Positions 1 through 64,000 of a stretch of 64,000 nucleotides of DNA are shown here, piece by piece. The position numbers and the translations under genes were made by a program. This DNA is from Roseococcus sp. SDR (GTDB taxonomy: Bacteria; Pseudomonadota; Alphaproteobacteria; Acetobacterales; Acetobacteraceae): assembly GCF_019083995.1 (NCBI RefSeq), contig NZ_JAHRCU010000001.1:62001-126000 (forward strand), in the 5' to 3' direction. The notes beneath the pieces were generated by a model that was not told the origin of the DNA, did not search any database, and saw nothing but the letters and a program-made list of their open reading frames with translations. Each line of letters starts with the position of its first letter. Within the stretch, counting starts at the first letter, position 1.

Positions 1-765
1 CCGCCCGCGCAGGCGGATCTGCCGCCCCGCATCGCTGCCCTCGGGCAGGGTCACGCGCAGCGGGCCGCCGGGGGTCGGGACGATGACGGGGCCGCCCAGC
101 ACCGCCTCCTTCACCGTCACCGGCAAGTCCATGTGCAGGTCGTTGCCCTCGCGGCGATAGAGCTTGTGGGGCGCGACCTCCAGCTCGATCAGCGCGTCGC
201 CATCCGGCCCGCCATTGCGGCCGGGCCCACCCTGGCCGCGCAGGCGCAGCACCTGGCCGGTCTCGACGCCGGGCGGGATCTTCACGCTCAGGCCGCGTCC
301 ATCGGGCAGGGTCAGCGTCTCGGTGGCACCCTGCACCGCGTGCAGGAAGGGCACGGCCAGGCGGTAGCTCTCATCCATGCCGCGGCGCGGTGCGGACTCG
401 GCGCGGCGCCGCTGCTCGAAGAGATCGGCGAAGAGGTCCTCGAACACCTCCGCATCGGGCCGCGCGCCGCCGCGCGGGCCGTATTTCTCGCCGGTCGGCT
501 GTTCGGCGTAATGGCGGTAGCTGTGCTGGGGGCGCTGCTCCTGGCCCTCGGCGTCGATCTCGCCGCGGTCGAAGCGGGCGCGCTTCTCCGGGTCGCTCAG
601 CAGGTCATTGGCGGCGGAGATGGCCTTGAAGCGCGCCTCGGCCTCGGGCTTGCCCGGGTTCAGATCCGGGTGGTGCTGCCGGGCGAGCTTCCGATAGGCC
701 GACTTGATCGCCTCGGGCGAGGCGTCCCGCGGCACGCCGAGGGTCTTGTAGGGGTCTTCGGCCAT
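1..765 (-). CDS. DnaJ-like co-chaperone (CbpA/DnaJ class), 3' part off the window
   Basis: The 255 codons present start at an ATG (763-765) and run off the left edge in frame. An N-terminal J domain (about residues 4-68) has the HPD tripeptide that stimulates DnaK ATPase. Next comes a linker rich in Glu, Arg and Gly, then the start of the DnaJ C-terminal substrate-binding beta domain (from about residue 115, with LPDGRGLSVKIPPG). No zinc-finger CxxCxGxG cysteines are seen between J domain and C-terminal domain, so it is a class II (CbpA-like) protein rather than canonical DnaJ. It lies just downstream of the DUF1178 gene on the same strand. Cytoplasmic chaperone role is inferred from the family. 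Confidence 0.9.
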   Translation of the reverse strand, partial: MAEDPYKTLGVPRDASPEAIKSAYRKLARQHHPDLNPGKPEAEARFKAISAANDLLSDPEKRARFDRGEIDAEGQEQRPQHSYRHYAEQPTGEKYGPRGGARPDAEVFEDLFADLFEQRRRAESAPRRGMDESYRLAVPFLHAVQGATETLTLPDGRGLSVKIPPGVETGQVLRLRGQGGPGRNGGPDGDALIELEVAPHKLYRREGNDLHMDLPVTVKEAVLGGPVIVPTPGGPLRVTLPEGSDAGRQIRLRGR

Positions 766-792
766 GGATTTCTCCTTGCCCCTACGATGGCA

Positions 793-1278
793 TTAGCCGT
801 CCGCGCGGGGAACCCAGGGCAGGCGCGCGACCTCGATGCCTTCCTCGCGCAGCGCTTCCGCCTCGGCCTCGGTCGCCTCGCCATAGATGCCGCGCGCCTC
901 GGCCTCGCCCTCATGGATGCGGCGGGCTTCCTTCGCGAAATCCTTGCCCATGTTCTCGCAATTCGCCTCGATCTCCTGCCGCATGCGCTGCAGGAGGGCG
1001 ACCACCTGCGCCGGCATGGGCCCGGCGGCGAGGCGCGGCGTCTGGTCATCGGCGGCGGGCTTGGGCACCTCGGCCGGGGCGGGTGCGACAGCTGCGCGCC
1101 CCTTCACACCCGGGGTCTTTCGGATGGCGGGCGCCATCAGGGCCTTGCTCACCTTCGTGTCGCCGCAGACCGGGCAATCGACCAGGCCGGCAGCGGCCAT
1201 GCGATCAAAGGCGGCGCCATCCTTGAACCAGCTTTCGAATTCATGCGCATTGTCGCAGCGGAGCGAGAAGCGGATCAT
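793..1278 (-). CDS. DUF1178 family protein
   Basis: 161 residues. The N terminus MIRFSLRCDNAHEFESWF followed by DCPVCGD (about residue 35) gives a CxxC pair plus an earlier Cys/His, typical of DUF1178, a small probably zinc-binding alphaproteobacterial family of unknown function. The middle is Ala/Pro-rich; the C-terminal half is acidic and helical and ends in VARLPWVPRADG. In many alphaproteobacteria this gene follows comF and grxC (often with a nitrilase-family gene), and that order is nearly kept here without the nitrilase. No enzymatic residues can be assigned. Confidence 0.88.
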   Translation of the reverse strand: MIRFSLRCDNAHEFESWFKDGAAFDRMAAAGLVDCPVCGDTKVSKALMAPAIRKTPGVKGRAAVAPAPAEVPKPAADDQTPRLAAGPMPAQVVALLQRMRQEIEANCENMGKDFAKEARRIHEGEAEARGIYGEATEAEAEALREEGIEVARLPWVPRADG

Positions 1279-1367
1279 CCCTTCATACCTTCATCGGCCG
1301 GCCAAGCTCGCGCCGGTCACCTGATTGTCACATGGGAGGGCCGGAGGCGATTGCGAGGGGGGGCGTC

Positions 1368-1625
1368 TCAGCCCGCGAGGAGTGCTTCGAGCTTGCCGGC
1401 ACGGTCGAGAGCGACAAGGTCGTCCGACCCGCCGATGGCCTGCCCATTGATGAAGATCTGCGGGACGGTGGTGCGCCCGCCGGAGCGCGCGATGGCATCC
1501 TTGCGCGCCTGGCTGCCATGCGGCGCGTCGAATTCTTCGAAGCTCACGCCACGCTTGGTCAGCAGCGCGCGGGCGCGGTCGCAGTAAGGGCAGAAGGCGG
1601 TCGTGTAGATTTCGATCTTGGGCAT
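1368..1625 (-). CDS. grxC: Glutaredoxin 3 (GrxC type)
   Basis: 85 residues starting MPKIEIYTTAFCPYC; the ATG at 1623-1625 was chosen over a longer in-frame extension because it gives the normal glutaredoxin length. The dithiol active site CPYC lies at residues 12-15. The cis-proline motif TVPQIF (about 52-57) and the glutathione-binding GGSDDL (about 65-70) are present. It is a cytoplasmic glutathione-dependent disulfide reductase. It sits between a small membrane protein gene and DUF1178 on the minus strand, the usual comF-grxC-DUF1178 neighbourhood of alphaproteobacteria. Confidence 0.95.
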   Translation of the reverse strand: MPKIEIYTTAFCPYCDRARALLTKRGVSFEEFDAPHGSQARKDAIARSGGRTTVPQIFINGQAIGGSDDLVALDRAGKLEALLAG

Positions 1626-1665
1626 GGCCGCAATAGGCCGAGGGCCGCCCCCGGCGTCAAGCGGT

Positions 1666-1899
1666 TCAGTCGCCGAGGATGGAGAGCAGCAGCGCGGCCA
1701 GGCCAAGGCCAAGGCCCAGCGCCCCCGTCAGCACCACGAAAAAGCCGCGCCATTCCGCACCGTCCAGGCCGAAAAGCGGAGTGTTCTGCGTCGTGGGGCG
1801 CGTGGCGGTCATGTCGAAGCGCTGCTCCGGATGGCTCGTCACGAAGCTGTCGAAGGGCGAGGCGCCCGGATTGTGGAAGTTGCGGCCATCGAAAGGCAT
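1666..1899 (-). CDS. Small single-pass membrane protein, unknown function
   Basis: 77 residues, start ATG at 1897-1899. The first 50 residues are polar (NFHNPGASPFDSF, then a Thr-rich stretch). The C-terminal 25 form one strongly hydrophobic Gly/Leu-rich membrane helix (FFVVLTGALGLGLGLAALLL). I do not recognise a family. It is co-directional with comF upstream and grxC downstream, 40 bp from grxC, so it is plausibly co-transcribed. Its coding status rests on position, a clean start and a sensible transmembrane segment. Confidence 0.55.
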   Translation of the reverse strand: MPFDGRNFHNPGASPFDSFVTSHPEQRFDMTATRPTTQNTPLFGLDGAEWRGFFVVLTGALGLGLGLAALLLSILGD

Positions 1900-1970
1900 G
1901 GCGCTGGCTCCATCCTGTTGGTGGCCACAGCATGCGCGCGAGATGTTGAGAAAGGTTTAAGGGCGGCCGG

Positions 1971-2606
1971 TCACGCCGGGCGCTCGATCCGCGGGTCGGG
2001 CACGCGGGCGGCGGCCAGCACCATCACCTCCGCCGCGCCCGCCGCAAGCAGGGTCCGGGCGCAGGCATCGGCGGTGGCGCCGCTGGTCAGCACGTCATCC
2101 ACCAGCAGCAGGCGCTTGCCGTGAATGCGCGCCGCGGCGCCGGGAATCAGGCCGAAGGCGCCCTCCAGCACCGCCGCGCGCGCGCGCGCGCCCAGCTCAC
2201 CGAGCGGCTGGGTGGCGCGCAGGCGGCGCAGCACCATGGGGGCGTGGGGCACATGGCTGATCCGCGAGAGCCGGGCGGCCAGCAGCGCCGCCTGGTTGTG
2301 GCGGCGGCGGAACAGCCGCCAGCGGTGCAGGGGCACCGGCACCAGCAATTCGGCGCGGCGCAGCAGTTCGGCCCCGGCGCGCGCCATGTGGCGGGCGAGG
2401 GGGGCCGTCAACTCGGTCCGGTCCCGATGCTTGAAGGGCAGGATCAGCGCCTTGGCGCCCGCATCATAGCGCAGCGCGGCGCGCGCCTGGGTGAAGGCGG
2501 GTGGGGCGGCCACGCAGGCCTCGCACCACAGCGCCTCCAGATGCGGCACGCCCGCACCGCCATGCGGGAAGGGCACGCCGCAGCGGTCGCATAACGGTGC
2601 GGTCAC
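1971..2606 (-). CDS. comF: ComF family phosphoribosyltransferase-like protein; 5' end unclear
   Basis: From a GTG at 2604-2606 the product is 211 residues: a CDRCG / CEAC zinc-finger half (7-31), then a PRTase fold ending with LLLVDDVLTSGATADACA, the PRPP-binding loop of ComF proteins. ComF acts in DNA uptake in competent bacteria; in alphaproteobacteria its role is unclear. The open frame continues upstream of the GTG and encodes the missing first zinc-finger half (LLPPTCLTC and CPAC, about 2610-2690). I find no ATG, GTG or TTG in that extension, which runs into a 54-bp tandem repeat. The true start may be a CTG at 2745-2747, or the start may have been damaged by the repeat. Confidence 0.85.
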   Translation of the reverse strand: MTAPLCDRCGVPFPHGGAGVPHLEALWCEACVAAPPAFTQARAALRYDAGAKALILPFKHRDRTELTAPLARHMARAGAELLRRAELLVPVPLHRWRLFRRRHNQAALLAARLSRISHVPHAPMVLRRLRATQPLGELGARARAAVLEGAFGLIPGAAARIHGKRLLLVDDVLTSGATADACARTLLAAGAAEVMVLAAARVPDPRIERPA

Positions 2607-2732
2607 GAAGGCGAGGCCGGCGAAGCAGGCCGGGCATTGCCCGCCCTGGACGCCGACGGGCTCCTCGCATGTCAGGCAGGTGGGCGGCAGCAGCGCATCC
2701 AGGATGCCGCCGCCCAGTCGCCGGAAGGCGCT

Positions 2733-2889
2733 GCCCGCCCGATTCAGACCTTCGCGCCCTGCGGCGCTCCGGTCATCGGGAGTGATGCCCGCCCGATTCA
2801 GACCTTCGCGCCCTGCGGCGCTCCGGTCATCGGGCGTGATGCCCGCCCGATTCAGACCTTCGCGCCCTGCGGCGCTCCGGTCATCGGGC
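2733..2889. repeat. 54-bp tandem repeat, two full copies and a third nearly full copy
   Basis: Copies begin at 2733, 2787 and 2841. Copies 1 and 2 differ at one position (A at 2781, C at 2835) and the third loses its last few bases. The period is 18 codons, so the comF frame stays open through all copies (reading SAAGREGLNRAG). In another minus-strand frame each copy holds a 10-codon ORF, MTGAPQGAKV, whose TGA overlaps an in-frame CTG of comF as CTGA. The array fills the gap between the rhodanese stop and comF. Confidence 0.9.
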
Positions 2890-2896
2890 GGGGGCG

Positions 2897-4432
2897 CTAC
2901 CAGGCGCCGAAGCGCGCATCGCCGTCGCGCGCCACCTCATGCACGAGATCAATCTCCCAGGAGAGATAGGCGTGCATGGCCGCCTCGATGCCGGAATTCC
3001 GGTCATAGGGGCGGAGATACCAGTCCACGCAGGCCTCGTCTGGCGGATTGGTGCGGTCGGCGGCCAGCGGCAGGCCGGCCGCCTTCCAGGCCGCCACACC
3101 ACCCTCCAGCACGCGCGCGCCCGGAATCTCGGCCGCCGCGAGGTGGGCAAGCCAGGGATCGGGCGCCGTCACCACCACCGGGCCCGCGATCTTGGGCACG
3201 CGGCCCCGCACCGCCCAGACCGAGCCGGGGATATGCCCGGCCCGGAAGTCGATGCTGCGGGCCAGGTCCACCACCGTCACGCCCGTCTCGGCGGCCAGCG
3301 TCTGGGGCATGACGACCGGCATCTGCGGCACCTCGGGCGCCACCGGCTTCCAGGGCCCCGTCGCGAGCTCGCCCGAAAGCGCCCCCTCGACCACGAACAC
3401 CTCCCAGCCGCCCATCTGGCGCAGCCAGGCGGCGGACATGCGGGCGCGCACCGTGTCGTCATCCGCCAGGATCACGCGCGCGCCACGCACCGCGACCCAC
3501 TGGTCGGTCGCCTGCACCAGCTGACCGCCCGGCGCGTGGCGGAAGCCCGGGATGTGGCCCGCGGCATATTCCTCGGCCGCCCGGACATCGAGGGCATAGG
3601 TGCTGCGGCTCTCATCGGCCAGCATCGCCAGGGCGGCGGCGCGGCTGATCAGCTTCACCCCATTCTCCGCCGCGAAGGCAGAGGCACGTTGCAGCGCGAG
3701 CGCCGCGCTGGCCGGCGTGCCGGGAGCGTAGCTGCGCGTCACGCCGCGCTCGCACTGAAAGCCCGCCAGCTCCCATCCCATGGTGCCGTTGCGCAGCGCC
3801 ACGATGCGGTTGGGAACCCCGGCACGGCGCAGGCTCTCGGCGCCCATGATGCTGCGGGTGCGGCCCGCGCAATTCACCACGATGGTCGTCTCGGCATCGG
3901 GCACCAGGTCGCCGATGCGATAGGCCAGCTCGCCGCCCGGCACGTTCACCGCGCCGGGGATCGTCATGCGCACGAACTCGTCCATCGGGCGGCTGTCCAG
4001 GATGACCATGGGCTTCCCGGAATCCTTGAGCGCCTGCAGCTCCGGCGGGTCGAGGCTCTCGGTGCCGTAATGGTGCTCCACCCATTCGCCGAAGGCCTTG
4101 GAGGGCACATGCACGCCGGTGAAGACGACATAGCCCGCCGCCGCCCAGGCCGGCGTGCCACCGGCGAGGACATGCACATCGCTAAAGCCGATGGAGGTCA
4201 GATAGGTGGCGAGCTTCTCCGCATGCCCCTCGCCGCCATCCACGCAGACCACGCGCGTGGCCTGTCGCGGCAGCAGCGCGCGGGCGCGCAGCTCCTTCTT
4301 GGAGAGCGGGCAGGGCACCGCCCAGAAGAGGTGCCCATGGCCGAACTCCCCCTCCTCGCGCGCGTCGAGGATGGCGAGCTCGGTGCCTTCGGAAATCCAG
4401 GCCTTGAGCGTGGCCGGCGTGACACTCGTCAT
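2897..4432 (-). CDS. Sulfurtransferase with four tandem rhodanese domains
   Basis: 511 residues with rhodanese-like domains at about 1-105, 115-230, 260-360 and 370-470, then a C-terminal tail. Only domain 2 keeps a catalytic-loop cysteine (VVNCAGRTRSIMG). The equivalent loops in domains 3 (ILADDDTVRARM) and 4 (VVVTAPDPWLA) lack it, and domain 1 has VCVDGGEGHA with its cysteine displaced. So one active and three structural or regulatory domains are likely. The ATG overlaps the TGA of the upstream cysteine dioxygenase-like gene by one base (TGATG), implying coupled translation and a shared role in sulfur handling, for example processing persulfide or sulfite derived from cysteine. Confidence 0.88.
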   Translation of the reverse strand: MTSVTPATLKAWISEGTELAILDAREEGEFGHGHLFWAVPCPLSKKELRARALLPRQATRVVCVDGGEGHAEKLATYLTSIGFSDVHVLAGGTPAWAAAGYVVFTGVHVPSKAFGEWVEHHYGTESLDPPELQALKDSGKPMVILDSRPMDEFVRMTIPGAVNVPGGELAYRIGDLVPDAETTIVVNCAGRTRSIMGAESLRRAGVPNRIVALRNGTMGWELAGFQCERGVTRSYAPGTPASAALALQRASAFAAENGVKLISRAAALAMLADESRSTYALDVRAAEEYAAGHIPGFRHAPGGQLVQATDQWVAVRGARVILADDDTVRARMSAAWLRQMGGWEVFVVEGALSGELATGPWKPVAPEVPQMPVVMPQTLAAETGVTVVDLARSIDFRAGHIPGSVWAVRGRVPKIAGPVVVTAPDPWLAHLAAAEIPGARVLEGGVAAWKAAGLPLAADRTNPPDEACVDWYLRPYDRNSGIEAAMHAYLSWEIDLVHEVARDGDARFGAW

Positions 4433-5046
4433 CAGGACTTCGCGTCCGCCGTCGGCTTCATGAAATTCTTGTTGTAATAGGAAACGACGCCCGTCTTGTC
4501 GTCGAAGGCGCGGCGGCCATCGAGCTTCTCCAGCGCCAGGCCATACATGTGCAGGTGGCGCGTGGGGCGCGTGCCCGTCGTGTGGATCGAGTGGATGTCC
4601 TCCGGCATCAGGCAGATGCCGCGGCCGGGCTCCACCATGATCTCCTCGCGCACGCGCATCTCGCAGCGCTCGGGGTTGGAGCCGTCATCCAGGCGGTCAT
4701 AGACCTTGTTCAGCTCCTGCCCGTCCACGGCGACGACGACGGCCCAGGTGGTGTGGTCATGCGGCTTGGTCTCGTTGCCCGGGTTCAGCGCGTTCAGATA
4801 GAGGGCGAAGCGGTTGTTCTCCTCCTCGCGCAGCAGGTAGCGGTTGCTGCCCTTCTCGCCATTGGGCGGCGGCGGGAATTCGGCGCTGGGGAAGAGGTGC
4901 TCCTGCGCGGCGAGGTTCATCAGCTCGGCCTTGATGGCCTCCAGCGCCTCGCGCGTGACGCCCATGCGGGCCTCGATCTCGCGCACGCGGCCCACGGCGG
5001 CGGCCACGGCGGCGGTGCGGGCCGCCTTTACATCCATGCTGTTCAT
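4432..5046 (-). CDS. Cysteine dioxygenase-family cupin (thiol dioxygenase)
   Basis: 204 residues, close to the normal cysteine dioxygenase length. The central cupin carries the first metal motif KPHDHTTWAV (His-x-His about residues 95-97) and a later IHSIHTTG plus RHLHMYG stretch supplying the third iron histidine. Members add O2 to a thiol, giving cysteine sulfinate or 3-sulfinopropionate; substrate cannot be decided by eye because the Arg that discriminates them is uncertain. The gene is translationally coupled to the four-domain rhodanese. The start ATG has a second Met three codons later. Cytoplasmic. Confidence 0.85.
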   Translation of the reverse strand: MNSMDVKAARTAAVAAAVGRVREIEARMGVTREALEAIKAELMNLAAQEHLFPSAEFPPPPNGEKGSNRYLLREEENNRFALYLNALNPGNETKPHDHTTWAVVVAVDGQELNKVYDRLDDGSNPERCEMRVREEIMVEPGRGICLMPEDIHSIHTTGTRPTRHLHMYGLALEKLDGRRAFDDKTGVVSYYNKNFMKPTADAKS

Positions 5047-5111
5047 CTGCGTTCTCCCTCTCGGATCGGGAAACGATAGTCCTGCTTGCGCGCCAGCACC
5101 ACAGGCCGCAG

Positions 5112-5990
5112 ATGAACTCCATGGAAGCCAATCCGGAGATCTTCGACCGCCGCCTGATGCGCCTCCGCCGCGAGCGCGCGGCGCCGCGCGTGGCCCAGGT
5201 GGCCCCCATCCTGGAGGCCGCGGCCGATCTCCTGCTCGACCGGCTGGATGACACGACGCGCCGCTTCACCCGTGCGCTCGACCTCGGCGGGCGCGGCGTG
5301 GTGGCGCCACGGCTCGCGGCGCGCGGCATTCCCTTCATCGTTTCGATGGACCTGGCGGAAGGCATGGCGGCCCGCGCCGGGGGGATCGCCGTCGCCGGTG
5401 ACGAGGAGTGGCTGCCCTTCGCGCCCGAGAGCTTCGATCTCGTCGTCGCCAATCTCAGTCTGCATGGTGTGAACGACCTGCCCGGGGCCCTGGTGCAGAT
5501 CCGCCGCGCCCTGCGGCCCGATGGCCTCTTCCTCGCGGCACTCCCCGGCTTCGGCACGCTCCAGGGCCTGCGCGAGGCGTTGGCGGCGGCCGAGGCCGAG
5601 ACGCGCGGCGGTGTCTCCCCCCGCATCGCCCCCTTCGCCGAGCTCCGGGACCTGGCCGGCCTTCTGCAGCGTGCTGGTTTCGCCCTGCCCGTGGCCGACC
5701 AGGACAGCCTGCCCCTGCAATACCGCTCCGCCATGGGCCTCGTGGCCGATCTGCGCGCCGCCGGCGAGGGCAACGCGATCCGCGCCGCCGATCGCCGCAC
5801 GCCGCCACGCGCCTTGTTTCCCTTGGCTTTTTCGGGTCTCGACCTCGCGATGGAGCTGCGCCTCCTGGTCATGACAGGCTGGGCGCCGCACGAGAGCCAG
5901 CAGAAGCCCGCCCGCCCCGGCAGCGCCAATGCCCGCCTGGCCGAGGCGCTGGGCAGCCCGGAATACAAGACCGGCGATAAAGCGGGTTGA
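5112..5990 (+). CDS. Class I SAM-dependent methyltransferase, NDUFAF5/BioC-like
   Basis: 292 residues. N-terminal NPEIFDRRLMRLRRERAA is typical of the NDUFAF5-related family. A degenerate motif I (ALDLGGRGVVAPRLAARG), acidic loop (SMDLAEGMA), motif with LPFAPESFDLVVANLSLHGV (post-motif II/III) and RRALRPDGLFLAALPG follow in order. The mitochondrial homologue hydroxylates an arginine of complex I; bacterial members are usually annotated only as methyltransferases. It diverges from the cysteine dioxygenase gene with 65 bp between starts, and its end lies 62 bp before the methionine aminopeptidase start, so those two are probably co-transcribed. Confidence 0.85.
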   Translation: MNSMEANPEIFDRRLMRLRRERAAPRVAQVAPILEAAADLLLDRLDDTTRRFTRALDLGGRGVVAPRLAARGIPFIVSMDLAEGMAARAGGIAVAGDEEWLPFAPESFDLVVANLSLHGVNDLPGALVQIRRALRPDGLFLAALPGFGTLQGLREALAAAEAETRGGVSPRIAPFAELRDLAGLLQRAGFALPVADQDSLPLQYRSAMGLVADLRAAGEGNAIRAADRRTPPRALFPLAFSGLDLAMELRLLVMTGWAPHESQQKPARPGSANARLAEALGSPEYKTGDKAG

Positions 5991-6052
5991 ACCTTGCGCG
6001 CGCCGCGCGCATCTTAGGGGTTCTCCAAAACCCGATCGGTCAGCCTATCCAG

Positions 6053-6865
6053 ATGGAAAATTCGGGCGGCGAATCCCGCCGCATCACGCGCCATGCGCCA
6101 GAGGATTTCGCGGGCGCGCGCCGGGCCGGCGCGCTCGCGGCCGCATGCCTGGACATGATCACCCCGCATGTGCGCCCTGGCGTCACCACCGGGCATCTCG
6201 ACCAGCTCTGCCATGACTTCATGGTGGCGCATGGGGCGGTGCCGGCCACGCTCGGCTATCGCGGCTACACGAAATCCTCCTGCATCTCGATCAACCACGT
6301 CGTCTGCCACGGCATTCCGGGCGAGCGGACCATCGCCGAGGGCGACATCCTCAACATCGACGTGACCGCGCTGCTCGATGGCTGGCACGGCGACACCAGC
6401 CGCATGTATGCGGCGGGCGAGATCAGCACCAAGGCGCGGCTGCTGATGGACGTGACCTATGAGGCGATGATGCGCGGCATCGCCATGGCCAAGCCGGGCA
6501 ATACCTTTGGCGACATCGGCCACGCCATCCAGACCTATGCCGAGAAGCACCGCTTCTCCATCGTGCGGGACTTCTGCGGCCATGGCATCGGCCGCAAGTT
6601 CCATGAGCCGCCGAACGTGCTGCATTTCGGCCGACCGGGCGAAGGCCCGAAGCTGGCGCCGGGCATGTTCTTCACCATCGAGCCCATGGTGAATGCCGGC
6701 CGCCCCGAGGTGAAGATCCTGGATGATGGCTGGACCGCCGTGACGCGGGACCGCAGCCTCTCCGCGCAGTTCGAGCACATGGTCGGCATCACCGAGACCG
6801 GCTGCGAGATCTTTACGCTCAGCCCTGGGGGGATGCACAAACCCCCTTATGTCGTGCCGGGCTGA
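6053..6865 (+). CDS. map: Type I methionine aminopeptidase
   Basis: 270 residues. It removes the initiator methionine from nascent proteins in the cytoplasm. Metal ligands are visible in order: Asp of LNIDVTALLDG and Asp of HGDTSRMY, His of GHGIGRKFHEPP, Glu of FTIEPMVN and Glu of AQFEHMVGIT. The catalytic His is in the SCISINHVVCHG stretch. I chose the ATG at 6053 (MENSGGESRR); an upstream in-frame TTG at 5987, overlapping the methyltransferase stop, would add 22 residues not usual for the family. Single-copy housekeeping gene, plausibly transcribed with the methyltransferase. Confidence 0.95.
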   Translation: MENSGGESRRITRHAPEDFAGARRAGALAAACLDMITPHVRPGVTTGHLDQLCHDFMVAHGAVPATLGYRGYTKSSCISINHVVCHGIPGERTIAEGDILNIDVTALLDGWHGDTSRMYAAGEISTKARLLMDVTYEAMMRGIAMAKPGNTFGDIGHAIQTYAEKHRFSIVRDFCGHGIGRKFHEPPNVLHFGRPGEGPKLAPGMFFTIEPMVNAGRPEVKILDDGWTAVTRDRSLSAQFEHMVGITETGCEIFTLSPGGMHKPPYVVPG

Positions 6866-7020
6866 GCGTTGATTTTTGGCGCCCTCAGACGCCGGGCGCC
6901 GGCTCCGCCGGCTTGGCTTCGCGCCGCGACGGGTATTCCGGCTGTGAGCGCGGTCTGGGCGCGCCGGCCGCCTTGCGGCCGGATTCTTGGAGGATCCCTC
7001 TCTTTCGCTTCGGGTGCGCC
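6866..7020. repeat. Intergenic palindrome-rich spacer with a dispersed 17-bp motif
   Basis: Between map and radC. It has CCCTCAGACGCCGGGCG at 6882-6898, found identically at 22423-22439, followed in both places by GC-rich dyads (here GCCGGCTCCGCCGGC and GGCCGCCTTGCGGCC). It looks like a REP-type dispersed repeat rather than a coding extension of radC, although the radC frame stays open through it back to a TTG at 6913. Confidence 0.5.
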
Positions 7021-7758
7021 GTGACGCGGCGGCGTGGGCTCTCGGAGGCCGGCGGCCTCTTCGATCCCGCGCCGGTCGCGGCCACGCCCTCGGGCGTGGA
7101 GGGCCATCGTGGCCGGATGCGGCAGAAGCTGCTCGAGGGTGGTGCCGAGGGCATCCTCGACCATGAACTCATCGAGATGCTGCTCTTCCTGGCCCTGCCG
7201 CGGCGGGACACCAAGCCCATCGCCCGCGCCATGCTGGCCCGCTTTGGCAGCTTCGCCGATGCGCTGAGCGCGCCCACGCAGGAACTCCGCCAGATCGAAG
7301 GCCTGGGTGATGCCGGCATCGCGGCGCTGCGCACCGTCCAGGTGGCCGCGCTGCGCATGGTCAAGGCCCCGCTCATCCGCCAGGACACGCTGAACAACTG
7401 GGACCGCCTGATGGACTACCTCACCGCCGCCATGGCGCGGGAGCGGGTGGAGCAGTTCCGCATCCTCTTCCTCGACACCAAGAACCGCCTTCTGGCCGAC
7501 GAGGCCCAGGCGCGCGGCACGGTGAACCACACCCCGGTCTATCCGCGCGAGGTGGTGAAGCGCGCCCTGGAACTGCACGCCACCGCACTGATCCTGGTGC
7601 ACAACCACCCCTCGGGCGATCCGACGCCGAGCCGCGCGGACATCGAGATGACGGCCGAGGTGAAGCAGGCCGCGGCGGCACTCGGCATCACGCTGCATGA
7701 CCATGTGATCATCGGCCGCGAGCAGCAGCTCTCCTTCCGGCGCGAGGGGCTCCTTTAG
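7021..7758 (+). CDS. radC: RadC family JAB/MPN-domain protein
   Basis: 245 residues from the GTG at 7021. The start is not certain, because the frame is open further upstream and a GGAGG at about 6984 is too far away to decide. An N-terminal UPF0758 helix-hairpin-helix region (GHRGRMRQKLLEGG to IEGLGDAGIAAL, about 23-105) precedes the JAB metalloprotease-like domain with HNHPSGDPTPSRAD (zinc ligands His, His, Asp) and an upstream catalytic-type Glu. Despite the name, a DNA-repair role is not established. Its TAG stop lies within a TTAG that is the target duplication of the adjacent 194-bp element. Confidence 0.9.
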   Translation: MTRRRGLSEAGGLFDPAPVAATPSGVEGHRGRMRQKLLEGGAEGILDHELIEMLLFLALPRRDTKPIARAMLARFGSFADALSAPTQELRQIEGLGDAGIAALRTVQVAALRMVKAPLIRQDTLNNWDRLMDYLTAAMARERVEQFRILFLDTKNRLLADEAQARGTVNHTPVYPREVVKRALELHATALILVHNHPSGDPTPSRADIEMTAEVKQAAAALGITLHDHVIIGREQQLSFRREGLL

Positions 7759-7952
7759 CAGGCTGCTGAAAAACTCCGCTGTGGGACCGAGGGGCCAGCC
7801 CCTCGGACACCCCGGCAAGAACCTCAGGTTCTTGCATCTCCGATAAGTATTTGATTTAATTTAACAATCGAAGATCCAAGAAACTGAGTTTCTTGGCGGG
7901 AGAGTACGAGAGGGCGGAGCCCTTTCGTCTTTTGGCCTTTTTCAGCAGCCTG
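7759..7952. mobile_element. 194-bp MITE-like non-autonomous element, copy 1
   Basis: Bounded by 15-bp terminal inverted repeats CAGGCTGCTGAAAAA and flanked by direct TTAG duplications (7755-7758 and 7953-7956). It differs at 5 of 194 positions from the copy at 11371-11564. Internal structure: GC-rich palindrome CCGAGGGGCCAGCCCCTCGG, AAGAACCTCAGGTTCTT, an AT-rich core (TAAGTATTTGATTTAATTTA) unlike the surrounding DNA, and CCAAGAAACTGAGTTTCTTGG. There is no transposase. Termini and YTAG targets fit mobilisation by an IS5-family enzyme (inferred). It lies exactly between the convergent radC and oxyR stop codons. Confidence 0.85.
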
Positions 7953-8846
7953 TTAGGGAAGCTGCGCCGCGAAGCTCCTGAGCCGCGTCGCGATCACCTC
8001 CGCCACCGCCTGCACCGCCGCGTGACGCGGGAAGCGCGCGCGCCAGACGATGCGGATGATGCGCCCGGCGGGCTCGGCCAGCGGGCGGAGCGTGATCCCG
8101 GCATCCTGCGCCACCCCGGCGGCGAGCCCCGGCACCAGCGTCGTCCCGTAGCCCGCCGCCACCATGTTCAGCAGCGTGGAGAGGCTCGCCGCGCGCAGCG
8201 TGCCGCCCAGCGCGCCGCGATGCCCGCAGGCCTCCAGCGCCTGTTCGCGCAGGCAATGCCCATCGGCCAGCACCAGGATGTCACGCGCCAACTCCGCCTG
8301 GCTCACCCGCGCCTCGGCCGCCAGCCGGTGCTCGGGCGGCAGGGCCGCCAGGAACGGCTCCTCGAACAAGGCCTCGCTCTGCCATTCCGGCCCCTCCGGC
8401 TCGGTCGCCAGCAGGGCGGCGTCCAACTCGTGGCGCTGCAGCCGCTCCAGCAGCAGGGCGGTCTGGTCCTCCCAGGGTTCCAGCTCCAGCCGGGGCAGCG
8501 CCTCGCGCAGCGGCCCGAAGACCAGCGGCAGGAGATAGGGCGCGAGCGTGGGGATGACGCCCAGGCGCAGCCGCCCGGCCAAGGGGTCCCGCAGGCCGCG
8601 CGCCAGGGTGAGGATGGCGTCCGCCTCGGCCACCGCGCCCCGCACATGGCCGAGCAGCCGGGTACAGGCCTCGGTCGGGGTCACGCCCTTGTTGCCTCGC
8701 TCGAAGAGGGTGACGCCGAGCTCCTCCTCCAGCTTGCGCAGCTGGACCGAGAGGGTGGGCTGGGAAATGCCGCAGGCCTCGGCCGCGAGCCCGAAATGCC
8801 CGTGCTCGGCCAGCGCCAGCAGGTAGCGGAGGTCGCGCAGGTTCAT
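7953..8846 (-). CDS. oxyR: OxyR, LysR-family peroxide-sensing regulator
   Basis: 297 residues, the normal OxyR length. An N-terminal winged helix-turn-helix (MNLRDLRYLLALAEHGHFG through LFERG) is followed by a periplasmic-binding-like effector domain. The redox centre reads DGHCLREQALEACG, matching the two cysteines of E. coli OxyR that form a disulfide on H2O2. It is transcribed divergently from katG across a 164-bp gap holding an OxyR-type box, the classic arrangement for peroxide-induced katG. Its TAA stop (complement of TTA at 7953-7955) lies in the target duplication of the neighbouring MITE. Confidence 0.95.
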   Translation of the reverse strand: MNLRDLRYLLALAEHGHFGLAAEACGISQPTLSVQLRKLEEELGVTLFERGNKGVTPTEACTRLLGHVRGAVAEADAILTLARGLRDPLAGRLRLGVIPTLAPYLLPLVFGPLREALPRLELEPWEDQTALLLERLQRHELDAALLATEPEGPEWQSEALFEEPFLAALPPEHRLAAEARVSQAELARDILVLADGHCLREQALEACGHRGALGGTLRAASLSTLLNMVAAGYGTTLVPGLAAGVAQDAGITLRPLAEPAGRIIRIVWRARFPRHAAVQAVAEVIATRLRSFAAQLP

Positions 8847-8857
8847 CGCGCGTGTGA

Positions 8858-11215
<2,358 letters not shown>

Positions 11216-11238
11216 GCTGAGGCTTCGGCCTCGCAATG

Positions 11239-11269
11239 GGCCGCCGGGGGAAACCCCGGCGGCCTTTTT
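11239..11269 (+). terminator. Rho-independent terminator of katG
   Basis: A perfect 11-bp stem (GGCCGCCGGGG / CCCCGGCGGCC) with a GAAA loop, followed by five T residues, begins 24 bp after the katG stop. Confidence 0.92.
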
Positions 11270-11660
11270 CGTGTCTGGATCGTGATCCGCTATCGCTGGA
11301 TCACGATCCAGCCTTGTTGAGCGAATGATTCACCGCTTCGGTGATTCCACCTCAGCGGATCATGCTCTAGCAGGCTGCTGAGAAACTCCGCTGTGGGACC
11401 GAGGGGCCAGCCCCTCGGGCACCCCGGCAAGAACCTCAGGTTCTTGCATCTCCAATAAGTATTTGATTTAATTTAACAATTGAAGATCCAAGAAACTGAG
11501 TTTCTTGGCGGGAGAGTACGAGAGGGCGGAGCCCTTTCGTCTTTTGGCCTTCTTCAGCAGCCTGCTAGAGCGGTTTCCAGAAGAGTGGAAACCGCCCTGG
11601 CTCGCCATGGCGAGCAGATTCACGCAATGGCTGATTCCAGCCATGTGCGATCATGCTCTA
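11270..11660. repeat. Non-coding palindrome cluster between katG and the L,D-transpeptidase gene
   Basis: No gene here. In order: a perfect 14-bp stem CTGGATCGTGATCC / GGATCACGATCCAG with 9-nt loop (11275-11311), the motif GATCATGCTCTAG (11358-11370), an inserted 194-bp MITE, a 9-bp stem GCGGTTTCC / GGAAACCGC (11570-11595), the 16-bp palindrome GCTCGCCATGGCGAGC (11600-11615), and GATCATGCTCTAG again ending at 11661. The last CTAG supplies the TAG stop of the minus-strand L,D-transpeptidase gene. This looks like a dispersed intergenic repeat that received the MITE at its CTAG. Confidence 0.7.
11371..11564. mobile_element. 194-bp MITE-like non-autonomous element, copy 2
   Basis: Same length and internal hairpins as the element at 7759-7952, with five substitutions. 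It is flanked by direct CTAG duplications (11367-11370, 11565-11568). Termini CAGGCTGCTGAGAAA and the complement of TTCTTCAGCAGCCTG are slightly decayed against copy 1, which suggests this copy is older. Both copies are in the same orientation, bracketing oxyR-katG as direct repeats about 3.6 kb apart. Confidence 0.85.
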
Positions 11661-12509
11661 GATGCGCCCGGCGGCGGCCAGCGTGGCGCGCGCCGCGGCT
11701 TCCACCTCCAGCGGATCATCCGGCGTGTTGCGCGGCACGCGGCGGAAGCTCGCGCGGCGCCCATCATGTCCATAGGGATCGGGATGGATGAGGATGCGGC
11801 CCTCGGCATCCGGCCAGGCGGTCATATAGGCCAGCACCACCTGCGCCTCCTGCAGCGGATGCAGCTCGATGGTGCGGCCCGTCGCCACCTGCTCGTTCAA
11901 CTCCTCCACCGGCATGTCGAGCACCCAGGCGCAGAGATCGCGGATCGCCTCCACGCGCACGCAGCCATGCGAGAGGGCGCGGGCATCCCGCGCGAAGAGG
12001 CCGGGGCGGTTCGTGCCATGCAGGAAGATGCCGTCCGAGTTCAGCAAACCCAGGCGCAGCGGCCCCAGCGGATTGTTCGGCCCCGGCGGCTGGATCAGCC
12101 GGTTCCCCACCGCCTGGAAGCCCGCCGTGCCGCCGGCCCGGACCTCGGCCAGGATGCTGGGGGGCACATGCCAGGGCGGATTGCAGCGCACCGAGGTGGT
12201 GAAGGTCATCAGCTGCGGCGTGCGGTTGCGCGGCGTGCCGACGATGACGCGCGAACGCATCACCGGGCGCCCCGCCTCGAAGGCCACCATCTCCGCGCCG
12301 GCGATGTTCACCAGGATGAGGCGCGGCGCGCCCCAATCCACATCCATCTCCGAAAGCCGCTCCAGCGTGCGCTCCAGCGCCTGGGTGGCGCGGGGATGCG
12401 CCTCCGCGTCCAGCGCGCGGCGCAGGGTTTCGGGGATGGGCATGGCGCGCGCGGGCGGGGCCAGCGAGAGGAAGGGCGCGGCGAGCAGCAGGCGGCGGGA
12501 AGGGTTCAT
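11658..12509 (-). CDS. L,D-transpeptidase (YkuD domain), exported
   Basis: 283 residues from the ATG at 12507-12509. The start is MNPSRRLLLAAPFLSLAPPARA, a signal peptide with an Ala-x-Ala cleavage motif; the frame extends upstream but without any such feature. The YkuD domain has IFLHGTNRPGLF and the catalytic cysteine motif ALSHGCVRVE (about residues 190-225). These enzymes make 3-3 peptidoglycan cross-links or attach proteins to peptidoglycan in the periplasm. Length and layout suit the YcbB/ErfK-like group. The gene diverges from the DUF1269 gene with 184 bp between starts. Confidence 0.9.
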   Translation of the reverse strand: MNPSRRLLLAAPFLSLAPPARAMPIPETLRRALDAEAHPRATQALERTLERLSEMDVDWGAPRLILVNIAGAEMVAFEAGRPVMRSRVIVGTPRNRTPQLMTFTTSVRCNPPWHVPPSILAEVRAGGTAGFQAVGNRLIQPPGPNNPLGPLRLGLLNSDGIFLHGTNRPGLFARDARALSHGCVRVEAIRDLCAWVLDMPVEELNEQVATGRTIELHPLQEAQVVLAYMTAWPDAEGRILIHPDPYGHDGRRASFRRVPRNTPDDPLEVEAAARATLAAAGRI

Positions 12510-12693
12510 GCGCGTGACGGACCGATGGAGTTCCTTCCATGCTAGGCAACGACAGGACTGAATCTCAACGAAAATCCGCATTCCTTCCACAGGGGGGCTG
12601 GGACGCGGGGTATACCATCGCGCCATGTTCCCCGCCGCGGGTCGTGTTAGGCTCTCCGGGCAACAAGGCTGACAACAAGGAAGGACAAGCCGC

Positions 12694-13179
12694 ATGGCCG
12701 ATCTCATCATCATCGCCTATGACAACCTCGCCACCGCGCAGGCGGCGCGCGCGAAGCTCATCGAGCTGCAGGGCCGCTACCTGATCGAACTGGGCGACGC
12801 CGTGGTGGCCGAGCGCGAGGCGGACGGCAAGGTGAAGCTGCACCAGCCGGTGAACCTCACGGCCGTCGGCGCCGCCTCGGGTGGCATGTGGGGTGCCCTG
12901 ATCGGGCTGCTCTTCCTCAACCCGCTGCTGGGCGCGGCGGTGGGCGCGGGCGCCGGCGCGCTCAGCGGCAAGTTCACTGACCTCGGCATCAACGACCAGT
13001 TCATGAAGGACACGGCGGCGGCGCTGCCGGCCGGGAGCGCCGCGCTCTGCATCCTCGTGCGCAAGGTGACGGCGGATAAGGTGGTGCCGGAGATGGCGCA
13101 TTTCGGCGGCAAGGTGCTGCAGACCAGCCTGACGAAGGAGCAGGAGGAACAGCTCGACGCCGCGCTGAAGCACGGCTGA
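12694..13179 (+). CDS. DUF1269 membrane protein
   Basis: 161 residues beginning MADLIIIAYDNLATAQAA, with a GAASGGMWGALIGLLFLNPLLG segment broken into a Gly-rich hydrophobic hairpin (about 67-92), followed by a soluble C-terminal part with a second ferredoxin-like half. This is the DUF1269 layout; the function of the family is unknown. An AAGGA ribosome site lies about 10 bp upstream. It has no obvious partner; the upstream region is shared with the divergent L,D-transpeptidase gene. Confidence 0.85.
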   Translation: MADLIIIAYDNLATAQAARAKLIELQGRYLIELGDAVVAEREADGKVKLHQPVNLTAVGAASGGMWGALIGLLFLNPLLGAAVGAGAGALSGKFTDLGINDQFMKDTAAALPAGSAALCILVRKVTADKVVPEMAHFGGKVLQTSLTKEQEEQLDAALKHG

Positions 13180-13298
13180 GATCACCCTCGGCATCCCCAG
13201 GCGGGCGTCTTGCCTCGCCGGGGGGTGAAACGGTATCGCTCCGCGCGCAAAAGCTTGAGCCGCGCCCGCAAGGCGCCGCCGCGAGGGGAGAGAACCGC

Positions 13299-14285
13299 AT
13301 GGCTTCGTCGCAACACCTGATCGGCCGCCGGGCCGCGCTCGGCGGTGCCGCGCTCCTGGCGGCGGCGCCCAGCGCGCGCGCGCAGGCGGTCCCTGATCGC
13401 CCGGTGCGCCTCGTGCTGGGCTTCCCGCCCGGCACCGCGCCCGATGTGGTGGCGCGCCTGCTGGCCGATGCGCTGCGCGAGGTCTGGCCCGCCGGTGTGG
13501 TGGTGGACAACCGCGCCGGCGCGGGCGGCCATATCGCGGCGCAGGAGGTGGCGCGCGCGGCGCCGGACGGCACCACGCTGCTGCTCGGCGAACTCGGCAC
13601 GCTGGCGATGGCGCCCTCGACCTATGCGCGGCTGAGTTTCGATCCGGCGCGGGATTTCGCGCCGATCGGCGAGGTTGCCTCCATCGGTTTCGCCTTCGTG
13701 GTGCCGGCCGCGCTGCCGGTGACCGACATGGCGAGCTACGTCGCCTGGGCGCGCGGCCAGTCGCAGCTGTTCATGGGCACTTTCGGCGCCGGCACGCCGG
13801 GCCATTTCGGCGCGGCCATCCTGGCCGGGCGCCTGGGTGGCAAGGGCGAGCCCGTGCATTTCCGCAGCACCGGCGAGGCGATGACGGCGATCCTCGGCGG
13901 CAATGTGCAGGGGATGTTCGGCACGGTCGCGCTGGTGGCGCCGCATGTGCAGGGCGGCCGCCTGAAGGCGCTTGCGGTGACGACGGCCGAGCCCGTGGCG
14001 GCGCTGCCCGGCGTGCCCACCATGGCGCAGGCTGGGATCGAGGGGCTGGGCTTCGTCTCCTGGTTCGGCGTGGTGGCGCCGGCCGCGACGCCCGAGCCGG
14101 TGCAGGCCATGCTCGAGGCGGGGCTGCGCCGCGCCATGGCAAACCCCGCCCTGCGCGCGCGGCTGCAGGAGGCGGGCTTCCGCCCCGGGGATGGCGAGCG
14201 CGCACCCTTCGCGACCCTGATCCGCACCGAGACAGCGCGCTGGGCCGAGGTGGTGCGTGCCACGGGCTTCCGCGCGATCGAGTAG
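13299..14285 (+). CDS. Bug/TctC-family periplasmic solute receptor (1 of 4)
   Basis: 328 residues. The signal peptide GRRAALGGAALLAAAPSARA has a twin arginine and may be Tat-type. The mature part starts VPDRPVRLVLGFPPG, the hallmark first strand and loop of tripartite-tricarboxylate receptors, with NRAGAGGHIAAQEVA and later the LAVTTAEPVAALPGVPTM signature. These bind small carboxylates or amides in the periplasm. No TctA/TctB membrane genes are nearby, so it is an orphan. It ends one base from the convergent DUF3237 gene. Confidence 0.92.
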   Translation: MASSQHLIGRRAALGGAALLAAAPSARAQAVPDRPVRLVLGFPPGTAPDVVARLLADALREVWPAGVVVDNRAGAGGHIAAQEVARAAPDGTTLLLGELGTLAMAPSTYARLSFDPARDFAPIGEVASIGFAFVVPAALPVTDMASYVAWARGQSQLFMGTFGAGTPGHFGAAILAGRLGGKGEPVHFRSTGEAMTAILGGNVQGMFGTVALVAPHVQGGRLKALAVTTAEPVAALPGVPTMAQAGIEGLGFVSWFGVVAPAATPEPVQAMLEAGLRRAMANPALRARLQEAGFRPGDGERAPFATLIRTETARWAEVVRATGFRAIE

Positions 14286-14286
14286 C

Positions 14287-14739
14287 TCAGACCGCGTGGA
14301 TCGCGACCCGCACCGAATCCGGGCGTCGCTCGCCCAGGCCGAGGAAGAGGCTGCGATGCAGCCATTGATGCGCGGGCGAGGCGGTCTCGAAGACCGGCGC
14401 GGTGCGGAAATAGACGCGCTCGGGCGGCACCGGCTCGCCGCGCAGCAGGCGCGCCATATCCTCTGGCGCCGCGTGGCGCAGCCCGCGATTGACGATGTAG
14501 ACCAGCGCGCCATCGGCGAGCTTCAGCGTGTAGCGCGCCTCGATCTCGGCCACCCCGTCATCGCGGATCAGCTGGAAATCGGCGCCGCCGGGCAGCACCT
14601 CGCCGGTCAGGCGCGGGCCTTCGATGCGGCCGCCCAGGATGGGGATGATGCGCCGCTCACCGCCCGGCACGCGGCCCACGCCCAAGGGGGCGCCAACCGC
14701 GACCTCCGCCGTGCCGATCCATTCAAAGCCGGGCTGCAT
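14287..14739 (-). CDS. DUF3237 family protein
   Basis: 150 residues, a single DUF3237 beta-barrel-like domain: VPGGERRIIPILGGRIEGP near the N terminus, LPGGADFQLIRDDGVAEIEA in the middle, and VYFRTAPVFETASPAHQWLH at the C terminus. The family function is unknown; members often accompany Bug receptors or small-molecule catabolic genes, and here one is convergent one base away. No signal peptide is evident. Confidence 0.88.
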   Translation of the reverse strand: MQPGFEWIGTAEVAVGAPLGVGRVPGGERRIIPILGGRIEGPRLTGEVLPGGADFQLIRDDGVAEIEARYTLKLADGALVYIVNRGLRHAAPEDMARLLRGEPVPPERVYFRTAPVFETASPAHQWLHRSLFLGLGERRPDSVRVAIHAV

Positions 14740-15207
14740 GCTGTCGGGCCGCTCCTTCGCGCTGTGCCCCCGCCCGATCGGGACGGGAGGGTGCCGCCCG
14801 CGGCAGCGTGCGGCGCGCGACTATCCGGCGGCTGGAGCCGCCGGTGAAGGGGGGGCGCGCGGTCAGATCAGGATGGAAGCGAGGGGCGTCACCGCCAGCA
14901 GCAAAAGGGAGGTCATCAGCCCATGGGCGAAGATACTGGCCCAGTGCGGCCCTGATGTCTCATGCCTGGAATGTTGGTCGCGTGTCGAGGGCGCGCGCAT
15001 GGGGCGCCTTTTGGCTGGAAATGACGCGCCGGCAAGTAACGATCGACCTGGCATTTTAAATGCCTTTCGTATTATTTCCAAGATATGCAAAGCCCTGAAG
15101 CCGCTCCCTGGCGCCCGCCGAACCGGACCGACGCCTCGCTGAACAGATCGCGGCGTCCGCTGCCGCGGCACGGGCGCTGCTTTGTCGATGCTGAGGGGCG
15201 GAGGGAG
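14740..15207. other. Gene-poor 468-bp stretch beside tRNA-Lys
   Basis: I see no convincing gene. A 102-codon minus-strand frame (14863-15171) ends with a hydrophobic segment (MTSLLLLAVTPLASILI), but its upstream part is basic and low in complexity. It is not recognisable and may be a relic. Around 15040-15085 the sequence is locally AT-rich (ATTTTAAATGCC, GTATTATTTCC), which could hold the tRNA terminator or a promoter. No direct repeat of the tRNA 3' end is visible, so there is no sign of an integrated island. Confidence 0.5.
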
Positions 15208-15283
<76 letters not shown>

Positions 15284-15298
15284 GCCGTGCGGGGCCTT

Positions 15299-16294
15299 CT
15301 AAACAGCTTCGCGCGCTTGTCCAGCCCCGCCGCGCATACCGGCCATGCCGAGCGGGATTTTTCCCGCCCCCTCCGGCTGCTCCTGCACATAGGTGGGCCA
15401 GGCGAGGCCGGTGACGCGCCCGCGCAAACCCCGCAGCAGGGCGAGCCCTTCCTCCACCGGCACATGGAAGCGCGCGGTGCCGGGCGCGGGGTCGAGCTGA
15501 TGCAGATAGTAAGGCTTCACCCGGTGGCGCAGCATGGCGCGGAACAGGGTCTCCAGCGCGGCTGCGCTGTCATTCACGCCGCGCAGCAGCACCGATTGGC
15601 CGAGGAGAACGAGGCCCGTGGCGTGCAGGCCGCGCAGCGCGCGCGCCGCCTCGTCGGTGAATTCCGCCGCGTGATTCGCGTGGACGCAGAGGTAGAGCGG
15701 CCGCTCCAGGTTCAGGGCTGCCAGCATGCCGGGCGTGATCCGTGAAGGGTCCGCCACGGGCACGCGGCTGTGGATGCGCAGCGTCTCGATGTGGGGGATC
15801 GCCGAGAGTCGCGTCAGGATCCGCCCCAGCCGTCGCGGCGAGAGCATGAGCGGGTCGCCGCCGGTCAGGATCACCTCGCGCACGGCCGGCGTGGCGGCGA
15901 ACCAGTCCAGCGCGGCCTCCAGCTCCGCCTCGGTCAGCAGCCCGCCATCGGGGCCCACCGCCTCGCGCCGGAAGCAGAAGCGGCAATAGACCGGGCAGGC
16001 CAGCAGCGGCTTGAGCAGCGCGCGGTCCGGGTAGCGATGCACCACGCCCTTGATGGGGGTGAAGGGCGCGTCGGCCGTCGGATCTTCCAGCTCATGCGGC
16101 AGGGTGACCAGCTCCTCCGGCTCGGGGAGGTATTGCGCCGCGATGGGCGCGCCCGCCTCGTGGATCAGCGCCGCCATGGCGGGTGTGACCGCGATGGAAT
16201 AGCGCTCGGCCACCGCTTCCAGCGTGGCCACGGCGCCGGGCGCGATCAGGCCGGCTTCGGCGAGTTCCTCGGGCGTGCGCAGCGTGCGGGTCAT
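15299..16294 (-). CDS. epmB: EF-P (R)-beta-lysine pathway radical-SAM lysine 2,3-aminomutase EpmB
   Basis: 331 residues from the ATG at 16292-16294 (MTRTLRTPEEL). The radical-SAM cluster motif CPVYCRFCF (CxxxCxxC) is followed by VILTGGDPLMLSP, the GGDP motif of lysine aminomutases, and a PLP-site region near LRHRVKPYYLHQLDPAPGT. At about 330 residues it has the short EpmB length, not the longer clostridial enzyme. EpmB turns L-lysine into (R)-beta-lysine for EpmA to attach to elongation factor P. It diverges from epmA with 38 bp between starts. No efp gene is in the window. Confidence 0.92.
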   Translation of the reverse strand: MTRTLRTPEELAEAGLIAPGAVATLEAVAERYSIAVTPAMAALIHEAGAPIAAQYLPEPEELVTLPHELEDPTADAPFTPIKGVVHRYPDRALLKPLLACPVYCRFCFRREAVGPDGGLLTEAELEAALDWFAATPAVREVILTGGDPLMLSPRRLGRILTRLSAIPHIETLRIHSRVPVADPSRITPGMLAALNLERPLYLCVHANHAAEFTDEAARALRGLHATGLVLLGQSVLLRGVNDSAAALETLFRAMLRHRVKPYYLHQLDPAPGTARFHVPVEEGLALLRGLRGRVTGLAWPTYVQEQPEGAGKIPLGMAGMRGGAGQAREAV

Positions 16295-16332
16295 GGCGGG
16301 TGAGGCTCTGCCCTGGTAAGGGCTGGCACGCA

Positions 16333-17352
16333 ATGCCCCATCCCGTTTGGCACCCCGAAAGCCTGGCCGCGCGCCTGCCCTTTCTCGACGCCCGCGCGCG
16401 CATCACCGCGGCCACCCGCGCCTGGCTGACCGAGCGCGGCTATCGCGAGGTGGAGACGCCCTGCCTCGTGCCTGCGCCGGGCATGGAGGTGCATCTGCGC
16501 GGCTTCCAGAGCCAGTATGAACCGCATCTGGGGCAGGGGGAGCGGCGCGCGCTCTGGCTGCGCACCTCGCCGGAACTGGCGCTGAAGCGCCTGCTGGTGG
16601 GCGGTGCGGGGGCCGTGTTTGAACTCGCCCGCGTCTGGCGCAATGGCGAGATCGGCACGCGCCATGCGCCGGAATTCACCATGCTGGAATGGTACCGCCC
16701 CGGCCTTACGCTCGATGGCTTGATGGACGAGACCGAGGCGCTGGTCCGCGCCCTCTGCCCCCCCACCGTCGCGCATGAGGGCGTGACGACGGATCTCAGC
16801 CTGCCCTTCGAGCGGATCACCTGCGCCGAGGCCTTCGCCCGCCATGCCGGGCTCGACCTGCTGGCCAGCATCCGCCCCGACGGCACGGGCGATGGCGCGG
16901 CACTCGGTGCGCGCGCGGATGAAAGCTGGGAGGAGGCCTTCTTCCGCATTCTCCTGGACCATGTCGAACCACATCTGGGCCGAGCGCGCGCAAGCTTCCT
17001 GACGCATTGGCCCACCCCCCAGGCGGCGCTGGCACGGCGCGATCCGAAGGATCCGCGCGTCGCGCTTCGCTTCGAGCTTTTCGCTGGCGGCATCGAACTC
17101 GCCAATGCCTTCGACGAACTGACCGACGCCGAGGAACAGGCCACCCGCTTCGCCCATGACGTGGCGGAGCGCGAGCGGCTCTACGGCGCGGACGCGTCCT
17201 GGCCCGTGGATGCGGATTTCCTGGCCGCACTTCGCCAAGGCATGCCATCCGGAAGCGGCATCGCGCTCGGCTTCGACCGATTGGCGATGCTGGCCAGCGG
17301 CGCGCGCCGGATCGGGGATGTTCTCTGGCTCGGCGGCTATCCCTACGAATGA
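16333..17352 (+). CDS. epmA: EF-P lysine ligase EpmA (PoxA/GenX, truncated class II lysyl-tRNA synthetase)
   Basis: 339 residues from the ATG at 16333; an in-frame GTG at 16300 would add 11. It has only the class II catalytic core: motif 2 VWRNGEIGTRHAPEFTMLEW, motif 3 GSGIALGFDRLAMLA, and IELANAFDEL between. The anticodon-binding OB domain of LysS is absent, which identifies EpmA rather than a synthetase. It ligates beta-lysine to a conserved EF-P lysine, helping ribosomes through polyproline stretches. Partner epmB is divergent and tRNA-Lys is just beyond. Confidence 0.95.
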   Translation: MPHPVWHPESLAARLPFLDARARITAATRAWLTERGYREVETPCLVPAPGMEVHLRGFQSQYEPHLGQGERRALWLRTSPELALKRLLVGGAGAVFELARVWRNGEIGTRHAPEFTMLEWYRPGLTLDGLMDETEALVRALCPPTVAHEGVTTDLSLPFERITCAEAFARHAGLDLLASIRPDGTGDGAALGARADESWEEAFFRILLDHVEPHLGRARASFLTHWPTPQAALARRDPKDPRVALRFELFAGGIELANAFDELTDAEEQATRFAHDVAERERLYGADASWPVDADFLAALRQGMPSGSGIALGFDRLAMLASGARRIGDVLWLGGYPYE

Positions 17353-17362
17353 GGGCTCGCGC

Positions 17363-17731
17363 TTAACGGCAGATGTATTGCAGCACGCCCTGGACCTGAG
17401 CCGCGGTGACGGTGGTGTTCGCTGGCAGGTTCAGCACGGTCTGGCGGCGCGATGCGTTGCCTTCCAGCTCGATCTCGCGGCTGCCGGCGAGCGGCGTGCC
17501 GGGCAGCTGGCCCACCCGCACGAACACCAGCATCGCCTGGCCCGTGAGATTGCGCAGCCCCACCGAGAAGGTCCGCCGCGCCTCATTGTACTCGCGCGAG
17601 GCGGGGACCTCCGTCATCACCACCGGCTCCACCGCCAGGCGCCCGTCGCAGTGTACGCCCTGGGCCTGGGCCGGGAGGGCCGCGAAGCCGAGCCCGGCGG
17701 CGAGGCAGGTCGTGGCGAGGATGGCGCGCAT
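17363..17731 (-). CDS. Small exported protein, unknown function
   Basis: 122 residues from the ATG at 17729-17731, chosen because it opens a clear Sec signal peptide (MRAILATTCLAAGLGFAALPAQAQ). The mature part has a Cys near each end (GVHCDGR and LQYICR), suggesting one disulfide, with beta-rich sequence between (FSVGLRNLTGQAMLVFVRVG). Likely periplasmic. No family recognised. It converges on epmA with 10 bp between stops. Confidence 0.68.
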   Translation of the reverse strand: MRAILATTCLAAGLGFAALPAQAQGVHCDGRLAVEPVVMTEVPASREYNEARRTFSVGLRNLTGQAMLVFVRVGQLPGTPLAGSREIELEGNASRRQTVLNLPANTTVTAAQVQGVLQYICR

Positions 17732-17856
17732 GGGAGGGGTTCCTTCTCTGTCGGATGCAGGCTGCCATCGCGGCCGCCGCGCCGCCAATCGCCGGATGCG
17801 ATCGTGCGGTTCAGCCGCGCCTATCGCCGCAGCTGACACGCGGCGGACCATCGGCC

Positions 17857-18816
17857 TCAGCCGGGCGTCCAGACCGGCGGCTCGACCGAGCCCACCTGCT
17901 CCGTGATGCGGCCATAGGCCTCGGGCCGGCGATGGGCGGCGAAGTTGAAGATGGTGGTGCGGCCGAGGGTGCAGGCATCCAGGTCGCAATCGGCGGTGAT
18001 CAGCTCGTCGCCCCAGCTCGTCGCCTGGGCCATGATCTCGCCCTGCGGGTTCACGATGATGGAATGGCCGAAGAGCTCATGCCCATCCTCCGTGCCGCCC
18101 TTGGCTGTCGCCACGCCGAAGCAGGCATTCTGGTAGCAGCCGGCGCGGATGGAGAGGTGGCTGTGCTCGACGCGCAGATGGTGCGCCTCGAAGCCGCGAT
18201 TATCCATGTTCAGCGAGGGCGTGTTGTAGCCGAGCATGACGATCTCGACCTGCTGCAGCCCCATGACGCGCCAGGCTTCGGGCCAGCGGCGGTCATTGCA
18301 GATCATCATGCCGATATTGGCCTGCTGTTCGCCGATGGGCGCGCGGATGACGGGGAAGCCGAGATCGCCCACCTCGAAATAGCGCTTCTCCAGGTGCTGC
18401 ACCTTGCGGATCGGGTCGTATTCCTTGTGCCCGGGCAGATGCACCTTGCGGTATTTCAGCACAATCTCGCCCGAAGGGTGCACGTAGATCGCGGTGTTGT
18501 AGCGATGCCCGTCCGGCGTCTTCTCGGCATAGCCCAGGTGGAAGCCGATGCCGTATTTCCGCGCGGCCTCGAAGAGCGGCGCCGTCTCGTTGGAGGGCAT
18601 CGCGTGCTCATACCAATGGTCGGCCTTCGCGATGTCCTCCTCGTACCAGCGCGGGAAGAAGGTGGTCAGCGCGAGTTCGGGGAAGACCACGACCTCGACG
18701 CCGCGGCGATGCGCATGCTCCATCAGCCGCACCATGCGGCCCACCGCGACGTCGCGGCCTTCGGCCTTCTGGATCGGGCCCAACTGGGCGGCGGCGAGGG
18801 TGACGCGGCGGGGCAT
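17857..18816 (-). CDS. N-carbamoyl-D-amino-acid hydrolase-like amidohydrolase (nitrilase superfamily)
   Basis: 319 residues. The catalytic triad is in place: Glu in VVVFPELALTTFFPRW, Lys in LKYRKVHLPGHKE, Cys in IGMMICNDRRWPEAWRVMG. The CNDRRWPE context and GFEAHHLRVEHSHL helix are characteristic of D-N-carbamoylases, which release D-amino acid, CO2 and ammonia; related N-carbamoyl-putrescine enzymes have different surroundings. It diverges from a family-5 solute receptor and amidohydrolase pair, so uptake and hydrolysis of an amide, ureide or hydantoin-derived compound is a reasonable guess. Cytoplasmic. Confidence 0.88.
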   Translation of the reverse strand: MPRRVTLAAAQLGPIQKAEGRDVAVGRMVRLMEHAHRRGVEVVVFPELALTTFFPRWYEEDIAKADHWYEHAMPSNETAPLFEAARKYGIGFHLGYAEKTPDGHRYNTAIYVHPSGEIVLKYRKVHLPGHKEYDPIRKVQHLEKRYFEVGDLGFPVIRAPIGEQQANIGMMICNDRRWPEAWRVMGLQQVEIVMLGYNTPSLNMDNRGFEAHHLRVEHSHLSIRAGCYQNACFGVATAKGGTEDGHELFGHSIIVNPQGEIMAQATSWGDELITADCDLDACTLGRTTIFNFAAHRRPEAYGRITEQVGSVEPPVWTPG

Positions 18817-18947
18817 GGCATGGCTCCTTGCAAATGCGGGCGCAGGATCGCGGCGGATGCGCTGGGCTGCAAGGGTGCGATTCCTCTTGCATGCCGCGCC
18901 CGCGGGAATTCACGCTGGGGCGTCGAAGCTGGAAAGGGTTCCCCCGC

Positions 18948-20531
18948 ATGCCCGTTCGCCGCCGCCATCTGCCGCTCGTCGCCGCCCCCGCGCTCCTCTC
19001 GCTCGAGAGCCGCCAGGCCATGGCGCAGGACCCGCGGCGCGTCATCCGCTCCGTCCCCATCGGCGATCTGCGTGCGCTCGACCCGATCTGGACCACCACC
19101 TACCTCACGCGCAACCACGGCTATCTGGTGTGGGACACGCTCTTCGCGATGGACGCGCAGAACCGCCCACAGCCGCAGATGGTGGAGGAGTTCGGCGTCT
19201 CGGGTGATCAGAAGGAATGGACCTTCCGCCTGCGCCCGGGCCTGCTCTGGCATGATGGCGCGCCGGTGCGCGCGGCCGATTGCGTCGCCTCGATCCGCCG
19301 CTGGGGGGCGCGGGACGGCATGGGCCGGGCGCTCATGCGCGTGACCGAGAGCCTGGAGGCGCGGGATGACCGCGTCTTCGTCCTCAAGCTCTCGCGGCCC
19401 GTGGGCTTCGTGCTGGAGGCGCTGGGCAAGATCGACAGCAACGTACCCTTCATGATGCCGGAGCGACTGGCCCGCACCGATCCCAACACCGCCATCACCG
19501 AGGTCATCGGCTCCGGTCCCTTCCGCTTCCTGCGCGAGCAATGGAATCCTGGCGCCCGCGTGGTCTATCAGCGCTTCCAGGAGTACGTGCCCCGCAGCGA
19601 GCCGCCAAGCCAGGCCGCCGGCGGCAAGGTCGCGAAGATCGACCGCGTGGAGAGCCTGTACACGCCGGATGTCGCGACCGCTGCCAACGGGCTCGCGACC
19701 GGCGAGTTCGACCTGCTGGAAAGCCCCGCGCCGGATCTGGTTCCGCGCCTCTCCCGCACGCGGGATGTGGTGGTCGCCCCCAATGATCCCCTGGGCTACC
19801 AGTTCTTCATGGTGCTGAACCACCTGCACCCGCCCTTCAACAATGTGGCGGCGCGGCGGGCGCTGATGTCCATCATCCGCCAGCCCGATTTCCTGTTGGC
19901 GAGCATCGGGCGGGACATCCCCTCCCGCGAATGCGGTGCCAATTTCGGCTGCGCGCCGGGCGACGGCCCGGGCTTCGAAGCCTTGGGCTGGCCGCGCATG
20001 ACGGATGCCGAGGCTGCCGCCGCCTTCCGTGCCGCGGGCTATGACGGGCGGCCCATCGTGGTGATGAACCCGGCCGACAATGCGACCCTCGCGCCGCTCG
20101 CGCTGATGACGGCGGAAGCCTTGCGCCGCATCGGCGCGAATGCCGATGTGGTGGCGAGCGACTGGAGCGGCGTGGTGCAGCGCCGCGCCTCGCGCAATCC
20201 GCCCAACCAGGGCGGCTGGAACATCTTCTGCACCAACGCGACCATCACCGGCATCCAGAACCCGTTGCTCAACGTCTTTGTGGGCCAATGCGACAGCGGC
20301 TGGTTCGGCTGGCCCTGCGATGCGCGCATCCCCGCGCTGAACGATGCCTGGACCTTCGAGGCCGACCCCGCGAAGCGGCGCGAGATCCTGACGCAACTGG
20401 AGAAGCTGCATGTGGAGACGGTGACGAACATCCCGCTCGGCCAGTATCGCGGCGTGATCGCGCATCGCCGCAACATCCGCGGCATGCTGCCCGGCCCCGC
20501 GCTCTTCTACTGGAACCTGGAGAAGGTCTGA
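18948..20531 (+). CDS. ABC transporter solute-binding protein, family 5 (DppA/OppA-like)
   Basis: 527 residues from the ATG at 18948. N-terminal MPVRRRHLPLVAAPALLSLESRQAMAQ serves as a signal peptide. Typical SBP_bac_5 features are present: ALDPIWTTTYLTRNHGYLVW, WTFRLRPGLLWHDGAPVRAADCVASI, and IGSGPFRFLREQWNPG. It should bind a peptide or other oligomeric solute in the periplasm. No permease or ATPase genes are adjacent. Its TGA overlaps the ATG of the amidohydrolase (TGATG), so ligand capture and hydrolysis are likely linked. Confidence 0.9.
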   Translation: MPVRRRHLPLVAAPALLSLESRQAMAQDPRRVIRSVPIGDLRALDPIWTTTYLTRNHGYLVWDTLFAMDAQNRPQPQMVEEFGVSGDQKEWTFRLRPGLLWHDGAPVRAADCVASIRRWGARDGMGRALMRVTESLEARDDRVFVLKLSRPVGFVLEALGKIDSNVPFMMPERLARTDPNTAITEVIGSGPFRFLREQWNPGARVVYQRFQEYVPRSEPPSQAAGGKVAKIDRVESLYTPDVATAANGLATGEFDLLESPAPDLVPRLSRTRDVVVAPNDPLGYQFFMVLNHLHPPFNNVAARRALMSIIRQPDFLLASIGRDIPSRECGANFGCAPGDGPGFEALGWPRMTDAEAAAAFRAAGYDGRPIVVMNPADNATLAPLALMTAEALRRIGANADVVASDWSGVVQRRASRNPPNQGGWNIFCTNATITGIQNPLLNVFVGQCDSGWFGWPCDARIPALNDAWTFEADPAKRREILTQLEKLHVETVTNIPLGQYRGVIAHRRNIRGMLPGPALFYWNLEKV

Positions 20532-22003
20532 TGGCCCAGCCTGTCTTCCTCCGCGGTGTCGCCTGGGCGGCGCTGTGGGATGCCGCCCAGAAGCGCCAGA
20601 CCTATGGCCGTGACCTCGACATCCTGATCGAGGGCGGCAAGATCGCGCGCATCGCGCCCCATGCGGGCGATGCGCCGCCGCCCGAGGGTGCGGAGGTGGT
20701 GGAAGCCCAGCGCATGCTGGTCATGCCGGGCCTGATGAACATCCACACCCACCCGACGACGGAGCCCGCCTATCGCGGCGTGCGCGACGATCATGGCGTG
20801 CCCGAGCAGTTCATGAGTGGCCTCTTCGAACGCTCGCAGAGCATGCGGCTCGACCAGGCGGGGCAGGCGGCGGCGATGCGGCTTGCTTACGCCGAGATGC
20901 TGGCGGCCGGCGTGACCAGCGTGGTGGATCTTTCGCGCCCCTTTCCCGAATGGCTCGGCATCATGGCCGAGAGCGGCATGCGCGTCTGGGCCGGCCCCGG
21001 TTATGCCGCCGCGCGCTGGGGGATGACGGCGCCGCAGACCGTGACATGGCTCTGGAACCGCGAGGATGCCGTCAGGCAATTCGCCGCCGCCAAGCAGGTG
21101 ATGAAGGAGGCCGAGGCGCATGAATGCGGCCGCCTCACCGGCATCGTCTTCCCCGCGCAGATCGACACGGTGGAGGAGGAGATGCTGCGCGAGAGCATCG
21201 CCTATGCCGTCGAGACCGGCCGGCCCTTCACCACGCATATCTCCCAGGCGGTGGTGGAGATCCAGGAGATGATCCGCCGCCATGGCGAGACGCCCATCCA
21301 ATGGGCGTCGCGCATCGGGCTGCTCACGCCGCGCAGCATCCTGGGGCATGCCATCTTCGTGGATGAGCACTCCTCCATCCGCTGGCACACGCGGACCGAT
21401 ATCGGGCTGATCGCGGATAGTGGGGCGAGTGTCGCGCATTGTCCCTCGCCCTTCGCCCGGTACGGCGAGCATCTGCAGGATTTCGGGAAATACCGGGCGC
21501 GTGGGATCAATATGGGCTTCGGCACGGATTGCGCGCCGCACAACCTGGTCGAGGAGATGCGGCTCGCCATCATCCTGGCCCGCAATGCGGAGCGGAACCT
21601 GCATGCGGCGGATGCGGGCAGCGTCTTCCATGCGGCGACGGCGGGCGGCGCGGATGCGGTGGGGCGGCCGGATCTCGGGCGGCTCATGCCGGGCGCCACG
21701 GCGGATGTGACGCTGGTGGATCTGGCGCACCCGCTGATGCAGCCGGCGCGGGACCCGGTGCGCAGCCTGGTCTTCCACGCGGCGGATCGCGCCACGCGCC
21801 GCGTCATCGTGGCCGGCGAGACGGTCTGGAAGGATGGGAAGCCGACGCGGCTGAACGTGACGGAGGCGGCGGGCATCCTCGCTGAATCCCAGGCGAAGAT
21901 GCTGCGGGATGCGGCGAAGCATGACTATGCGGGCCGCGATGGCGATGTGATCGCGCCGCTCAGCCTCTCCATGTGGCACGGCCGGAATGCGGCGGTGAAC
22001 TAA
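20531..22003 (+). CDS. Metal-dependent amidohydrolase (TrzA/AtzB/SsnA-like)
   Basis: 490 residues starting at the ATG that overlaps the receptor's stop. The TIM-barrel amidohydrolase metal site is seen as HTHP (after VMPGLMNI), His in TTHISQAVVE, His in ILGHAIFVDEH and Asp in GFGTDCAPHN. C-terminal TADVTLVDLAHPLMQPARDP and the VIVAGETVWKDGKPT ending belong to the chlorohydrolase/deaminase group. Substrate is unknown. It overlaps the convergent VOC-like gene by 4 bp. Cytoplasmic. Confidence 0.88.
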   Translation: MAQPVFLRGVAWAALWDAAQKRQTYGRDLDILIEGGKIARIAPHAGDAPPPEGAEVVEAQRMLVMPGLMNIHTHPTTEPAYRGVRDDHGVPEQFMSGLFERSQSMRLDQAGQAAAMRLAYAEMLAAGVTSVVDLSRPFPEWLGIMAESGMRVWAGPGYAAARWGMTAPQTVTWLWNREDAVRQFAAAKQVMKEAEAHECGRLTGIVFPAQIDTVEEEMLRESIAYAVETGRPFTTHISQAVVEIQEMIRRHGETPIQWASRIGLLTPRSILGHAIFVDEHSSIRWHTRTDIGLIADSGASVAHCPSPFARYGEHLQDFGKYRARGINMGFGTDCAPHNLVEEMRLAIILARNAERNLHAADAGSVFHAATAGGADAVGRPDLGRLMPGATADVTLVDLAHPLMQPARDPVRSLVFHAADRATRRVIVAGETVWKDGKPTRLNVTEAAGILAESQAKMLRDAAKHDYAGRDGDVIAPLSLSMWHGRNAAVN

Positions 22004-22392
22004 GCCCTGACCTCGTAATCCGCGAGCTCGGGGCGCATCGCCTCCAGCACCCAGTCCACGAAGGCCTCGGGCAGGTCGAGGTAGAATTCGCGGTCAGAAT
22101 AGGCGCCGACCGTGGCGTCCAGGCCGCGCGCCTCTGCCCAGGCGGCCAGCGCGCGCAACGCGGCTTCCGGCGTGTCGCTGAGGAAGGAGACCTGCGAGCG
22201 CAGCTTGTCGGCATCGCGGTTCGCCGTCTCGCTGCGGCTGAACTGCAGGTCGATATTGGCGCCCGGCTGGCGGAGCCAGATCGAGCGCTCCGTCCGGCGA
22301 AGCACCACGAAGCCGAGTTGCCCCGTGAACATCTCGACCACCGTCTCGAAATGCCGCGCGTCCAGCCGGTGCGCCGTGTGGTTGAACCTCAA
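22000..22392 (-). CDS. VOC/glyoxalase-fold-like protein, unknown substrate
   Basis: 130 residues. MRFNHTAHRLDARHFETVVEMFTGQLGFVVL resembles the first beta-alpha-beta module of vicinal-oxygen-chelate proteins, and the C-terminal half (YSDREFYLDLPEAFVDWVL) the second. A possible metal His near residue 5 and Glu/Asp near the C terminus are visible, but the ligand set is not clearly complete. Convergent overlap with the amidohydrolase hints at an accessory role, which is inference only. Confidence 0.6.
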   Translation of the reverse strand: MRFNHTAHRLDARHFETVVEMFTGQLGFVVLRRTERSIWLRQPGANIDLQFSRSETANRDADKLRSQVSFLSDTPEAALRALAAWAEARGLDATVGAYSDREFYLDLPEAFVDWVLEAMRPELADYEVRA

Positions 22393-22537
22393 TTTGATCG
22401 CACGAAGGCTTCGCCTTCGTGCCCCTCAGACGCCGGGCGGGCCGCCTCCTCGGCCCTTGGCTTTGCCGCACAAGCGGCGGCGCCCGTTCGGGCGCTCGGC
22501 CCTGCGGGCCGCAGGCAGGAGCTTTGCATGCTTGGCT
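22393..22537. repeat. REP-like palindromic spacer sharing a 17-bp motif with 6882-6898
   Basis: A perfect 10-bp stem GCACGAAGGC / GCCTTCGTGC with TTC loop (22400-22422) is followed by CCCTCAGACGCCGGGCG (22423-22439) and further GC-rich dyads such as GCGCCCGTTCGGGCGC. It lies between the ABC-F stop and the VOC-like start, both on the minus strand, and may also serve as terminator. Confidence 0.55.
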
Positions 22538-24163
22538 TCATGCCGCGCGCAGCCCCGGCGCCTCGTGCCCGCTGCGCGCCACATATTCCGTATATCCGCC
22601 GCCATATTGGTGGATGCCCTCGGGCGTCAGCTCCAGCACGCGGTTGGAGAGGGCCGCCAGGAAATGCCGGTCATGCGAGACGAAGAGCATGGTGCCTTCG
22701 TATTGCGCCAGGGCCGCGATCAGCATCTCCTTGGTGGCGATGTCCAGATGGTTGGTCGGCTCGTCCAGCACCAGGAAGTTGGGCGGGTCATAGAGCATCC
22801 GCGCCATGACCAGCCGCGCCTTCTCGCCGCCCGAGAGCACGCGGCAGCGCTTGTCGATATCGTCGCCCGAGAAGCCGAAGCCGCCGGCCAGCGCGCGGAG
22901 CGAGGCCTGGGGCGCGCGCGGGAACTCCGCCTCCAGCGCCTCCAGCACCGTGTGCTCGCCATCCAGCAGTTCCATCGCGTGCTGCGCGAAATAGGCCATC
23001 TTCACGCTGCCGCCGAGCGAAACGGATCCCTCATCCGGCTCGGTGGCGCCGGTGACGAGCTTCAGCAGGGTGGACTTGCCCGCGCCATTCACGCCCAGCA
23101 CCGCGCAACGCTCCCGCCGGCGGATCAGCAGGTCCAGCCCGTCATAGATCACGCGGCTGCCATAGCGCTTGGAGACGCCGCGGAGGTTCACCACATCCTC
23201 GCCCGAACGCGGCGCCGGCTGGAATTCGAAGGACATCGCCTGGCGGCGCTTGGGCGGGTCCACGCGCTCGATCTTGTCGAGCTTCTTCACCCGGCTCTGC
23301 ACCTGCGCCGCGTGCGAGGCGCGGGCCTTGAAGCGCTCGATGAACTTGATCTCCTTGGCCAGCATCGCCTGCTGGCGCTCGAACTGCGCCTGCTGCTGCT
23401 TCTCGGCCAGCGCGCGCTGCTGCTCGTAGAATTCGTAGTCGCCGGAATAGCTGGTGAGCGAGCCGCCATCGATTTCGATCACCTTGTTGATGATGCGGTT
23501 CATGAACTCGCGGTCGTGCGAGGTCATCAGCAGCGCGCCCTCATAGCCCTGGAGGAACTGCTCCAGCCAGATCAGGCTCTCGAGGTCGAGGTGGTTGGAG
23601 GGCTCGTCCAGCAGCATCACATCGGGGCGCATCAGCAGGATGCGGGCGAGTGCGACGCGCATCTTCCAGCCGCCGGAGAGCTTGCCGACATCGCCATCCA
23701 TCATTTCCTGGCTGAAGGAGAGGCCGGCCAGCACCTCCCGCGCCTTGCCCTCCAGCGCGTAGCCGCCCAGCTCCTCGAAGCGGGCCTGGACCTCGCCGAA
23801 GCGCTCCAGGATCTCCTCCATCCGATCGGCCTGGTCGGGGTCGGCCAGCGCCGCTTCCAACTCGGCCAGTTCGGCGGCGACGGTGCTGACATCCCCCGCG
23901 CCGTCCATGACTTCGGCGACGGCGCTGCGGCCGGCCATCTCGCCCACATCCTGGCTGAAGAAGCCGATGGTGACACCGCGATCCACCAGCACCAGCCCCT
24001 CATCGGGCGGCTCCTCGCCCGTGATCATGCGGAAGAGCGTGGACTTGCCCGCGCCATTGGGGCCGACGAGCCCGATCTTCTCGCCGCGCTGCAGGCTGGC
24101 CGAGGCCTCGATGTAGAGGAGCTGCTTGCCGTTCTGCTTGCTGATATTGTCGAGGCGGATCAT
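22538..24163 (-). CDS. ABC-F family ribosome-associated ATPase (YbiT/Uup-like)
   Basis: 541 residues with two fused ATPase domains: Walker A GPNGAGKST with signature LSGGWKMRVALAR and Walker B VMLLDEPSNHLD; then Walker A GVNGAGKST, signature LSGGEKARLVMAR and Walker B FLVLDEPTNHLD. The linker (about 235-300) is a charged coiled coil, the P-site-interaction motif of ABC-F proteins. No membrane segments, so it is not a transporter; the family acts on stalled or initiating ribosomes. It is the last gene of a minus-strand run, following the persulfide dioxygenase gene by 62 bp. Confidence 0.93.
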   Translation of the reverse strand: MIRLDNISKQNGKQLLYIEASASLQRGEKIGLVGPNGAGKSTLFRMITGEEPPDEGLVLVDRGVTIGFFSQDVGEMAGRSAVAEVMDGAGDVSTVAAELAELEAALADPDQADRMEEILERFGEVQARFEELGGYALEGKAREVLAGLSFSQEMMDGDVGKLSGGWKMRVALARILLMRPDVMLLDEPSNHLDLESLIWLEQFLQGYEGALLMTSHDREFMNRIINKVIEIDGGSLTSYSGDYEFYEQQRALAEKQQQAQFERQQAMLAKEIKFIERFKARASHAAQVQSRVKKLDKIERVDPPKRRQAMSFEFQPAPRSGEDVVNLRGVSKRYGSRVIYDGLDLLIRRRERCAVLGVNGAGKSTLLKLVTGATEPDEGSVSLGGSVKMAYFAQHAMELLDGEHTVLEALEAEFPRAPQASLRALAGGFGFSGDDIDKRCRVLSGGEKARLVMARMLYDPPNFLVLDEPTNHLDIATKEMLIAALAQYEGTMLFVSHDRHFLAALSNRVLELTPEGIHQYGGGYTEYVARSGHEAPGLRAA

Positions 24164-24225
24164 GCGGGGGCCTGGCTGGTTGCGGCGGGCTTATGCCACG
24201 CCGCGCGCGCAAAGGCACCCGGGCC

Positions 24226-25260
24226 TCAGGCGAGAGGGTTGCCCGCCTTCTTCCAGGCCGCCATGCCGCCCTCGATATGGATGGCGCGATCCAGCCCCGC
24301 ATCCTGCGCCGCCTGCACCGCCATGGCCGAGCGCTCGCCGAAGGCGCAGAAGAAGACGAGGCGCTTGCCCGTCGCCGTGCCCAGCTCATGCAGCACGCCG
24401 CCCGCGCCGATATTCTCGGCCAGGTCGGGGTAGGGGGCGTGCAGCGCGCCGGGGATGCAGCCATGCCGCTCGCGCTCGGATTTCTCGCGGAGGTCGATCA
24501 GCACCGCGCCCGGCTGGCCGACCAGGGCGCGCGCCTCTTCGGCCGTCACGGCCCAGCCGCGGCGGGCCACCTCCTCCTGGTGCAGGCCCTGGCGGAGGTT
24601 CGCGGGAACGGCCACGTCCATCATCTTCGGGTTGGGCAGGTTCAGCCCGTTCATCAGCCGGGCATATTCCTCCACTGAGCGCACCTGCAGGCGCGGATTG
24701 TGCCGCCGCTCCTCGCCGATCGTGCTCACCGTGTCGCCCTTGTAGTCATGCGCGGGGAAGACCAGCGTCTCATCCGGCAGCTTCAGCAGGCGGTTGAAGA
24801 TGCTGTCATATTGCGCCCGCGCGTCGCCGTTCTGGAAATCGGTGCGGCCGGTGCCGCGGATCAGCAGCGTGTCGCCGGTGAAGACTCGGTCGGGCAGGGT
24901 GAAGCTGTAGCTGTCATCGGTGTGGCCGGGCGTATAGATCACGCCGAGGCTGATGCCCTCGATCGAAAGCCGGTCGCCGTCCGAGACGCGCATGGAGACC
25001 ACGTCCACGCCGCTCTGCTCGCCCATCACCGTGATGCATTTCGTGTGGTCGCGCAGCGCGCCGAGGCCGGTGATGTGATCGGCATGGACATGGGTGTCCA
25101 CCGCCTTCACCAGCTTGAGGTCCAGCTCCTCGATGAGCTTGAGGTAGCGCTCCACGCGCTCCAGCACGGGGTCGATGATCAGCGCCTCGCCCCCCGGCCG
25201 GCTGGCCAGCAGATAGGTGTAGGTGCTGGAGGTGCTGTCGAAGAGCTGCCGGAAAATCAT
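24226..25260 (-). CDS. Persulfide dioxygenase-rhodanese fusion (ETHE1-type MBL fold plus rhodanese)
   Basis: 344 residues from the ATG at 25258-25260. The metallo-beta-lactamase half (1-225) has THVHADHITG, TPGHTDDSYSF, and FPAHDYKGDT, the reduced metal-ligand set of mononuclear-iron persulfide dioxygenases. The rhodanese half (about 245-344) has the loop FFCAFGERSAMA with its catalytic Cys. Such fusions (CstB/PRF type) oxidise glutathione or other persulfides to sulfite or thiosulfate in H2S detoxification. It complements the cysteine dioxygenase/rhodanese pair at 2897-5046. Its ribosome site lies inside a perfect hairpin. Confidence 0.92.
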   Translation of the reverse strand: MIFRQLFDSTSSTYTYLLASRPGGEALIIDPVLERVERYLKLIEELDLKLVKAVDTHVHADHITGLGALRDHTKCITVMGEQSGVDVVSMRVSDGDRLSIEGISLGVIYTPGHTDDSYSFTLPDRVFTGDTLLIRGTGRTDFQNGDARAQYDSIFNRLLKLPDETLVFPAHDYKGDTVSTIGEERRHNPRLQVRSVEEYARLMNGLNLPNPKMMDVAVPANLRQGLHQEEVARRGWAVTAEEARALVGQPGAVLIDLREKSERERHGCIPGALHAPYPDLAENIGAGGVLHELGTATGKRLVFFCAFGERSAMAVQAAQDAGLDRAIHIEGGMAAWKKAGNPLA

Positions 25261-25263
25261 GAA

Positions 25264-25288
25264 AGCCTCCCCGTTTGTCGGGGAGGCT
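25264..25288 (-). promoter_or_regulatory. Perfect hairpin enclosing the ribosome-binding site of the persulfide dioxygenase gene
   Basis: On the minus strand, AGCCTCCCCG-ACAAA-CGGGGAGGCT forms a 10-bp uninterrupted stem. The 3' arm holds GGGGAGG, the Shine-Dalgarno sequence, five or six bases before the ATG at 25260. In RNA this would hide the ribosome site. It has no T-run, so although it follows glcB it is not a typical intrinsic terminator. A translational switch or an RNase-processed junction is possible. Confidence 0.65.
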
Positions 25289-25321
25289 AACAAGAAAGGC
25301 CCGTCGCGGGGAAGGAAGCCG

Positions 25322-27460
25322 TCAGGCCGCCTTGGCCATCCGGCGATACTGGGTCAGCAGGAACTCGGTGTAGCCATTGGGCTGCGCCGCACCTTCCAGG
25401 ACCAGCGCGCAGGCCGCCTTGAAGGCCACGCCGTCGAAGCCCGGCGCCATCGGCGTATAGGCCGCATCGCCGGCATTCTGCTTGTCCACGATGGCGGCCA
25501 TGCGCTTCATCGTCTCCATCACCTGCGCCTCGGTCACGATGCCGTGGCGCAGCCAATTGGCGATGTGCTGGGCGGAGATGCGCAGCGTCGCGCGGTCCTC
25601 CATCAGGCCCACATCATGGATGTCGGGCACCTTGGAGCAGCCCACGCCCTGATCAATCCAGCGCACCACATAGCCCAGGATGCCCTGGGCGTTGTTGTCG
25701 AGCTCGGCCTGCAGATCATTGGCCGGCCAGTTGGTGTTGCTGGCGACGGGAATGTCCAGCAGGTCGGAGAGCTTGCCGCGGCGGCCGCCGGCGGCGATCT
25801 CGGCCTGGCGGGCGGCGACATCCACCTGATGGTAGTGCAGCGCGTGCAGCGTGGCGGCGGTGGGCGAGGGGACCCAGGCGGTGTTCGCACCCGCCTTGGG
25901 GTGGCCCAGCTTCTGCTCCAGCATCGCGGCCATGGCATCCGGCATGGCCCACATGCCCTTGCCGATCTGCGCGCGGCCGCGCAGGCCGCAGAGCAGGCCG
26001 ATATCCACGTTCCACTCCTCATAGGCCTTGATCCAGGCCGTGCCGCGCATGTCGTTCTTGCGGATCATGGCGCCGGCTTCCATCGAGGTGTGGATCTCGT
26101 CGCCCGTGCGGTCCAGGAAGCCCGTGTTGATGAAGGCGACGCGGTCCGCCGCTTCCTTGATGCAGGCCTTGAGGTTCACCGTGGTGCGGCGCTCCTCGTC
26201 CATGATGCCCATCTTCAGCGTGGCATGCGGCAGGCCCAGGATCTTCTCGACGCGGCCGAAGAGCTCGACCGCCCAGGCCACTTCCTCCGGCCCGTGCATC
26301 TTGGGCTTCACGATGTAGACGCTGCCGGTGCGGCTGTTCAGCCGCTTGCCGTTCAGGTCGTGCAGCGCGATGGCCGAGGTGATGAGCGCGTCCAGGATGG
26401 TCTCGGGCACTTCCGCGCCGTTCCAGGTCACGCAATCCGTCATCATGTGATGGCCGACATTGCGCACCAGCATGACCGAGCGGCCGGGCAGGGTCAGCGT
26501 GCCGCCATTCGGCGCGGTGTAGGTCCGGTCCTCGTTCAGGCGGCGGGTGATCACCTTGCCGCCCTTCTCGAGATCGGCCGAGAGCTTGCCCGTCATCAGG
26601 CCGAGCCAGTTGCGGTAGACATCCACCTTGTCCGCGGCGTCCACGGCGGCGACGCTGTCCTCGCAATCCTGGATGGTGGAGAGGGCGGCTTCCATGACGA
26701 GGTCGGAGACGCCGGCCGCATCGGCCTTGCCCACCTCGGTCGTGCGGTCGATGCGCAGCTCGAGATGCAGGCCGTGATGCGCGAAGAGCAGCGCGGTGGG
26801 GGAGGCGGCCTCGCCGGTATAGCCCACGAATTGCGCGGGGTTGCGCAGCGGCACGGCGCCGCCGCCCTGGAGCGCCACGGAGAGCGCGCCGTCCTTCACC
26901 TGGTACTTCAGCGCCTCGGCATGGCCGGCCCCCATCAGCGGCACGGCCTGGTCCAGCACCTTGCGGGCGAAAGCCACGACCTTGGCGCCGCGCGTCGGGT
27001 TGTAGCCGCGGCCGCGCTCGGCCCCGTCGGTCTCGGGGATGGCATCCGTGCCGTAGAGCGCGTCATAGAGGCTGCCCCAGCGCGCATTGGCGGCGTTCAG
27101 CGCGTAGCGGGCATTGTTCACGGGCACGACGAGCTGCGGGCCGGCGACCGCGCCGATCTCGGGGTCCACATTCTGGGTGGTGACGGCGAAATCGGCCGGC
27201 TCGGGCAGCAGGTAGCCGATCTCGCGCAGGAAGGCCTCATAGGCCGCGGCATCGATCGGCTTCTGGGCGTGGTCGCGGTGCCAGGCGTCGATCTTGGCCT
27301 GCAGCGCGTCGCGCTTGGCGAGGAGGGCCGCATTGCGCGGCGCGAGGTCGGCCAGAAGGCCGGAAAGCCCGGTCCAGAAGGCATCGGCAGCGACGCCGGT
27401 CCCGGGCAGCACCTCGGTCTCGATGAAGGTTTTCAGGACGGGCGCGACATGAAGGCTCAT
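25322..27460 (-). CDS. glcB: Malate synthase G
   Basis: 712 residues, the expected size for MSG. The start is the ATG at 27458-27460, with GGAG 8 bp upstream; GTG and TTG codons lie just before. Family landmarks include [24 protein letters not shown], catalytic-region [18 protein letters not shown], and [15 protein letters not shown]. It condenses glyoxylate with acetyl-CoA to malate in the cytoplasm. No isocitrate lyase gene is in the window; glyoxylate may instead come from glycolate or purine catabolism. Confidence 0.97.
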
Positions 27461-27604
27461 CACCAAGCTCCGAGGTAGAACAGTGTCGCGCGCGGTTTAC
27501 GCCAGATATGGTGCAATGCGGAAGGGGTGGGCCGGAGTGGGGGCCGTCTTGCGGCGCAGCCCGCCGCATTGGAGCATGCGGCAGGAAACCCGCAGGAATT
27601 GACC

Positions 27605-29167
27605 ATGTCCCTCCCTCCGCATGTCTCCCAGCATTGGATCGTTCGCAAGCCTGCCGCCCGGGGCGAAGGCGGCATGGTCGCCAGCCAGTCGCGCGATGCG
27701 GCCGAGGCGGGGGCCGAGATCCTGCGCGCCGGCGGCACGGCGGCGGATGCGGCGGTGGGCGCGGCCTTCGCGCTGGCGACGGTGGAGCCCTGGAACAGCG
27801 GCCTGGGCGGCATCGGCTTCACCCAGGTGATGAAGCCGGGTGGCGCCGCCGAGACCTTCGATTTCGGCCCCGTCGCGCCGCGCGGCCTGGACCCCTCCGC
27901 CTATCCGCTGACCGGCAAGCTCAAGAACGACCTCTTCGCCTGGCCCGAGGTGGTGGGCGATGTGAACATCCATGGGCCCAAATCGGCGCTGATCCCCTCG
28001 GCCGTCGCCGGCTATGCCGAGCTGCACAAGCGGCATGGCCGCATGCCGATCAAGGATGTGATGGCACCCGCGGTCGCGCTGGCCAAGCGCGGCCTGAGCC
28101 AGGACTGGTTCACCACGCTGAAGGTGGCCAACAGCGCCGCCGTGCTGCGCCTCTACGACGAGAGTGCGCGGATCTACCTGCCGAACGGCCTGCCGCCCGT
28201 GCCGCCCTACCAGGGCACGCCGGGCTTCTTCCGCCAGGGCAAGCTGGCCGACACGCTGGAGCGGCTGCAGCATGCGGGCCTCGCGGATTTCTACCATGGC
28301 GACGTCGCGGCCTCGATCGCGGCCGACATGAAGGCCATGGGCGGCTTCGTGACGGCGGAGGACCTTGCGGCCTGCGCCGCCGTGGTTCGCCCGGCGCTGG
28401 AGCGGAAGTTCCGTGGCCGCACCTGGATGCTGGCCAATGGCCTGACCGCCGCCCCCACCCTCTCGCGCCTCATGGAGCTGATGGAGGGCGCGCCCTATGC
28501 CGCCATCCCCGATGCCGGCTGGTATGCGCATCTCGCCCGCTCGCTCCGCGCTGCCTATGCCGAGCGGCTGGCGGGGCTGGGCGATGCCGAGCCGAAAGGC
28601 GCGGACAGCTGCACCACGCATCTCACCGTCGCCGACCGCGACGGCATGATGATCGCGATGACCACGACACTTCTGTCGTCGATGGGCTCGCGGATGGTCC
28701 TGCCGGGCACGGGCGTGCTGATGAACAACGGCGTCATGTGGTTCGACCCGACGCCGGGGAGTGCCAATGCCATCGCGCCGGGCAAGCGGCCGCTCTGCAA
28801 CATGTGCCCGGTCATCACGCTGGACGCGAAGGGCATGCCGGAATTCGCCGGCGGCGCCTCGGGCGGGCGGCGGATCATGGCGGCCGTGTTCCAGGTCTTC
28901 TCCTATGCGCTCGATTTCGCGATGGAGCCCGAGGCCGCCTCGCACCACCCGCGCCTCGATGTCAGCGGGCCCGAGGGTGTCACCGCCGATCGCCGCCTGG
29001 GCGAGGCGGTGATCGCGGCCCTCGGCGCCGATGCGCCGGTCGAAGTCGTGGAACATGCCGTGATGCCGGTGAACTTCGCCTGCCCGAACATGATCCAGCA
29101 GAAGGCCGGCATGCGCGTGGGCGTGACCGACACCATGTCCCCCTGGTCGGCGGCGGTCGCGGAGTAG
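27605..29167 (+). CDS. Gamma-glutamyltransferase family protein
   Basis: 520 residues from the ATG at 27605 (AGGAA ribosome site). The N-terminal-nucleophile GGT fold is recognisable by GGMVASQSRDAAEAGAEIL and GGTAADAAVGAAFALATVEP, and by the self-processing site SCTTHLTVADRDG, where the Thr would become the nucleophile. GPGTGVLMNN-type and CPVITLDAKGMPEFAGGASG regions follow. No signal peptide is seen, unlike periplasmic E. coli Ggt, so it may be a cytoplasmic cephalosporin-acylase-like or other GGT relative. It ends 7 bp before a GPP34 gene. Confidence 0.9.
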   Translation: MSLPPHVSQHWIVRKPAARGEGGMVASQSRDAAEAGAEILRAGGTAADAAVGAAFALATVEPWNSGLGGIGFTQVMKPGGAAETFDFGPVAPRGLDPSAYPLTGKLKNDLFAWPEVVGDVNIHGPKSALIPSAVAGYAELHKRHGRMPIKDVMAPAVALAKRGLSQDWFTTLKVANSAAVLRLYDESARIYLPNGLPPVPPYQGTPGFFRQGKLADTLERLQHAGLADFYHGDVAASIAADMKAMGGFVTAEDLAACAAVVRPALERKFRGRTWMLANGLTAAPTLSRLMELMEGAPYAAIPDAGWYAHLARSLRAAYAERLAGLGDAEPKGADSCTTHLTVADRDGMMIAMTTTLLSSMGSRMVLPGTGVLMNNGVMWFDPTPGSANAIAPGKRPLCNMCPVITLDAKGMPEFAGGASGGRRIMAAVFQVFSYALDFAMEPEAASHHPRLDVSGPEGVTADRRLGEAVIAALGADAPVEVVEHAVMPVNFACPNMIQQKAGMRVGVTDTMSPWSAAVAE

Positions 29168-29174
29168 GCCGCGC

Positions 29175-29819
29175 ATGACGGTGCTCTCGCTGCCCGAGGA
29201 GATCGTCCTCCTCACCTTTGATGACGAGACGGGCCGTTCCATCGGGCGGCAGGGCATCGCCGCTTCCATCGCGCTGGCGGGGGCGGTGATGATGGAGCTG
29301 GCGCTGGCCGGCCGCGTGGACACGGATCGCCATCGCCTCGAGGTGCTGGATGACAGCCCGACGGGGGATCCCGTGCTCGATGCCGGCCTGCCGCTGCTGC
29401 GCGGCGCCCCGGACTCGCGCGGCGCGCTGATGCTGCTGGCGCGGGAGGAGACGGGGCTGCGCCCCCTGGTGCTCTCGGCGCTGATGGCGCGCGGCCTCTT
29501 GAAGCAGGTGGAGGGGCGGGTGCTGCTGGTCTTCCCCGAGCGGCGCTACCTCAAGCCCGAGGACCGGCCCGAGCCGCGCGAGGTGCGCGCGCGCCTGCTG
29601 CGCAGCATCGAGACGGACGATATCCCTGAGCCGCGCGAGGCGCTGCTGCTCGGCCTCGCCCGCGCCACCGCCCTGCTGCCCCTGCTGGTGCCGTCGGAGC
29701 TTCTCGCGGCGCGGCAGGAGCGGATCCAGCTTCTGAACCGGATCGAGGCGCTGAACCGTTCGGTCGCGGAGACGGTGGGTGATCTCTACCTGTACAGGTT
29801 GCGTTCAGCTTCGCCTTGA
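29175..29819 (+). CDS. GPP34 (GOLPH3-fold) family protein, paralog A
   Basis: 214 residues. MTVLSLPEEIVLLTFDDETGR is the signature opening of the GPP34 domain; GDPVLDAGLPLL, LVLSALMARGLLKQVEGRVLLVF and FPERRYLKPED follow in family order. Eukaryotic GOLPH3 binds phosphatidylinositol-4-phosphate on Golgi membranes; bacterial members are of unknown function and probably peripheral membrane proteins. A second paralog lies at 33715-34371 with clearly related sequence. It starts 8 bp after the GGT gene and overlaps the extended frame of the DUF1254 gene. Confidence 0.87.
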   Translation: MTVLSLPEEIVLLTFDDETGRSIGRQGIAASIALAGAVMMELALAGRVDTDRHRLEVLDDSPTGDPVLDAGLPLLRGAPDSRGALMLLAREETGLRPLVLSALMARGLLKQVEGRVLLVFPERRYLKPEDRPEPREVRARLLRSIETDDIPEPREALLLGLARATALLPLLVPSELLAARQERIQLLNRIEALNRSVAETVGDLYLYRLRSASP

Positions 29820-29842
29820 CCGTGACCTTCCCGGGGGGGAAG

Positions 29843-31297
29843 ATGCCAGGGAAGGCAAGCAAAAAGGCAAGCATCACCATGATCACCAAGCGCACCCTGT
29901 TCGGGGCCACCGCGGCCGCCGGCCTGCTCGCGCGTCCTGCGCTTGTCTCAGCGCAAGGGCGCCCGGGCATCATCGGCAGCTTCGAGGCGGCGGAGCAGGC
30001 CTTCATCTTCGGCCTGCCGCTCGTGATGAACTACACGGTGATGTACGAGTTCGCGATCAACCGGAACAGCGGCCAGTTCAAGGCCCCGTTCAACACCATG
30101 TGGAACGACGCGCAGGTCTTCACCTGGCGCGACACCGCCATCCCGACGCCGAACAGCGACACGCCCTATTCCATGTCCTGGCTCGACCTCAGGGCGGAGC
30201 CGGTGGTGATCAGCGTGCCCGACGTGCCCGCGGGCCGGTATTTCTCGGTCCAGGTCTGTGACGGCAACACTTACAATGTCGGCTATATCGGCAGCCGCAC
30301 CACCGGCCAGGGCGCGGGGTCCTGGATGGTGGTGGGGCCGGGCTGGCAGGGCACGATGCCGGCCGGCATCAAGGGCGTGATCCGCTCCACCACCCAATTC
30401 GCGCTGACCATCTTCCGCACCCAGCTCTTCGGCGTGAGCGACATGCCCAATGTGGTGGCCGTCCAGCGCGGCTACCGGACCGAGCCGCTCTCCACCTTCA
30501 CCCGTACCGCGGCGCCGCCGCCCGCCCCCGACATCCGCTGGCCGCGCGCAAATGCCGACCTCGCGAAGCATCATTTCTTCGATTTCCTGGCCTTCGCGCT
30601 GCAATTCAGCGCGCCACAGGCCAATGAGGCCGCGATCCGCGCCCAGATGGCGACGATCGGCATTGACGGCCGCGGCACGGCCCTGCCGCATTCCTTCTTC
30701 GACCGGATGGAGCTGCTCGGCGCCGCCTTCGCGGGCGAGCGCAAGGTGGAGGCCGCGGTTGCCGCCGCCGGCGTGAAGATGAACGGCTGGAATGTCACGG
30801 CCGTCCCCGGCAGCCCGGAGGCCTATAACGGCAACTGGATGCTGCGCGCCGTCGCCGCCAAGGCCGGCATCTACGCCAACAGCACGGAGGAGGCGACCTA
30901 TCCCTTCACGCGCACCACCGCCACGGGCGAGACGCTGGATGGCAGCAAGGGCCGCTACACGCTGACCTTCGGGCCGAACCAACTCCCGCCGGTCAACGCC
31001 TTCTGGTCCGTCACCATGTATCACGGCGGCAACCAGCTGCTCGTGCAGAACCCGATCGACCGCTACCTGATCAATTCGCCCATGCTCCAGGGCATGCGGC
31101 GCAACCCGGATGGGGGCGTGACGCTGCACATCCAGAAGGATGATCCGGGCGAGGCGCTGCGGGCGAACTGGCTGCCGGCGCCGGACGGGCCGATCTACAT
31201 GGTCATGCGCCTCTACTGGCCGAAAACCGAGGCGCCCTCGCTCCTTCCCATCGGCCAGGGGGCCTGGCAGCCGCCGGGGATCGTGAAGGTCGGCTGA
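29843..31297 (+). CDS. DUF1254/DUF1214 domain exported protein
   Basis: 484 residues from an ATG at 29843 preceded by GGGGGGAAG; an alternative ATG at 29879 opens the same signal peptide more directly (MITKRTLFGATAAAGLLARP, cleavage after VSA). The mature protein has EAAEQAFIFGLPLVMNYTVM and NTMWNDAQVFTW with TPNSDTPYSMSWLDL (DUF1254, about 50-210), and FWSVTMYHGGNQLLVQNPIDRY with a C-terminal VMRLYWPKTEAPS (DUF1214). The two-domain family is periplasmic or outer-membrane-associated; its function is not established. Confidence 0.9.
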   Translation: MPGKASKKASITMITKRTLFGATAAAGLLARPALVSAQGRPGIIGSFEAAEQAFIFGLPLVMNYTVMYEFAINRNSGQFKAPFNTMWNDAQVFTWRDTAIPTPNSDTPYSMSWLDLRAEPVVISVPDVPAGRYFSVQVCDGNTYNVGYIGSRTTGQGAGSWMVVGPGWQGTMPAGIKGVIRSTTQFALTIFRTQLFGVSDMPNVVAVQRGYRTEPLSTFTRTAAPPPAPDIRWPRANADLAKHHFFDFLAFALQFSAPQANEAAIRAQMATIGIDGRGTALPHSFFDRMELLGAAFAGERKVEAAVAAAGVKMNGWNVTAVPGSPEAYNGNWMLRAVAAKAGIYANSTEEATYPFTRTTATGETLDGSKGRYTLTFGPNQLPPVNAFWSVTMYHGGNQLLVQNPIDRYLINSPMLQGMRRNPDGGVTLHIQKDDPGEALRANWLPAPDGPIYMVMRLYWPKTEAPSLLPIGQGAWQPPGIVKVG

Positions 31298-31411
31298 GCC
31301 GCCGGGGCGCGGCATGGCGCTTGCGTAACCACTCCGCGGAACCGCTCGCCACCGCCAGGTTGCATGCTCTTTGTGCAATCTCGCGGCGGGAGCCTGACGG
31401 AGAGATTACAC

Positions 31412-32398
31412 ATGATGCATCGCCGCCACCTCCTGGGCGCCACGGCCGGCCTGCTGGCCGCCCCCGCCATCGCCAGCGCCCAGTCCGGCGCCTGGCCGAC
31501 CCGCGCCCCGGTGCGCCTGGTCGCCCAGTTCCCCCCGGGCGGCCTGGTGGACACCATCACGCGCCTCGTCGCCCCGCAGCTCTCGGCCGCGATCGGCCAG
31601 AACGTGCTGGTCGAGAACCGCGCGGGTGCGGGCGGCGTCATCGGCACGGATTACGTCGCGAAGCAGCCGGCCGATGGCTACACCTTCCTGATGACGCATG
31701 CCTCGGTGATGGTCTATTCGGCCGCCACCCTGCCGCGCCTGCCCTTCGATCCGATCAACGACTTCACCCATCTGGCCCATCTGGTCGAGGCGCCCTCCGT
31801 GCTGCTGGTGAAGGGCGACAGCCCGATCCGCACCATGCAGGACTACCTCCAGGCGGCCCGCACGCGGCCCACGCGCTATGGCTCCTCGGGCATCGGCTCG
31901 GCGCCGCACATGCTGGGCGCCATGCTGGCCGGCCAGGCGAACCTCACGCAGCTCGACCACGCGCCCTATGCCGGCTCGGCCCCTGCCATGCGGGACCTGC
32001 TGGGCGGCCACATCGAGAGCCTGATCGACCCGATCACGACCAATGTGGAGGCGATGCAGAACGGCACGCTCCGCGCGCTCGCGATCTCGACGCCGCAGCG
32101 CCTCACGGCCTTCCCGAACGTGCCGACCTTCGTGGAACTGGGCTTCCCCGCCCTGGTGCAGACCCAGTGGGTCGGCATTTCGGGCCCGAAGAACCTGCCT
32201 GCGCCGATCGCCGAGCGGATCATCCGCGAGATGCCGGGCATCATGCGCTCGCCCGCCATCGTGACGCGCACGACGGAGCTGCAGACCATGCCGCGCGCGA
32301 CGCTGCCCACGGGTTCGGATTTCGTGAACATCATCACGACCGAGCTGGCGGCGGCGCGCCAGGTGGCGCAGCGCTACAACATCCAGGCCGCGGCCTGA
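31412..32398 (+). CDS. Bug/TctC-family periplasmic solute receptor (2 of 4)
   Basis: 328 residues starting at tandem ATGs (31412/31415). Signal peptide MMHRRHLLGATAGLLAAPAIASAQ. Mature landmarks: PVRLVAQFPPGGLVDTITRL, ENRAGAGGVIGTDYVAKQPADG, and LAISTPQRLTAFPNVPTF. No TctAB genes are adjacent. A long GC-rich hairpin with a T-rich tail follows the stop. It is preceded by a spacer of 114 bp, so it probably has its own promoter. Confidence 0.92.
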   Translation: MMHRRHLLGATAGLLAAPAIASAQSGAWPTRAPVRLVAQFPPGGLVDTITRLVAPQLSAAIGQNVLVENRAGAGGVIGTDYVAKQPADGYTFLMTHASVMVYSAATLPRLPFDPINDFTHLAHLVEAPSVLLVKGDSPIRTMQDYLQAARTRPTRYGSSGIGSAPHMLGAMLAGQANLTQLDHAPYAGSAPAMRDLLGGHIESLIDPITTNVEAMQNGTLRALAISTPQRLTAFPNVPTFVELGFPALVQTQWVGISGPKNLPAPIAERIIREMPGIMRSPAIVTRTTELQTMPRATLPTGSDFVNIITTELAAARQVAQRYNIQAAA

Positions 32399-32448
32399 AC
32401 AGGAAAAGGGGCGGGGCGCTTCGGCACCCCGCCCTTGAAGGCCTTGAG

Positions 32449-32479
32449 GGGGCGGCCCTGTGAGGGGCCGCCCCTTCTT
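32449..32479 (+). terminator. Intrinsic terminator, shared by convergent genes
   Basis: A perfect 10-bp stem GGGGCGGCCC / GGGCCGCCCC with a TGTGAG loop is followed by TTCTT. A second hairpin (GGGGCGGGG...CCCCGCCC) lies just before it at about 32408-32433. Both sit between the Bug receptor stop and the convergent monooxygenase stop. Confidence 0.75.
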
Positions 32480-32488
32480 CGTCGCGCC

Positions 32489-33571
32489 TCAGGCCGCCAG
32501 CGGCAGCCGGTCCTGGCGGCACTTCATCAGCGGCTGGATCTTCTGCCCGAAGTCATCCATGCCTTTGATGAAGTCGTCGAAGCACAGCATGATGCCGGCG
32601 ACACCCGGCATCGCCGCCACCTCGTCCAGCATGCGCGCGCAGGAGGCATGGCTGCCCACGATCGTGCCCATGTTGAAGTTGATGGGCGAGGGGTTGCGCT
32701 GCACCACCGCCGCCATCGAGGTGTCCTGCGTGTTCACGTCCTGCGCCGCATGGCCCAGAAGATGGGCCAGGGCCGCACGGTCCGCGCCCTTCTCGTAGCT
32801 GTCCCACTTGGCCATGGCGGCTTCGTCCGTCTCGTCCGAGATCACCATGAAGAGCATGTAGGCGCCGACGTCGCGGCCCGTCTTCTTCGCGTGCTCCAGC
32901 ACGCGGGCGGGGACGGAGGCGGATTTGGTCGGCTCGTTCACGCCCTCGCCCAGGCAGAAATTATAGTCGCAATAGGTGGCGCCAAACTCCATGCCGCGAT
33001 CGGACTGGCCGGCGCTGACGATCTTGATGGGCTTGCTGGGCGGCGGGCTCAGCTTGCACTTGTCCATCTTGAAATACTCGCCCTTGAAGTCGCTCTCGCC
33101 GGTCTCCCAGAGCTCCTTCAGGATCTGCACATATTCGGTGCTGTAGTCGTAGCGCTTGCCGAAATGCGCATCGCCCGGCCACAGCCCCATCTGGCTGTAT
33201 TCCACCTTATGCCAGCCCGAGACGATGTTGATGCCGAAGCGGCCGCCCGAGATGCTGTCGATCGTCGTCGTCATGCGCGCCACGATGGCGGGCGGGATGG
33301 TCAGCACGGCCGTCGAGGCGAAAAGCTTGATCTTGCTGGTCACGGCGGCCAGGCCCGCCATGAGCGTGAAGCTCTCGAGGCCGTGATCCCAGAACTGCGT
33401 CTTGCCGCCGAAGCCGTGCAGCTTGATCATCGAGAGCGCGAAATCGAGGCCGTAGCCCTCGGCCTTCTGCACCACCGTCTTGTTGAGCTCGAAGCTCGGC
33501 ATGTATTGCGGCGCGTTTTCCGAGATCAGCCAGCCATTGTTGTTGATGGGGATGAAGACGCCGATATCCAT
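32489..33571 (-). CDS. rutA: RutA-like flavin-dependent pyrimidine monooxygenase (LLM class)
   Basis: 360 residues from the ATG encoding [17 protein letters not shown]. Long stretches match E. coli RutA closely: [67 protein letters not shown] and [11 protein letters not shown]. RutA opens the uracil ring using FMNH2 and O2, giving a peroxy-ureidoacrylate. None of rutB-rutG is in the window, so the pathway is either elsewhere or the enzyme has been redeployed on another heterocycle. Start chosen to match the RutA core; an upstream TTG would add 22 residues. Confidence 0.85.
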
Positions 33572-33714
33572 CAGGGAATGCCTTTCGCCAGGGGAATCCG
33601 CGGGCCGGAATGCCCGGCCCTGCCAGATTGCCAGCAATTCATGTGCCAGCCGCCGCCCTGGACAGACGCTGCCGCTGCGAACAACATCGGCCCAACCCGT
33701 TGGAGGCCCCGCCC

Positions 33715-34371
33715 ATGCAGCTCACCATGCCCGAGGAGATCATCCTCCTTCTCCTCGACGACAAGACCGGCCGCCCGATCGGCCTGCCCGCCCCGGCCGG
33801 CGACTATGCGATCGCCACCTCGATCCTGATGCAGCTTTCGCTGAACGGCAGCATCGATACCGACCTCGAGAAGCTGATGGTCACCAGCACAAAGCCCTCG
33901 GGCGACCCGGTGCTGGACGAGGCGCTGACCATGATCGCGACCACGCCCGGCCAGCGCGACAGCCGCCACTGGATCGTCGAGATCGGCCGCAAGACGGACC
34001 GCTTCCGCAGCCAGCTGCTGGAGAACCTCGTTGCCAAGGGCGTGCTGCGCAAGGAGGAGGGGCGCTTCCTCTGGGTCTTCCCCGACCGCCGCTATCCCAA
34101 GGCCGCCGAGGGTGAGCTGGACGTGATGGAGGTGCGCGCCCGCCTGCGCGCCGTGCTGCTGAGCAACGAGATCCCCGAGCCGCATGATTCGCTGATGATC
34201 GGCCTCGCGCGTTCCACCGGCATCATCCCCTTCATCCTGACCGCGCCCGAGCAGGAGAAGTTCGCCAAGCGCGTGGACCAGGTGGCCGATCTCGAGGAGC
34301 TGGGCCGTACCCTCTCCAGCGTCACGCGCGAGGTCTATGCGATGATGCTGGCCTTCGCCGGTTCTCACTGA
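33715..34371 (+). CDS. GPP34 (GOLPH3-fold) family protein, paralog B
   Basis: 218 residues; ATG at 33715 with GGAGG 8 bp upstream. [23 protein letters not shown] parallels paralog A (29175), as do [35 protein letters not shown] and [10 protein letters not shown]. It is more polar in the centre than paralog A. Function in bacteria is unknown; peripheral membrane lipid binding is the family expectation. It diverges from the RutA-like gene with 143 bp between starts and is 59 bp before the MetE-like gene. Confidence 0.88.
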
Positions 34372-34430
34372 CTGACGCTTCGGGCGGGGTCTCGGCCCCG
34401 CCCCAATGAGAACAATCCCGGGAGACGCCC

Positions 34431-35687
34431 ATGCCGCCCAGCGAGCGCAGCATCCGCACGCCTGAGACCGCGCGCATCCGCACGCCTGAGACCGCGCGCA
34501 TCCGCACGCCTGAGACCGCGCGCATCCGCACGCCTGAGACCGCGCGCATCCGCACGACCCACACCGGCAGCCTGCCGCGTCCGCGTGCGCTGACGCGGCT
34601 GCATGCGCGCCGCGCTCGCGGCGAGGTGGTGGATGCGGCCGAGGTCGCGGCCGCCGCGGCCGCCGCCGTCGCCGCCATCGTGCCGAAGCAGCGCGAGGCC
34701 GGCATCGATATCCCCAATGACGGCGAGCAGGGGCGGGAATCCTTCGTCCTCTACCTGCGCGATCGGCTGACGGGCCTCGGCGGCTCCAGCACGCGCGGCG
34801 GCTTCCAGGACATCGACGCCTATCCCGAATTCAAGGCGGAGCTGCAGGCCAGCATGGCGGGCAAGGAGACGGCCAGCGTCACCACCAACCTGCCCGCCGC
34901 CATCGGCCCCGTGAGCTACATCGGAGAGGCCGCGATGGCGGCCGAATGCGCGCAGTTCCGCGCAGCACTCGGCGAGGGGGAAGGCTTCATGGCCGCCCCT
35001 TCGCCCGGCATCCTCGCCGCCATCGTGCAGAACCAGCACTACGCGACCGACGACGCTTATCTGGCGGCGCTGGCAGCCGCCCTTGGCGCCGAGTACCGCG
35101 CCATCCTGGATGCCGGCTTCACGCTGCAGATCGATTGCCCCGATCTCGCGCTGGAGCGCCATGGCGCCTGGCAGGACAAGCCGCTCTCGGCCTTCCTCGA
35201 CTTCTCCGAACGCGTCGTCGCCGCCATCAACCGCGCCATCGCTGGCCTGCCGCGCGAGCGCATCCGCATGCATGTGTGCTGGGGCAATTACGAGGCGCCG
35301 CACGACAGCGACGTGCCCTTCGAGGACATCTGGCCCGTCATTCGTCAGGCTGAGGTCGGTGGGTTCGTGCTGCCCTTCGCCAATCCGCGCCACGCGCATG
35401 AGCATCGCGTCTTCCGCCGCCTGCCGCTGGCGGATGACCAGATCCTGGTCGCCGGCGTGATCGACACGCTGACCCATTTCGTCGAGCACCCGGAGGTGGT
35501 GGCCGAGCGCCTGGAGCGCATCGCCGAGAGCATCGGCGACGCCTCGCGCCTGATGGCCGGGACCGATTGCGGCTTCGACACCTCGGCGGGGCGCGGGCGC
35601 GTCGCCACCGATGTGGTCTGGGCGAAGCTCCGCAGCATGGCCGAGGGCGCGCGCATCGCCTCGGGCCGGCTCTTCGGCGGGGCGTGA
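34431..35687 (+). CDS. MetE C-terminal-like (cobalamin-independent methionine synthase II family) protein
   Basis: 418 residues, a single zinc-dependent TIM barrel rather than the double barrel of MetE. After a repeat-expanded N terminus comes THTGSLPRPRAL, the usual family start. The zinc/thiol site is visible as MHVCWGNYEAPH (His, Cys) and MAGTDCGFDTS (second Cys). Related single-domain proteins include epoxyalkane:coenzyme M transferases and many uncharacterised thiol alkyltransferases; a specific substrate is not claimed. The first 40 residues are five copies of RIRTPETA-type octapeptides, an expansion of the normal RIRTTHTG start. It precedes a Bug receptor by 55 bp. Confidence 0.85.
   Translation: MPPSERSIRTPETARIRTPETARIRTPETARIRTPETARIRTTHTGSLPRPRALTRLHARRARGEVVDAAEVAAAAAAAVAAIVPKQREAGIDIPNDGEQGRESFVLYLRDRLTGLGGSSTRGGFQDIDAYPEFKAELQASMAGKETASVTTNLPAAIGPVSYIGEAAMAAECAQFRAALGEGEGFMAAPSPGILAAIVQNQHYATDDAYLAALAAALGAEYRAILDAGFTLQIDCPDLALERHGAWQDKPLSAFLDFSERVVAAINRAIAGLPRERIRMHVCWGNYEAPHDSDVPFEDIWPVIRQAEVGGFVLPFANPRHAHEHRVFRRLPLADDQILVAGVIDTLTHFVEHPEVVAERLERIAESIGDASRLMAGTDCGFDTSAGRGRVATDVVWAKLRSMAEGARIASGRLFGGA
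34451..34558 (+). repeat. 24-bp in-frame tandem repeat in the MetE-like gene
   Basis: Four full units of CATCCGCACGCCTGAGACCG plus four bases start at 34451, 34475, 34499 and 34523, followed by a partial fifth that merges into the native RIRTTHTG codons. Units are identical at nucleotide level, so expansion is recent or actively homogenised. The 8-codon period keeps frame. Confidence 0.95.
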
Positions 35688-35742
35688 GCCCATGTGCTGG
35701 ATCTGCTCCGCAACAGGGGCGTCAACCGGGAGGAGACACAAG

Positions 35743-36717
35743 ATGAAGCGCCGCAACCTGCTCATCGCCTCGGGCGCCGGCCTCGCCGCGCCCGCTCTTG
35801 CGCAGCCCTCCGCCTGGCCGGGCGGGCGGCAGGTGCGCATCATCATCACCTATCCGCCCGGCGGCACGACCGACTTCGTGGCGCGCGTCGTGGCGCAGCG
35901 CCTGGGCGAGCAGACGGGAGCGAATATCGTCGTCGAGAACCGCACGGGCGGGGGCGGCGTGGTCGGCTGGACGGCGGCGGTGCGCTCGCCCAATGACGGC
36001 ACGGCCCTGCTGCTGACCGACAATTCGCTGGCCACCGCGCCGCCGCTGCACGCCAATCTCGGCTTCGACATCATGGCGGATTTCACGCCGATCTCACTGC
36101 TGGTGGACTACCCGACCGTCTTCGTCGTGCCGGCCAATTCCCCCGTGCGCAGCCTGCGCGATTTCGTGGAGGCCGCGCGCGGCCAGCCGGCGGATGCGAA
36201 TTTCTACGGCTCGATGGGCGCTGGTTCCTCGCCGCATCTCTACACGGAATACCTGCAGGACATCGCGGGCATCCGGCTGACGCATGTGCCCTATCGCGGC
36301 ATGGGCCCGGCCTTCACCGACCTGCTGGCCGGGCGCATCGGCCTGCTCATCGCGGCCCCGCCGACGGTGCTGGGCGCGATCCGGGACGGGCGGGCGCGGG
36401 CCATTGCCATCGGCACGCAGGGCGGGCGCATTCCCGCGCTGCCCGATGTGCCGACGGCGCGCGAGCTTGGCATCAACTTCACCTATTCCTTCTGGTACGG
36501 CCTGCTGGGCCCACGCGGGATGGACGCTGGGCTGGTCGCGCGCATCCAGGAGGAAGTCGGCCGCGTGCTGAACCATCCGGAGCTGCGCGACCGCTTCGTG
36601 CAGCAGGGTGCGACGCCCGTGGCGGGCGACGGTGCGGCGCTGCGCGGCGTGATGGAAAGCGACCTCGCGCGCTGGAGCGAGGTGGTGCGGGCCAAGAACA
36701 TCACACTTCAGAACTGA
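35743..36717 (+). CDS. Bug/TctC-family periplasmic solute receptor (3 of 4)
   Basis: 324 residues from the ATG at 35743 with GGGAGGAG upstream. Signal peptide MKRRNLLIASGAGLAAPALAQ. Mature part: RQVRIIITYPPGGTTDFVAR, ENRTGGGGVVGWTAAVRSP, TDLLAGRIGLLIAAPPTVLG and PDVPTARELGINF. It probably forms a unit with the upstream MetE-like gene (55-bp gap), tying its ligand to that enzyme's substrate. It converges on the GT-C-like gene with 23 bp between stops. Confidence 0.92.
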   Translation: MKRRNLLIASGAGLAAPALAQPSAWPGGRQVRIIITYPPGGTTDFVARVVAQRLGEQTGANIVVENRTGGGGVVGWTAAVRSPNDGTALLLTDNSLATAPPLHANLGFDIMADFTPISLLVDYPTVFVVPANSPVRSLRDFVEAARGQPADANFYGSMGAGSSPHLYTEYLQDIAGIRLTHVPYRGMGPAFTDLLAGRIGLLIAAPPTVLGAIRDGRARAIAIGTQGGRIPALPDVPTARELGINFTYSFWYGLLGPRGMDAGLVARIQEEVGRVLNHPELRDRFVQQGATPVAGDGAALRGVMESDLARWSEVVRAKNITLQN

Positions 36718-36740
36718 CGGGGTAGAATTGAGGCGGCGCG

Positions 36741-38477
36741 TCACTCCGTGACGGTCACGGCGCTGCCCAAGGCGCAGGCGGCATCCGCGCCCAGGATGCC
36801 GTAGGCGCGCAGCACCGTCCCGGGGCCCGCGGCGGCGCGGCCGACCCAGCCCACGCGCGTATCTGGCACCGCGCGCCCGGTGCCAGCCGGCACATCCGCC
36901 CGGCGCAGCGGGCCGCGGGCATAGCCCACGATCACGCCCGCCTCGTTGACCAGAAGCAGGCGATTGATCCGCGTGCGCTCCTGTCGATCCCAAGCCCAGC
37001 CTGTCGCCGCCGCGATCTGGCCCGGCGGTGGGCCGAGCAGACGTGCGCCATCCAGCGAACCGAGGCAGCGCCCCTCCGGCAGGACGCGCAGCGTGCCCTG
37101 GAGCGGCCGGCCCATCCACTCGGCATGCGGGGCGGCGAAAATCCCGCGCCGATGGGCGCGCAGGTCCGCCACGCGGGACTCGACGACCTCCGGGATGGGG
37201 AAGACCTCGCGGAAGGCGGCCTCATCCCGGACGCCGGCGATGAGCGCCGTCTCCGCCGGGTAGCGGGAGGCGACGAAATGCTCGAGCACGGCGACCGAGC
37301 GCGGCTGCTGCTGCAGCAGGGCCAGCACCGCCAGCACGACGATGGTGGAGGCGCCCACCGCCTGGAGCCGGCCACCACGATGGGCGAGCAGATGCAGCCA
37401 GAGCAGCAGCATGCACCAGAGCAGCAGCGCGGGCGTGCCGTAGCGGGGGCTGGTCGCCTGGATCCAGCCGAAGCTGTGCCGCCCCGCGGCCGTCACGAGC
37501 GCGGAGGCGACGATATAGGCGATCCCGGCCAGCAGCACCCACTCGACCGGGCGCAGCATGCGGCGGCGCAGCAGGGCGCGCAGCCCGAATGCGGCGGCCA
37601 GCGCCAGCCCGGCGCCGCCGATGAGAACGCAGGCGAGCCAGCCCGTGCCATCGGCTGAGACCGGCAGGCGCAGGATCTCGACGATGGGGCGGCCGAAGAA
37701 GATGGCGACATAGGCCGCGATGCTCCCCGGCATGCGCAGCGCATCGAGCGGCGAGCTGTGCGCCTCTGGCGAGACATGGCCCGCCATGAAGCCGGCCAAC
37801 AGCAGCAGGCCCGCCGCCGCATAGGCCAGCACCTGCCGCCAGGGCCGGCCCGCCAGCAGCGCGATCACGGCCGCGATCGGCAGGACCAGCACGCCATTGG
37901 CCATGGTCAGCACGGCGGCCGCGCCCAGCAGGCAGGCGCCGAGCGTGGCAAGCCAGCCGGTGCCGCCCAGGAACACCACCGCGAAGCAGGCGGTGGCGAG
38001 CGCATAGACGCCCACGAACTGCGTCTGAAATCCCCAGGAGAGGTTCTCGTATTGCAGCGCCGAGAAGGTGATGGCGAGCGCCACGCCGAGCGCCACCACA
38101 TCCGGCCGCCGCCATTCGACATTGCCCGCAGTGAGCAACCAGCCGAGCAGCAGCCCATGCGCCAGCTGGATCGCGAGGATCGTGCCGAAGTTGATCGCGT
38201 TGCTGCCGCCCAGCACCAGATCGAGCATGAAGCCGAGCTTGGGCAGCAGGATCAGGTGCTCATTGTGCCGGCCGAGCAGGATGCCGGAGATGTCCTCCAC
38301 GCTCGCATAGTCGAGCTGGTCCATGAAGGGCATCGCGGTGTGCGACAGCCAGAGCCCGCGCAGCAGATGGGCGATGATCAGCAGGGCGCCAGCGAGTGCC
38401 ACGGCCGAGAGGGCCAGCGCCGGCAGCGTCCAGCCGTCGCGAAGAAGGCGGGCCTGCAGCCAGGGGGGCCGGGTCAT
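36741..38477 (-). CDS. Multi-pass membrane protein, candidate GT-C polyprenyl-phosphosugar transferase
   Basis: 578 residues with about 10-11 hydrophobic helices in the first 400, then a soluble C-terminal domain (about 420-578) ending GSAVTVTE. The first extracytoplasmic loop has acidic FMDQLDYASVEDIS followed by GRHNEHLILLPKL, where GT-C glycosyltransferases carry their catalytic acidic pair. No named family is recognised with confidence. As last gene of the DprE1/DprE2/UbiA operon, coupled to gtrA by ATGA, it is the best candidate for the enzyme that transfers the polyprenyl-linked sugar to its acceptor in the periplasm. That role is inference. Confidence 0.75.
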   Translation of the reverse strand: MTRPPWLQARLLRDGWTLPALALSAVALAGALLIIAHLLRGLWLSHTAMPFMDQLDYASVEDISGILLGRHNEHLILLPKLGFMLDLVLGGSNAINFGTILAIQLAHGLLLGWLLTAGNVEWRRPDVVALGVALAITFSALQYENLSWGFQTQFVGVYALATACFAVVFLGGTGWLATLGACLLGAAAVLTMANGVLVLPIAAVIALLAGRPWRQVLAYAAAGLLLLAGFMAGHVSPEAHSSPLDALRMPGSIAAYVAIFFGRPIVEILRLPVSADGTGWLACVLIGGAGLALAAAFGLRALLRRRMLRPVEWVLLAGIAYIVASALVTAAGRHSFGWIQATSPRYGTPALLLWCMLLLWLHLLAHRGGRLQAVGASTIVVLAVLALLQQQPRSVAVLEHFVASRYPAETALIAGVRDEAAFREVFPIPEVVESRVADLRAHRRGIFAAPHAEWMGRPLQGTLRVLPEGRCLGSLDGARLLGPPPGQIAAATGWAWDRQERTRINRLLLVNEAGVIVGYARGPLRRADVPAGTGRAVPDTRVGWVGRAAAGPGTVLRAYGILGADAACALGSAVTVTE

Positions 38478-38881
38478 GCGTCGGTTCTCCGGCGGAAGGT
38501 GAAGGCCTTGTGCATCGCGTAGCTGGTCAGCACCGTGCTGCCCACACCCACCATGTGCGCCAGCGTCTCGGCCTGCCAGGACCAGCCGATGGCCGGCAGC
38601 AGCCAGCGCGCGAGCAGCATCGACACGGCCCAGACCTGGGCCGCCGCGACGGCGTTCACGAGGACGAAGCGCCCGGCCTCGTCCCGTGTGCTGCGGCCGG
38701 ATCGTTCGAAGACGAAGCGGCGCATCAGAAGGTAGGCGGTCAGCATGCCCACGCCGTAGGCCAGGATGATGGCGGGCGAATAGGGCATCACCTGGCTGAA
38801 GGCGATGCGCGAGACCACATTGGCCATCGCCGCCGCGCCGCCCGAAAGCACGAAGCGCAGCAACTCGGGCGTCAGGCGCAT
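38474..38881 (-). CDS. GtrA family membrane protein (polyprenyl-linked sugar flippase type)
   Basis: 135 residues with four transmembrane helices in the GtrA pattern: LLRFVLSGGAAAMANVVSR, YGVGMLTAYLLMRRFVF, FVLVNAVAAAQVWAVSMLL and the final TLAHMVGVGSTVLTSYAMHKAFTF. GtrA proteins flip lipid-linked sugars or serve arabinogalactan and O-antigen modification; the mycobacterial Rv3789 in the DprE locus belongs here. It overlaps the upstream FAD gene by 10 bp and the downstream membrane gene by 4 bp. Confidence 0.9.
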   Translation of the reverse strand: MRLTPELLRFVLSGGAAAMANVVSRIAFSQVMPYSPAIILAYGVGMLTAYLLMRRFVFERSGRSTRDEAGRFVLVNAVAAAQVWAVSMLLARWLLPAIGWSWQAETLAHMVGVGSTVLTSYAMHKAFTFRRRTDA

Positions 38882-40164
38882 GCGTCTTCCGCCATGCGGC
38901 GGCCCAGGCGCACGCTCTCGGCGATGCCGCGATCCTCGGGGTAGTAGTAGCAGGTATCGGCGATCTGCAGCCCGGCGATGGGCGTCTGCACGGGCGGCAG
39001 CGTGTCCAGGAAGTTCGGGCCGCAGACGGGTTGCGCGTGGCGCAGCCGGCCGACGCGCGCCTCCACCAGATCGGCGCGCGTCACGGCCGGGTTCACGCGG
39101 CTGATGCAGGCCAGCGATTCCGCGATGAGTTGCTCGTCGCTCCAGCCCCAGCGCGGCTGCGTGACCGGCATGTAGTAGGGGACATAGACGATGGCGTCCT
39201 CGCCGGCGGCGGGCCGCAGGTTGCTGAACTCGATGATGCCGGGGATGGGGATGTCGTCCTCGACGATGTTCACCCAGAAATGCGGGGTGACACGGCGCTT
39301 CAGGCGCAGCAGCACGCAGCAGACGCCGATATTCTCGATCGCGGCATATTGCGCGCTGAGCGCCTCGGGCAGGTCCGGCACCAGGCGGGGGATGAGCGGC
39401 GTGGGCACGGTGGAGATGACGTGGTCCGCCGGCACCTCGCGCCCCGCGGCGGTGCGCACGCCAATCACGCGGCCCGCCTCGGTGAGAACCTGCGCGGCGG
39501 GTTCGCCCAGCGCGACGCGCCCGCCCTTGCCCGTGATGTCGGCCATCAGCGCATCCACCAGCCTCTGCGAGCCGCCCTCGATATAGCCCAGCTCCTCCTG
39601 GAAGATGGAGCGGCGGGAGCGGCCGATGCGGCGCACGCGCGTCGCGATCCAGGAGGCGGAGACGTGATCGGCATGCTCATAGAATTTCAGCGCCATCAGG
39701 CGCTTCCAGAGCGTGTCATAGACCTCACGGCCCGAACCGGCCTCGATCCATTGCCGCGCGGTCAGCCGCTCGATGGCGGAGAAGTCGTTCTGCTTCGTTG
39801 TCAGGAACATCTGCAGCCCGGTGCGGAACTTCGCCGCCCAGGAGAGATGCGGGAAGCGCAGCAGGGAGAAGGGATCGCCCCAGCGATGCAGCCCGCCCTT
39901 CATGAAATAGCCCATGGAGGTGGGCACCCAGCGCATGGCGTCGCTGAGCCCGAGCTCCCGCAGCAGGGAGAAGGTGGGTTCGTCGGTCTTGCAGACGAAG
40001 TGGTAGAAGCGCTCGATCGAGACGCCGCCGAGGTCGAGATGCGCCGCCATGCCCCCCGGCTCGCGATCGGCCTCGATCAGCTCGACATCGGCGCCGAGGG
40101 TCACGGCGCGCTGTGCCGCGGCAAGGCCCATGGCGCCGGCGCCGAGGATGACGATGCGGGGCAT
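38872..40164 (-). CDS. FAD-dependent amine-oxidase/UDP-galactopyranose-mutase-like oxidoreductase
   Basis: 430 residues. The Rossmann FAD site MPRIVILGAGAMGLAAAQ with ELIEADREPGGMAA opens it, and the C-terminal GLQIADTCYYYPEDRGIAES is the second FAD segment. Overall layout matches the protoporphyrinogen-oxidase/UGM-like NAD(P)/FAD group common in surface-polysaccharide operons. Substrate unknown. It lies two bases after the epimerase stop and overlaps gtrA, so it belongs to the DprE-type operon. Confidence 0.85.
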   Translation of the reverse strand: MPRIVILGAGAMGLAAAQRAVTLGADVELIEADREPGGMAAHLDLGGVSIERFYHFVCKTDEPTFSLLRELGLSDAMRWVPTSMGYFMKGGLHRWGDPFSLLRFPHLSWAAKFRTGLQMFLTTKQNDFSAIERLTARQWIEAGSGREVYDTLWKRLMALKFYEHADHVSASWIATRVRRIGRSRRSIFQEELGYIEGGSQRLVDALMADITGKGGRVALGEPAAQVLTEAGRVIGVRTAAGREVPADHVISTVPTPLIPRLVPDLPEALSAQYAAIENIGVCCVLLRLKRRVTPHFWVNIVEDDIPIPGIIEFSNLRPAAGEDAIVYVPYYMPVTQPRWGWSDEQLIAESLACISRVNPAVTRADLVEARVGRLRHAQPVCGPNFLDTLPPVQTPIAGLQIADTCYYYPEDRGIAESVRLGRRMAEDACA

Positions 40165-40166
40165 GC

Positions 40167-41099
40167 TCAGAACTCCAGGACCACGTCGCGGTAGCGCGGA
40201 TCGGTGAAGGTGCGGCGCAGCGCGGCCTCGAGCCGCGTCGGCGTTACGCGGAACTGCGCCGGCCAGTCGGTGACGGGGAAGGTCTCGGGGATCACCAGCG
40301 CTTCCAGCTGCTTCACGGTGAAGGGCGGGTTGCGGTCGAACTTCGCGTAGAGCCAGAGCAGCGCCCAGAAGGCGGAGTAGGGGATGTTCACGATGCGCGC
40401 GCGCGGCTTCACGATCCGGTGGATCATGCGGATCAGGTCGCCATAGGTGATGGTCTCGAGGCCCGAGATGTCATGCGTGCCGCCATGGCCCTGCATCAGG
40501 CAGCTTTCGATCACCGCGCAGAAATCATCGGCGTAGAGCGGCTGGCGCAGATAGTCGCCGCGGCCCGGGATGGGGAAGACCGGCGTGCGGTCCATGAAGC
40601 GGCGCAGCCAGCCCAGATGCTTGCGGTCGAACCAGCCGAACATCAGGGTCGGGCGCAGGATGGCACAGGGAATGCCGCTGCCGAGATAGAGCTTCTCCTG
40701 CAGCGTCTTGGTCTCGACATAGAGGTCCTGCGCACGGGAATTCACGACGGAGGAGGAGATGCCGACCATATAGGGCACGCCGGCGCGGACCATCGCCTCC
40801 AGCACGCGCTCGGTCGCCGCCACGTTGTTGGCGATGTATTCGGCGCGGTCGAGGCCGCCGATCTGCGCCTGGTTCACCACCACCGCATCGGCGCCGGCGA
40901 AGGCCGCCTCCCAGGGGCCGGGCCGCGAGAGATCGGCCTCGATCACCTCGATCCCCGGATGCAGGCGGCGCAGGATGGCGGTGTTGGCCGGGTGCTTGTC
41001 GATGCCGACAAGGCTGAGCCCCGGCGTCTCGACGAGCCGGGCCACGAGGTTCTGCCCGACGAGGCCGGCCGCGCCGGTGATGACGATGCGCTTGGCCAT
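40167..41099 (-). CDS. NAD-dependent epimerase/dehydratase (extended SDR)
   Basis: 310 residues from the ATG at 41097-41099. GxxGxxG motif VITGAAGLVGQNLVARL (about 5-21), LVGIDKHPAN for NAD ribose, and a family-typical SSSVVNSRAQDLYVETK with YVETK in place of the classic YxxxK (Tyr-Val-Glu-Thr-Lys, so the catalytic pair is kept). It probably acts on a nucleotide- or lipid-linked sugar. Its ATG overlaps the DprE2-like TGA by one base, so it is translationally coupled to the arabinose-epimerising genes. Confidence 0.88.
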   Translation of the reverse strand: MAKRIVITGAAGLVGQNLVARLVETPGLSLVGIDKHPANTAILRRLHPGIEVIEADLSRPGPWEAAFAGADAVVVNQAQIGGLDRAEYIANNVAATERVLEAMVRAGVPYMVGISSSVVNSRAQDLYVETKTLQEKLYLGSGIPCAILRPTLMFGWFDRKHLGWLRRFMDRTPVFPIPGRGDYLRQPLYADDFCAVIESCLMQGHGGTHDISGLETITYGDLIRMIHRIVKPRARIVNIPYSAFWALLWLYAKFDRNPPFTVKQLEALVIPETFPVTDWPAQFRVTPTRLEAALRRTFTDPRYRDVVLEF

Positions 41100-41866
41100 C
41101 AGATGTCGAGCCTGTTGAAGATGCGGGCGGGCAGGTGGCGGATGATGAGCATGATCAGCCGCCAGCGCCCGGGCGCGTAGACGATGGGGCCGCCCCAACG
41201 TCTATTGGTGTCGGCGGCGCGGCGGATGATGCGCGCCACCTCCTCCGGCTCGGCCCAGCCGCCGCCCGTGCGGTCCATGCCGGCGGTCATGGCGGTGCGC
41301 GTCGGGCCCGGTTTCACCAGCACGGCGCGGATGCCGGGGGGCGCGCCCGGGCGGCCGAAGCGATGCGCGATGCCTTCCATCAGGGCGGCGATGCCGGCCT
41401 TGGCCGCGCCATAGACGAAGTTCTTGCGCCGTCCGCGATCGCCGGCGACGGAGCCGATCACGATGAGGCTGCCGCGCCCCTGCGCCTCGATCAGCGCGGC
41501 GGCGGCCAGCGCCCAGAGGGCGGCGGAGGTGAAGTTCACGTCCAGCGTGCGGCGCGCGGTCGCGGGGTCGCGCTCATCCTCGGCCTGCGGGACCATCAGG
41601 CCATAGGCGAGCAGCACATCGTCCAGCCCGCCCATCGCGTCGCGCATTTCGGCGAGGCGGGCGGCGGGCTCGGCCTCGGAAGCGAGGTCGAGCGTGAAGA
41701 CCGGCACGGCGGTGGCACCGCGCGCCGTCAGGTCCGCCGCCACCTCCGCGAGCCGCGCCGCGTCTCGGCCGACAAGGCCGATGACGGCGCCCTCGGCCGC
41801 ATAGAGCCGCGCGGTCGCGACCGCGATGCCGGAGGTGCCGCCCAGGATCAGGACGCGCCGCGTCAT
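41099..41866 (-). CDS. dprE2: DprE2-like polyprenylphosphoryl-2-keto-pentose reductase (SDR)
   Basis: 255 residues. VLILGGTSGIAVATARLYA is the nucleotide site, VNFTSAALWALAAA, IVIGSVAGDRGRRKNFVYGAAKAG (Ser, Tyr, Lys catalytic set) and VLVKPGPTRTAMTAG follow; these closely parallel mycobacterial DprE2, including SVAGxRxRRxNFVYGxxKAG. DprE2 reduces the keto intermediate made by DprE1 to polyprenylphosphoryl-arabinose. The start overlaps the DprE1-like stop (ATGA). C-terminal RRLIMLIIRHLPARIFNRL suggests membrane association, as expected for a lipid-linked substrate. Confidence 0.87.
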   Translation of the reverse strand: MTRRVLILGGTSGIAVATARLYAAEGAVIGLVGRDAARLAEVAADLTARGATAVPVFTLDLASEAEPAARLAEMRDAMGGLDDVLLAYGLMVPQAEDERDPATARRTLDVNFTSAALWALAAAALIEAQGRGSLIVIGSVAGDRGRRKNFVYGAAKAGIAALMEGIAHRFGRPGAPPGIRAVLVKPGPTRTAMTAGMDRTGGGWAEPEEVARIIRRAADTNRRWGGPIVYAPGRWRLIMLIIRHLPARIFNRLDI

Positions 41867-43206
41867 GGCTGCGACACCCGGCGCCAGAAGGCGGAGGAGA
41901 AATGCGGGTCCATATGCTCTCGGAATCCTTCCCAGGCGGGGTAGCCGGCTTGGAACATCGCGGCCGGCATGCGGCCATCCTTGGCGGGGTAGAGACGGCC
42001 GCCCGCCTCGCGCAGGATGGCGTCGAGCCGCGCCAGAAGGGCCAGCGTCGGCGCGCCGCGATTGGCGAAATCCAGCGCCAGCGTCGTGCCCTCCATCGGG
42101 AAGGAGAGCAGGCCCGGCGAGGGCAGGGCGCCGAAGGTCTTGAGCACGGCGAGGAAGGAGCCTTCGCCCGCTTCCGCGATCGCCGTGAGCATGGCGCGCG
42201 TCGCCTCGCGCTGGGCGGCGGGCGGCACCACGCTCTGGTACTGGAAGAAGCCGCGCTTGCCGTAGAGGCGGTTCCAGTCGGCGATGCCGTCCAGCGGGTA
42301 GAAGAAGGGGAGATAGGGCACCTGGCGCAGCCGGCCCGAACGCCGCCGCCCCATGGCGAGGTAGAGCGCGTTGAAGGCGCCGATGCTCAGCCGGTTCAGC
42401 GCGAAGCCCGGCGCATCCATCGGCATACGCAGCAGCCTGGGCGGCTCGACGGCCTTGAGGCCGCCCGTCGTCGCATGCCGCCCGCGGGAGAAGATGCCGC
42501 GCCCGAGAGCGGCGCCCTTGGCCAGGCAATCCACCCAGGCCACCGTGTAGTCCCAGCCGGCGGAGGCCTCGGCGATGCGGAAGAAGCCGTCCAGATCCTC
42601 GAAGACCTCGTCCTCGACCTCCATGACGGAGCTGGCGATGGGCAGCAGCTCCAGCTCGACCCAGGTGATCAGGCCGGTCAGGCCGAGGCCGCCGATGGTG
42701 GCCGCGAAGAGGGGATCACCCGCGCGCAGCACATGCTCGCCGCCGTCCGAGCGCAGCAGGCCCATGGCGCGGACCCAGCGCCCGAAGGTGCCCGCCCCGT
42801 GATGGTTCTTGCCATGCACGTCATTGGCGACGGCGCCGCCCAGCGTGACGTGGCGCGTGCCGGGTGTCACGGGCAGGAAGAAGCCCTGCGGCACCATCCA
42901 GGCGAGGATGGCGGCGAGGCTGAGGCCCGCCTCGGCCCGCAGCAGGCGCGTCGTGGGGTCGAAGCTGATCGCGCGGTCCAGCGCGGGCGTCAGCAGCACG
43001 GCGCCCCCCGGGTTCAGCCCGCTATCGCCATAGGAACGGCGAAGCCCCATCGCCAGCACGCCATGGCCCGGCCGCGCCGCCACCGCCGCGCGGAGCGTGG
43101 CCGGCAGCTCATCCCGCCAGCTCGGTGCGAAGGCGAGCTGAGGCGCGCGCAGGGTCCGGCCCCAACTGGCGAGGCCCGAGGTCTCGATGCCGCGCGCGGC
43201 ATTCAT
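41863..43206 (-). CDS. dprE1: DprE1-like polyprenylphosphoryl-ribose oxidase (FAD, VAO fold)
   Basis: 447 residues. The FAD domain carries GVLAMGLRRSYGDSGLN and VTLGGAVANDVHGKNHHGAG, nearly the DprE1 motif with its DxHGKNHH catalytic/FAD-linking region. C-terminal RLYPAKDGRMPAAMFQAGYP keeps the lysine that contacts substrate in mycobacterial DprE1. DprE1 oxidises the 2'-OH of polyprenylphosphoryl-beta-ribose; with DprE2 this yields the arabinosyl donor. In Mycobacterium the enzyme is the benzothiazinone target; the relevant cysteine position was not aligned here. Coupled by ATGA overlaps on both sides. Confidence 0.9.
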   Translation of the reverse strand: MNAARGIETSGLASWGRTLRAPQLAFAPSWRDELPATLRAAVAARPGHGVLAMGLRRSYGDSGLNPGGAVLLTPALDRAISFDPTTRLLRAEAGLSLAAILAWMVPQGFFLPVTPGTRHVTLGGAVANDVHGKNHHGAGTFGRWVRAMGLLRSDGGEHVLRAGDPLFAATIGGLGLTGLITWVELELLPIASSVMEVEDEVFEDLDGFFRIAEASAGWDYTVAWVDCLAKGAALGRGIFSRGRHATTGGLKAVEPPRLLRMPMDAPGFALNRLSIGAFNALYLAMGRRRSGRLRQVPYLPFFYPLDGIADWNRLYGKRGFFQYQSVVPPAAQREATRAMLTAIAEAGEGSFLAVLKTFGALPSPGLLSFPMEGTTLALDFANRGAPTLALLARLDAILREAGGRLYPAKDGRMPAAMFQAGYPAWEGFREHMDPHFSSAFWRRVSQP

Positions 43207-44624
43207 AGGGCCAGCAGGTAGGCGACACCCACGGCCGCCCCCAGGCCCCAGCTCGTCCGGTCGCGGATGGCGAAGCTCACCGGGTCATCCTGCATCTCGC
43301 CGCGATGGGAGAGCAGCCAGATCCGCCCCATCCAGATGGCGATCAGCAGCGGCGGCGCCCAGAGCCACCAGGGATCGGCATAGGGCACGCGCAGGAAGGC
43401 GTCCTGCATCAGGTAGAGCACAAGGACGATGAGCGAGCCCAGCGCCGCCGCGACGCCCACGACCAGGGTCAGCTCCGCATCGGCCGGGCGGTAGCCGCGC
43501 GCGGCGAGCGATGCCGCGCCTTCGGGCCCGGCGCGCAGGATCTCGGTGTGGCGCTTGGCGGTGGCGAGCGAGAAGAAGAAGAACAGCGCGAAGGTCATCA
43601 GGTAGCCCGAGACCGGCTGGCCGAGGGCCGCGACGCCCACCAGGATCCGCAGCCCGAAGAGCAGCGCGATGATCAGCGTGTCCAGCAGCGGCACGCGCTT
43701 CAGGCCGAAGGAATAGGCCAGGGTCAGCGCCAGATAGGCGGCGAGGCCCGCGAAGAGCGGCACCGAGACCAGCAGCCCCGCCAGCAGCGCCACCATGACG
43801 CCGAGAACGCCCGCCGCCAGCGCCGCGCGGATGGGGATGCGCGCACTCGGGATCGGGCGGTGGCGCTTGGACCAATGCGCGCGGTCGGCCCGCAGGTCGG
43901 CCAGGTCGTTCAGCAGGTAGGTGGAGGAGGTGAGCAGCAGCAGCAGCGCGAAGGCCAGCAGCGCCTCCATCACATGCCCGAAATCCCGCCAGCCCTGGCC
44001 GAGGATGAGGGGGACGAAGACCACGAGGTTCTTCGAGGCATGATGCAGCCGTCCGGCGCGCAACCAGTCGCGCCAGCCGGCGCGCTCGCCCGCGAATTCG
44101 GCGACCACGGGCGGGCCGAGGCTGCGTGCGGCGGCGGCGGTGGCCGGCGCCGCCCCGGCCAGCACGATCCCGGCCGCATGGCGCCAGACAGCGAGGTCGG
44201 CCCGGCTGTCCCCGGCATAGATGAAGCCTTGGGGGAAGAGTTCCACCAGGGCGGCGGCCTTGGCCTCGCCCTTCAGATTGTGGTCGCGCGAGCCGATCAC
44301 GCTCTCGAAGAGGCCGAGTTCTGCGGCCACGGCATCGGCCACGGATTGATGCGCGGCGGTGCAGAGATGCAGCGCATGGCCGGCCTCGGCGCAGGCGCGC
44401 AGCCAGGCGAGCAGGTCCTCGCGCAGGGGAAGCTCCGCCGGCTCCAGCGGCACGCCCTCGGCCAGGGCGGATTTCACGGCGAGCCGGCCGCGCGGCAGGG
44501 CCAGGAGCGCCGCCGCAGCGGCGCGGGGGTGATGGAACAAGGCGCGGACGAAGCTCTCATCCAGCGTATCGGTGCGCAGCAGCGTGTGGTCCAGGTCCAC
44601 CACGATGGGCAGGCGGTCAGCCAT
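43203..44624 (-). CDS. HAD phosphatase-UbiA fusion, likely polyprenyl-phosphate phosphoribosyltransferase
   Basis: 473 residues from the ATG at 44622-44624. Residues 1-200 are a HAD hydrolase: DLDHTLLRTD (nucleophile Asp), HLCTAAHQSV and GDSRADLAVW. Residues 200-473 are a UbiA prenyltransferase with eight or nine helices and NDLADLRADRAHWSKRHRPI (metal-binding Asp cluster). The fusion could do two successive steps, PRPP plus polyprenyl-P to polyprenyl-P-phosphoribose, then removal of the 5-phosphate, as Rv3806c and a phosphatase do separately. A similar protein is encoded by noeC of Azorhizobium (Nod-factor arabinosylation). First gene of the seven-gene operon. Confidence 0.87.
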   Translation of the reverse strand: MADRLPIVVDLDHTLLRTDTLDESFVRALFHHPRAAAAALLALPRGRLAVKSALAEGVPLEPAELPLREDLLAWLRACAEAGHALHLCTAAHQSVADAVAAELGLFESVIGSRDHNLKGEAKAAALVELFPQGFIYAGDSRADLAVWRHAAGIVLAGAAPATAAAARSLGPPVVAEFAGERAGWRDWLRAGRLHHASKNLVVFVPLILGQGWRDFGHVMEALLAFALLLLLTSSTYLLNDLADLRADRAHWSKRHRPIPSARIPIRAALAAGVLGVMVALLAGLLVSVPLFAGLAAYLALTLAYSFGLKRVPLLDTLIIALLFGLRILVGVAALGQPVSGYLMTFALFFFFSLATAKRHTEILRAGPEGAASLAARGYRPADAELTLVVGVAAALGSLIVLVLYLMQDAFLRVPYADPWWLWAPPLLIAIWMGRIWLLSHRGEMQDDPVSFAIRDRTSWGLGAAVGVAYLLAL

Positions 44625-44766
44625 GGCGTGCGCACGCCTTCCTGTCACATGGCCAGGGCGCCGGAGCGGCGCGCGCGCAACCGTCCGCCATCGCGCATGG
44701 CGCGCCGTCGCGCCCAGGCGCGCCATGATCTGGCAGGGTCGTCATGAGAGGGGGTCGTGTAGCTTC

Positions 44767-44798
44767 GGGGCCTCCGCGCCGTCAAGGCGAGAGGCCCC
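44767..44798 (-). terminator. Probable terminator after the M20 amidohydrolase gene
   Basis: A strong hairpin GGGGCCTC / GAGGCCCC, extended inside by CGCC/GGCG pairs, begins 13 bp beyond the stop at 44811 on the minus strand. No T-run follows, so it may work with Rho or only protect the RNA end. Confidence 0.45.
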
Positions 44799-44810
44799 GG
44801 CAGGGCCGCC

Positions 44811-45986
44811 TCAGCCGCGCGGCAATTCCTGCTCGACGAGGGCGCTGAAGAAGCCCACGCCATAGGGGGCGGCGTCGTCATTGAAGTCGTATTTCGGGTG
44901 GTGGACGGGCACGCCGCCCTTCCCGTCGGGGGCCTTCTGGCCAAGCTTCACGAAGGCGCCGGGCCGCTTCTCCAGCATGTAGGAGAAATCCTCGGCGCCC
45001 ATGATGGGCGGGCGCTTGCGGATGATGCCCTCGGGGGCAAACACCTTGGCCGCCGCCTGGGCGGCGAGGTCCGTCTCGCGCTCATGGTTCACGGTCACGG
45101 GGTAGCCCGACTTCCACTCCACCACGATCTCCGCCTCGAAGGCCTCGGCGACGGAGGCGGCGATGCGCTTGATGTGGCGCTCCATCGCGGCCCGCGTCTC
45201 CCTCTTCAGCGTGCGGATCGTGCCCTTGATCTCGGCCGTCTCGGGGATGACGTTGGACGCGCTCCCGGCGTGGAACATGCAGAGGCTGAGCACCGCGCTG
45301 TCCAGCGGGTCCACCCGGCGGGAGACGATGCCCTGCAGCGCGACGACAAGCTGCGAACCGATCAGCACCGGGTCGATCGCCATGTGCGGCCGCGCCGCAT
45401 GGCCACCCAGGCCGCGGATCTTGAAGGTGACGGTATCGGCCGAGGCGAGGATGGGGCCGGAGACGATGGCCGTCTCGCCCAGCGCCAGCGAGGGGTCGTT
45501 GTGGATGCCGTAGACGCTGTCGCAGGGGAAGCGCTCGAAGAGGCCTTCCTCGACCATGACGCGGCCGCCGCCCGGGCCTTCCTCGGCCGGCTGGAAGATG
45601 AAGTTCACCGTGCCGTCGAAATTGCGCGTCTCGGCGAGATACTTGGCCGCCCCCAGCAGCATGGCGGTATGCCCGTCATGGCCGCAGGCATGCATCTTGC
45701 CGGGCGTCTTGCTGGCATGCGGCAGGCCGGTTTCCTCCGTCATCGGCAGGCAGTCCATGTCGGCGCGCAGGCCGATGGAGCGGCCGGAATTGCCGTTCCG
45801 CAGCACGCCCACGATGCCGGTGCCCGCAATGCCGCGATGCACCTCGATCCCCCAGGAGGCGAGCTTCTCGGCCACCAGGGCGCTGGTCGCGTGCTCCTCG
45901 AAGCCCAGTTCCGGATTCGCATGGATGGTCTGGCGCCACTCGGCGATCTCGGGGGCCATGGCGGCGATACGGTTGTTCAGCGGCAT
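44811..45986 (-). CDS. M20-family amidohydrolase (hippurate hydrolase/N-acyl-amino-acid deacylase type)
   Basis: 391 residues. Metal and catalytic motifs of M20D are present: GLRADMDCLPM, KMHACGHDGHTAMLLGAA, FQPAEEGPGGGRVMVEEGLF (catalytic and ligand Glu), and the C-terminal GAEDFSYMLEKRPGAF. The dimerisation domain contains GLGGHAARPHMAIDPV. It hydrolyses N-acyl amino acids or related amides in the cytoplasm; exact substrate cannot be read from sequence. Standing alone between the arabinose operon and a small secreted-protein gene. Confidence 0.92.
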   Translation of the reverse strand: MPLNNRIAAMAPEIAEWRQTIHANPELGFEEHATSALVAEKLASWGIEVHRGIAGTGIVGVLRNGNSGRSIGLRADMDCLPMTEETGLPHASKTPGKMHACGHDGHTAMLLGAAKYLAETRNFDGTVNFIFQPAEEGPGGGRVMVEEGLFERFPCDSVYGIHNDPSLALGETAIVSGPILASADTVTFKIRGLGGHAARPHMAIDPVLIGSQLVVALQGIVSRRVDPLDSAVLSLCMFHAGSASNVIPETAEIKGTIRTLKRETRAAMERHIKRIAASVAEAFEAEIVVEWKSGYPVTVNHERETDLAAQAAAKVFAPEGIIRKRPPIMGAEDFSYMLEKRPGAFVKLGQKAPDGKGGVPVHHPKYDFNDDAAPYGVGFFSALVEQELPRG

Positions 45987-46060
45987 GGGTGATCTCCTGG
46001 ATGGGACGGGCGCGGCAGTCTCCCCGCCGCGCCCGCCCGGGTCAAATGGACCGCGTCAGG

Positions 46061-46525
46061 TCAACGGCGCGGCGGCACTTCGGAGATCAGCAGCTTGGCC
46101 GGCTGGCCGGCCCCGCCGCCGAAGACGCCGATCCAGATGTCGTACTGGCCCGAGGCGGGACGGTTCAGGACGATCCCGGGGTTCAGGTCGATGAAGTCGT
46201 CATTGCAGACCCAGCTCCCGTCCGGGAGGTTCACGACCAGCGTGGTGTCCGAGCCCGACTGGACCGAGATGTAGAGCGGCAGGCGGCCCGCCTCGTAGTT
46301 CAGCCGGACATCGGGCGGATTCGCGATGGAACCGGTGCAGCCATTGCCCAGCCGCTCGGCGTTCAGCGTGCCGCCCGCGGTCACGTCAATGCTGCGCGGA
46401 TCGGGCTGGAAATTCTCGCGCAGGTCCAGCGTCCCGAAGGTGGGGCGCAGGCTGACATCCTGCGCCGCGACCGGGCCCGCCAGGACCCCGAGTGCGAGGA
46501 ACCCGGCCATGAGCTTGTTGACCAA
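46061..46525 (-). CDS. Exported protein of unknown function (peptidase C-terminal-like beta domain)
   Basis: 154 residues from a TTG at 46523-46525, preferred because AAGGA lies upstream and it provides the basic n-region VNKLMAGFLALGVLAGPVAAQ of a signal peptide; an ATG at 46510 is the alternative. The mature part reads like a small beta-sandwich with GTLNAERLGNGCTGSIAN, SGSDTTLVVNLPDGSWVCND and SGQYDIWIGVFGGG, resembling pre-peptidase C-terminal domains. Two cysteines may pair. Periplasmic or secreted; no function assigned. Confidence 0.65.
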   Translation of the reverse strand: MVNKLMAGFLALGVLAGPVAAQDVSLRPTFGTLDLRENFQPDPRSIDVTAGGTLNAERLGNGCTGSIANPPDVRLNYEAGRLPLYISVQSGSDTTLVVNLPDGSWVCNDDFIDLNPGIVLNRPASGQYDIWIGVFGGGAGQPAKLLISEVPPRR

Positions 46526-46606
46526 TGATGCAATCCTTCTTCTGCTGCCATGCGGGACCCAAGAAGCGCCACGGCGCATATCCCAGCATGCAGGGAGAAA
46601 CATTCC

Positions 46607-48091
46607 ATGCCCGGGCCGATCCTTCTAGCCCTCGACCAAGGCACGACCTCGACGCGCGCCATCGCCTTCGACGCGACGCTGACGCCGCTGGCCACCGCCC
46701 AGGTGGAGCTGCCGCAGCATTTCCCCGCGCCGGGCTGGGTGGAGCATGAGCCCGAGGACATCGCGGCGCACAGCCTCGCCGTGCTGCGCGACGCGCTGGC
46801 CAAGGCGGGCGGCGAGGCGCGGGATGTGGCCGGCATCGGCATCACCAACCAGCGCGAGACGACCGTATTGTGGGAGCGCGCCACGGGCCGCGCCGTGGGC
46901 CGTGCCATCGTCTGGCAGGACCGCCGCACGGCCGCCACCTGCGAGGCGCTGCGGGAGGCGGGGCACGAGGCGCTGGTCAGCGCGCGGACCGGCCTGCTGC
47001 TCGACCCCTATTTCTCGGCCACCAAGCTCGCCTGGCTGCTGGACCATACGCCGGGCGCGCGCGCGGCGGCGGAGCGCGGTGAGCTCTGCTTTGGCACGGT
47101 GGAGAGCTTTCTCCTCTTCCGCCTGACGGAAGGCCGCGTCCATGCGACGGATGCGACCAACGCCTCCCGCACCATGCTCTTCGACATTCACCGCGGCGCC
47201 TGGGATGCCGAGCTTTGTGACCTGTTGCGCGTGCCCATGGCCATCCTGCCGCAGGTGCGGGATTGCGCGGCGCCGCTGGGCGAGACGCGGCTGCTGGGGG
47301 GCGCCATCCCCATTCTCGGCGCGGCGGGGGACCAGCAGGCGGCGACCATCGGCCAGGCCTGCTTCGCGCCGGGCATGATGAAATCGACCTACGGCACTGG
47401 CTGCTTTGCGCTGCTGGTGACGGGGGAGGAGGCGGTGTCCTCCTCCAACCGGCTGCTGACGACGGTGGCGTGGCAGCTTGGCGGCAAGCGCGCCTACGCG
47501 CTGGAGGGCTCGATCTTCATGGCCGGTGCCACGGTGCAGTGGCTGCGCGACGGGCTCGGCATCATCCAGCAGGCGAGCGAGGCCGATGGCTGGGCCGCCC
47601 GCGCCAACCCGGCCGAGCGCGTGCACCTGGTGCCGGCCTTCACGGGCCTCGGCGCGCCCTGGTGGGATGCGGCGGCGCGCGGCGCCATCCTGGGCCTGAC
47701 CCGCGCCTCGGGCCGCGCGGAGATCTGCCGCGCGGCGCTGGAGGCGGTGGCGCTGCAGACGGGCGACCTGCTGGAGGCGATGCGCCGCGACTGGCCCGGC
47801 ATGAAGCAGACCGTGCTGCGTGTGGATGGCGGCATGGCGAAGAGCGACTGGACCATGCAGTTCCTGGCCGATCTGCTGGGCGCGCCGGTGGACCGCCCGA
47901 TGGTGACCGAGACCACGGCGCTGGGGGCGGCTTATCTTGCGGGGTTGCAGGCCGGGCTGCTGCCTTCGCCCAGCGAGGCGCCGACGCATTGGCGGCTGGA
48001 GCGCCGCTTCCAGCCGAATATGAGCCGGGCCGAGGCGGCCGAGCGCCGGGCCGCCTGGCAGGATGCGGTGCGGCGGACCCGCAGCGCATGA
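46607..48091 (+). CDS. glpK: Glycerol kinase (FGGY family)
   Basis: 494 residues from the ATG at 46607 (GGGAG ribosome site). ATP site [15 protein letters not shown]; glycerol-contact residues are conserved as [11 protein letters not shown] (Arg-Glu), IVWQDRRT (Trp), [14 protein letters not shown] (Tyr) and AGDQQAA (Asp). [16 protein letters not shown] and [11 protein letters not shown] are family signatures. It makes sn-glycerol-3-phosphate in the cytoplasm. No glpF, glpD or glpR is adjacent; instead its last four bases overlap the start of a SelA-like PLP gene, an unusual partnership. Confidence 0.93.
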
Positions 48092-49248
48092 TCTTCGAGC
48101 GCTTCGGCATCACGCCCATCATCAACGCCTATGGCACGAATACGCGCCTCTCGGCCGGGCCGCTGGCCGATGAGGTGGCCGACGCCATGCGGGAGGCCGC
48201 GACGGCGAGCGTGGATATCCTCGACCTCCAGGCCGCCGCCTGCCGGGAGATCACGCGGGCGACGGGGGCGGAGGCGGGCTTCGTGACCTCCGGCGCCTCG
48301 GCGGCGCTGCTGCTCGCGGCCGCGGCCTGCCTCGCGCGGCTCGATGCGGGTGCCATGAACCGGCTGCCGGCGGTGCGCGAGGGGCGCTGCGAATTCCTGA
48401 TCTCCCGCAGCCAGCGCAACATGTATGACCGCGCGATCGAGACGGCGGGCGGGCGGCTCGTGGATGTCGGCATTCCGGACCGCGTCTCGGGGGCGGGCGT
48501 GCGCGATGCGAGTGCGGCGGAGTTCGCCGATGCCATCACGCCGCGCACGGCCGGGATCGTCTTCGTGGCGCAGCCGCAGGCCGAGCCGCCGCTGCCCGAG
48601 ATCGTGGCCGTGGCGCGGGCGGCGGGGATTCCGGTGATCGTGGATGCGGCGGCGCAATTGCCGCCGGCCGGGAATCTACGGCGCTTCATCGCGGAGGGCG
48701 CGGACCTCGTCGCCTTCTCGGGCGGCAAGGCGATCGGCGGGCCGCAGGCTTCGGGGATCCTGGCGGGGCAGGGGGTGCTGGTGGCCTCGGCGCTGGCGCA
48801 GATGCTGGACCTCGACCTGCCGGCCGCGCAATTCCGCGCGCCGGCCGAGTTTCCGGCCCTCTCGCAGCTCGCCTTCTTCCCGCGCACCGGCATCGGCCGC
48901 TCCTGCAAGGTGGCGCGGGAAGAGGTGATGGGGCTGCTGGTGGCGCTGCGCCGCTTCGTGAATGAGGATGCGGCCACGCGGCGGGCGGGCTGGCAGGCGC
49001 GGCTCGACGCCGTGCGGGCCGCCTCGGGCTTGGATTTCGAGGCGGGCGCGGCCGGCGAGGTGCCGCTGCTGCTCTTGCGCCTGCCCGATGCGCGCGCGGT
49101 CGAGGCGCGGCTGCGCGCGGGCCGCCCCGCCGTGCATGTGAACCCGTCGCGCCTGGCCGAGGGCATCCTCACCATCAACCCCATCAGCCTGCATGAGCGG
49201 GATGCGCCGCGTCTCGGCGAATTGCTGCGCGCGGCCCTTGCCGGGTGA
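48088..49248 (+). CDS. SelA-like PLP-dependent enzyme (DgaE-type lyase/aminotransferase V fold)
   Basis: 386 residues. [20 protein letters not shown] is the standard opening of SelA-related proteins; [20 protein letters not shown] binds the PLP phosphate and [15 protein letters not shown] contains the Schiff-base lysine. It is shorter than true selenocysteine synthase (about 460) and no selB, selC or selD is nearby, so a D-glucosaminate-6-phosphate ammonia-lyase-like or other beta-elimination role is more likely. Start overlaps glpK stop (ATGA); AtuA follows by 38 bp. Confidence 0.85.
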
Positions 49249-49286
49249 CGCGGCACGGCGAAGACTGGCGGCACAGGGAGATGACA

Positions 49287-50666
49287 ATGGACCGCTTTCT
49301 CGTCGGCAATGGCGCGGGCTTCTCGGGGGACCGCGTGGATGCGCCCTTGCCGGTGCTGCGCACCCTGATCGCGAGCGGCCTGCCCTCCGCGATGTTCTTC
49401 GAGACGCTGGGCGAGCGCACCGTGGCGCTGGCGCATCTGGAAAAGCGCCGCGACCGCGAGGCGGGCTATGAGCCCATGCTGGAGCGGCTGCTGGAGCCGA
49501 TCCTGGCGCTGGCGAAGCAGCATGGCATCCCGCTGCTGGGCAATTGGGGCGCGGCCAATCCGCCCGCCGCCGCGCGGGCCGTGGCGCGGCTCGCCTTGGC
49601 CCAGGGGATGCCTGATCTGCGCATCGCGCTTGTCGAGGGGGATGACGTGACGGGCCTCGTCGCCGGCGGGCAATTGCCGGTGCATGAGGCGGATGCGGGG
49701 CTCGACATGGGCGCCTGGAACCTCATCGCCGCCAATGCCTATATCGGCGCGGAACCGCTGGTGGAGGCGCTGGCGCAAGGGGCCGATGTGGTGGTCGCCG
49801 GCCGCACCAGCGACCCGGCGCTCGCCATCGCACCTCTCGCGCATCACTTCGGCTGGCGTGCCGATGATTGGGAGAAGCTGGCACTGGGGGCGGCCACCGG
49901 TCACCTGCTGGAATGCGGCAGCCAGGTGACGGGCGGCGTCTTCTGGGACCCGGGCTTCAAGGACATCCCCGACCCCGCGAAGATCGGCTTTCCCATCGCG
50001 GAAGTGACGCGGGACGGCGGCCTCGTCATCACCAAAGCGGCGAACACCGGCGGCCTCGTGGATCTGCGCACGGTGAAGGAGCAACTGCTCTATGAGCTGC
50101 ACGACCCGGCGCATTACATCACGCCCGATGTGGTGCTCGACATCACCGGCTGCACGGCCGAGCAGGTTGGCCCGGATCGCGTGGCGGTGCGCGGCCTGCG
50201 CGGCCATCCGCGGCCGGACACGCTGAAGGTGACGGCGAGCTTCGAGGGAAGCTGGCTGGGCGAGGGCGAGGTCTCTGTCGCCGGTCCCAATGCGCTGGCC
50301 CGCGCCCGCGCCACGGCCGATGTGCTGTTGCAGCGCATGAAGATCCGCGGCCTGGAGGTGCGCGCGCGCGTGGACCTGATCGGCGTCGCCAGCGTGCATG
50401 ACAGCGATGATGGCGCGCTCTGGCGCGGCTATGACGGGCCAGAGCCGCCGGAAATCCGCATCCGCCTCGCCGTCGAGGCGCGGACGCGCGATGATGCCGA
50501 CCAGGCCTCGCGCGAGGTGCTGGCGCTGCTCTGCTGCGGCACGGCGGGCACGGGGGGCGCGCGCTGGCGCGTGACACCGCGCATCCTGACGCGCAGCCAC
50601 CTGGTGCTGCGCGAGCGGGTGCCCGTGACGGTCTCGGTGAAGACGGCGCGGGAGATCCTGGCATGA
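49287..50666 (+). CDS. AtuA/DUF1446 family acyl-utilisation protein
   Basis: 459 residues from the ATG at 49287 (GGGAG 7 bp upstream; an ATG two codons earlier is too close to the ribosome site). FLVGNGAGFSGDRVDAPLPV opens the DUF1446 domain; GRTSDPALAIAPLAHHFGW, ATGHLLECGSQVTGGVFWDP and VRGLRGHPRPDTLKVT follow. AtuA is required for acyclic terpene (citronellol/geraniol) catabolism in Pseudomonas, yet its reaction is unknown and many homologues lie outside terpene clusters. Coupled by ATGA to the small AtuA-like protein. Confidence 0.88.
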   Translation: MDRFLVGNGAGFSGDRVDAPLPVLRTLIASGLPSAMFFETLGERTVALAHLEKRRDREAGYEPMLERLLEPILALAKQHGIPLLGNWGAANPPAAARAVARLALAQGMPDLRIALVEGDDVTGLVAGGQLPVHEADAGLDMGAWNLIAANAYIGAEPLVEALAQGADVVVAGRTSDPALAIAPLAHHFGWRADDWEKLALGAATGHLLECGSQVTGGVFWDPGFKDIPDPAKIGFPIAEVTRDGGLVITKAANTGGLVDLRTVKEQLLYELHDPAHYITPDVVLDITGCTAEQVGPDRVAVRGLRGHPRPDTLKVTASFEGSWLGEGEVSVAGPNALARARATADVLLQRMKIRGLEVRARVDLIGVASVHDSDDGALWRGYDGPEPPEIRIRLAVEARTRDDADQASREVLALLCCGTAGTGGARWRVTPRILTRSHLVLRERVPVTVSVKTAREILA

Positions 50667-51004
50667 TCGAGGTCCCCCTGCATCAGGTCGCGCACAGCCG
50701 CGCGGGCGACAAGGGCAACCGCCTCAACATGTCGCTCATCCCCTACCGGCCGGAGCTTTACCCGATCCTCGCCGAGCAGGTGACGGCGGAGCGCGTGCTG
50801 GCGCTGTTCCGCCACCGTGGCGCGACCGCCTGCGTCCGGCATGATCTGCCGCTGCTGCACGCCTTCAACTTCGTGGTGGACGAGGTGCTGGAGGGCGGCG
50901 TGAATGGCAGCCTGAACCTGGACGGGCATGGCAAGACGAATTCCTTCCGCCTGCTCGAACTCACCGTGACCATCCCCGAGGCCCTGCTGGAGAGACAAGC
51001 ATGA
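50663..51004 (+). CDS. AtuA-like ferredoxin-fold small protein
   Basis: 113 residues. VPLHQVAHSRAGDKGNRLNM, VTAERVLALFRH and DGHGKTNSFRLLELTV mark the small domain that follows AtuA either fused or as a separate subunit. No Fe-S cysteines are present despite the fold name. It overlaps the AtuA stop and the next receptor's start by ATGA, so the three products are probably made in proportion and AtuA plus this protein likely form a complex. Confidence 0.87.
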   Translation: MIEVPLHQVAHSRAGDKGNRLNMSLIPYRPELYPILAEQVTAERVLALFRHRGATACVRHDLPLLHAFNFVVDEVLEGGVNGSLNLDGHGKTNSFRLLELTVTIPEALLERQA

Positions 51005-51966
51005 AACGTCGCGCCCTGCTCGCCGCCGCTGCGGCCTCGCCCCTGGCCGCGCAAGCGCAGACGACGGATTGGCCGCGCCAGCCCATGCGCATGATCCTGC
51101 CCTTCGCCTCGGGCGGCGTGACCGATCTGACCGCGCGGCTGCTGGCGCCCGGGCTGCAGCACCGCCTGGGCCAGCCCGTCATCATCGAGGGCCGCACCGG
51201 CGCGGGCGGCACCATCGCCGCCGAGGTGGTGGCGCGCGCGACGGATGGCCACACGCTGTTCAGCACCACGGGCGCCACCAACAGCATCGCCCCCGCGCTG
51301 TTTCCCGCGCTGCGCTACGACCCGGTGCGGGATTTCCAGCCGATCAGCTTCATCGCCCGCGTGCCGCATGTGGTGCTGGTGAACCCGGCCTCCGGCATCA
51401 CCAATGTGCAGGAGCTCATCGCGCTGCTGCGGCGGGAGCCGGGGCGGCACAATTACGTCTCCACCGGCGCGGGCTCCATCACCCATCTGGCGCCGGAGCT
51501 CTTCCTGCAATTGGCTGGCGTGCAGGCGACGCATGTGCCCACGCGCGGCTCTGGCCCCGCCATCCTCGAGCTGCTGGCCGGGCGCGTCACTTTCATGATC
51601 GACGCGCTGGCGCCCGCCATCGGCCAGGTGCAGCAGGGCAGCCTGCGGGCGATCGGCGCGGGGACGAAGACGCGCATCCCCAACCTGCCCGAGCTGGTGC
51701 CGGTGGCCGAGCAGGGGCTGCCGGAATTCGAGAGCTACACCTGGGCCGCCATCTACATGACCGCCGGCGCGCCGCCCGCGGTGGTGCAGAGGCTGCACGC
51801 GGCGACGGTCGCCACGGCACGGGACCCCGATGTCTCGCGCCGCTTCTTCGAGCTGGGCTATGAGCTGGTGGCCTCGACGCCCGAGGAACTGGCCCGCATC
51901 CAGCAGGAGGAGTTTGTGAAATGGGGCGCGGTGATCCGCCGCGCCGACATCAAGCCGGAGAGCTGA
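51001..51966 (+). CDS. Bug/TctC-family periplasmic solute receptor (4 of 4)
   Basis: 321 residues. Signal peptide MKRRALLAAAAASPLAAQAQ. Mature landmarks: QPMRMILPFASGGVTDLTAR, EGRTGAGGTIAAEVVARATDG, LLAGRVTFMIDALAPAIGQV and PNLPELVPVAEQGL. Last gene of the glpK-SelA-like-AtuA module, joined by an ATGA overlap, so it most probably captures the substrate of that pathway. A 7-bp hairpin AGCGGGC / GCCCGCT covers the stop region (51966-51987) and could be a weak terminator. Confidence 0.92.
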   Translation: MKRRALLAAAAASPLAAQAQTTDWPRQPMRMILPFASGGVTDLTARLLAPGLQHRLGQPVIIEGRTGAGGTIAAEVVARATDGHTLFSTTGATNSIAPALFPALRYDPVRDFQPISFIARVPHVVLVNPASGITNVQELIALLRREPGRHNYVSTGAGSITHLAPELFLQLAGVQATHVPTRGSGPAILELLAGRVTFMIDALAPAIGQVQQGSLRAIGAGTKTRIPNLPELVPVAEQGLPEFESYTWAAIYMTAGAPPAVVQRLHAATVATARDPDVSRRFFELGYELVASTPEELARIQQEEFVKWGAVIRRADIKPES

Positions 51967-52041
51967 GCGGGCCGTTAACCGCCCGCTAAGGCCCACCCGT
52001 CACTCTCGCCCCGCCGGCAAAAGGGCCGGCCTGCGAGGGGC

Positions 52042-53133
52042 ATGATGCGACCGGAACGGCTCGAGGCTTTGCGTTTCGCGGGGTATGCGCCCCGCACCCT
52101 GCTCGATGTGGGCGCCCATCTCGGGCATTTCACGCAAGGGCTGCGGCAGGTCTTCCCCGATTGCGTGCCGACGCTGATCGAGCCCAACCCACATTGCCTG
52201 CCGGCGCTGGCCGCCACCGGGCATGAGGTGCTGGGCTTCGCCGCGAGCCATGAGAATGGCGAGGCGGAGCTGTTCCTGACGCGGGAATGGCTGCAATCCA
52301 CCGGCACCTCGCTCTATCGCGAGAACACGCCTTTCTTCCGCGACGAGGTGCTGATCCGCACGCCCGTGCCCAGGCGCAGGCTGGATGACGTGCTGGCCGG
52401 CCGCCGCTTCGACCTGGTGAAGATCGACACCCAGGGCGCCGAGCTGGACGTGCTGCTGGGCGGGCAGGCGGTGCTGCGCCAGGCGGATTACATCCTGATC
52501 GAGGTCTCGCTCGTCGAATACAACCAGGGCGGCGCGCGGGCGGAGGAGGTGTTCGCCGCCCTTTCCGCGCTCGGCTTCCGCAGCGCCGAGGTGGCGGAGT
52601 TCCACCGCCTGCGCGGGGTTCAGGACGGCGCGCTGCTGCAGCTCGACTTCCTCTTCGAGCGAGAGGTGCCGCGCCCGTCCCAGGCGCTGCGTGGGCCGGT
52701 GGCCGGCCTCCCGGCCTGGCTCGCCGAGCGGCGCGCGCGCTGCGCGGATTTCGCCGTGCTGGCCGTGGGCGAGGCGGGGTTCGACGCGGATGTGGGTTTC
52801 GGCGCGCCCGGTGCGCCGCTGACCATTGCGGGCGATCCTGCGCGGCTGCGGGACTGGGACGCGCTGCTGCGCCTCGCCGCGCGCCAGGGCCGCTTCCCCT
52901 ATGCGGTGGCGCGGCTGCCGCCGGGGCGTCTCGCGGAGGCGAGCCTGCTGCTCGACATGCTGCCGCGCGTCGCTGCCGCCGGCGTGGTCGAAGCCATGCC
53001 TGGCCAGAACTGGCATTGGGAGGCGGGCGAGGGCGGCCTGCGGCTGGCGCCGGGCCGCCAGCCGATGCCGGCCTTTCTCCAATGGCGCGGCGCCATCGCC
53101 TTCGACACGCAGCCGGCGCGCAAGGCGGCGTGA
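52042..53133 (+). CDS. FkbM family SAM-dependent methyltransferase
   Basis: 363 residues. Motif I TLLDVGAHLGHFTQGLR, acidic loop LIEPNPHCLPAL and the FkbM signature RRRLDDVLAGRRFDLVKIDTQGAELDVLLGG (seen in pieces) fill the first 210 residues; the C-terminal 150 are not recognised. FkbM enzymes O-methylate sugars or other hydroxyls on natural products, glycans and glycoproteins. It is 149 bp upstream of the octapeptide-repeat protein and co-directional, so it could modify that protein's glycans. Hairpins GCCGGC / GCCGGC and CTCGC / GCGAG (52005-52037) crowd its ribosome site. Confidence 0.88.
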   Translation: MMRPERLEALRFAGYAPRTLLDVGAHLGHFTQGLRQVFPDCVPTLIEPNPHCLPALAATGHEVLGFAASHENGEAELFLTREWLQSTGTSLYRENTPFFRDEVLIRTPVPRRRLDDVLAGRRFDLVKIDTQGAELDVLLGGQAVLRQADYILIEVSLVEYNQGGARAEEVFAALSALGFRSAEVAEFHRLRGVQDGALLQLDFLFEREVPRPSQALRGPVAGLPAWLAERRARCADFAVLAVGEAGFDADVGFGAPGAPLTIAGDPARLRDWDALLRLAARQGRFPYAVARLPPGRLAEASLLLDMLPRVAAAGVVEAMPGQNWHWEAGEGGLRLAPGRQPMPAFLQWRGAIAFDTQPARKAA

Positions 53134-53207
53134 GGGCGCCGAAAAAATTTCGCGCGATTCACGAATTGTAAGCCTTCGCCTGGGAATTTCGTGATGCGGG
53201 AGTGGTG

Positions 53208-53270
53208 TTTCCAGAGAGCACCCCTCAGAGAAGCCGGCAGCAAGACGCTGTGTTCCGCCCTCTCTGGAAA
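53208..53270 (+). promoter_or_regulatory. Long-range inverted repeat in the leader of the repeat-protein gene
   Basis: TTTCCAGAGAG (53208-53218) and CTCTCTGGAAA (53260-53270) pair perfectly over 11 bp with a 41-nt loop. The 3' arm abuts the AAGGA ribosome site (53270-53274) of the ATG at 53282. Upstream, 53139-53190 is notably AT-rich for this genome (AAAAAATTTCG, AATTGTAAG, GGAATTTCGTG) and probably contains the promoter. Confidence 0.6.
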
Positions 53271-53281
53271 AGGAATGCGCC

Positions 53282-56200
53282 ATGTCCATCTCGCTGCTCT
53301 CGACCAACCAGATCCGCGCGCTGACGACCACCTCGGTGGCGGCGCTCTCGACCACGCAGATCAGCGCGCTGACCACGACCCAGATCGGGGCGCTCAGCAG
53401 CTCTGCCGTCGAGACGATGAGCGCCACGCAGATCGGTGCGCTCTCGACCTCGCAGGTGCGGGGCCTGACCGCGACGCAGATCCCCTATCTCGCCGCGCAG
53501 CTGAGCTTCAGCGGCGACCAGCTCGCCGTGCTGGGCGAATTCCAGGTGCGGGCACTGACCACGACGCAGCTTTCCGGCCTGGATGCGACGAAGGTCGCCG
53601 CACTCACCACCTCGCAGATCCGCGCGCTGACGACGACGCAGCTGGGCGCGCTGACGGCGACCGATATCGGTGAGTTCACCAGCACGCAGGTGCGCGCGCT
53701 GACGGTGAGCCAGGTGGGGGCGCTGGCCTCGACCCAGGTCGCGGCGCTCAGCACCACGCAGCTCTCGGGTCTCACCGCCTCGCAGATCGGCGGCCTGACG
53801 GCGACGGGGCTCTCCGCGCTGGATGCCACCCAGGTGGGTTCGCTCAGCAACACGCAGATCGGCGGCGTGACGGCGACGCAGGTCCGTGGCCTCTCCACCA
53901 CGGATGTGGGCGAGCTTTCCGCGACGCAGGTGGGCGCCCTGAATGCGTCGCAGATCGGCGCATTGAGTGCCACGAACCTCTCCGCGCTGGACGAGACGCA
54001 GATGGGCGCGCTGAGCGGCACGCAGCTGCGTGGGCTCTCCACCACGCAGGTGCAGGGGCTGACGACGACCGACCTGGGTGAGCTGAGCGCCACGCAGGTG
54101 GGGGCGCTGACCGCCTCGCAGGTCGGTGCGCTCTCGGCCACCAGCCTCTCTGCGCTGGACGCGACGCAGGTCGGCGCGCTCAGCACCACGCAGGTGCGGG
54201 GCTTCACCAACACGCAGCTGGGTGGGCTTTCCACCACGGATGTGGGCGAGCTGAGTGCCACCCAGATCGGCGCGTTGAGCGCGACGCAGCTGGGGGCCAT
54301 GGGCACGACGAACCTTTCGGCCCTGTCGGCCACGCAGATGGGCGGGCTGACGGCGTCGCAGATCGGCGGGCTGAGTGCGACGGCGCTGTCGGGCTTCGAT
54401 GCGACGCAGATGGGGGCGCTGAGCACGACGCAGTTGCGGGGTATCACCGCGACCCAGATGGGCGGGCTGAATGCCACGGATGTGGGTGAGTTGAGCGCCA
54501 CGCAGGTGGGTGGGCTGGCCGCCTCGCAAATCGGTGGCCTGACGGCGACGGGGCTTTCGGCGCTCGATGCGACGCAGATGGGGGCGCTGAGCAACACCCA
54601 GCTTGGTGGGGTGACGGCGACGCAGATCCGCGGTCTCACGGCGACGGATGTCAGCGAGTTGAGCGCCACGCAGGTGGGCGCCCTGAATGCGTCGCAGATC
54701 GGCGCATTGAGTGCCACGAACCTCTCCGCGCTGGACGCGACGCAGATGGGCGCGCTGAGCGGCACGCAGCTGCGTGGCCTCTCCACCACGCAGGTGCAGG
54801 GGCTGACGACGACCGATCTGGGTGAGCTGAGCGCCACGCAGGTGGGGGCGCTGACGGCCTCGCAGGTCGGTGCGCTGAGCGCGACCAGCCTTTCCGCACT
54901 GGACGCGACGCAGGTGGGCGCGCTCAGCACCACGCAGGTGCGGGGCTTCACCAATACGCAGCTGGGTGGGCTTTCCACCACGGATGTGGGCGAACTGAGT
55001 GCCACGCAGATCGGCGCGTTGAGCGCGACGCAGCTGGGGGCCATGGGCACGACGAACCTTTCGGCCCTGTCGGCCACGCAGATGGGCGGGCTGACGGCGT
55101 CACAGATCGGCGGGCTGAGTGCGACGGCGCTGTCGGGCTTCGATGCGACGCAGATGGGGGCGCTGAGCACGACGCAGCTGCGGGGTATCACCGCGACGCA
55201 GATGGGCGGGCTGAACGCCACGGATGTGGGTGAGCTGAGCGCCACGCAGATCGGCGGGCTGGCGGCGACGCAGGTCGCTGGGATGAATGCCACGGCCTTC
55301 TCCGCGCTCGATGCGACGCAGATGGGGGCGCTGAGCAACACGCAGCTGGGCGGCGTGACCGCCACGCAGATCCGCGGCCTGACAGCGACGGATGTGGGCG
55401 AGCTGAGCGCGACCCAGGTGGGGGCGTTGAACGCGTCGCAGATCGGCGCATTGAGTGCCACGAACCTCTCGGCGCTGGACGAGACGCAGATGGGCGCGCT
55501 GAGCGGCACGCAGCTGCGTGGGCTCTCCACCACGCAGGTGCAGGGGCTGACGACGACCGATCTGGGTGAGCTGAGCGCCACGCAGGTGGGGGCGCTGACC
55601 GCCTCGCAGATCGGTGCACTGAGCGCGACCAGCGTCTCGGCGCTGGACGCGACGCAGGTGGGCGCGCTCAGCACCACGCAGGTGCGCGGGCTGACCAATG
55701 CGCAGCTGGGTGGGCTTTCCACCACGGATGTGGGCGAGCTGAGCGCGACCCAGATCGGCGCGTTGAGCGCCACGCAGCTGGGGGCCTTGGGGGCGACCAA
55801 CCTGGCCAGCCTCTCCGAGACGCAGATGGGCGGCCTGACCGCCTCGCAGATCGGCGGCATCTCGGCGACCGCCCTCTCCGCCTTCGACGAGACCCAGGTC
55901 GGTGCGCTGAGCACGACGCAGCTGCGCGGCGTCACCGCGACGCAGATGGGCGGCCTGAACGCCACCGATATCGGTGAGCTGAGCGCCACGCAGATCGGGG
56001 GCCTCGCGGGGACGCAGATCGGCGGCATGAGCGCGACCGCCTTCTCCGCGCTGGATGCCACGCAGATGGGGGCGCTCAGCAACACCCAGCTGGGGGGTGT
56101 GACGGCGACGCAGATCCGCGGGCTGACGGCCACGGATGTGGGTGAACTGTCCGCCACGCAGGTGGGGGCGCTCAGCACCTCGCAGATCGGCGCGCTGAGT

Positions 56201-57313
56201 GCGACGAACCTCTCGGCGCTGGACGAGACGCAGATGGGCGCGCTGAGCGGCACGCAGCTGCGGGGGCTCTCCACCACGCAGGTGCAGGGCCTGACGACGA
56301 CCGATCTGGGTGAGCTGAGCGCCACGCAGGTGGGGGCTCTGACGGCCTCGCAGGTGGGCGCCCTCTCGGCCACCAGCCTCTCGGCGCTGGATGAGACCCA
56401 GGTCGGTGCGCTCAGCACCACCCAGGTGCGGGGCTTCACCAACACGCAGCTGGGTGGCCTCTCCACCACGGATGTGGGCGAGCTGACCGCGACCCAGATC
56501 GGCGCGCTGAGTGCGACGCAGCTCGGCTCGCTCGGCGCCACCAACCTGGCGAGCCTGTCGGAAACCCAGATGGGTGGGCTGACCGCCTCGCAGATCGGTG
56601 GGCTGACGGCGACCGTGCTGTCGGGTTTCGATGCGACGCAGATGGGGGCGCTGAGCACCACGCAGCTGCGCGGCATCACCGCGACGCAGATGGGCGGCCT
56701 GAGTGCCACCGATATCGGTGAGCTGGATCAGACGCAGATCGGCGGGCTTGCCGCATCGCAGATCAGCGGGCTGACGGCGACGGCGCTCTCGGCCATGGAT
56801 GCCACGCAGATGGGAGCGCTCAGCAACACGCAGTTGGGCGGCGTGACCGCCACGCAGATCCGCGGCCTGACGGCGACGGATGTGGGCGAGTTGAGCGCCA
56901 CGCAGGTGGCGGCGCTGGGCGTCTCGCAGATCGCGGCGCTTTCCGCCACCAACCTCTCCGCCCTGGACGCCACCCAGGTGGGGGCGATGAGCACGCTGCA
57001 GCTGCGGGGCTTCACCACCACCCAGGTGCAGGGTCTCTCCAGCACGGATATCGGCGAATTCTCCGAGACCCAGCTCTCCTCGCTGAGCGCCTCGCAGATC
57101 GGCGCGCTCACCACAACGGTGATCGGCGCGCTGAGCACGACCAACATGGAGCCGCTGACCTCCACGCAGATCCGCGCCCTGACGACGACGCAGATCGACC
57201 AGCTCTCCACCACCAACATCGCCTCGTTGAGCGACACGCAGTTGGCCGGCTTCGACGCGACACAGGTGGGCAGCATGTCGGATGAGCAGATCACGGCCTA
57301 TCTCCGCCTGTAA
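53282..57313 (+). CDS. Giant octapeptide-repeat protein, Ser/Thr/Gln-rich
   Basis: 1343 residues, almost wholly built from octapeptides of consensus (A/G)L(S/T)xTQ(I/V)(G/R), for example ALSTTQIS-ALTTTQIG. Leu at position 2 and Ile/Val at 7 are nearly fixed; position 3 is Ser, Thr, Asn or Asp and position 6 Gln, so each unit has an S/T-x-x-Q helix-capping box. No signal peptide, cysteines, membrane helix or RTX motif; only residues about 67-85 and the end (MSDEQITAYLRL) depart from the pattern. About 165 units are present. I recognise no named domain. A structural or surface role and O-glycosylation by the next gene's product are inferred. AAGGA lies before the ATG. Confidence 0.9.
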   Translation: MSISLLSTNQIRALTTTSVAALSTTQISALTTTQIGALSSSAVETMSATQIGALSTSQVRGLTATQIPYLAAQLSFSGDQLAVLGEFQVRALTTTQLSGLDATKVAALTTSQIRALTTTQLGALTATDIGEFTSTQVRALTVSQVGALASTQVAALSTTQLSGLTASQIGGLTATGLSALDATQVGSLSNTQIGGVTATQVRGLSTTDVGELSATQVGALNASQIGALSATNLSALDETQMGALSGTQLRGLSTTQVQGLTTTDLGELSATQVGALTASQVGALSATSLSALDATQVGALSTTQVRGFTNTQLGGLSTTDVGELSATQIGALSATQLGAMGTTNLSALSATQMGGLTASQIGGLSATALSGFDATQMGALSTTQLRGITATQMGGLNATDVGELSATQVGGLAASQIGGLTATGLSALDATQMGALSNTQLGGVTATQIRGLTATDVSELSATQVGALNASQIGALSATNLSALDATQMGALSGTQLRGLSTTQVQGLTTTDLGELSATQVGALTASQVGALSATSLSALDATQVGALSTTQVRGFTNTQLGGLSTTDVGELSATQIGALSATQLGAMGTTNLSALSATQMGGLTASQIGGLSATALSGFDATQMGALSTTQLRGITATQMGGLNATDVGELSATQIGGLAATQVAGMNATAFSALDATQMGALSNTQLGGVTATQIRGLTATDVGELSATQVGALNASQIGALSATNLSALDETQMGALSGTQLRGLSTTQVQGLTTTDLGELSATQVGALTASQIGALSATSVSALDATQVGALSTTQVRGLTNAQLGGLSTTDVGELSATQIGALSATQLGALGATNLASLSETQMGGLTASQIGGISATALSAFDETQVGALSTTQLRGVTATQMGGLNATDIGELSATQIGGLAGTQIGGMSATAFSALDATQMGALSNTQLGGVTATQIRGLTATDVGELSATQVGALSTSQIGALSATNLSALDETQMGALSGTQLRGLSTTQVQGLTTTDLGELSATQVGALTASQVGALSATSLSALDETQVGALSTTQVRGFTNTQLGGLSTTDVGELTATQIGALSATQLGSLGATNLASLSETQMGGLTASQIGGLTATVLSGFDATQMGALSTTQLRGITATQMGGLSATDIGELDQTQIGGLAASQISGLTATALSAMDATQMGALSNTQLGGVTATQIRGLTATDVGELSATQVAALGVSQIAALSATNLSALDATQVGAMSTLQLRGFTTTQVQGLSSTDIGEFSETQLSSLSASQIGALTTTVIGALSTTNMEPLTSTQIRALTTTQIDQLSTTNIASLSDTQLAGFDATQVGSMSDEQITAYLRL
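53770..57110 (+). repeat. 744-bp higher-order tandem repeat (about 4.5 copies)
   Basis: Beyond the 24-bp unit, the array repeats every 744 bp (248 residues, 31 octapeptides). The segment encoding ALNASQIGALSATNLSALD recurs with exact spacing at 53941, 54685, 55429, 56173 and 56917 (reference base before AATGCG or its equivalent). Copies 1 and 2 share long runs with only scattered third-base changes; the later copies are more diverged. This pattern indicates growth by unequal recombination of whole 744-bp blocks. Confidence 0.88.
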
Positions 57314-57334
57314 GGCCGAACAGAGGAGGACAGG

Positions 57335-59305
57335 ATGTCCGAGACCCTCGCCATGACCCTGGCAGCCCTGGTGGCGGAGGCGCAGCGCCTCGCCACCGCC
57401 GGTGAGCGCGCGGCGGCCAGCCGGCTCTATGCCGGCTGGATCGCGGCCCATCCGGCCGATCCGCAGCTCTACATCGCCCGCTTCAACCATGCCTGCCTGC
57501 TGACTGATCTCGGCCAGGTCGAAGCCGCGCGGGAAGCGTTGCAGGTCTGCCTCACGCTCAATCCGGATTTCCTGCCGGCCAGCATCAATCTCGGCGGGCT
57601 GCTGGAGCGGGCCGGCCAGGTGCCGCAGGCGATCGAGCAATGGCAGGGGGTGGCGCAGCGCGTTGTCGCTGTCACCGGTGCCGCCATCGCCTACAAGCTG
57701 ACCGCCCTGAAGCAGATCGCGCGTGTGCTGAGCGAGCACCAGAAGCCCGCCCTGGCCGAGGCGATGCTGCGCCAATGCCTGGAACTGCAGCCCGATCAGC
57801 GCGACGTGATCGAGCAGTTGGTGGCACTCCGCCTCGTGCAATGCGCCTGGCCCGTGCTGCCGCCCGGCGACGCGGCGGAGCGGCGGCGCCTGCTGCGCGG
57901 GACGAGCCCGCTCTCCATGCTGGCCTATACGGATGATCCGTGGCTGCATCTGGGCCTCGCGCATCACTATGCGCGCTGCCTCGTGGATGAGACACGCGAC
58001 CTCTCGCGTCATGACCGGCGGAGCGCTGCCATCACACCAGGGGGGCGGCGGCTGCGCATCGGCTATGTCTCCTCGGACCTGCGCGACCACGCGATCGGCA
58101 CGCTGATGGCCGAGGTGTTCGAGCTGCATGACCGATCGCGCGTCGAGGTCACGGCCTATTATTGCGGCCCACCCTCCTCCGCACCGCTCCAGGCCCGCAT
58201 CAAGGCCGCTGTGGAGCATTGGGTGGAGATCCGCGACCTGGACGACGACGCCGCGGCGGCGCGCATCGCGGCCGATGAGATCGACATCCTGGTGGATGTG
58301 AACGGCTACACGCGCGATGCCCGGACGGCGCTCTTCGCGCGGCGGGCGGCGCCGGTGCAGGTGAACTGGCTCGGCTATCCCGGCACGCTGGGGACGCCCT
58401 GGCACCACTACATCATCGCCGATCCCTGGATCATCCCGCCCGAGGCCGAGCGGCATTACTCCGAGCGCGTGCTGCGCCTGCCCTGCTACCAGCCCAATGA
58501 CCGCAAGCGCGTGATCGCGCCGACACCCAGCCGGGCCGCGGCCGGCCTGCCGGAGCAGGGCTTCGTCTTCTGCTGCTTCAACGCCGCGCAGAAGCTCTCC
58601 CGCTTCACGCTCGAGCGCTGGATGCAGATCCTGCTGGCGGTGCCGGGCAGCGTGCTCTGGCTGCTTGATTCCGGGGAGGAGATGCGCGCCAATCTGCGCG
58701 CCTTCGCCGCCGCCCGCGGCGTGGCCGAGGGGCGCCTCGTCTTCGCGCCCAAGATCAACAATGCCGAGCATCTGGCCCGCTATCGCCTCGCGGACCTGTT
58801 CCTCGATTCCGTGCCCTATGGGGCGCACACCACGGCGTCGGATGCGCTCTGGCTCGGCGTGCCGGTGCTGACGCTGTCGGGCCGCAGCTTCGCCTCGCGC
58901 GTCTGCGGCAGCCTGGTGCGGTCGGCCGGCCTGCCCGAGATGGTCTGCGCCACGCCGGATGAGTATGTGCGCCGCGCCATCGCCCTCGCCGAGGAGCCGA
59001 GGGAGCTGGCCCGCCACCGCCGGACCCTGGCGGCACAGCGCGGCCGCTGCGACCTGTTCAACATGGAGAAGCTGGTGAAGCGGCTGGAGGCGCTGTTCCT
59101 CCAGGCGGCGCGCGCGCACAAGGCCGGCCGCACGCTGGAGCCGCGGCTCGACAATCTCGACGCCTATCTCGAGATCGGCGCCTCGCTCGACCATGAGGCG
59201 GAGGAGATGCTGGCGCTGCCTGACCTGGACGCGCTGTATCGCGCGCGCCTCTCGCGGCGGCACGCGGTGCGGCCCATGCCGGCGGATGGGCGGCTCTGGT
59301 CCTGA
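57335..59305 (+). CDS. SPINDLY-type O-linked glycosyltransferase (OGT, GT41-like) with TPRs
   Basis: 656 residues; starts 22 bp after the repeat-protein stop with GAGGAGGACAGG upstream. N-terminal 190 residues are TPR-like (YIARFNHACLLTDLGQVEAA, PASINLGGLLERAGQV). The C-terminal GT41 part has RIGYVSSDLRDHAIG, VNGYTRDARTALFARRAAPV, VNWLGYPGTLGTPWHHYIIAD, CCFNAAQKLSRFTLERW and PYGAHTTASDALWLGVPVLT, all typical of bacterial SPINDLY/OGT proteins. These attach GlcNAc, fucose or another sugar to Ser/Thr in the cytoplasm. The gene order makes the Ser/Thr-rich repeat protein the obvious substrate. Confidence 0.92.
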   Translation: MSETLAMTLAALVAEAQRLATAGERAAASRLYAGWIAAHPADPQLYIARFNHACLLTDLGQVEAAREALQVCLTLNPDFLPASINLGGLLERAGQVPQAIEQWQGVAQRVVAVTGAAIAYKLTALKQIARVLSEHQKPALAEAMLRQCLELQPDQRDVIEQLVALRLVQCAWPVLPPGDAAERRRLLRGTSPLSMLAYTDDPWLHLGLAHHYARCLVDETRDLSRHDRRSAAITPGGRRLRIGYVSSDLRDHAIGTLMAEVFELHDRSRVEVTAYYCGPPSSAPLQARIKAAVEHWVEIRDLDDDAAAARIAADEIDILVDVNGYTRDARTALFARRAAPVQVNWLGYPGTLGTPWHHYIIADPWIIPPEAERHYSERVLRLPCYQPNDRKRVIAPTPSRAAAGLPEQGFVFCCFNAAQKLSRFTLERWMQILLAVPGSVLWLLDSGEEMRANLRAFAAARGVAEGRLVFAPKINNAEHLARYRLADLFLDSVPYGAHTTASDALWLGVPVLTLSGRSFASRVCGSLVRSAGLPEMVCATPDEYVRRAIALAEEPRELARHRRTLAAQRGRCDLFNMEKLVKRLEALFLQAARAHKAGRTLEPRLDNLDAYLEIGASLDHEAEEMLALPDLDALYRARLSRRHAVRPMPADGRLWS

Positions 59306-61123
59306 TCAGGCGGCGGCCGGCAGGCTCGCCATGTCGAAGCCGTGGAAGAGCGAGAGGAAGAGGAAGGGGTTGGGCTGCCAGCGCGGATACATCACATTGT
59401 TGATGTCGGCCGTCGTGTCGAACCAGCCGAAGCGTGCATCGCTGGCGTTCCAGCAGGCCTGCAGCCCGCATTGGTCAATCCAGCGCGTGACATGCGGCGC
59501 GGCCAGGGCCGTCTCCAGATAGGCCTGCAACGCGGTGAGGTAGGCGCGGCCGCCCTCCGTCGGGAAGGCCATCAGCAGGTTGGCGGTGATGTGGCTGCCG
59601 AAGGCGCTGCTCGCCTCGTTGCGGTTGAGCACGATGTCGCAATCGCCGAAGCGGGCGAGAAGTTCGCCCACGCCGCGCTGCAGGACGCTGTCGATGTCGG
59701 AGACAAGAAGGGGCAGGCGCAGCTCCTCCAGCACGCGACGCGCCATGGCGAAGCGCGTGCACTGGAAATGCGCGACCGGCAGCGCGCGCGGGCCGTCGCT
59801 GTCATGGCATTGCGTGGTCACGGCGCCGGGTGCGAAGGCATCGGTGCTGTAGAAGATGCGCGGGTCGGGCATGTCCATCAGCGCGATCAGCTCGGCCAGC
59901 TTTCCGGCCCCGCCGATCACATGCACCAGGATGACGCAGGGCAGCCCGGCATGGCGGAGGAGGGAGGCAAGATAGGCCCGCCCGTAGAGGCGCAGATAGG
60001 CGGGATCGGCCGCGACGACGAAGGCGAGCCTTGCGCCGCGCGCCTCGCGCCGCAGCCCGGCCCAGGTGAGCGGCGGCCCCTCGGCCCGGTGCAGCTTCGT
60101 GACGGGCAAAGGGGGCGCCGGGCGGCCGAGCAGCGCGGGATCGGCGGCTTCGGCGAGGTGGCGGTAATGGCGCGCCCAATGGCGCGCCTCGCCCTCGGGC
60201 AGCAGCATGGGTTCCACGCCGCGCGCGGCGGCGATCAGCCCCTGCACGGCGTCGCGGCCGGCGGCGTCGAGGGGGTGAAGCATGTGCAGGCTGATGGCGC
60301 GATGCGCCTCATGCAGGCGGCGCAGCGGGTGGATCGCGCCGGGTGGCGCCAGGGCCAGGGCGGCGCGTGCGGCCAGCTCGGCCGCCGCGTCGCCCTCCGC
60401 CTCGGCCTGCTCCAGGCGCAGGAGGTTGGCCGCGACATGGCCGGGATCGCAGGCCAGCAGGGCGCGGGCGAAGGCCATGGCGCGCGCCGCTCGGCCGAGC
60501 TGCCGGTTGCAGGCCACCGCCGCTTCCAGCACGGCGGCGTTGTCCGGCTGGAGATCGGCGAGGGCCGAGGCGATGCGCTCGGCCGCCGCGATCTCGCCGG
60601 CGGCGATGGCCTGGTTGAAGGCGAGGAGCGCGCCTGGCGCTGCCTCGGTGCCGCCCAGCGCCAGCGCCTCCGCCCAGGCTTCCGCCGCGATGAGGCGCTC
60701 GGTCAATGCGGTGCGGGCTGGCGGATGCCGGGGCGCCAGCAGGCGCAGCAGGGCCAGCGCCTCCTCGGGCGGGAGGGTGGCGGCGCGCGCCTGAAGCGCG
60801 GCCGCCTCCGCGCTGGGCAGCGCGGCGGGCGCAAGACGGCGCGCCAGCACGAACACCCCCAGCGGCGCGAGCACATGACCGGCGAGATGCTGCGCGACCT
60901 CGATGGGCAAGGCCGCCGCGCGCGGCCAGGCGATCCAGCGGGCTTGCAGATCCGCCTCCTGCAAGGCGGCGGGCTCGCTCAGCCAGACCAGATCGGCCGG
61001 GTCGCCGGTGGGCAGGCCATCGAGGCCCGGCGGCGCGGGGCCGCGCCGCGTGACGCGGGGCGCGTGGCCAAGCCGCGCGAGAAGCGGCGCGAAGGGGCAG
61101 GGGGCGGAGAAGGGTTCGGCCAT
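59306..61123 (-). CDS. TPR plus DxD glycosyltransferase-like protein
   Basis: 605 residues from the ATG at 61121-61123 (MAEPFSAPCPFAPL). The middle (about 150-290) is Ala/Leu-rich helical repeat (EAWAEALALGG, FNQAIAAGEIAAAERIASAL, AVACNRQLGRAARAMAFARA), TPR-like. The C-terminal part (about 380-600) has ARLAFVVAADPAYLRLYGRA, LLVSDIDSVLQRGVGELL with a DxD, and DIVLNRNEASSAFG, consistent with a nucleotide-diphospho-sugar transferase fold. No membrane helix. Its stop is immediately next to the OGT stop (convergent). Likely a partner glycosyltransferase of the repeat-protein locus; inference. Confidence 0.72.
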   Translation of the reverse strand: MAEPFSAPCPFAPLLARLGHAPRVTRRGPAPPGLDGLPTGDPADLVWLSEPAALQEADLQARWIAWPRAAALPIEVAQHLAGHVLAPLGVFVLARRLAPAALPSAEAAALQARAATLPPEEALALLRLLAPRHPPARTALTERLIAAEAWAEALALGGTEAAPGALLAFNQAIAAGEIAAAERIASALADLQPDNAAVLEAAVACNRQLGRAARAMAFARALLACDPGHVAANLLRLEQAEAEGDAAAELAARAALALAPPGAIHPLRRLHEAHRAISLHMLHPLDAAGRDAVQGLIAAARGVEPMLLPEGEARHWARHYRHLAEAADPALLGRPAPPLPVTKLHRAEGPPLTWAGLRREARGARLAFVVAADPAYLRLYGRAYLASLLRHAGLPCVILVHVIGGAGKLAELIALMDMPDPRIFYSTDAFAPGAVTTQCHDSDGPRALPVAHFQCTRFAMARRVLEELRLPLLVSDIDSVLQRGVGELLARFGDCDIVLNRNEASSAFGSHITANLLMAFPTEGGRAYLTALQAYLETALAAPHVTRWIDQCGLQACWNASDARFGWFDTTADINNVMYPRWQPNPFLFLSLFHGFDMASLPAAA

Positions 61124-61235
61124 CCTGGCGCGTCTCCTTGGCGGGTTCGGCCGGGAGCGTCGCAGGGCGCGGTTAACGAAGCGCAAAGGCTGGGCGGCAA
61201 GGCTTTCTTTACCGCGCCGCGCCTAGGACCGAGGC

Positions 61236-61790
61236 ATGAAGCCCCGTCCGCCACGACCGTCCGCTCCTTGCCGTCCGGCCTGGGCGGGGGCTGTGCTGCT
61301 GCTGCTCGGCACGCGCCCGGCCGCCGCCGCACCTTGGGAGGGTGTGGCGCCGGAGGCGCTGGCGCTGGGCCTGGGCGGCCTCTGCTTCCTTTCGGGCGTC
61401 CTCCTCGCCCTGTTCGCGCTGCGCCGCCGCCCGCCGCTGCCCGGCCTCAGCGCCGCCGAGCTGGAGGAGATGCGCCGCGCCGTCACCGCCTTCTCCGGCA
61501 CGCTGCGCGAGGGCACGGCGGTGCTTCTGCAGCAGCAGCGCGAGACGCTGGCCGCGGTGGATCAGGTGGCGGCGCATAGCCAGCAGCTCATCGCGCTCAT
61601 CGCGACGGCGGAGGAGCGCAGCGCCAATGCCACCGCCCGGGCCGAAATCCTGGCCACGCGCGTGGCGCGCAGCGCGGCGGTGGAGGTGCGCGCGAGCGTG
61701 GAGAGCCTGACCGCCGTCTCCGCCCGCATCGAACACCAGGCGCGCGGGCTGGAGGAGGCTATTCGCCCGGTTGGCGTTCGCGCAGCTTGA
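61236..61790 (+). CDS. Membrane-anchored coiled-coil protein, unknown function
   Basis: 184 residues. A possible signal segment (WAGAVLLLLGTRPAAAAP) is followed by one membrane helix (LALGLGGLCFLSGVLLALFAL, about 43-63 in parts) and then a long helical region (about 75-178) rich in Ala, Glu and Gln with heptad-like spacing (VLLQQQRETLAAVDQVAAHS, RAEILATRVAR). No family recognised. It diverges from the DxD protein with 112 bp between starts and overlaps the convergent LLM gene by 32 bp at its 3' end. Confidence 0.62.
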   Translation: MKPRPPRPSAPCRPAWAGAVLLLLGTRPAAAAPWEGVAPEALALGLGGLCFLSGVLLALFALRRRPPLPGLSAAELEEMRRAVTAFSGTLREGTAVLLQQQRETLAAVDQVAAHSQQLIALIATAEERSANATARAEILATRVARSAAVEVRASVESLTAVSARIEHQARGLEEAIRPVGVRAA

Positions 61791-62955
61791 GGCGCGCCAT
61801 CTCCGGCACGGCCTGGCCGGCATCCACGAAGGCCTGCTTCAGCGCCTGGAGATTGGGCGCGAAGATGCCCTCGCGGTTCTGGTAGCACCACTCCCGGCTC
61901 TCGGCCGGCATGCGCAGCGAGCCCTGGAAGCGCGGCATGACCCAGCGGGCAAACAGCTCATAGCTGCGCAGCGTCTGCTCGCGATCGGCCCATTCATGGC
62001 TGCGGAAGAGGATGCCGCCGGCACCGCCTTCGCTGAAGCCGATCAGGCGCTCGATGCCCTTGGCCACGGTCTCGGGGCTGCCCACCAGCGTGGTGCCGGC
62101 CTTGAGGCCATCGCCGAGCGGATCTTCGGTGCGGGTGGGCGGGCGGCCCAGCGTCTCGCCGAAATAGGTCTCGGTCTCGAGGCGCTCGCCCACGCGGCAT
62201 TCGCGCATCGCGCGCTCGTCATCCTCGGCGCAATGCATGTTGACGACGAGGCGCCAGTTCTTGCGATCCATCGTCTGGCCGTGCTTTGCCGCCTCGGCCT
62301 CCGCCATGCGCCATTGCTCGGCGAGCTTCTGCGGGCCGCCGGGCAGGCCGGCCCCGAGCGAGATGAGGCCGAGCCCATGCTTGGCCGCGGCCAGCGCGCC
62401 GGAGGGCGTGGTGGAGGAGGCGACGGAGATCGGGAAGCGCGGATATGTGTAGGGTGCCAGGTGCAGCCGCGCCTCGCGCAGTTCGAACCAGTCGGTCTTC
62501 ATGGTCACCGGCCCGTCGCAGGCGAGCAGCCGCATGATGGCCTGGAGCGATTCCTCCATGCGCGGGCGCTGGGTGTGGGCCTCGATCCCCATCATATAGG
62601 CGTCGCTCACCAGGGCGCCCGGGCCGCAGCCCAGCATGACGCGGCCGCGCGTCATGTGGTCGAGCTGGACGAAGCGCTGCGCCACCAGCAGCGGGTGGTG
62701 ATAGGGCAGGCTGGTGACGCCGGAGCCGAGCTTGATGTGCTTCGTGCGCTCGGCGGCGGCCGCGATCATGATCTCGGGGCTCGCGATCGTCTCCCAGCCG
62801 GCGGAGTGGTGCTCGCCGATCCAGGCCTCGTCATAGCCCAGCTGGTCGAGCGCCACGAGAAGATCGAGGTCGCGGCCCAGCGCCAGCGTCGGGTTGTCGC
62901 CCAGGCGGTGGAAGGGCGCGAGAAAAATACCGAAATTCAAGCCTGCATGGGCCAT
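61759..62955 (-). CDS. Luciferase-like (LLM class) flavin-dependent oxidoreductase
   Basis: 398 residues. NFGIFLAPFHRLGDNPTLAL, DEAWIGEHHSAGWETIASPE (the EHH motif of bacterial luciferase relatives), KLGSGVTSLPYHHPLLVAQR, and LDHMTRGRVMLGCGPGALVS identify an alkanal/limonene-monooxygenase-like member. It uses reduced FMN from a separate reductase. Substrate unknown. It is different in sequence from the RutA-like enzyme at 32489. It follows the EamA transporter gene by 41 bp on the same strand. Confidence 0.9.
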   Translation of the reverse strand: MAHAGLNFGIFLAPFHRLGDNPTLALGRDLDLLVALDQLGYDEAWIGEHHSAGWETIASPEIMIAAAAERTKHIKLGSGVTSLPYHHPLLVAQRFVQLDHMTRGRVMLGCGPGALVSDAYMMGIEAHTQRPRMEESLQAIMRLLACDGPVTMKTDWFELREARLHLAPYTYPRFPISVASSTTPSGALAAAKHGLGLISLGAGLPGGPQKLAEQWRMAEAEAAKHGQTMDRKNWRLVVNMHCAEDDERAMRECRVGERLETETYFGETLGRPPTRTEDPLGDGLKAGTTLVGSPETVAKGIERLIGFSEGGAGGILFRSHEWADREQTLRSYELFARWVMPRFQGSLRMPAESREWCYQNREGIFAPNLQALKQAFVDAGQAVPEMARLKLRERQPGE

Positions 62956-62996
62956 GGGAGGTTCCTCGATCTTTGCCGGGAAGCGTGGCGCGGCGG

Positions 62997-63890
62997 TCAG
63001 CGCTTGGCAACCACCAGGGCCACGCCGACCACCGCGACGGCGGTGCCCGCGATGGCCAGCCAGGCCATCTCATCGCCCAGCACCATCCAGGCGATGAAGG
63101 CGGCGAGCGGCGGCACGAGGAAGAACACCGAAGAAGCCCGCGCGGCCTCGCCATGGCGCAGCATGGCAAAGAGGATGGAGAGCGAGATCAGCGAATTGAC
63201 GAAGACCATGTAGCCGAGGCCGATGAAAAGCTCCGGCGCCCAGTCCACCACCATGGTTTCCGTCACCCAGGCGACGGGGATGCTCGCCACCAGCGCCACG
63301 CTGCACATGACGAGATTGGCGGTGACGAGATGGGTGGGCCGGCCCGATTTGCGCTCCAGCAGCGCGCCGCCCGTCATCACCGAGAGCGCCAGCATGGCGA
63401 AGCCAAGGCCGAGCCAGCCGCTCGCCGCGAAGCCCGAGCCGGAGGAGATCACCATGGCCGCGCCGGCCATGCCGAGCAGGAGGCCGATCCAGCCGCGCAG
63501 CCCGACCGGCGGGTCGCCCACCACGGCCGGGGCGAGGATCGCCACCAGCACCGGCTGCAGCCCGATCAGCAGCGCGATGGTGCCCGGCCCCATGCCATTC
63601 GCCATGGCGAGGTTCATGCAGGCGAAATAGGCGAATTGCACGAGGAGCCCCATGCGGATCAGGTGCATGAGTGTCGCGCGATCCGGCCGGGGAGGGCGCA
63701 GCACGGCCCAGAGGGGCAGCAGCACCGCCACCACGGTGGCGTAGCGCATGACCTGGATCGTCATCGGCTCCGCATGGGGCAGGCAGAGCTTGATGGCGGT
63801 GAAGCCGCCGGACCAGAGCGAGACGAAGAGGAAGGGCGCCGCGGTCAGCCAGGCCGGCCGCGGCGCCTTGTCGGGGGTGCCTGGATTCAA
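62997..63890 (-). CDS. EamA/DMT family transporter
   Basis: 297 residues, two EamA repeats and about ten membrane helices (for example FLFVSLWSGGFTAIKLCLP, LLVQFAYFACMNLAMANGMG, SVFFLVPPLAAFIAWMVLGD). The start is a TTG (63888-63890) whose last bases overlap the upstream gene's TGA (TTGA), supporting translational coupling. EamA carriers export or import small metabolites such as amino acids; substrate unknown. Inner membrane. Confidence 0.9.
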   Translation of the reverse strand: MNPGTPDKAPRPAWLTAAPFLFVSLWSGGFTAIKLCLPHAEPMTIQVMRYATVVAVLLPLWAVLRPPRPDRATLMHLIRMGLLVQFAYFACMNLAMANGMGPGTIALLIGLQPVLVAILAPAVVGDPPVGLRGWIGLLLGMAGAAMVISSGSGFAASGWLGLGFAMLALSVMTGGALLERKSGRPTHLVTANLVMCSVALVASIPVAWVTETMVVDWAPELFIGLGYMVFVNSLISLSILFAMLRHGEAARASSVFFLVPPLAAFIAWMVLGDEMAWLAIAGTAVAVVGVALVVAKR

Positions 63891-64000
63891 GGCTGGGCCG
63901 TGCGCAAGGCGGAAGGCCCACCCTCGATGGCGATGCGGCCCGGCAGCGGCGTCAGGCGCTGGCCGTCGAAGCCGAAGCCCTGGATTTCACGCTCGATCAT
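63887..64000 (-). CDS. C-terminal end of an unidentified protein, cut by the window edge
   Basis: 38 codons ending in TGA at 63887-63889, reading IEREIQGFGFDGQRLTPLPG then RIAIEGG and a short polar tail. The ATG at the very edge (63998-64000) may be internal or the start. Its stop overlaps the TTG start of the EamA gene. Too short to assign. Confidence 0.5.
   Translation of the reverse strand: MIEREIQGFGFDGQRLTPLPGRIAIEGGPSALRTAQP

Follow-up and report, generated by a model that had tools for sequence, protein, structure and literature searches.

The window, i.e., the whole 64,000-nucleotide stretch analyzed here, contains a locus that is likely a dedicated glycosylation cassette, whose product would be a helical solenoid that is O-glycosylated in the cytoplasm at fixed columns and then exported. 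The main observation comes from a comparison of related loci: the presence of a clade-A GT41 enzyme predicts Ser/Thr at position 4 of the octapeptide repeat in the accompanying protein. The genes of the locus are as follows.

52042..53133, plus strand: FkbM-family methyltransferase, 363 aa (PF05050, 4.5e-18; TIGR01444, 5.3e-20)
53282..57313, plus strand: ALTTAQ octapeptide-repeat protein, 1343 aa, proposed glycan acceptor (PF20080, 5.3e-159)
57335..59305, plus strand: clade-A GT41 with TPR and OGT-type GT-B domain, 656 aa (PF13844, 1.8e-79; XcOGT, 1.9e-85)
59306..61186, minus strand: GT-like protein with TPR-like helices and an alpha/beta domain (open reading frame; alignment and AF2 model)

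The four open reading frames reported by the first-pass annotation were all found in place. The repeat gene and the GT41 gene are as close as it had described, but the measured spacing is 21 nt and not 22 nt. The tail-to-tail arrangement of the GT41 and GT-like genes was also confirmed, and the two genes abut (59305/59306). The GT-like gene had been ended at 61123. This is a valid in-frame ATG and a possible start, but the reading frame extends 21 codons further, to 61186. In the 5.0-Mb genome of the window, one ALTTAQ gene and one GT41 gene were detected, and these are the pair 21 nt apart. Gene calls in the locus comparisons below are simple reading-frame heuristics. In one locus (L068), two GT41s were missed by the simple calling and were seen on re-analysis.

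The octapeptide character of the repeat protein was borne out. By octad count, 163 octads of the pattern L1-[ST]2-x3-[ST]4-Q5-[IVL]6-x7-x8 make up 97% of the 1343 residues, far above chance, and position 4 is Ser/Thr in 96% of them. A super-repeat of 248 aa (31 octads, 744 bp) was detected. The protein is a member of the catalogued Pfam family PF20080 (ALTTAQ_rpt), with 516 bits against a gathering threshold of 26.4 over 52 stretches in the profile search. Over the window's first 53 kb, a six-frame run filter found no such octad runs. By eye, the final octads look alike in many loci.

The repeat protein is predicted to fold as a solenoid. The AF2 model of residues 1-320 (pLDDT 90) gives each octad roughly one short helix. 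A beta-solenoid had been considered by analogy with the octapeptide ice-nucleation protein; it was rejected on the all-helical model. AF2 is described as sometimes over-confident on repeats, with a bias towards beta-solenoids (PMC11795689). The Foldseek search of the model placed mesothelin first (E 1.4e-4), with TM 0.24-0.37 over five chains (E <0.001). This likeness is weak and was not used as evidence of kinship. In addition, PDB entry 9zem (HeliScrew4) matched the repeat without gaps over 101 residues at E 3e-11, a value inflated by composition, since plant LRR kinases match as well (up to E 7e-10). Judged by its entry name and the sequence match, HeliScrew4 has similar, ALTPEQIA-like octads; in contrast to the window protein, it is just 120 residues long.

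The enzyme encoded downstream carries the GT41 catalytic domain PF13844 (267.9 bits against a gathering threshold of 25, in two stretches). Its nearest solved relatives are XcOGT (E 1.9e-85, alignment covering 114-595) and human OGT (about 5e-81), whereas SPINDLY is far behind (8e-48). Membership of the SPINDLY subfamily was rejected on these values; the first-pass annotation was right in calling the enzyme an OGT-like GT41, but its SPINDLY label was loose. An HMW1C-like N-glycosyltransferase was also rejected (36.6 bits for the NCBIfam NGTferase model against a cut-off of 1000). H252, K420, and H498-T499-T500 are invariant among eight clade-A members and align with OGT; from the roles of their OGT counterparts, we take these to be catalytic and donor-site residues. 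Clade-A GT41 is proposed to be the O-glycosyltransferase of octad position 4. Of the 182 GT41 candidates, 92 were assigned to clades by a quick method; named loci were sampled one in six, and duplicates and rows shorter than 400 aa were left out.

ALTTAQ was found in 42 of the 249 genomes sampled from the window's family. A GT41 is present in 41 of these 42 genomes versus 87 of the 207 others (Fisher p 9e-13), and in 35 of the 42 a clade A or B GT41 lies within a few kb of ALTTAQ on the same contig. In the reciprocal test, ALTTAQ was directly upstream of the GT41 in 75/80 named clade-A loci. Two of the five misses start at a contig end (L198, L256) and two lie on contigs shorter than 6 kb with less than 1 kb of upstream sequence (L181, L229); only L225 is a real miss. 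ALTTAQ also occurs in Caulobacter, Phenylobacterium, Azospirillum, and Magnetospirillum. The neighborhood search suggested beforehand found the linkage kept across genera and orders. Exceptions were one genome in which a poor ALTTAQ-like frame is next to a GT41 outside both clades (G257), two in which the ALTTAQ and GT41 genes are unlinked (G080, G147), and one in which ALTTAQ is present and no GT41 was found (G255, without scorable octads). In G192, ALTTAQ was not located.

Composition was then compared with enzyme clade, in loci with at least 12 octads. The Ser/Thr fraction at position 4 is at least 0.61 in 25/25 loci with clade A and at most 0.30 in 16/16 loci with clade B only. In the four genera with both kinds of locus, position 4 likewise follows the clade. 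In A+B cassettes, positions 3 and 4 are both Ser/Thr-rich (13/13 loci), and in genomes where no A or B enzyme was found, both are Ser/Thr-poor (5/5 scorable). The relation of position 3 to clade B is one-way: the fraction is at least 0.68 in all B loci and ranges from 0.25 to 1.0 in A-only loci. In genome G407, an unlinked second copy of the repeat gene (L148) has 0.30/0.32 at positions 3/4 versus 0.95/0.85 in L147. When mapped onto a phylogeny of 29 B enzymes, clade A presence switches three times and position 4 follows in 3/3, although three independent changes give a sign test of only p 0.25. A PGLS regression of position 4 on clade A gave a slope of 0.64 (t 13.2; |t| at most 1.8 at other positions), with rough weights and a rough root because L134 sits on a very long branch. 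Position 8 also differs slightly with clade A (0.04, p 0.036).

The relation was also used as a prediction, written down before scoring, and applied to 31 stretches; these came from 24 of the 25 new genomes (all but G752). It held in 17/17 scorable loci. The unscored stretches comprised 11 with fewer than 12 passing octads and three without a GT41. Two of these 11, both with an enzyme, were rescued by a looser filter and also fit (position 4 at 0.88 in L314 and 0.27, from 11 octads, in L333). The three without a GT41 (L311, 0.70; L317, 0.90; L334, 0.11) agree with the enzymes elsewhere in their respective genomes (A+B, A+B, and B).

In the original set, 13 loci have octads but a stretch lacking an A or B GT41; they were kept out of the counts. 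Where A or A+B is encoded elsewhere in the genome, position 4 is 0.92 (L066), 0.86 (L075), 0.67 (L149), and 0.85 (L152). Where only B is encoded elsewhere, it is 0.04 (L069), 0.10 (L071), 0.07 (L084), 0.31 (L088), and 0.52 (L092). The last of these (genome G175, 21 octads, only clade B classified) counts against the relation. L093, from a genome in which no whole A or B GT41 was classified (G131), has 0.30. The others are L145 and L155, without A or B, and the unlinked copy L148.

A dedicated system of substrate, glycosylation, and methylation had been suggested earlier. The pairing of the repeat with the OGT-type enzyme stands, by linkage and composition, but we only infer the glycosylation, the methylation, and the location. 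We propose that each octad would form one short helix, with Ser/Thr at position 2 as the cap and Gln at position 5 closing the capping box, and that the octads would stack into a long solenoid. Clade-A GT41 would bind this solenoid in the cytoplasm, probably via its TPR domain, and add a sugar to the position 4 Ser/Thr of most octads, giving regular sugar columns on the fiber; the clade-B GT41 of relatives would serve position 3. The sugar may then be extended by the GT-like protein and O-methylated by FkbM. In many relatives, the fiber would leave through the HlyB/HlyD type I system of the cassette, and in the window genome perhaps through one of two type I systems encoded elsewhere; it would then serve as a surface or matrix fiber. 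As a more tentative extension, which we put slightly below even, clade-A and clade-B enzymes may each write one column (positions 4 and 3, respectively) of the alpha-solenoid. Gain or loss of an enzyme would then rewrite a column of hundreds of residues, and the exported fibers would bear one or two sugar stripes.

Export is the weakest step, because neither HlyB (>500 bits) nor HlyD (>50 bits) was found in the stretches of the 80 named clade-A loci (0/80), and because a search of the window genome with the cassette exporter gave, at best, an ABC protein of 35% identity. The absence of type I secretion genes noted earlier is true for the window, where the profile search gave no HlyD-family match and the locus has no type I cassette. 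However, two ABC and HlyD pairs lie on other contigs of the genome (their ABC proteins are 30% and 29% identical to the cassette exporter), and HlyB and/or HlyD were detected in 17/66 relatives' stretches and 14/17 new scorable loci. These genes in related cassettes partly answer the secretion puzzle that the first-pass annotation had raised. The GT41 might instead glycosylate a protein that remains cytoplasmic and serves as a scaffold or storage-like body; in relatives, HlyB/HlyD would then export something else or only T1SS-type paralogues. This would suit the window protein, in which no N-terminal secretion signal was seen by eye, as well as the 80 clade-A stretches without HlyB/HlyD and the finding that nothing in the window genome closely resembles the cassette exporter. 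We consider it unlikely: an N-terminal signal is not required of type I substrates, HlyB/HlyD adjacency recurs among relatives, two type I pairs are available in trans, and the terminal octads are alike across many loci (by eye).

Against glycosylation itself counts the fact that the link between enzyme and composition could arise by co-inheritance without any modification. In one such account, repeat and GT41 would have traveled together as cassette parts, and the pattern at positions 3 and 4 would be a by-product of separate repeat lineages rather than a mark of which acceptor sites are used. Repeat arrays homogenize, so that a single ancestral difference spreads to all octads; independent switches are few, and position 3 is high without B in several A-only loci. 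However, this rather improbable account sits poorly with the A+B cassettes, which are Ser/Thr-rich at both positions although their enzymes come from two clades. Moreover, position 4 shifts with A on the B tree and positions 2, 3, 7, and 8 do not clearly do so, and both positions are poor where neither enzyme was found and in the unlinked L148. It is highly improbable that the GT41 binds the solenoid via its TPR domain as a chaperone or assembly factor without glycosylating it. TPR domains do bind proteins, and GT41 catalysis is here a prediction from sequence, but eight clade-A members all keep the putative catalytic and donor-site residues, and binding does not readily explain Ser/Thr columns. 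Chance adjacency of unrelated genes is refuted by the linkage counts (41/42 versus 87/207; 75/80 in the reciprocal test) and has next to no probability. The glycosylation cassette remains the preferred reading among these.

The locus resembles HMW1/HMW1B/HMW1C of Haemophilus influenzae, in which a cytoplasmic GT41-related enzyme is encoded with a giant, secreted substrate that it modifies at many sites (PMC3983070; PMC3012730). HMW1C is an N-glycosyltransferase that has an adhesin and a secretion partner of its own. It modifies Asn, has an AAD domain in place of TPR, and acts on a Sec/two-partner adhesin, whereas here the enzyme is OGT-type with TPR, the columns are Ser/Thr, the octads are predicted to be helical, and type I genes occur in relatives. 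The serine-rich repeat proteins of Gram-positive bacteria with accessory Sec share dedicated O-glycosylation of a repetitive adhesin followed by dedicated export; their repeat and secretion route are different. The glycosyltransferases of serine-rich repeat proteins belong to other families. FlmG of Caulobacter crescentus, compared by its description, is a soluble TPR and GT-B enzyme that glycosylates flagellin before export (PMC7591256). It is likewise an alphaproteobacterial enzyme modifying a secreted polymer protein; in contrast, flagellin uses flagellar export, and pseudaminic acid is needed (PMC7591256).

In the open-licence PMC literature, we found no paper that deals with ALTTAQ/PF20080 proteins or with such repeats next to a GT41. 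The earlier statement that no such system was known to be described agrees with this search, but the repeat itself is already catalogued as PF20080, for which family our results suggest a function. If the proposal is true, this would be a naturally occurring protein fiber with regular glycosylation. Site choice by OGT-type enzymes is an open question. It is likewise called open for flagellin O-glycosylation in the FlmG paper (PMC7591256). Here, two enzyme clades predict, from sequence alone, Ser/Thr at one octad position by their presence, and site choice is therefore testable on short repeat segments.

The FkbM methyltransferase that had been noted upstream of the repeat gene was confirmed (PF05050, 66.4 bits against 22.7; TIGR01444, 72.3 against 37.7), and it is proposed to be the O-methyltransferase of the glycan. 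The GT-like protein, proposed to be a glycan-extending glycosyltransferase, matched no Pfam or NCBIfam model at an E cut-off of 1. Its S496-D497-I498-D499 motif is invariant in a 16-member alignment, and its AF2 model (pLDDT 85) contains an alpha/beta domain. The best 50 of 1377 Foldseek rows for this model were OGT/SPINDLY, TPR proteins, and one capsule-synthesis enzyme, with no GT-A family evident and full OGT chains reaching a TM of 0.19 at most among the rows listed; thus, the protein is only a candidate GT-A enzyme. FkbM homologues occur in 18/80 named clade-A loci, GT-like homologues in 23/80, and either in 29/80. The earlier view of both as members of the system thus holds for only part of the clade. 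A single protein combines the FkbM and GT-like domains in 10/80 loci.

All four genes that the first-pass annotation had claimed for the cassette were present in an ORF check of the window:

52042-53133, + strand, FkbM methyltransferase
53282-57313, + strand, octapeptide-repeat protein of 1343 aa
57335-59305, + strand, GT41 (OGT-type) enzyme
59306-61186, - strand, GT-like protein, tail to tail with the GT41 gene

The FkbM and GT41 assignments were upheld by family-profile matches, and no family match was obtained for the GT-like protein. The repeat protein matched PF20080 (ALTTAQ_rpt) in 52 stretches (E 5.3e-159). Its 163 octads, L1-[ST]2-x3-[ST]4-Q5-[IVL]6-x7-x8 (p1 to p8), cover 97% of the chain, which contains 374 Ser/Thr, 17 aromatic residues and no Cys. 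A super-repeat of 248 aa (744 bp) was found, with DNA identity of 78% overall and at most 96% locally. In G014, another genome of the genus, the repeat gene encodes 599 aa vs 1343 in G000 and G005 (copies compared: L063, 5918-9949, and L065, 4786-6585). The shortfall is exactly three super-repeats, and may be a genuine difference in length or come from collapse of the array during MAG assembly. Elsewhere in the window, short near-perfect tandem repeats occur at 2732-2890 (54 bp x 2.9) and 34445-34556 (24 bp x 4.6). Upstream of the cassette are an AtuA-family acyclic terpene utilisation gene (49245-50666; PF07287, 1.5e-129) and then a TctC receptor gene (51001-51966).

In the window genome (5.0 Mb), the 36 ALTTAQ matches all fell within one frame, and the two GT41 pieces likewise shared a single frame of their own. 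ALTTAQ was detected in 5/21 genomes of the genus; four of these (G000, G005, G014 and G015, the last split over two contigs) keep all four cassette genes, and in the fifth (G010), a clade-B GT41 is accompanied by HlyB and HlyD. In the family Acetobacteraceae, ALTTAQ was found in 42/249 genomes (E 1e-6) and GT41 in 128/249 (E 1e-10); GT41 was present in 41 of the 42 ALTTAQ genomes vs 87/207 others (p 9e-13). At class level, 7/387 genomes, the window genome included, had ALTTAQ (E 1e-7). The proposed neighbourhood of GT41 and octapeptide-repeat genes was confirmed from both sides. By coordinate comparison, a clade A or B GT41 adjoins the ALTTAQ gene in 35/42 family genomes; G080, G131, G147, G192, G205, G255 and G257 fall outside this count. 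When named genomes were scanned with the clade-A alignment, an ALTTAQ frame lay directly upstream on the same strand in 75 of the best 80 of 283 loci, including those of Caulobacter, Phenylobacterium, Hyphomonadaceae, Magnetospirillum, Azospirillum and Telmatospirillum.

Clades A and B were defined in a quick ML tree of 92 GT41 sequences. The ALTTAQ-linked A enzymes (42; SH-aLRT 100) and the B enzymes (35; SH-aLRT 96) formed separate clades, and other classified GT41s of the same genomes lay outside both. The nearest named relatives of the window enzyme in one scan, which possibly omitted very near genomes, were two Acetobacteraceae pond MAGs (84-86% identity) and Humitalea rosea (65%). Since the window enzyme groups with H. 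rosea within a Caulobacterales/Hyphomonadaceae group (loci: window 57335-59305 and L180), apart from the majority of Acetobacteraceae A enzymes, the placement suggests horizontal transfer of the cassette. At L337 (G700:C53), a 2099-aa frame seems to contain three consecutive GT41 units, matched at 17.9, 19.8 and 21.8 kb along the contig.

Ser/Thr at p4 of the octad follows the presence of a clade-A enzyme. At p4, the Ser/Thr fraction was 0.61-0.96 in A-only loci (n=12), 0.67-0.95 in A+B loci (n=13) and 0.02-0.30 in B-only loci (n=16); at p3, it was 0.25-1.00, 0.78-0.96 and 0.68-1.00, respectively. Across genus means, the p4 difference with A was 0.66 (permutation p 5e-5) and the p3 difference with B was 0.19 (p 0.009). 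A small effect of A was seen at p8 (0.04, p 0.036), and none of either clade at p2 or p7. Genera holding both kinds of locus (g1, g48, g73, g93) fit the p4 pattern. Across a tree built from 29 B enzymes, the state of A (present or absent) switches three times and p4 follows each time; PGLS on the B-enzyme tree gave a p4 slope of 0.64 (t 13.2; other positions |t| <=1.8). A sign test on the three pairs gave p 0.25, significance being unreachable with n=3. Among 75 named A loci, mean p4 was 0.79 (minimum 0.51), and p4 exceeded p3 in 70.

A prediction written beforehand was tested on 25 further family genomes, mostly from genera already sampled (new: g17, g4) and so not fully independent. It was upheld in 17/17 scorable loci: p4 was 0.70-1.00 in 12 loci with A and 0.00-0.33 in five B-only loci. 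Two rows rescued by a looser filter also fit. Contrary to a strict code, L092, from a B genome (21 octads), had a p4 of 0.52. Several A-only loci with type I secretion genes (L136, L139, L320) keep high p3; thus, B is not required for high p3. ALTTAQ-like proteins from genomes without a detected A or B enzyme were Ser/Thr-poor at p3 and p4 alike, GT41 matches in G294 and G205 being classified only in part.

Table. Ser/Thr fractions (p3/p4) in genomes without a detected A or B enzyme
G294: 0.29/0.34
G205: 0.21/0.31
G383: 0.29/0.24 (17 octads)
G257: 0.06/0.12 (17 octads)
G678: 0.07/0.00 (14 octads)

One genome that carries an A+B cassette also encodes a second ALTTAQ protein, away from GT41 (L148, G407:C1), with similarly low fractions (0.30/0.32).

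The single-sequence AF2 model of repeat residues 1-320 had pLDDT 90 and pTM 0.79, with one of five models down at 40. It mostly shows one helix of 5-6 residues per octad, starting at p3. We read the modelled geometry as p2 being the N-cap and p5 Gln a capping box, with p3 and p4 forming the first turn of the helix. The AF2 over-confidence reported for repeats concerns beta-solenoids (PMC11795689). The solved chain 9zem ('HeliScrew4') gave an ungapped 101-residue match (E 2.9e-11). Composition inflates this E-value, since plant LRR kinases match the same query (up to E 7e-10), but a resemblance between the octads can be seen. The best Foldseek match to the model (53282-54241) was human mesothelin (E 1.4e-4, TM ~0.3).

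The simplest account would be that the GT41 enzyme O-glycosylates fixed columns of its own helical solenoid in the cytoplasm, that the GT-like and FkbM proteins add further decoration, and that the product leaves the cell without an N-terminal signal. Precedents are FlmG of Caulobacter, a tested case of a soluble TPR-GT that modifies a protein before export (PMC7591256), and HMW1C, a GT41-related enzyme that serves a single giant secreted protein (PMC3983070). Both families, that of the repeat and that of the enzyme, are already known; searches of the open-licence literature turned up no account of the pair or of the position rule. The Ser/Thr site rule would be new, if confirmed.

The possible decorating partners are found in part of the named A loci (best 80 of 283): FkbM homologues in 18/80, GT-like homologues (>200 bits) in 23/80 and either in 29/80, the two being fused in 10. 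In the model of the GT-like protein, TPR-like helices span residues 125-346 and an alpha/beta domain spans 385-590; the SDID motif of this domain is invariant across 16 members. HlyB-type ABC and/or HlyD genes, assigned with a Pfam check on examples, were present in 17/66 first-set stretches, many of which end at contig ends, and in 14/17 scorable test-set loci; in the stretches of the named A loci (best 80 of 283), they were found in 0/80. Two ABC-HlyD pairs lie on other contigs of the window genome, their HlyD proteins scoring 389 and 374 bits against a cut-off of 209.
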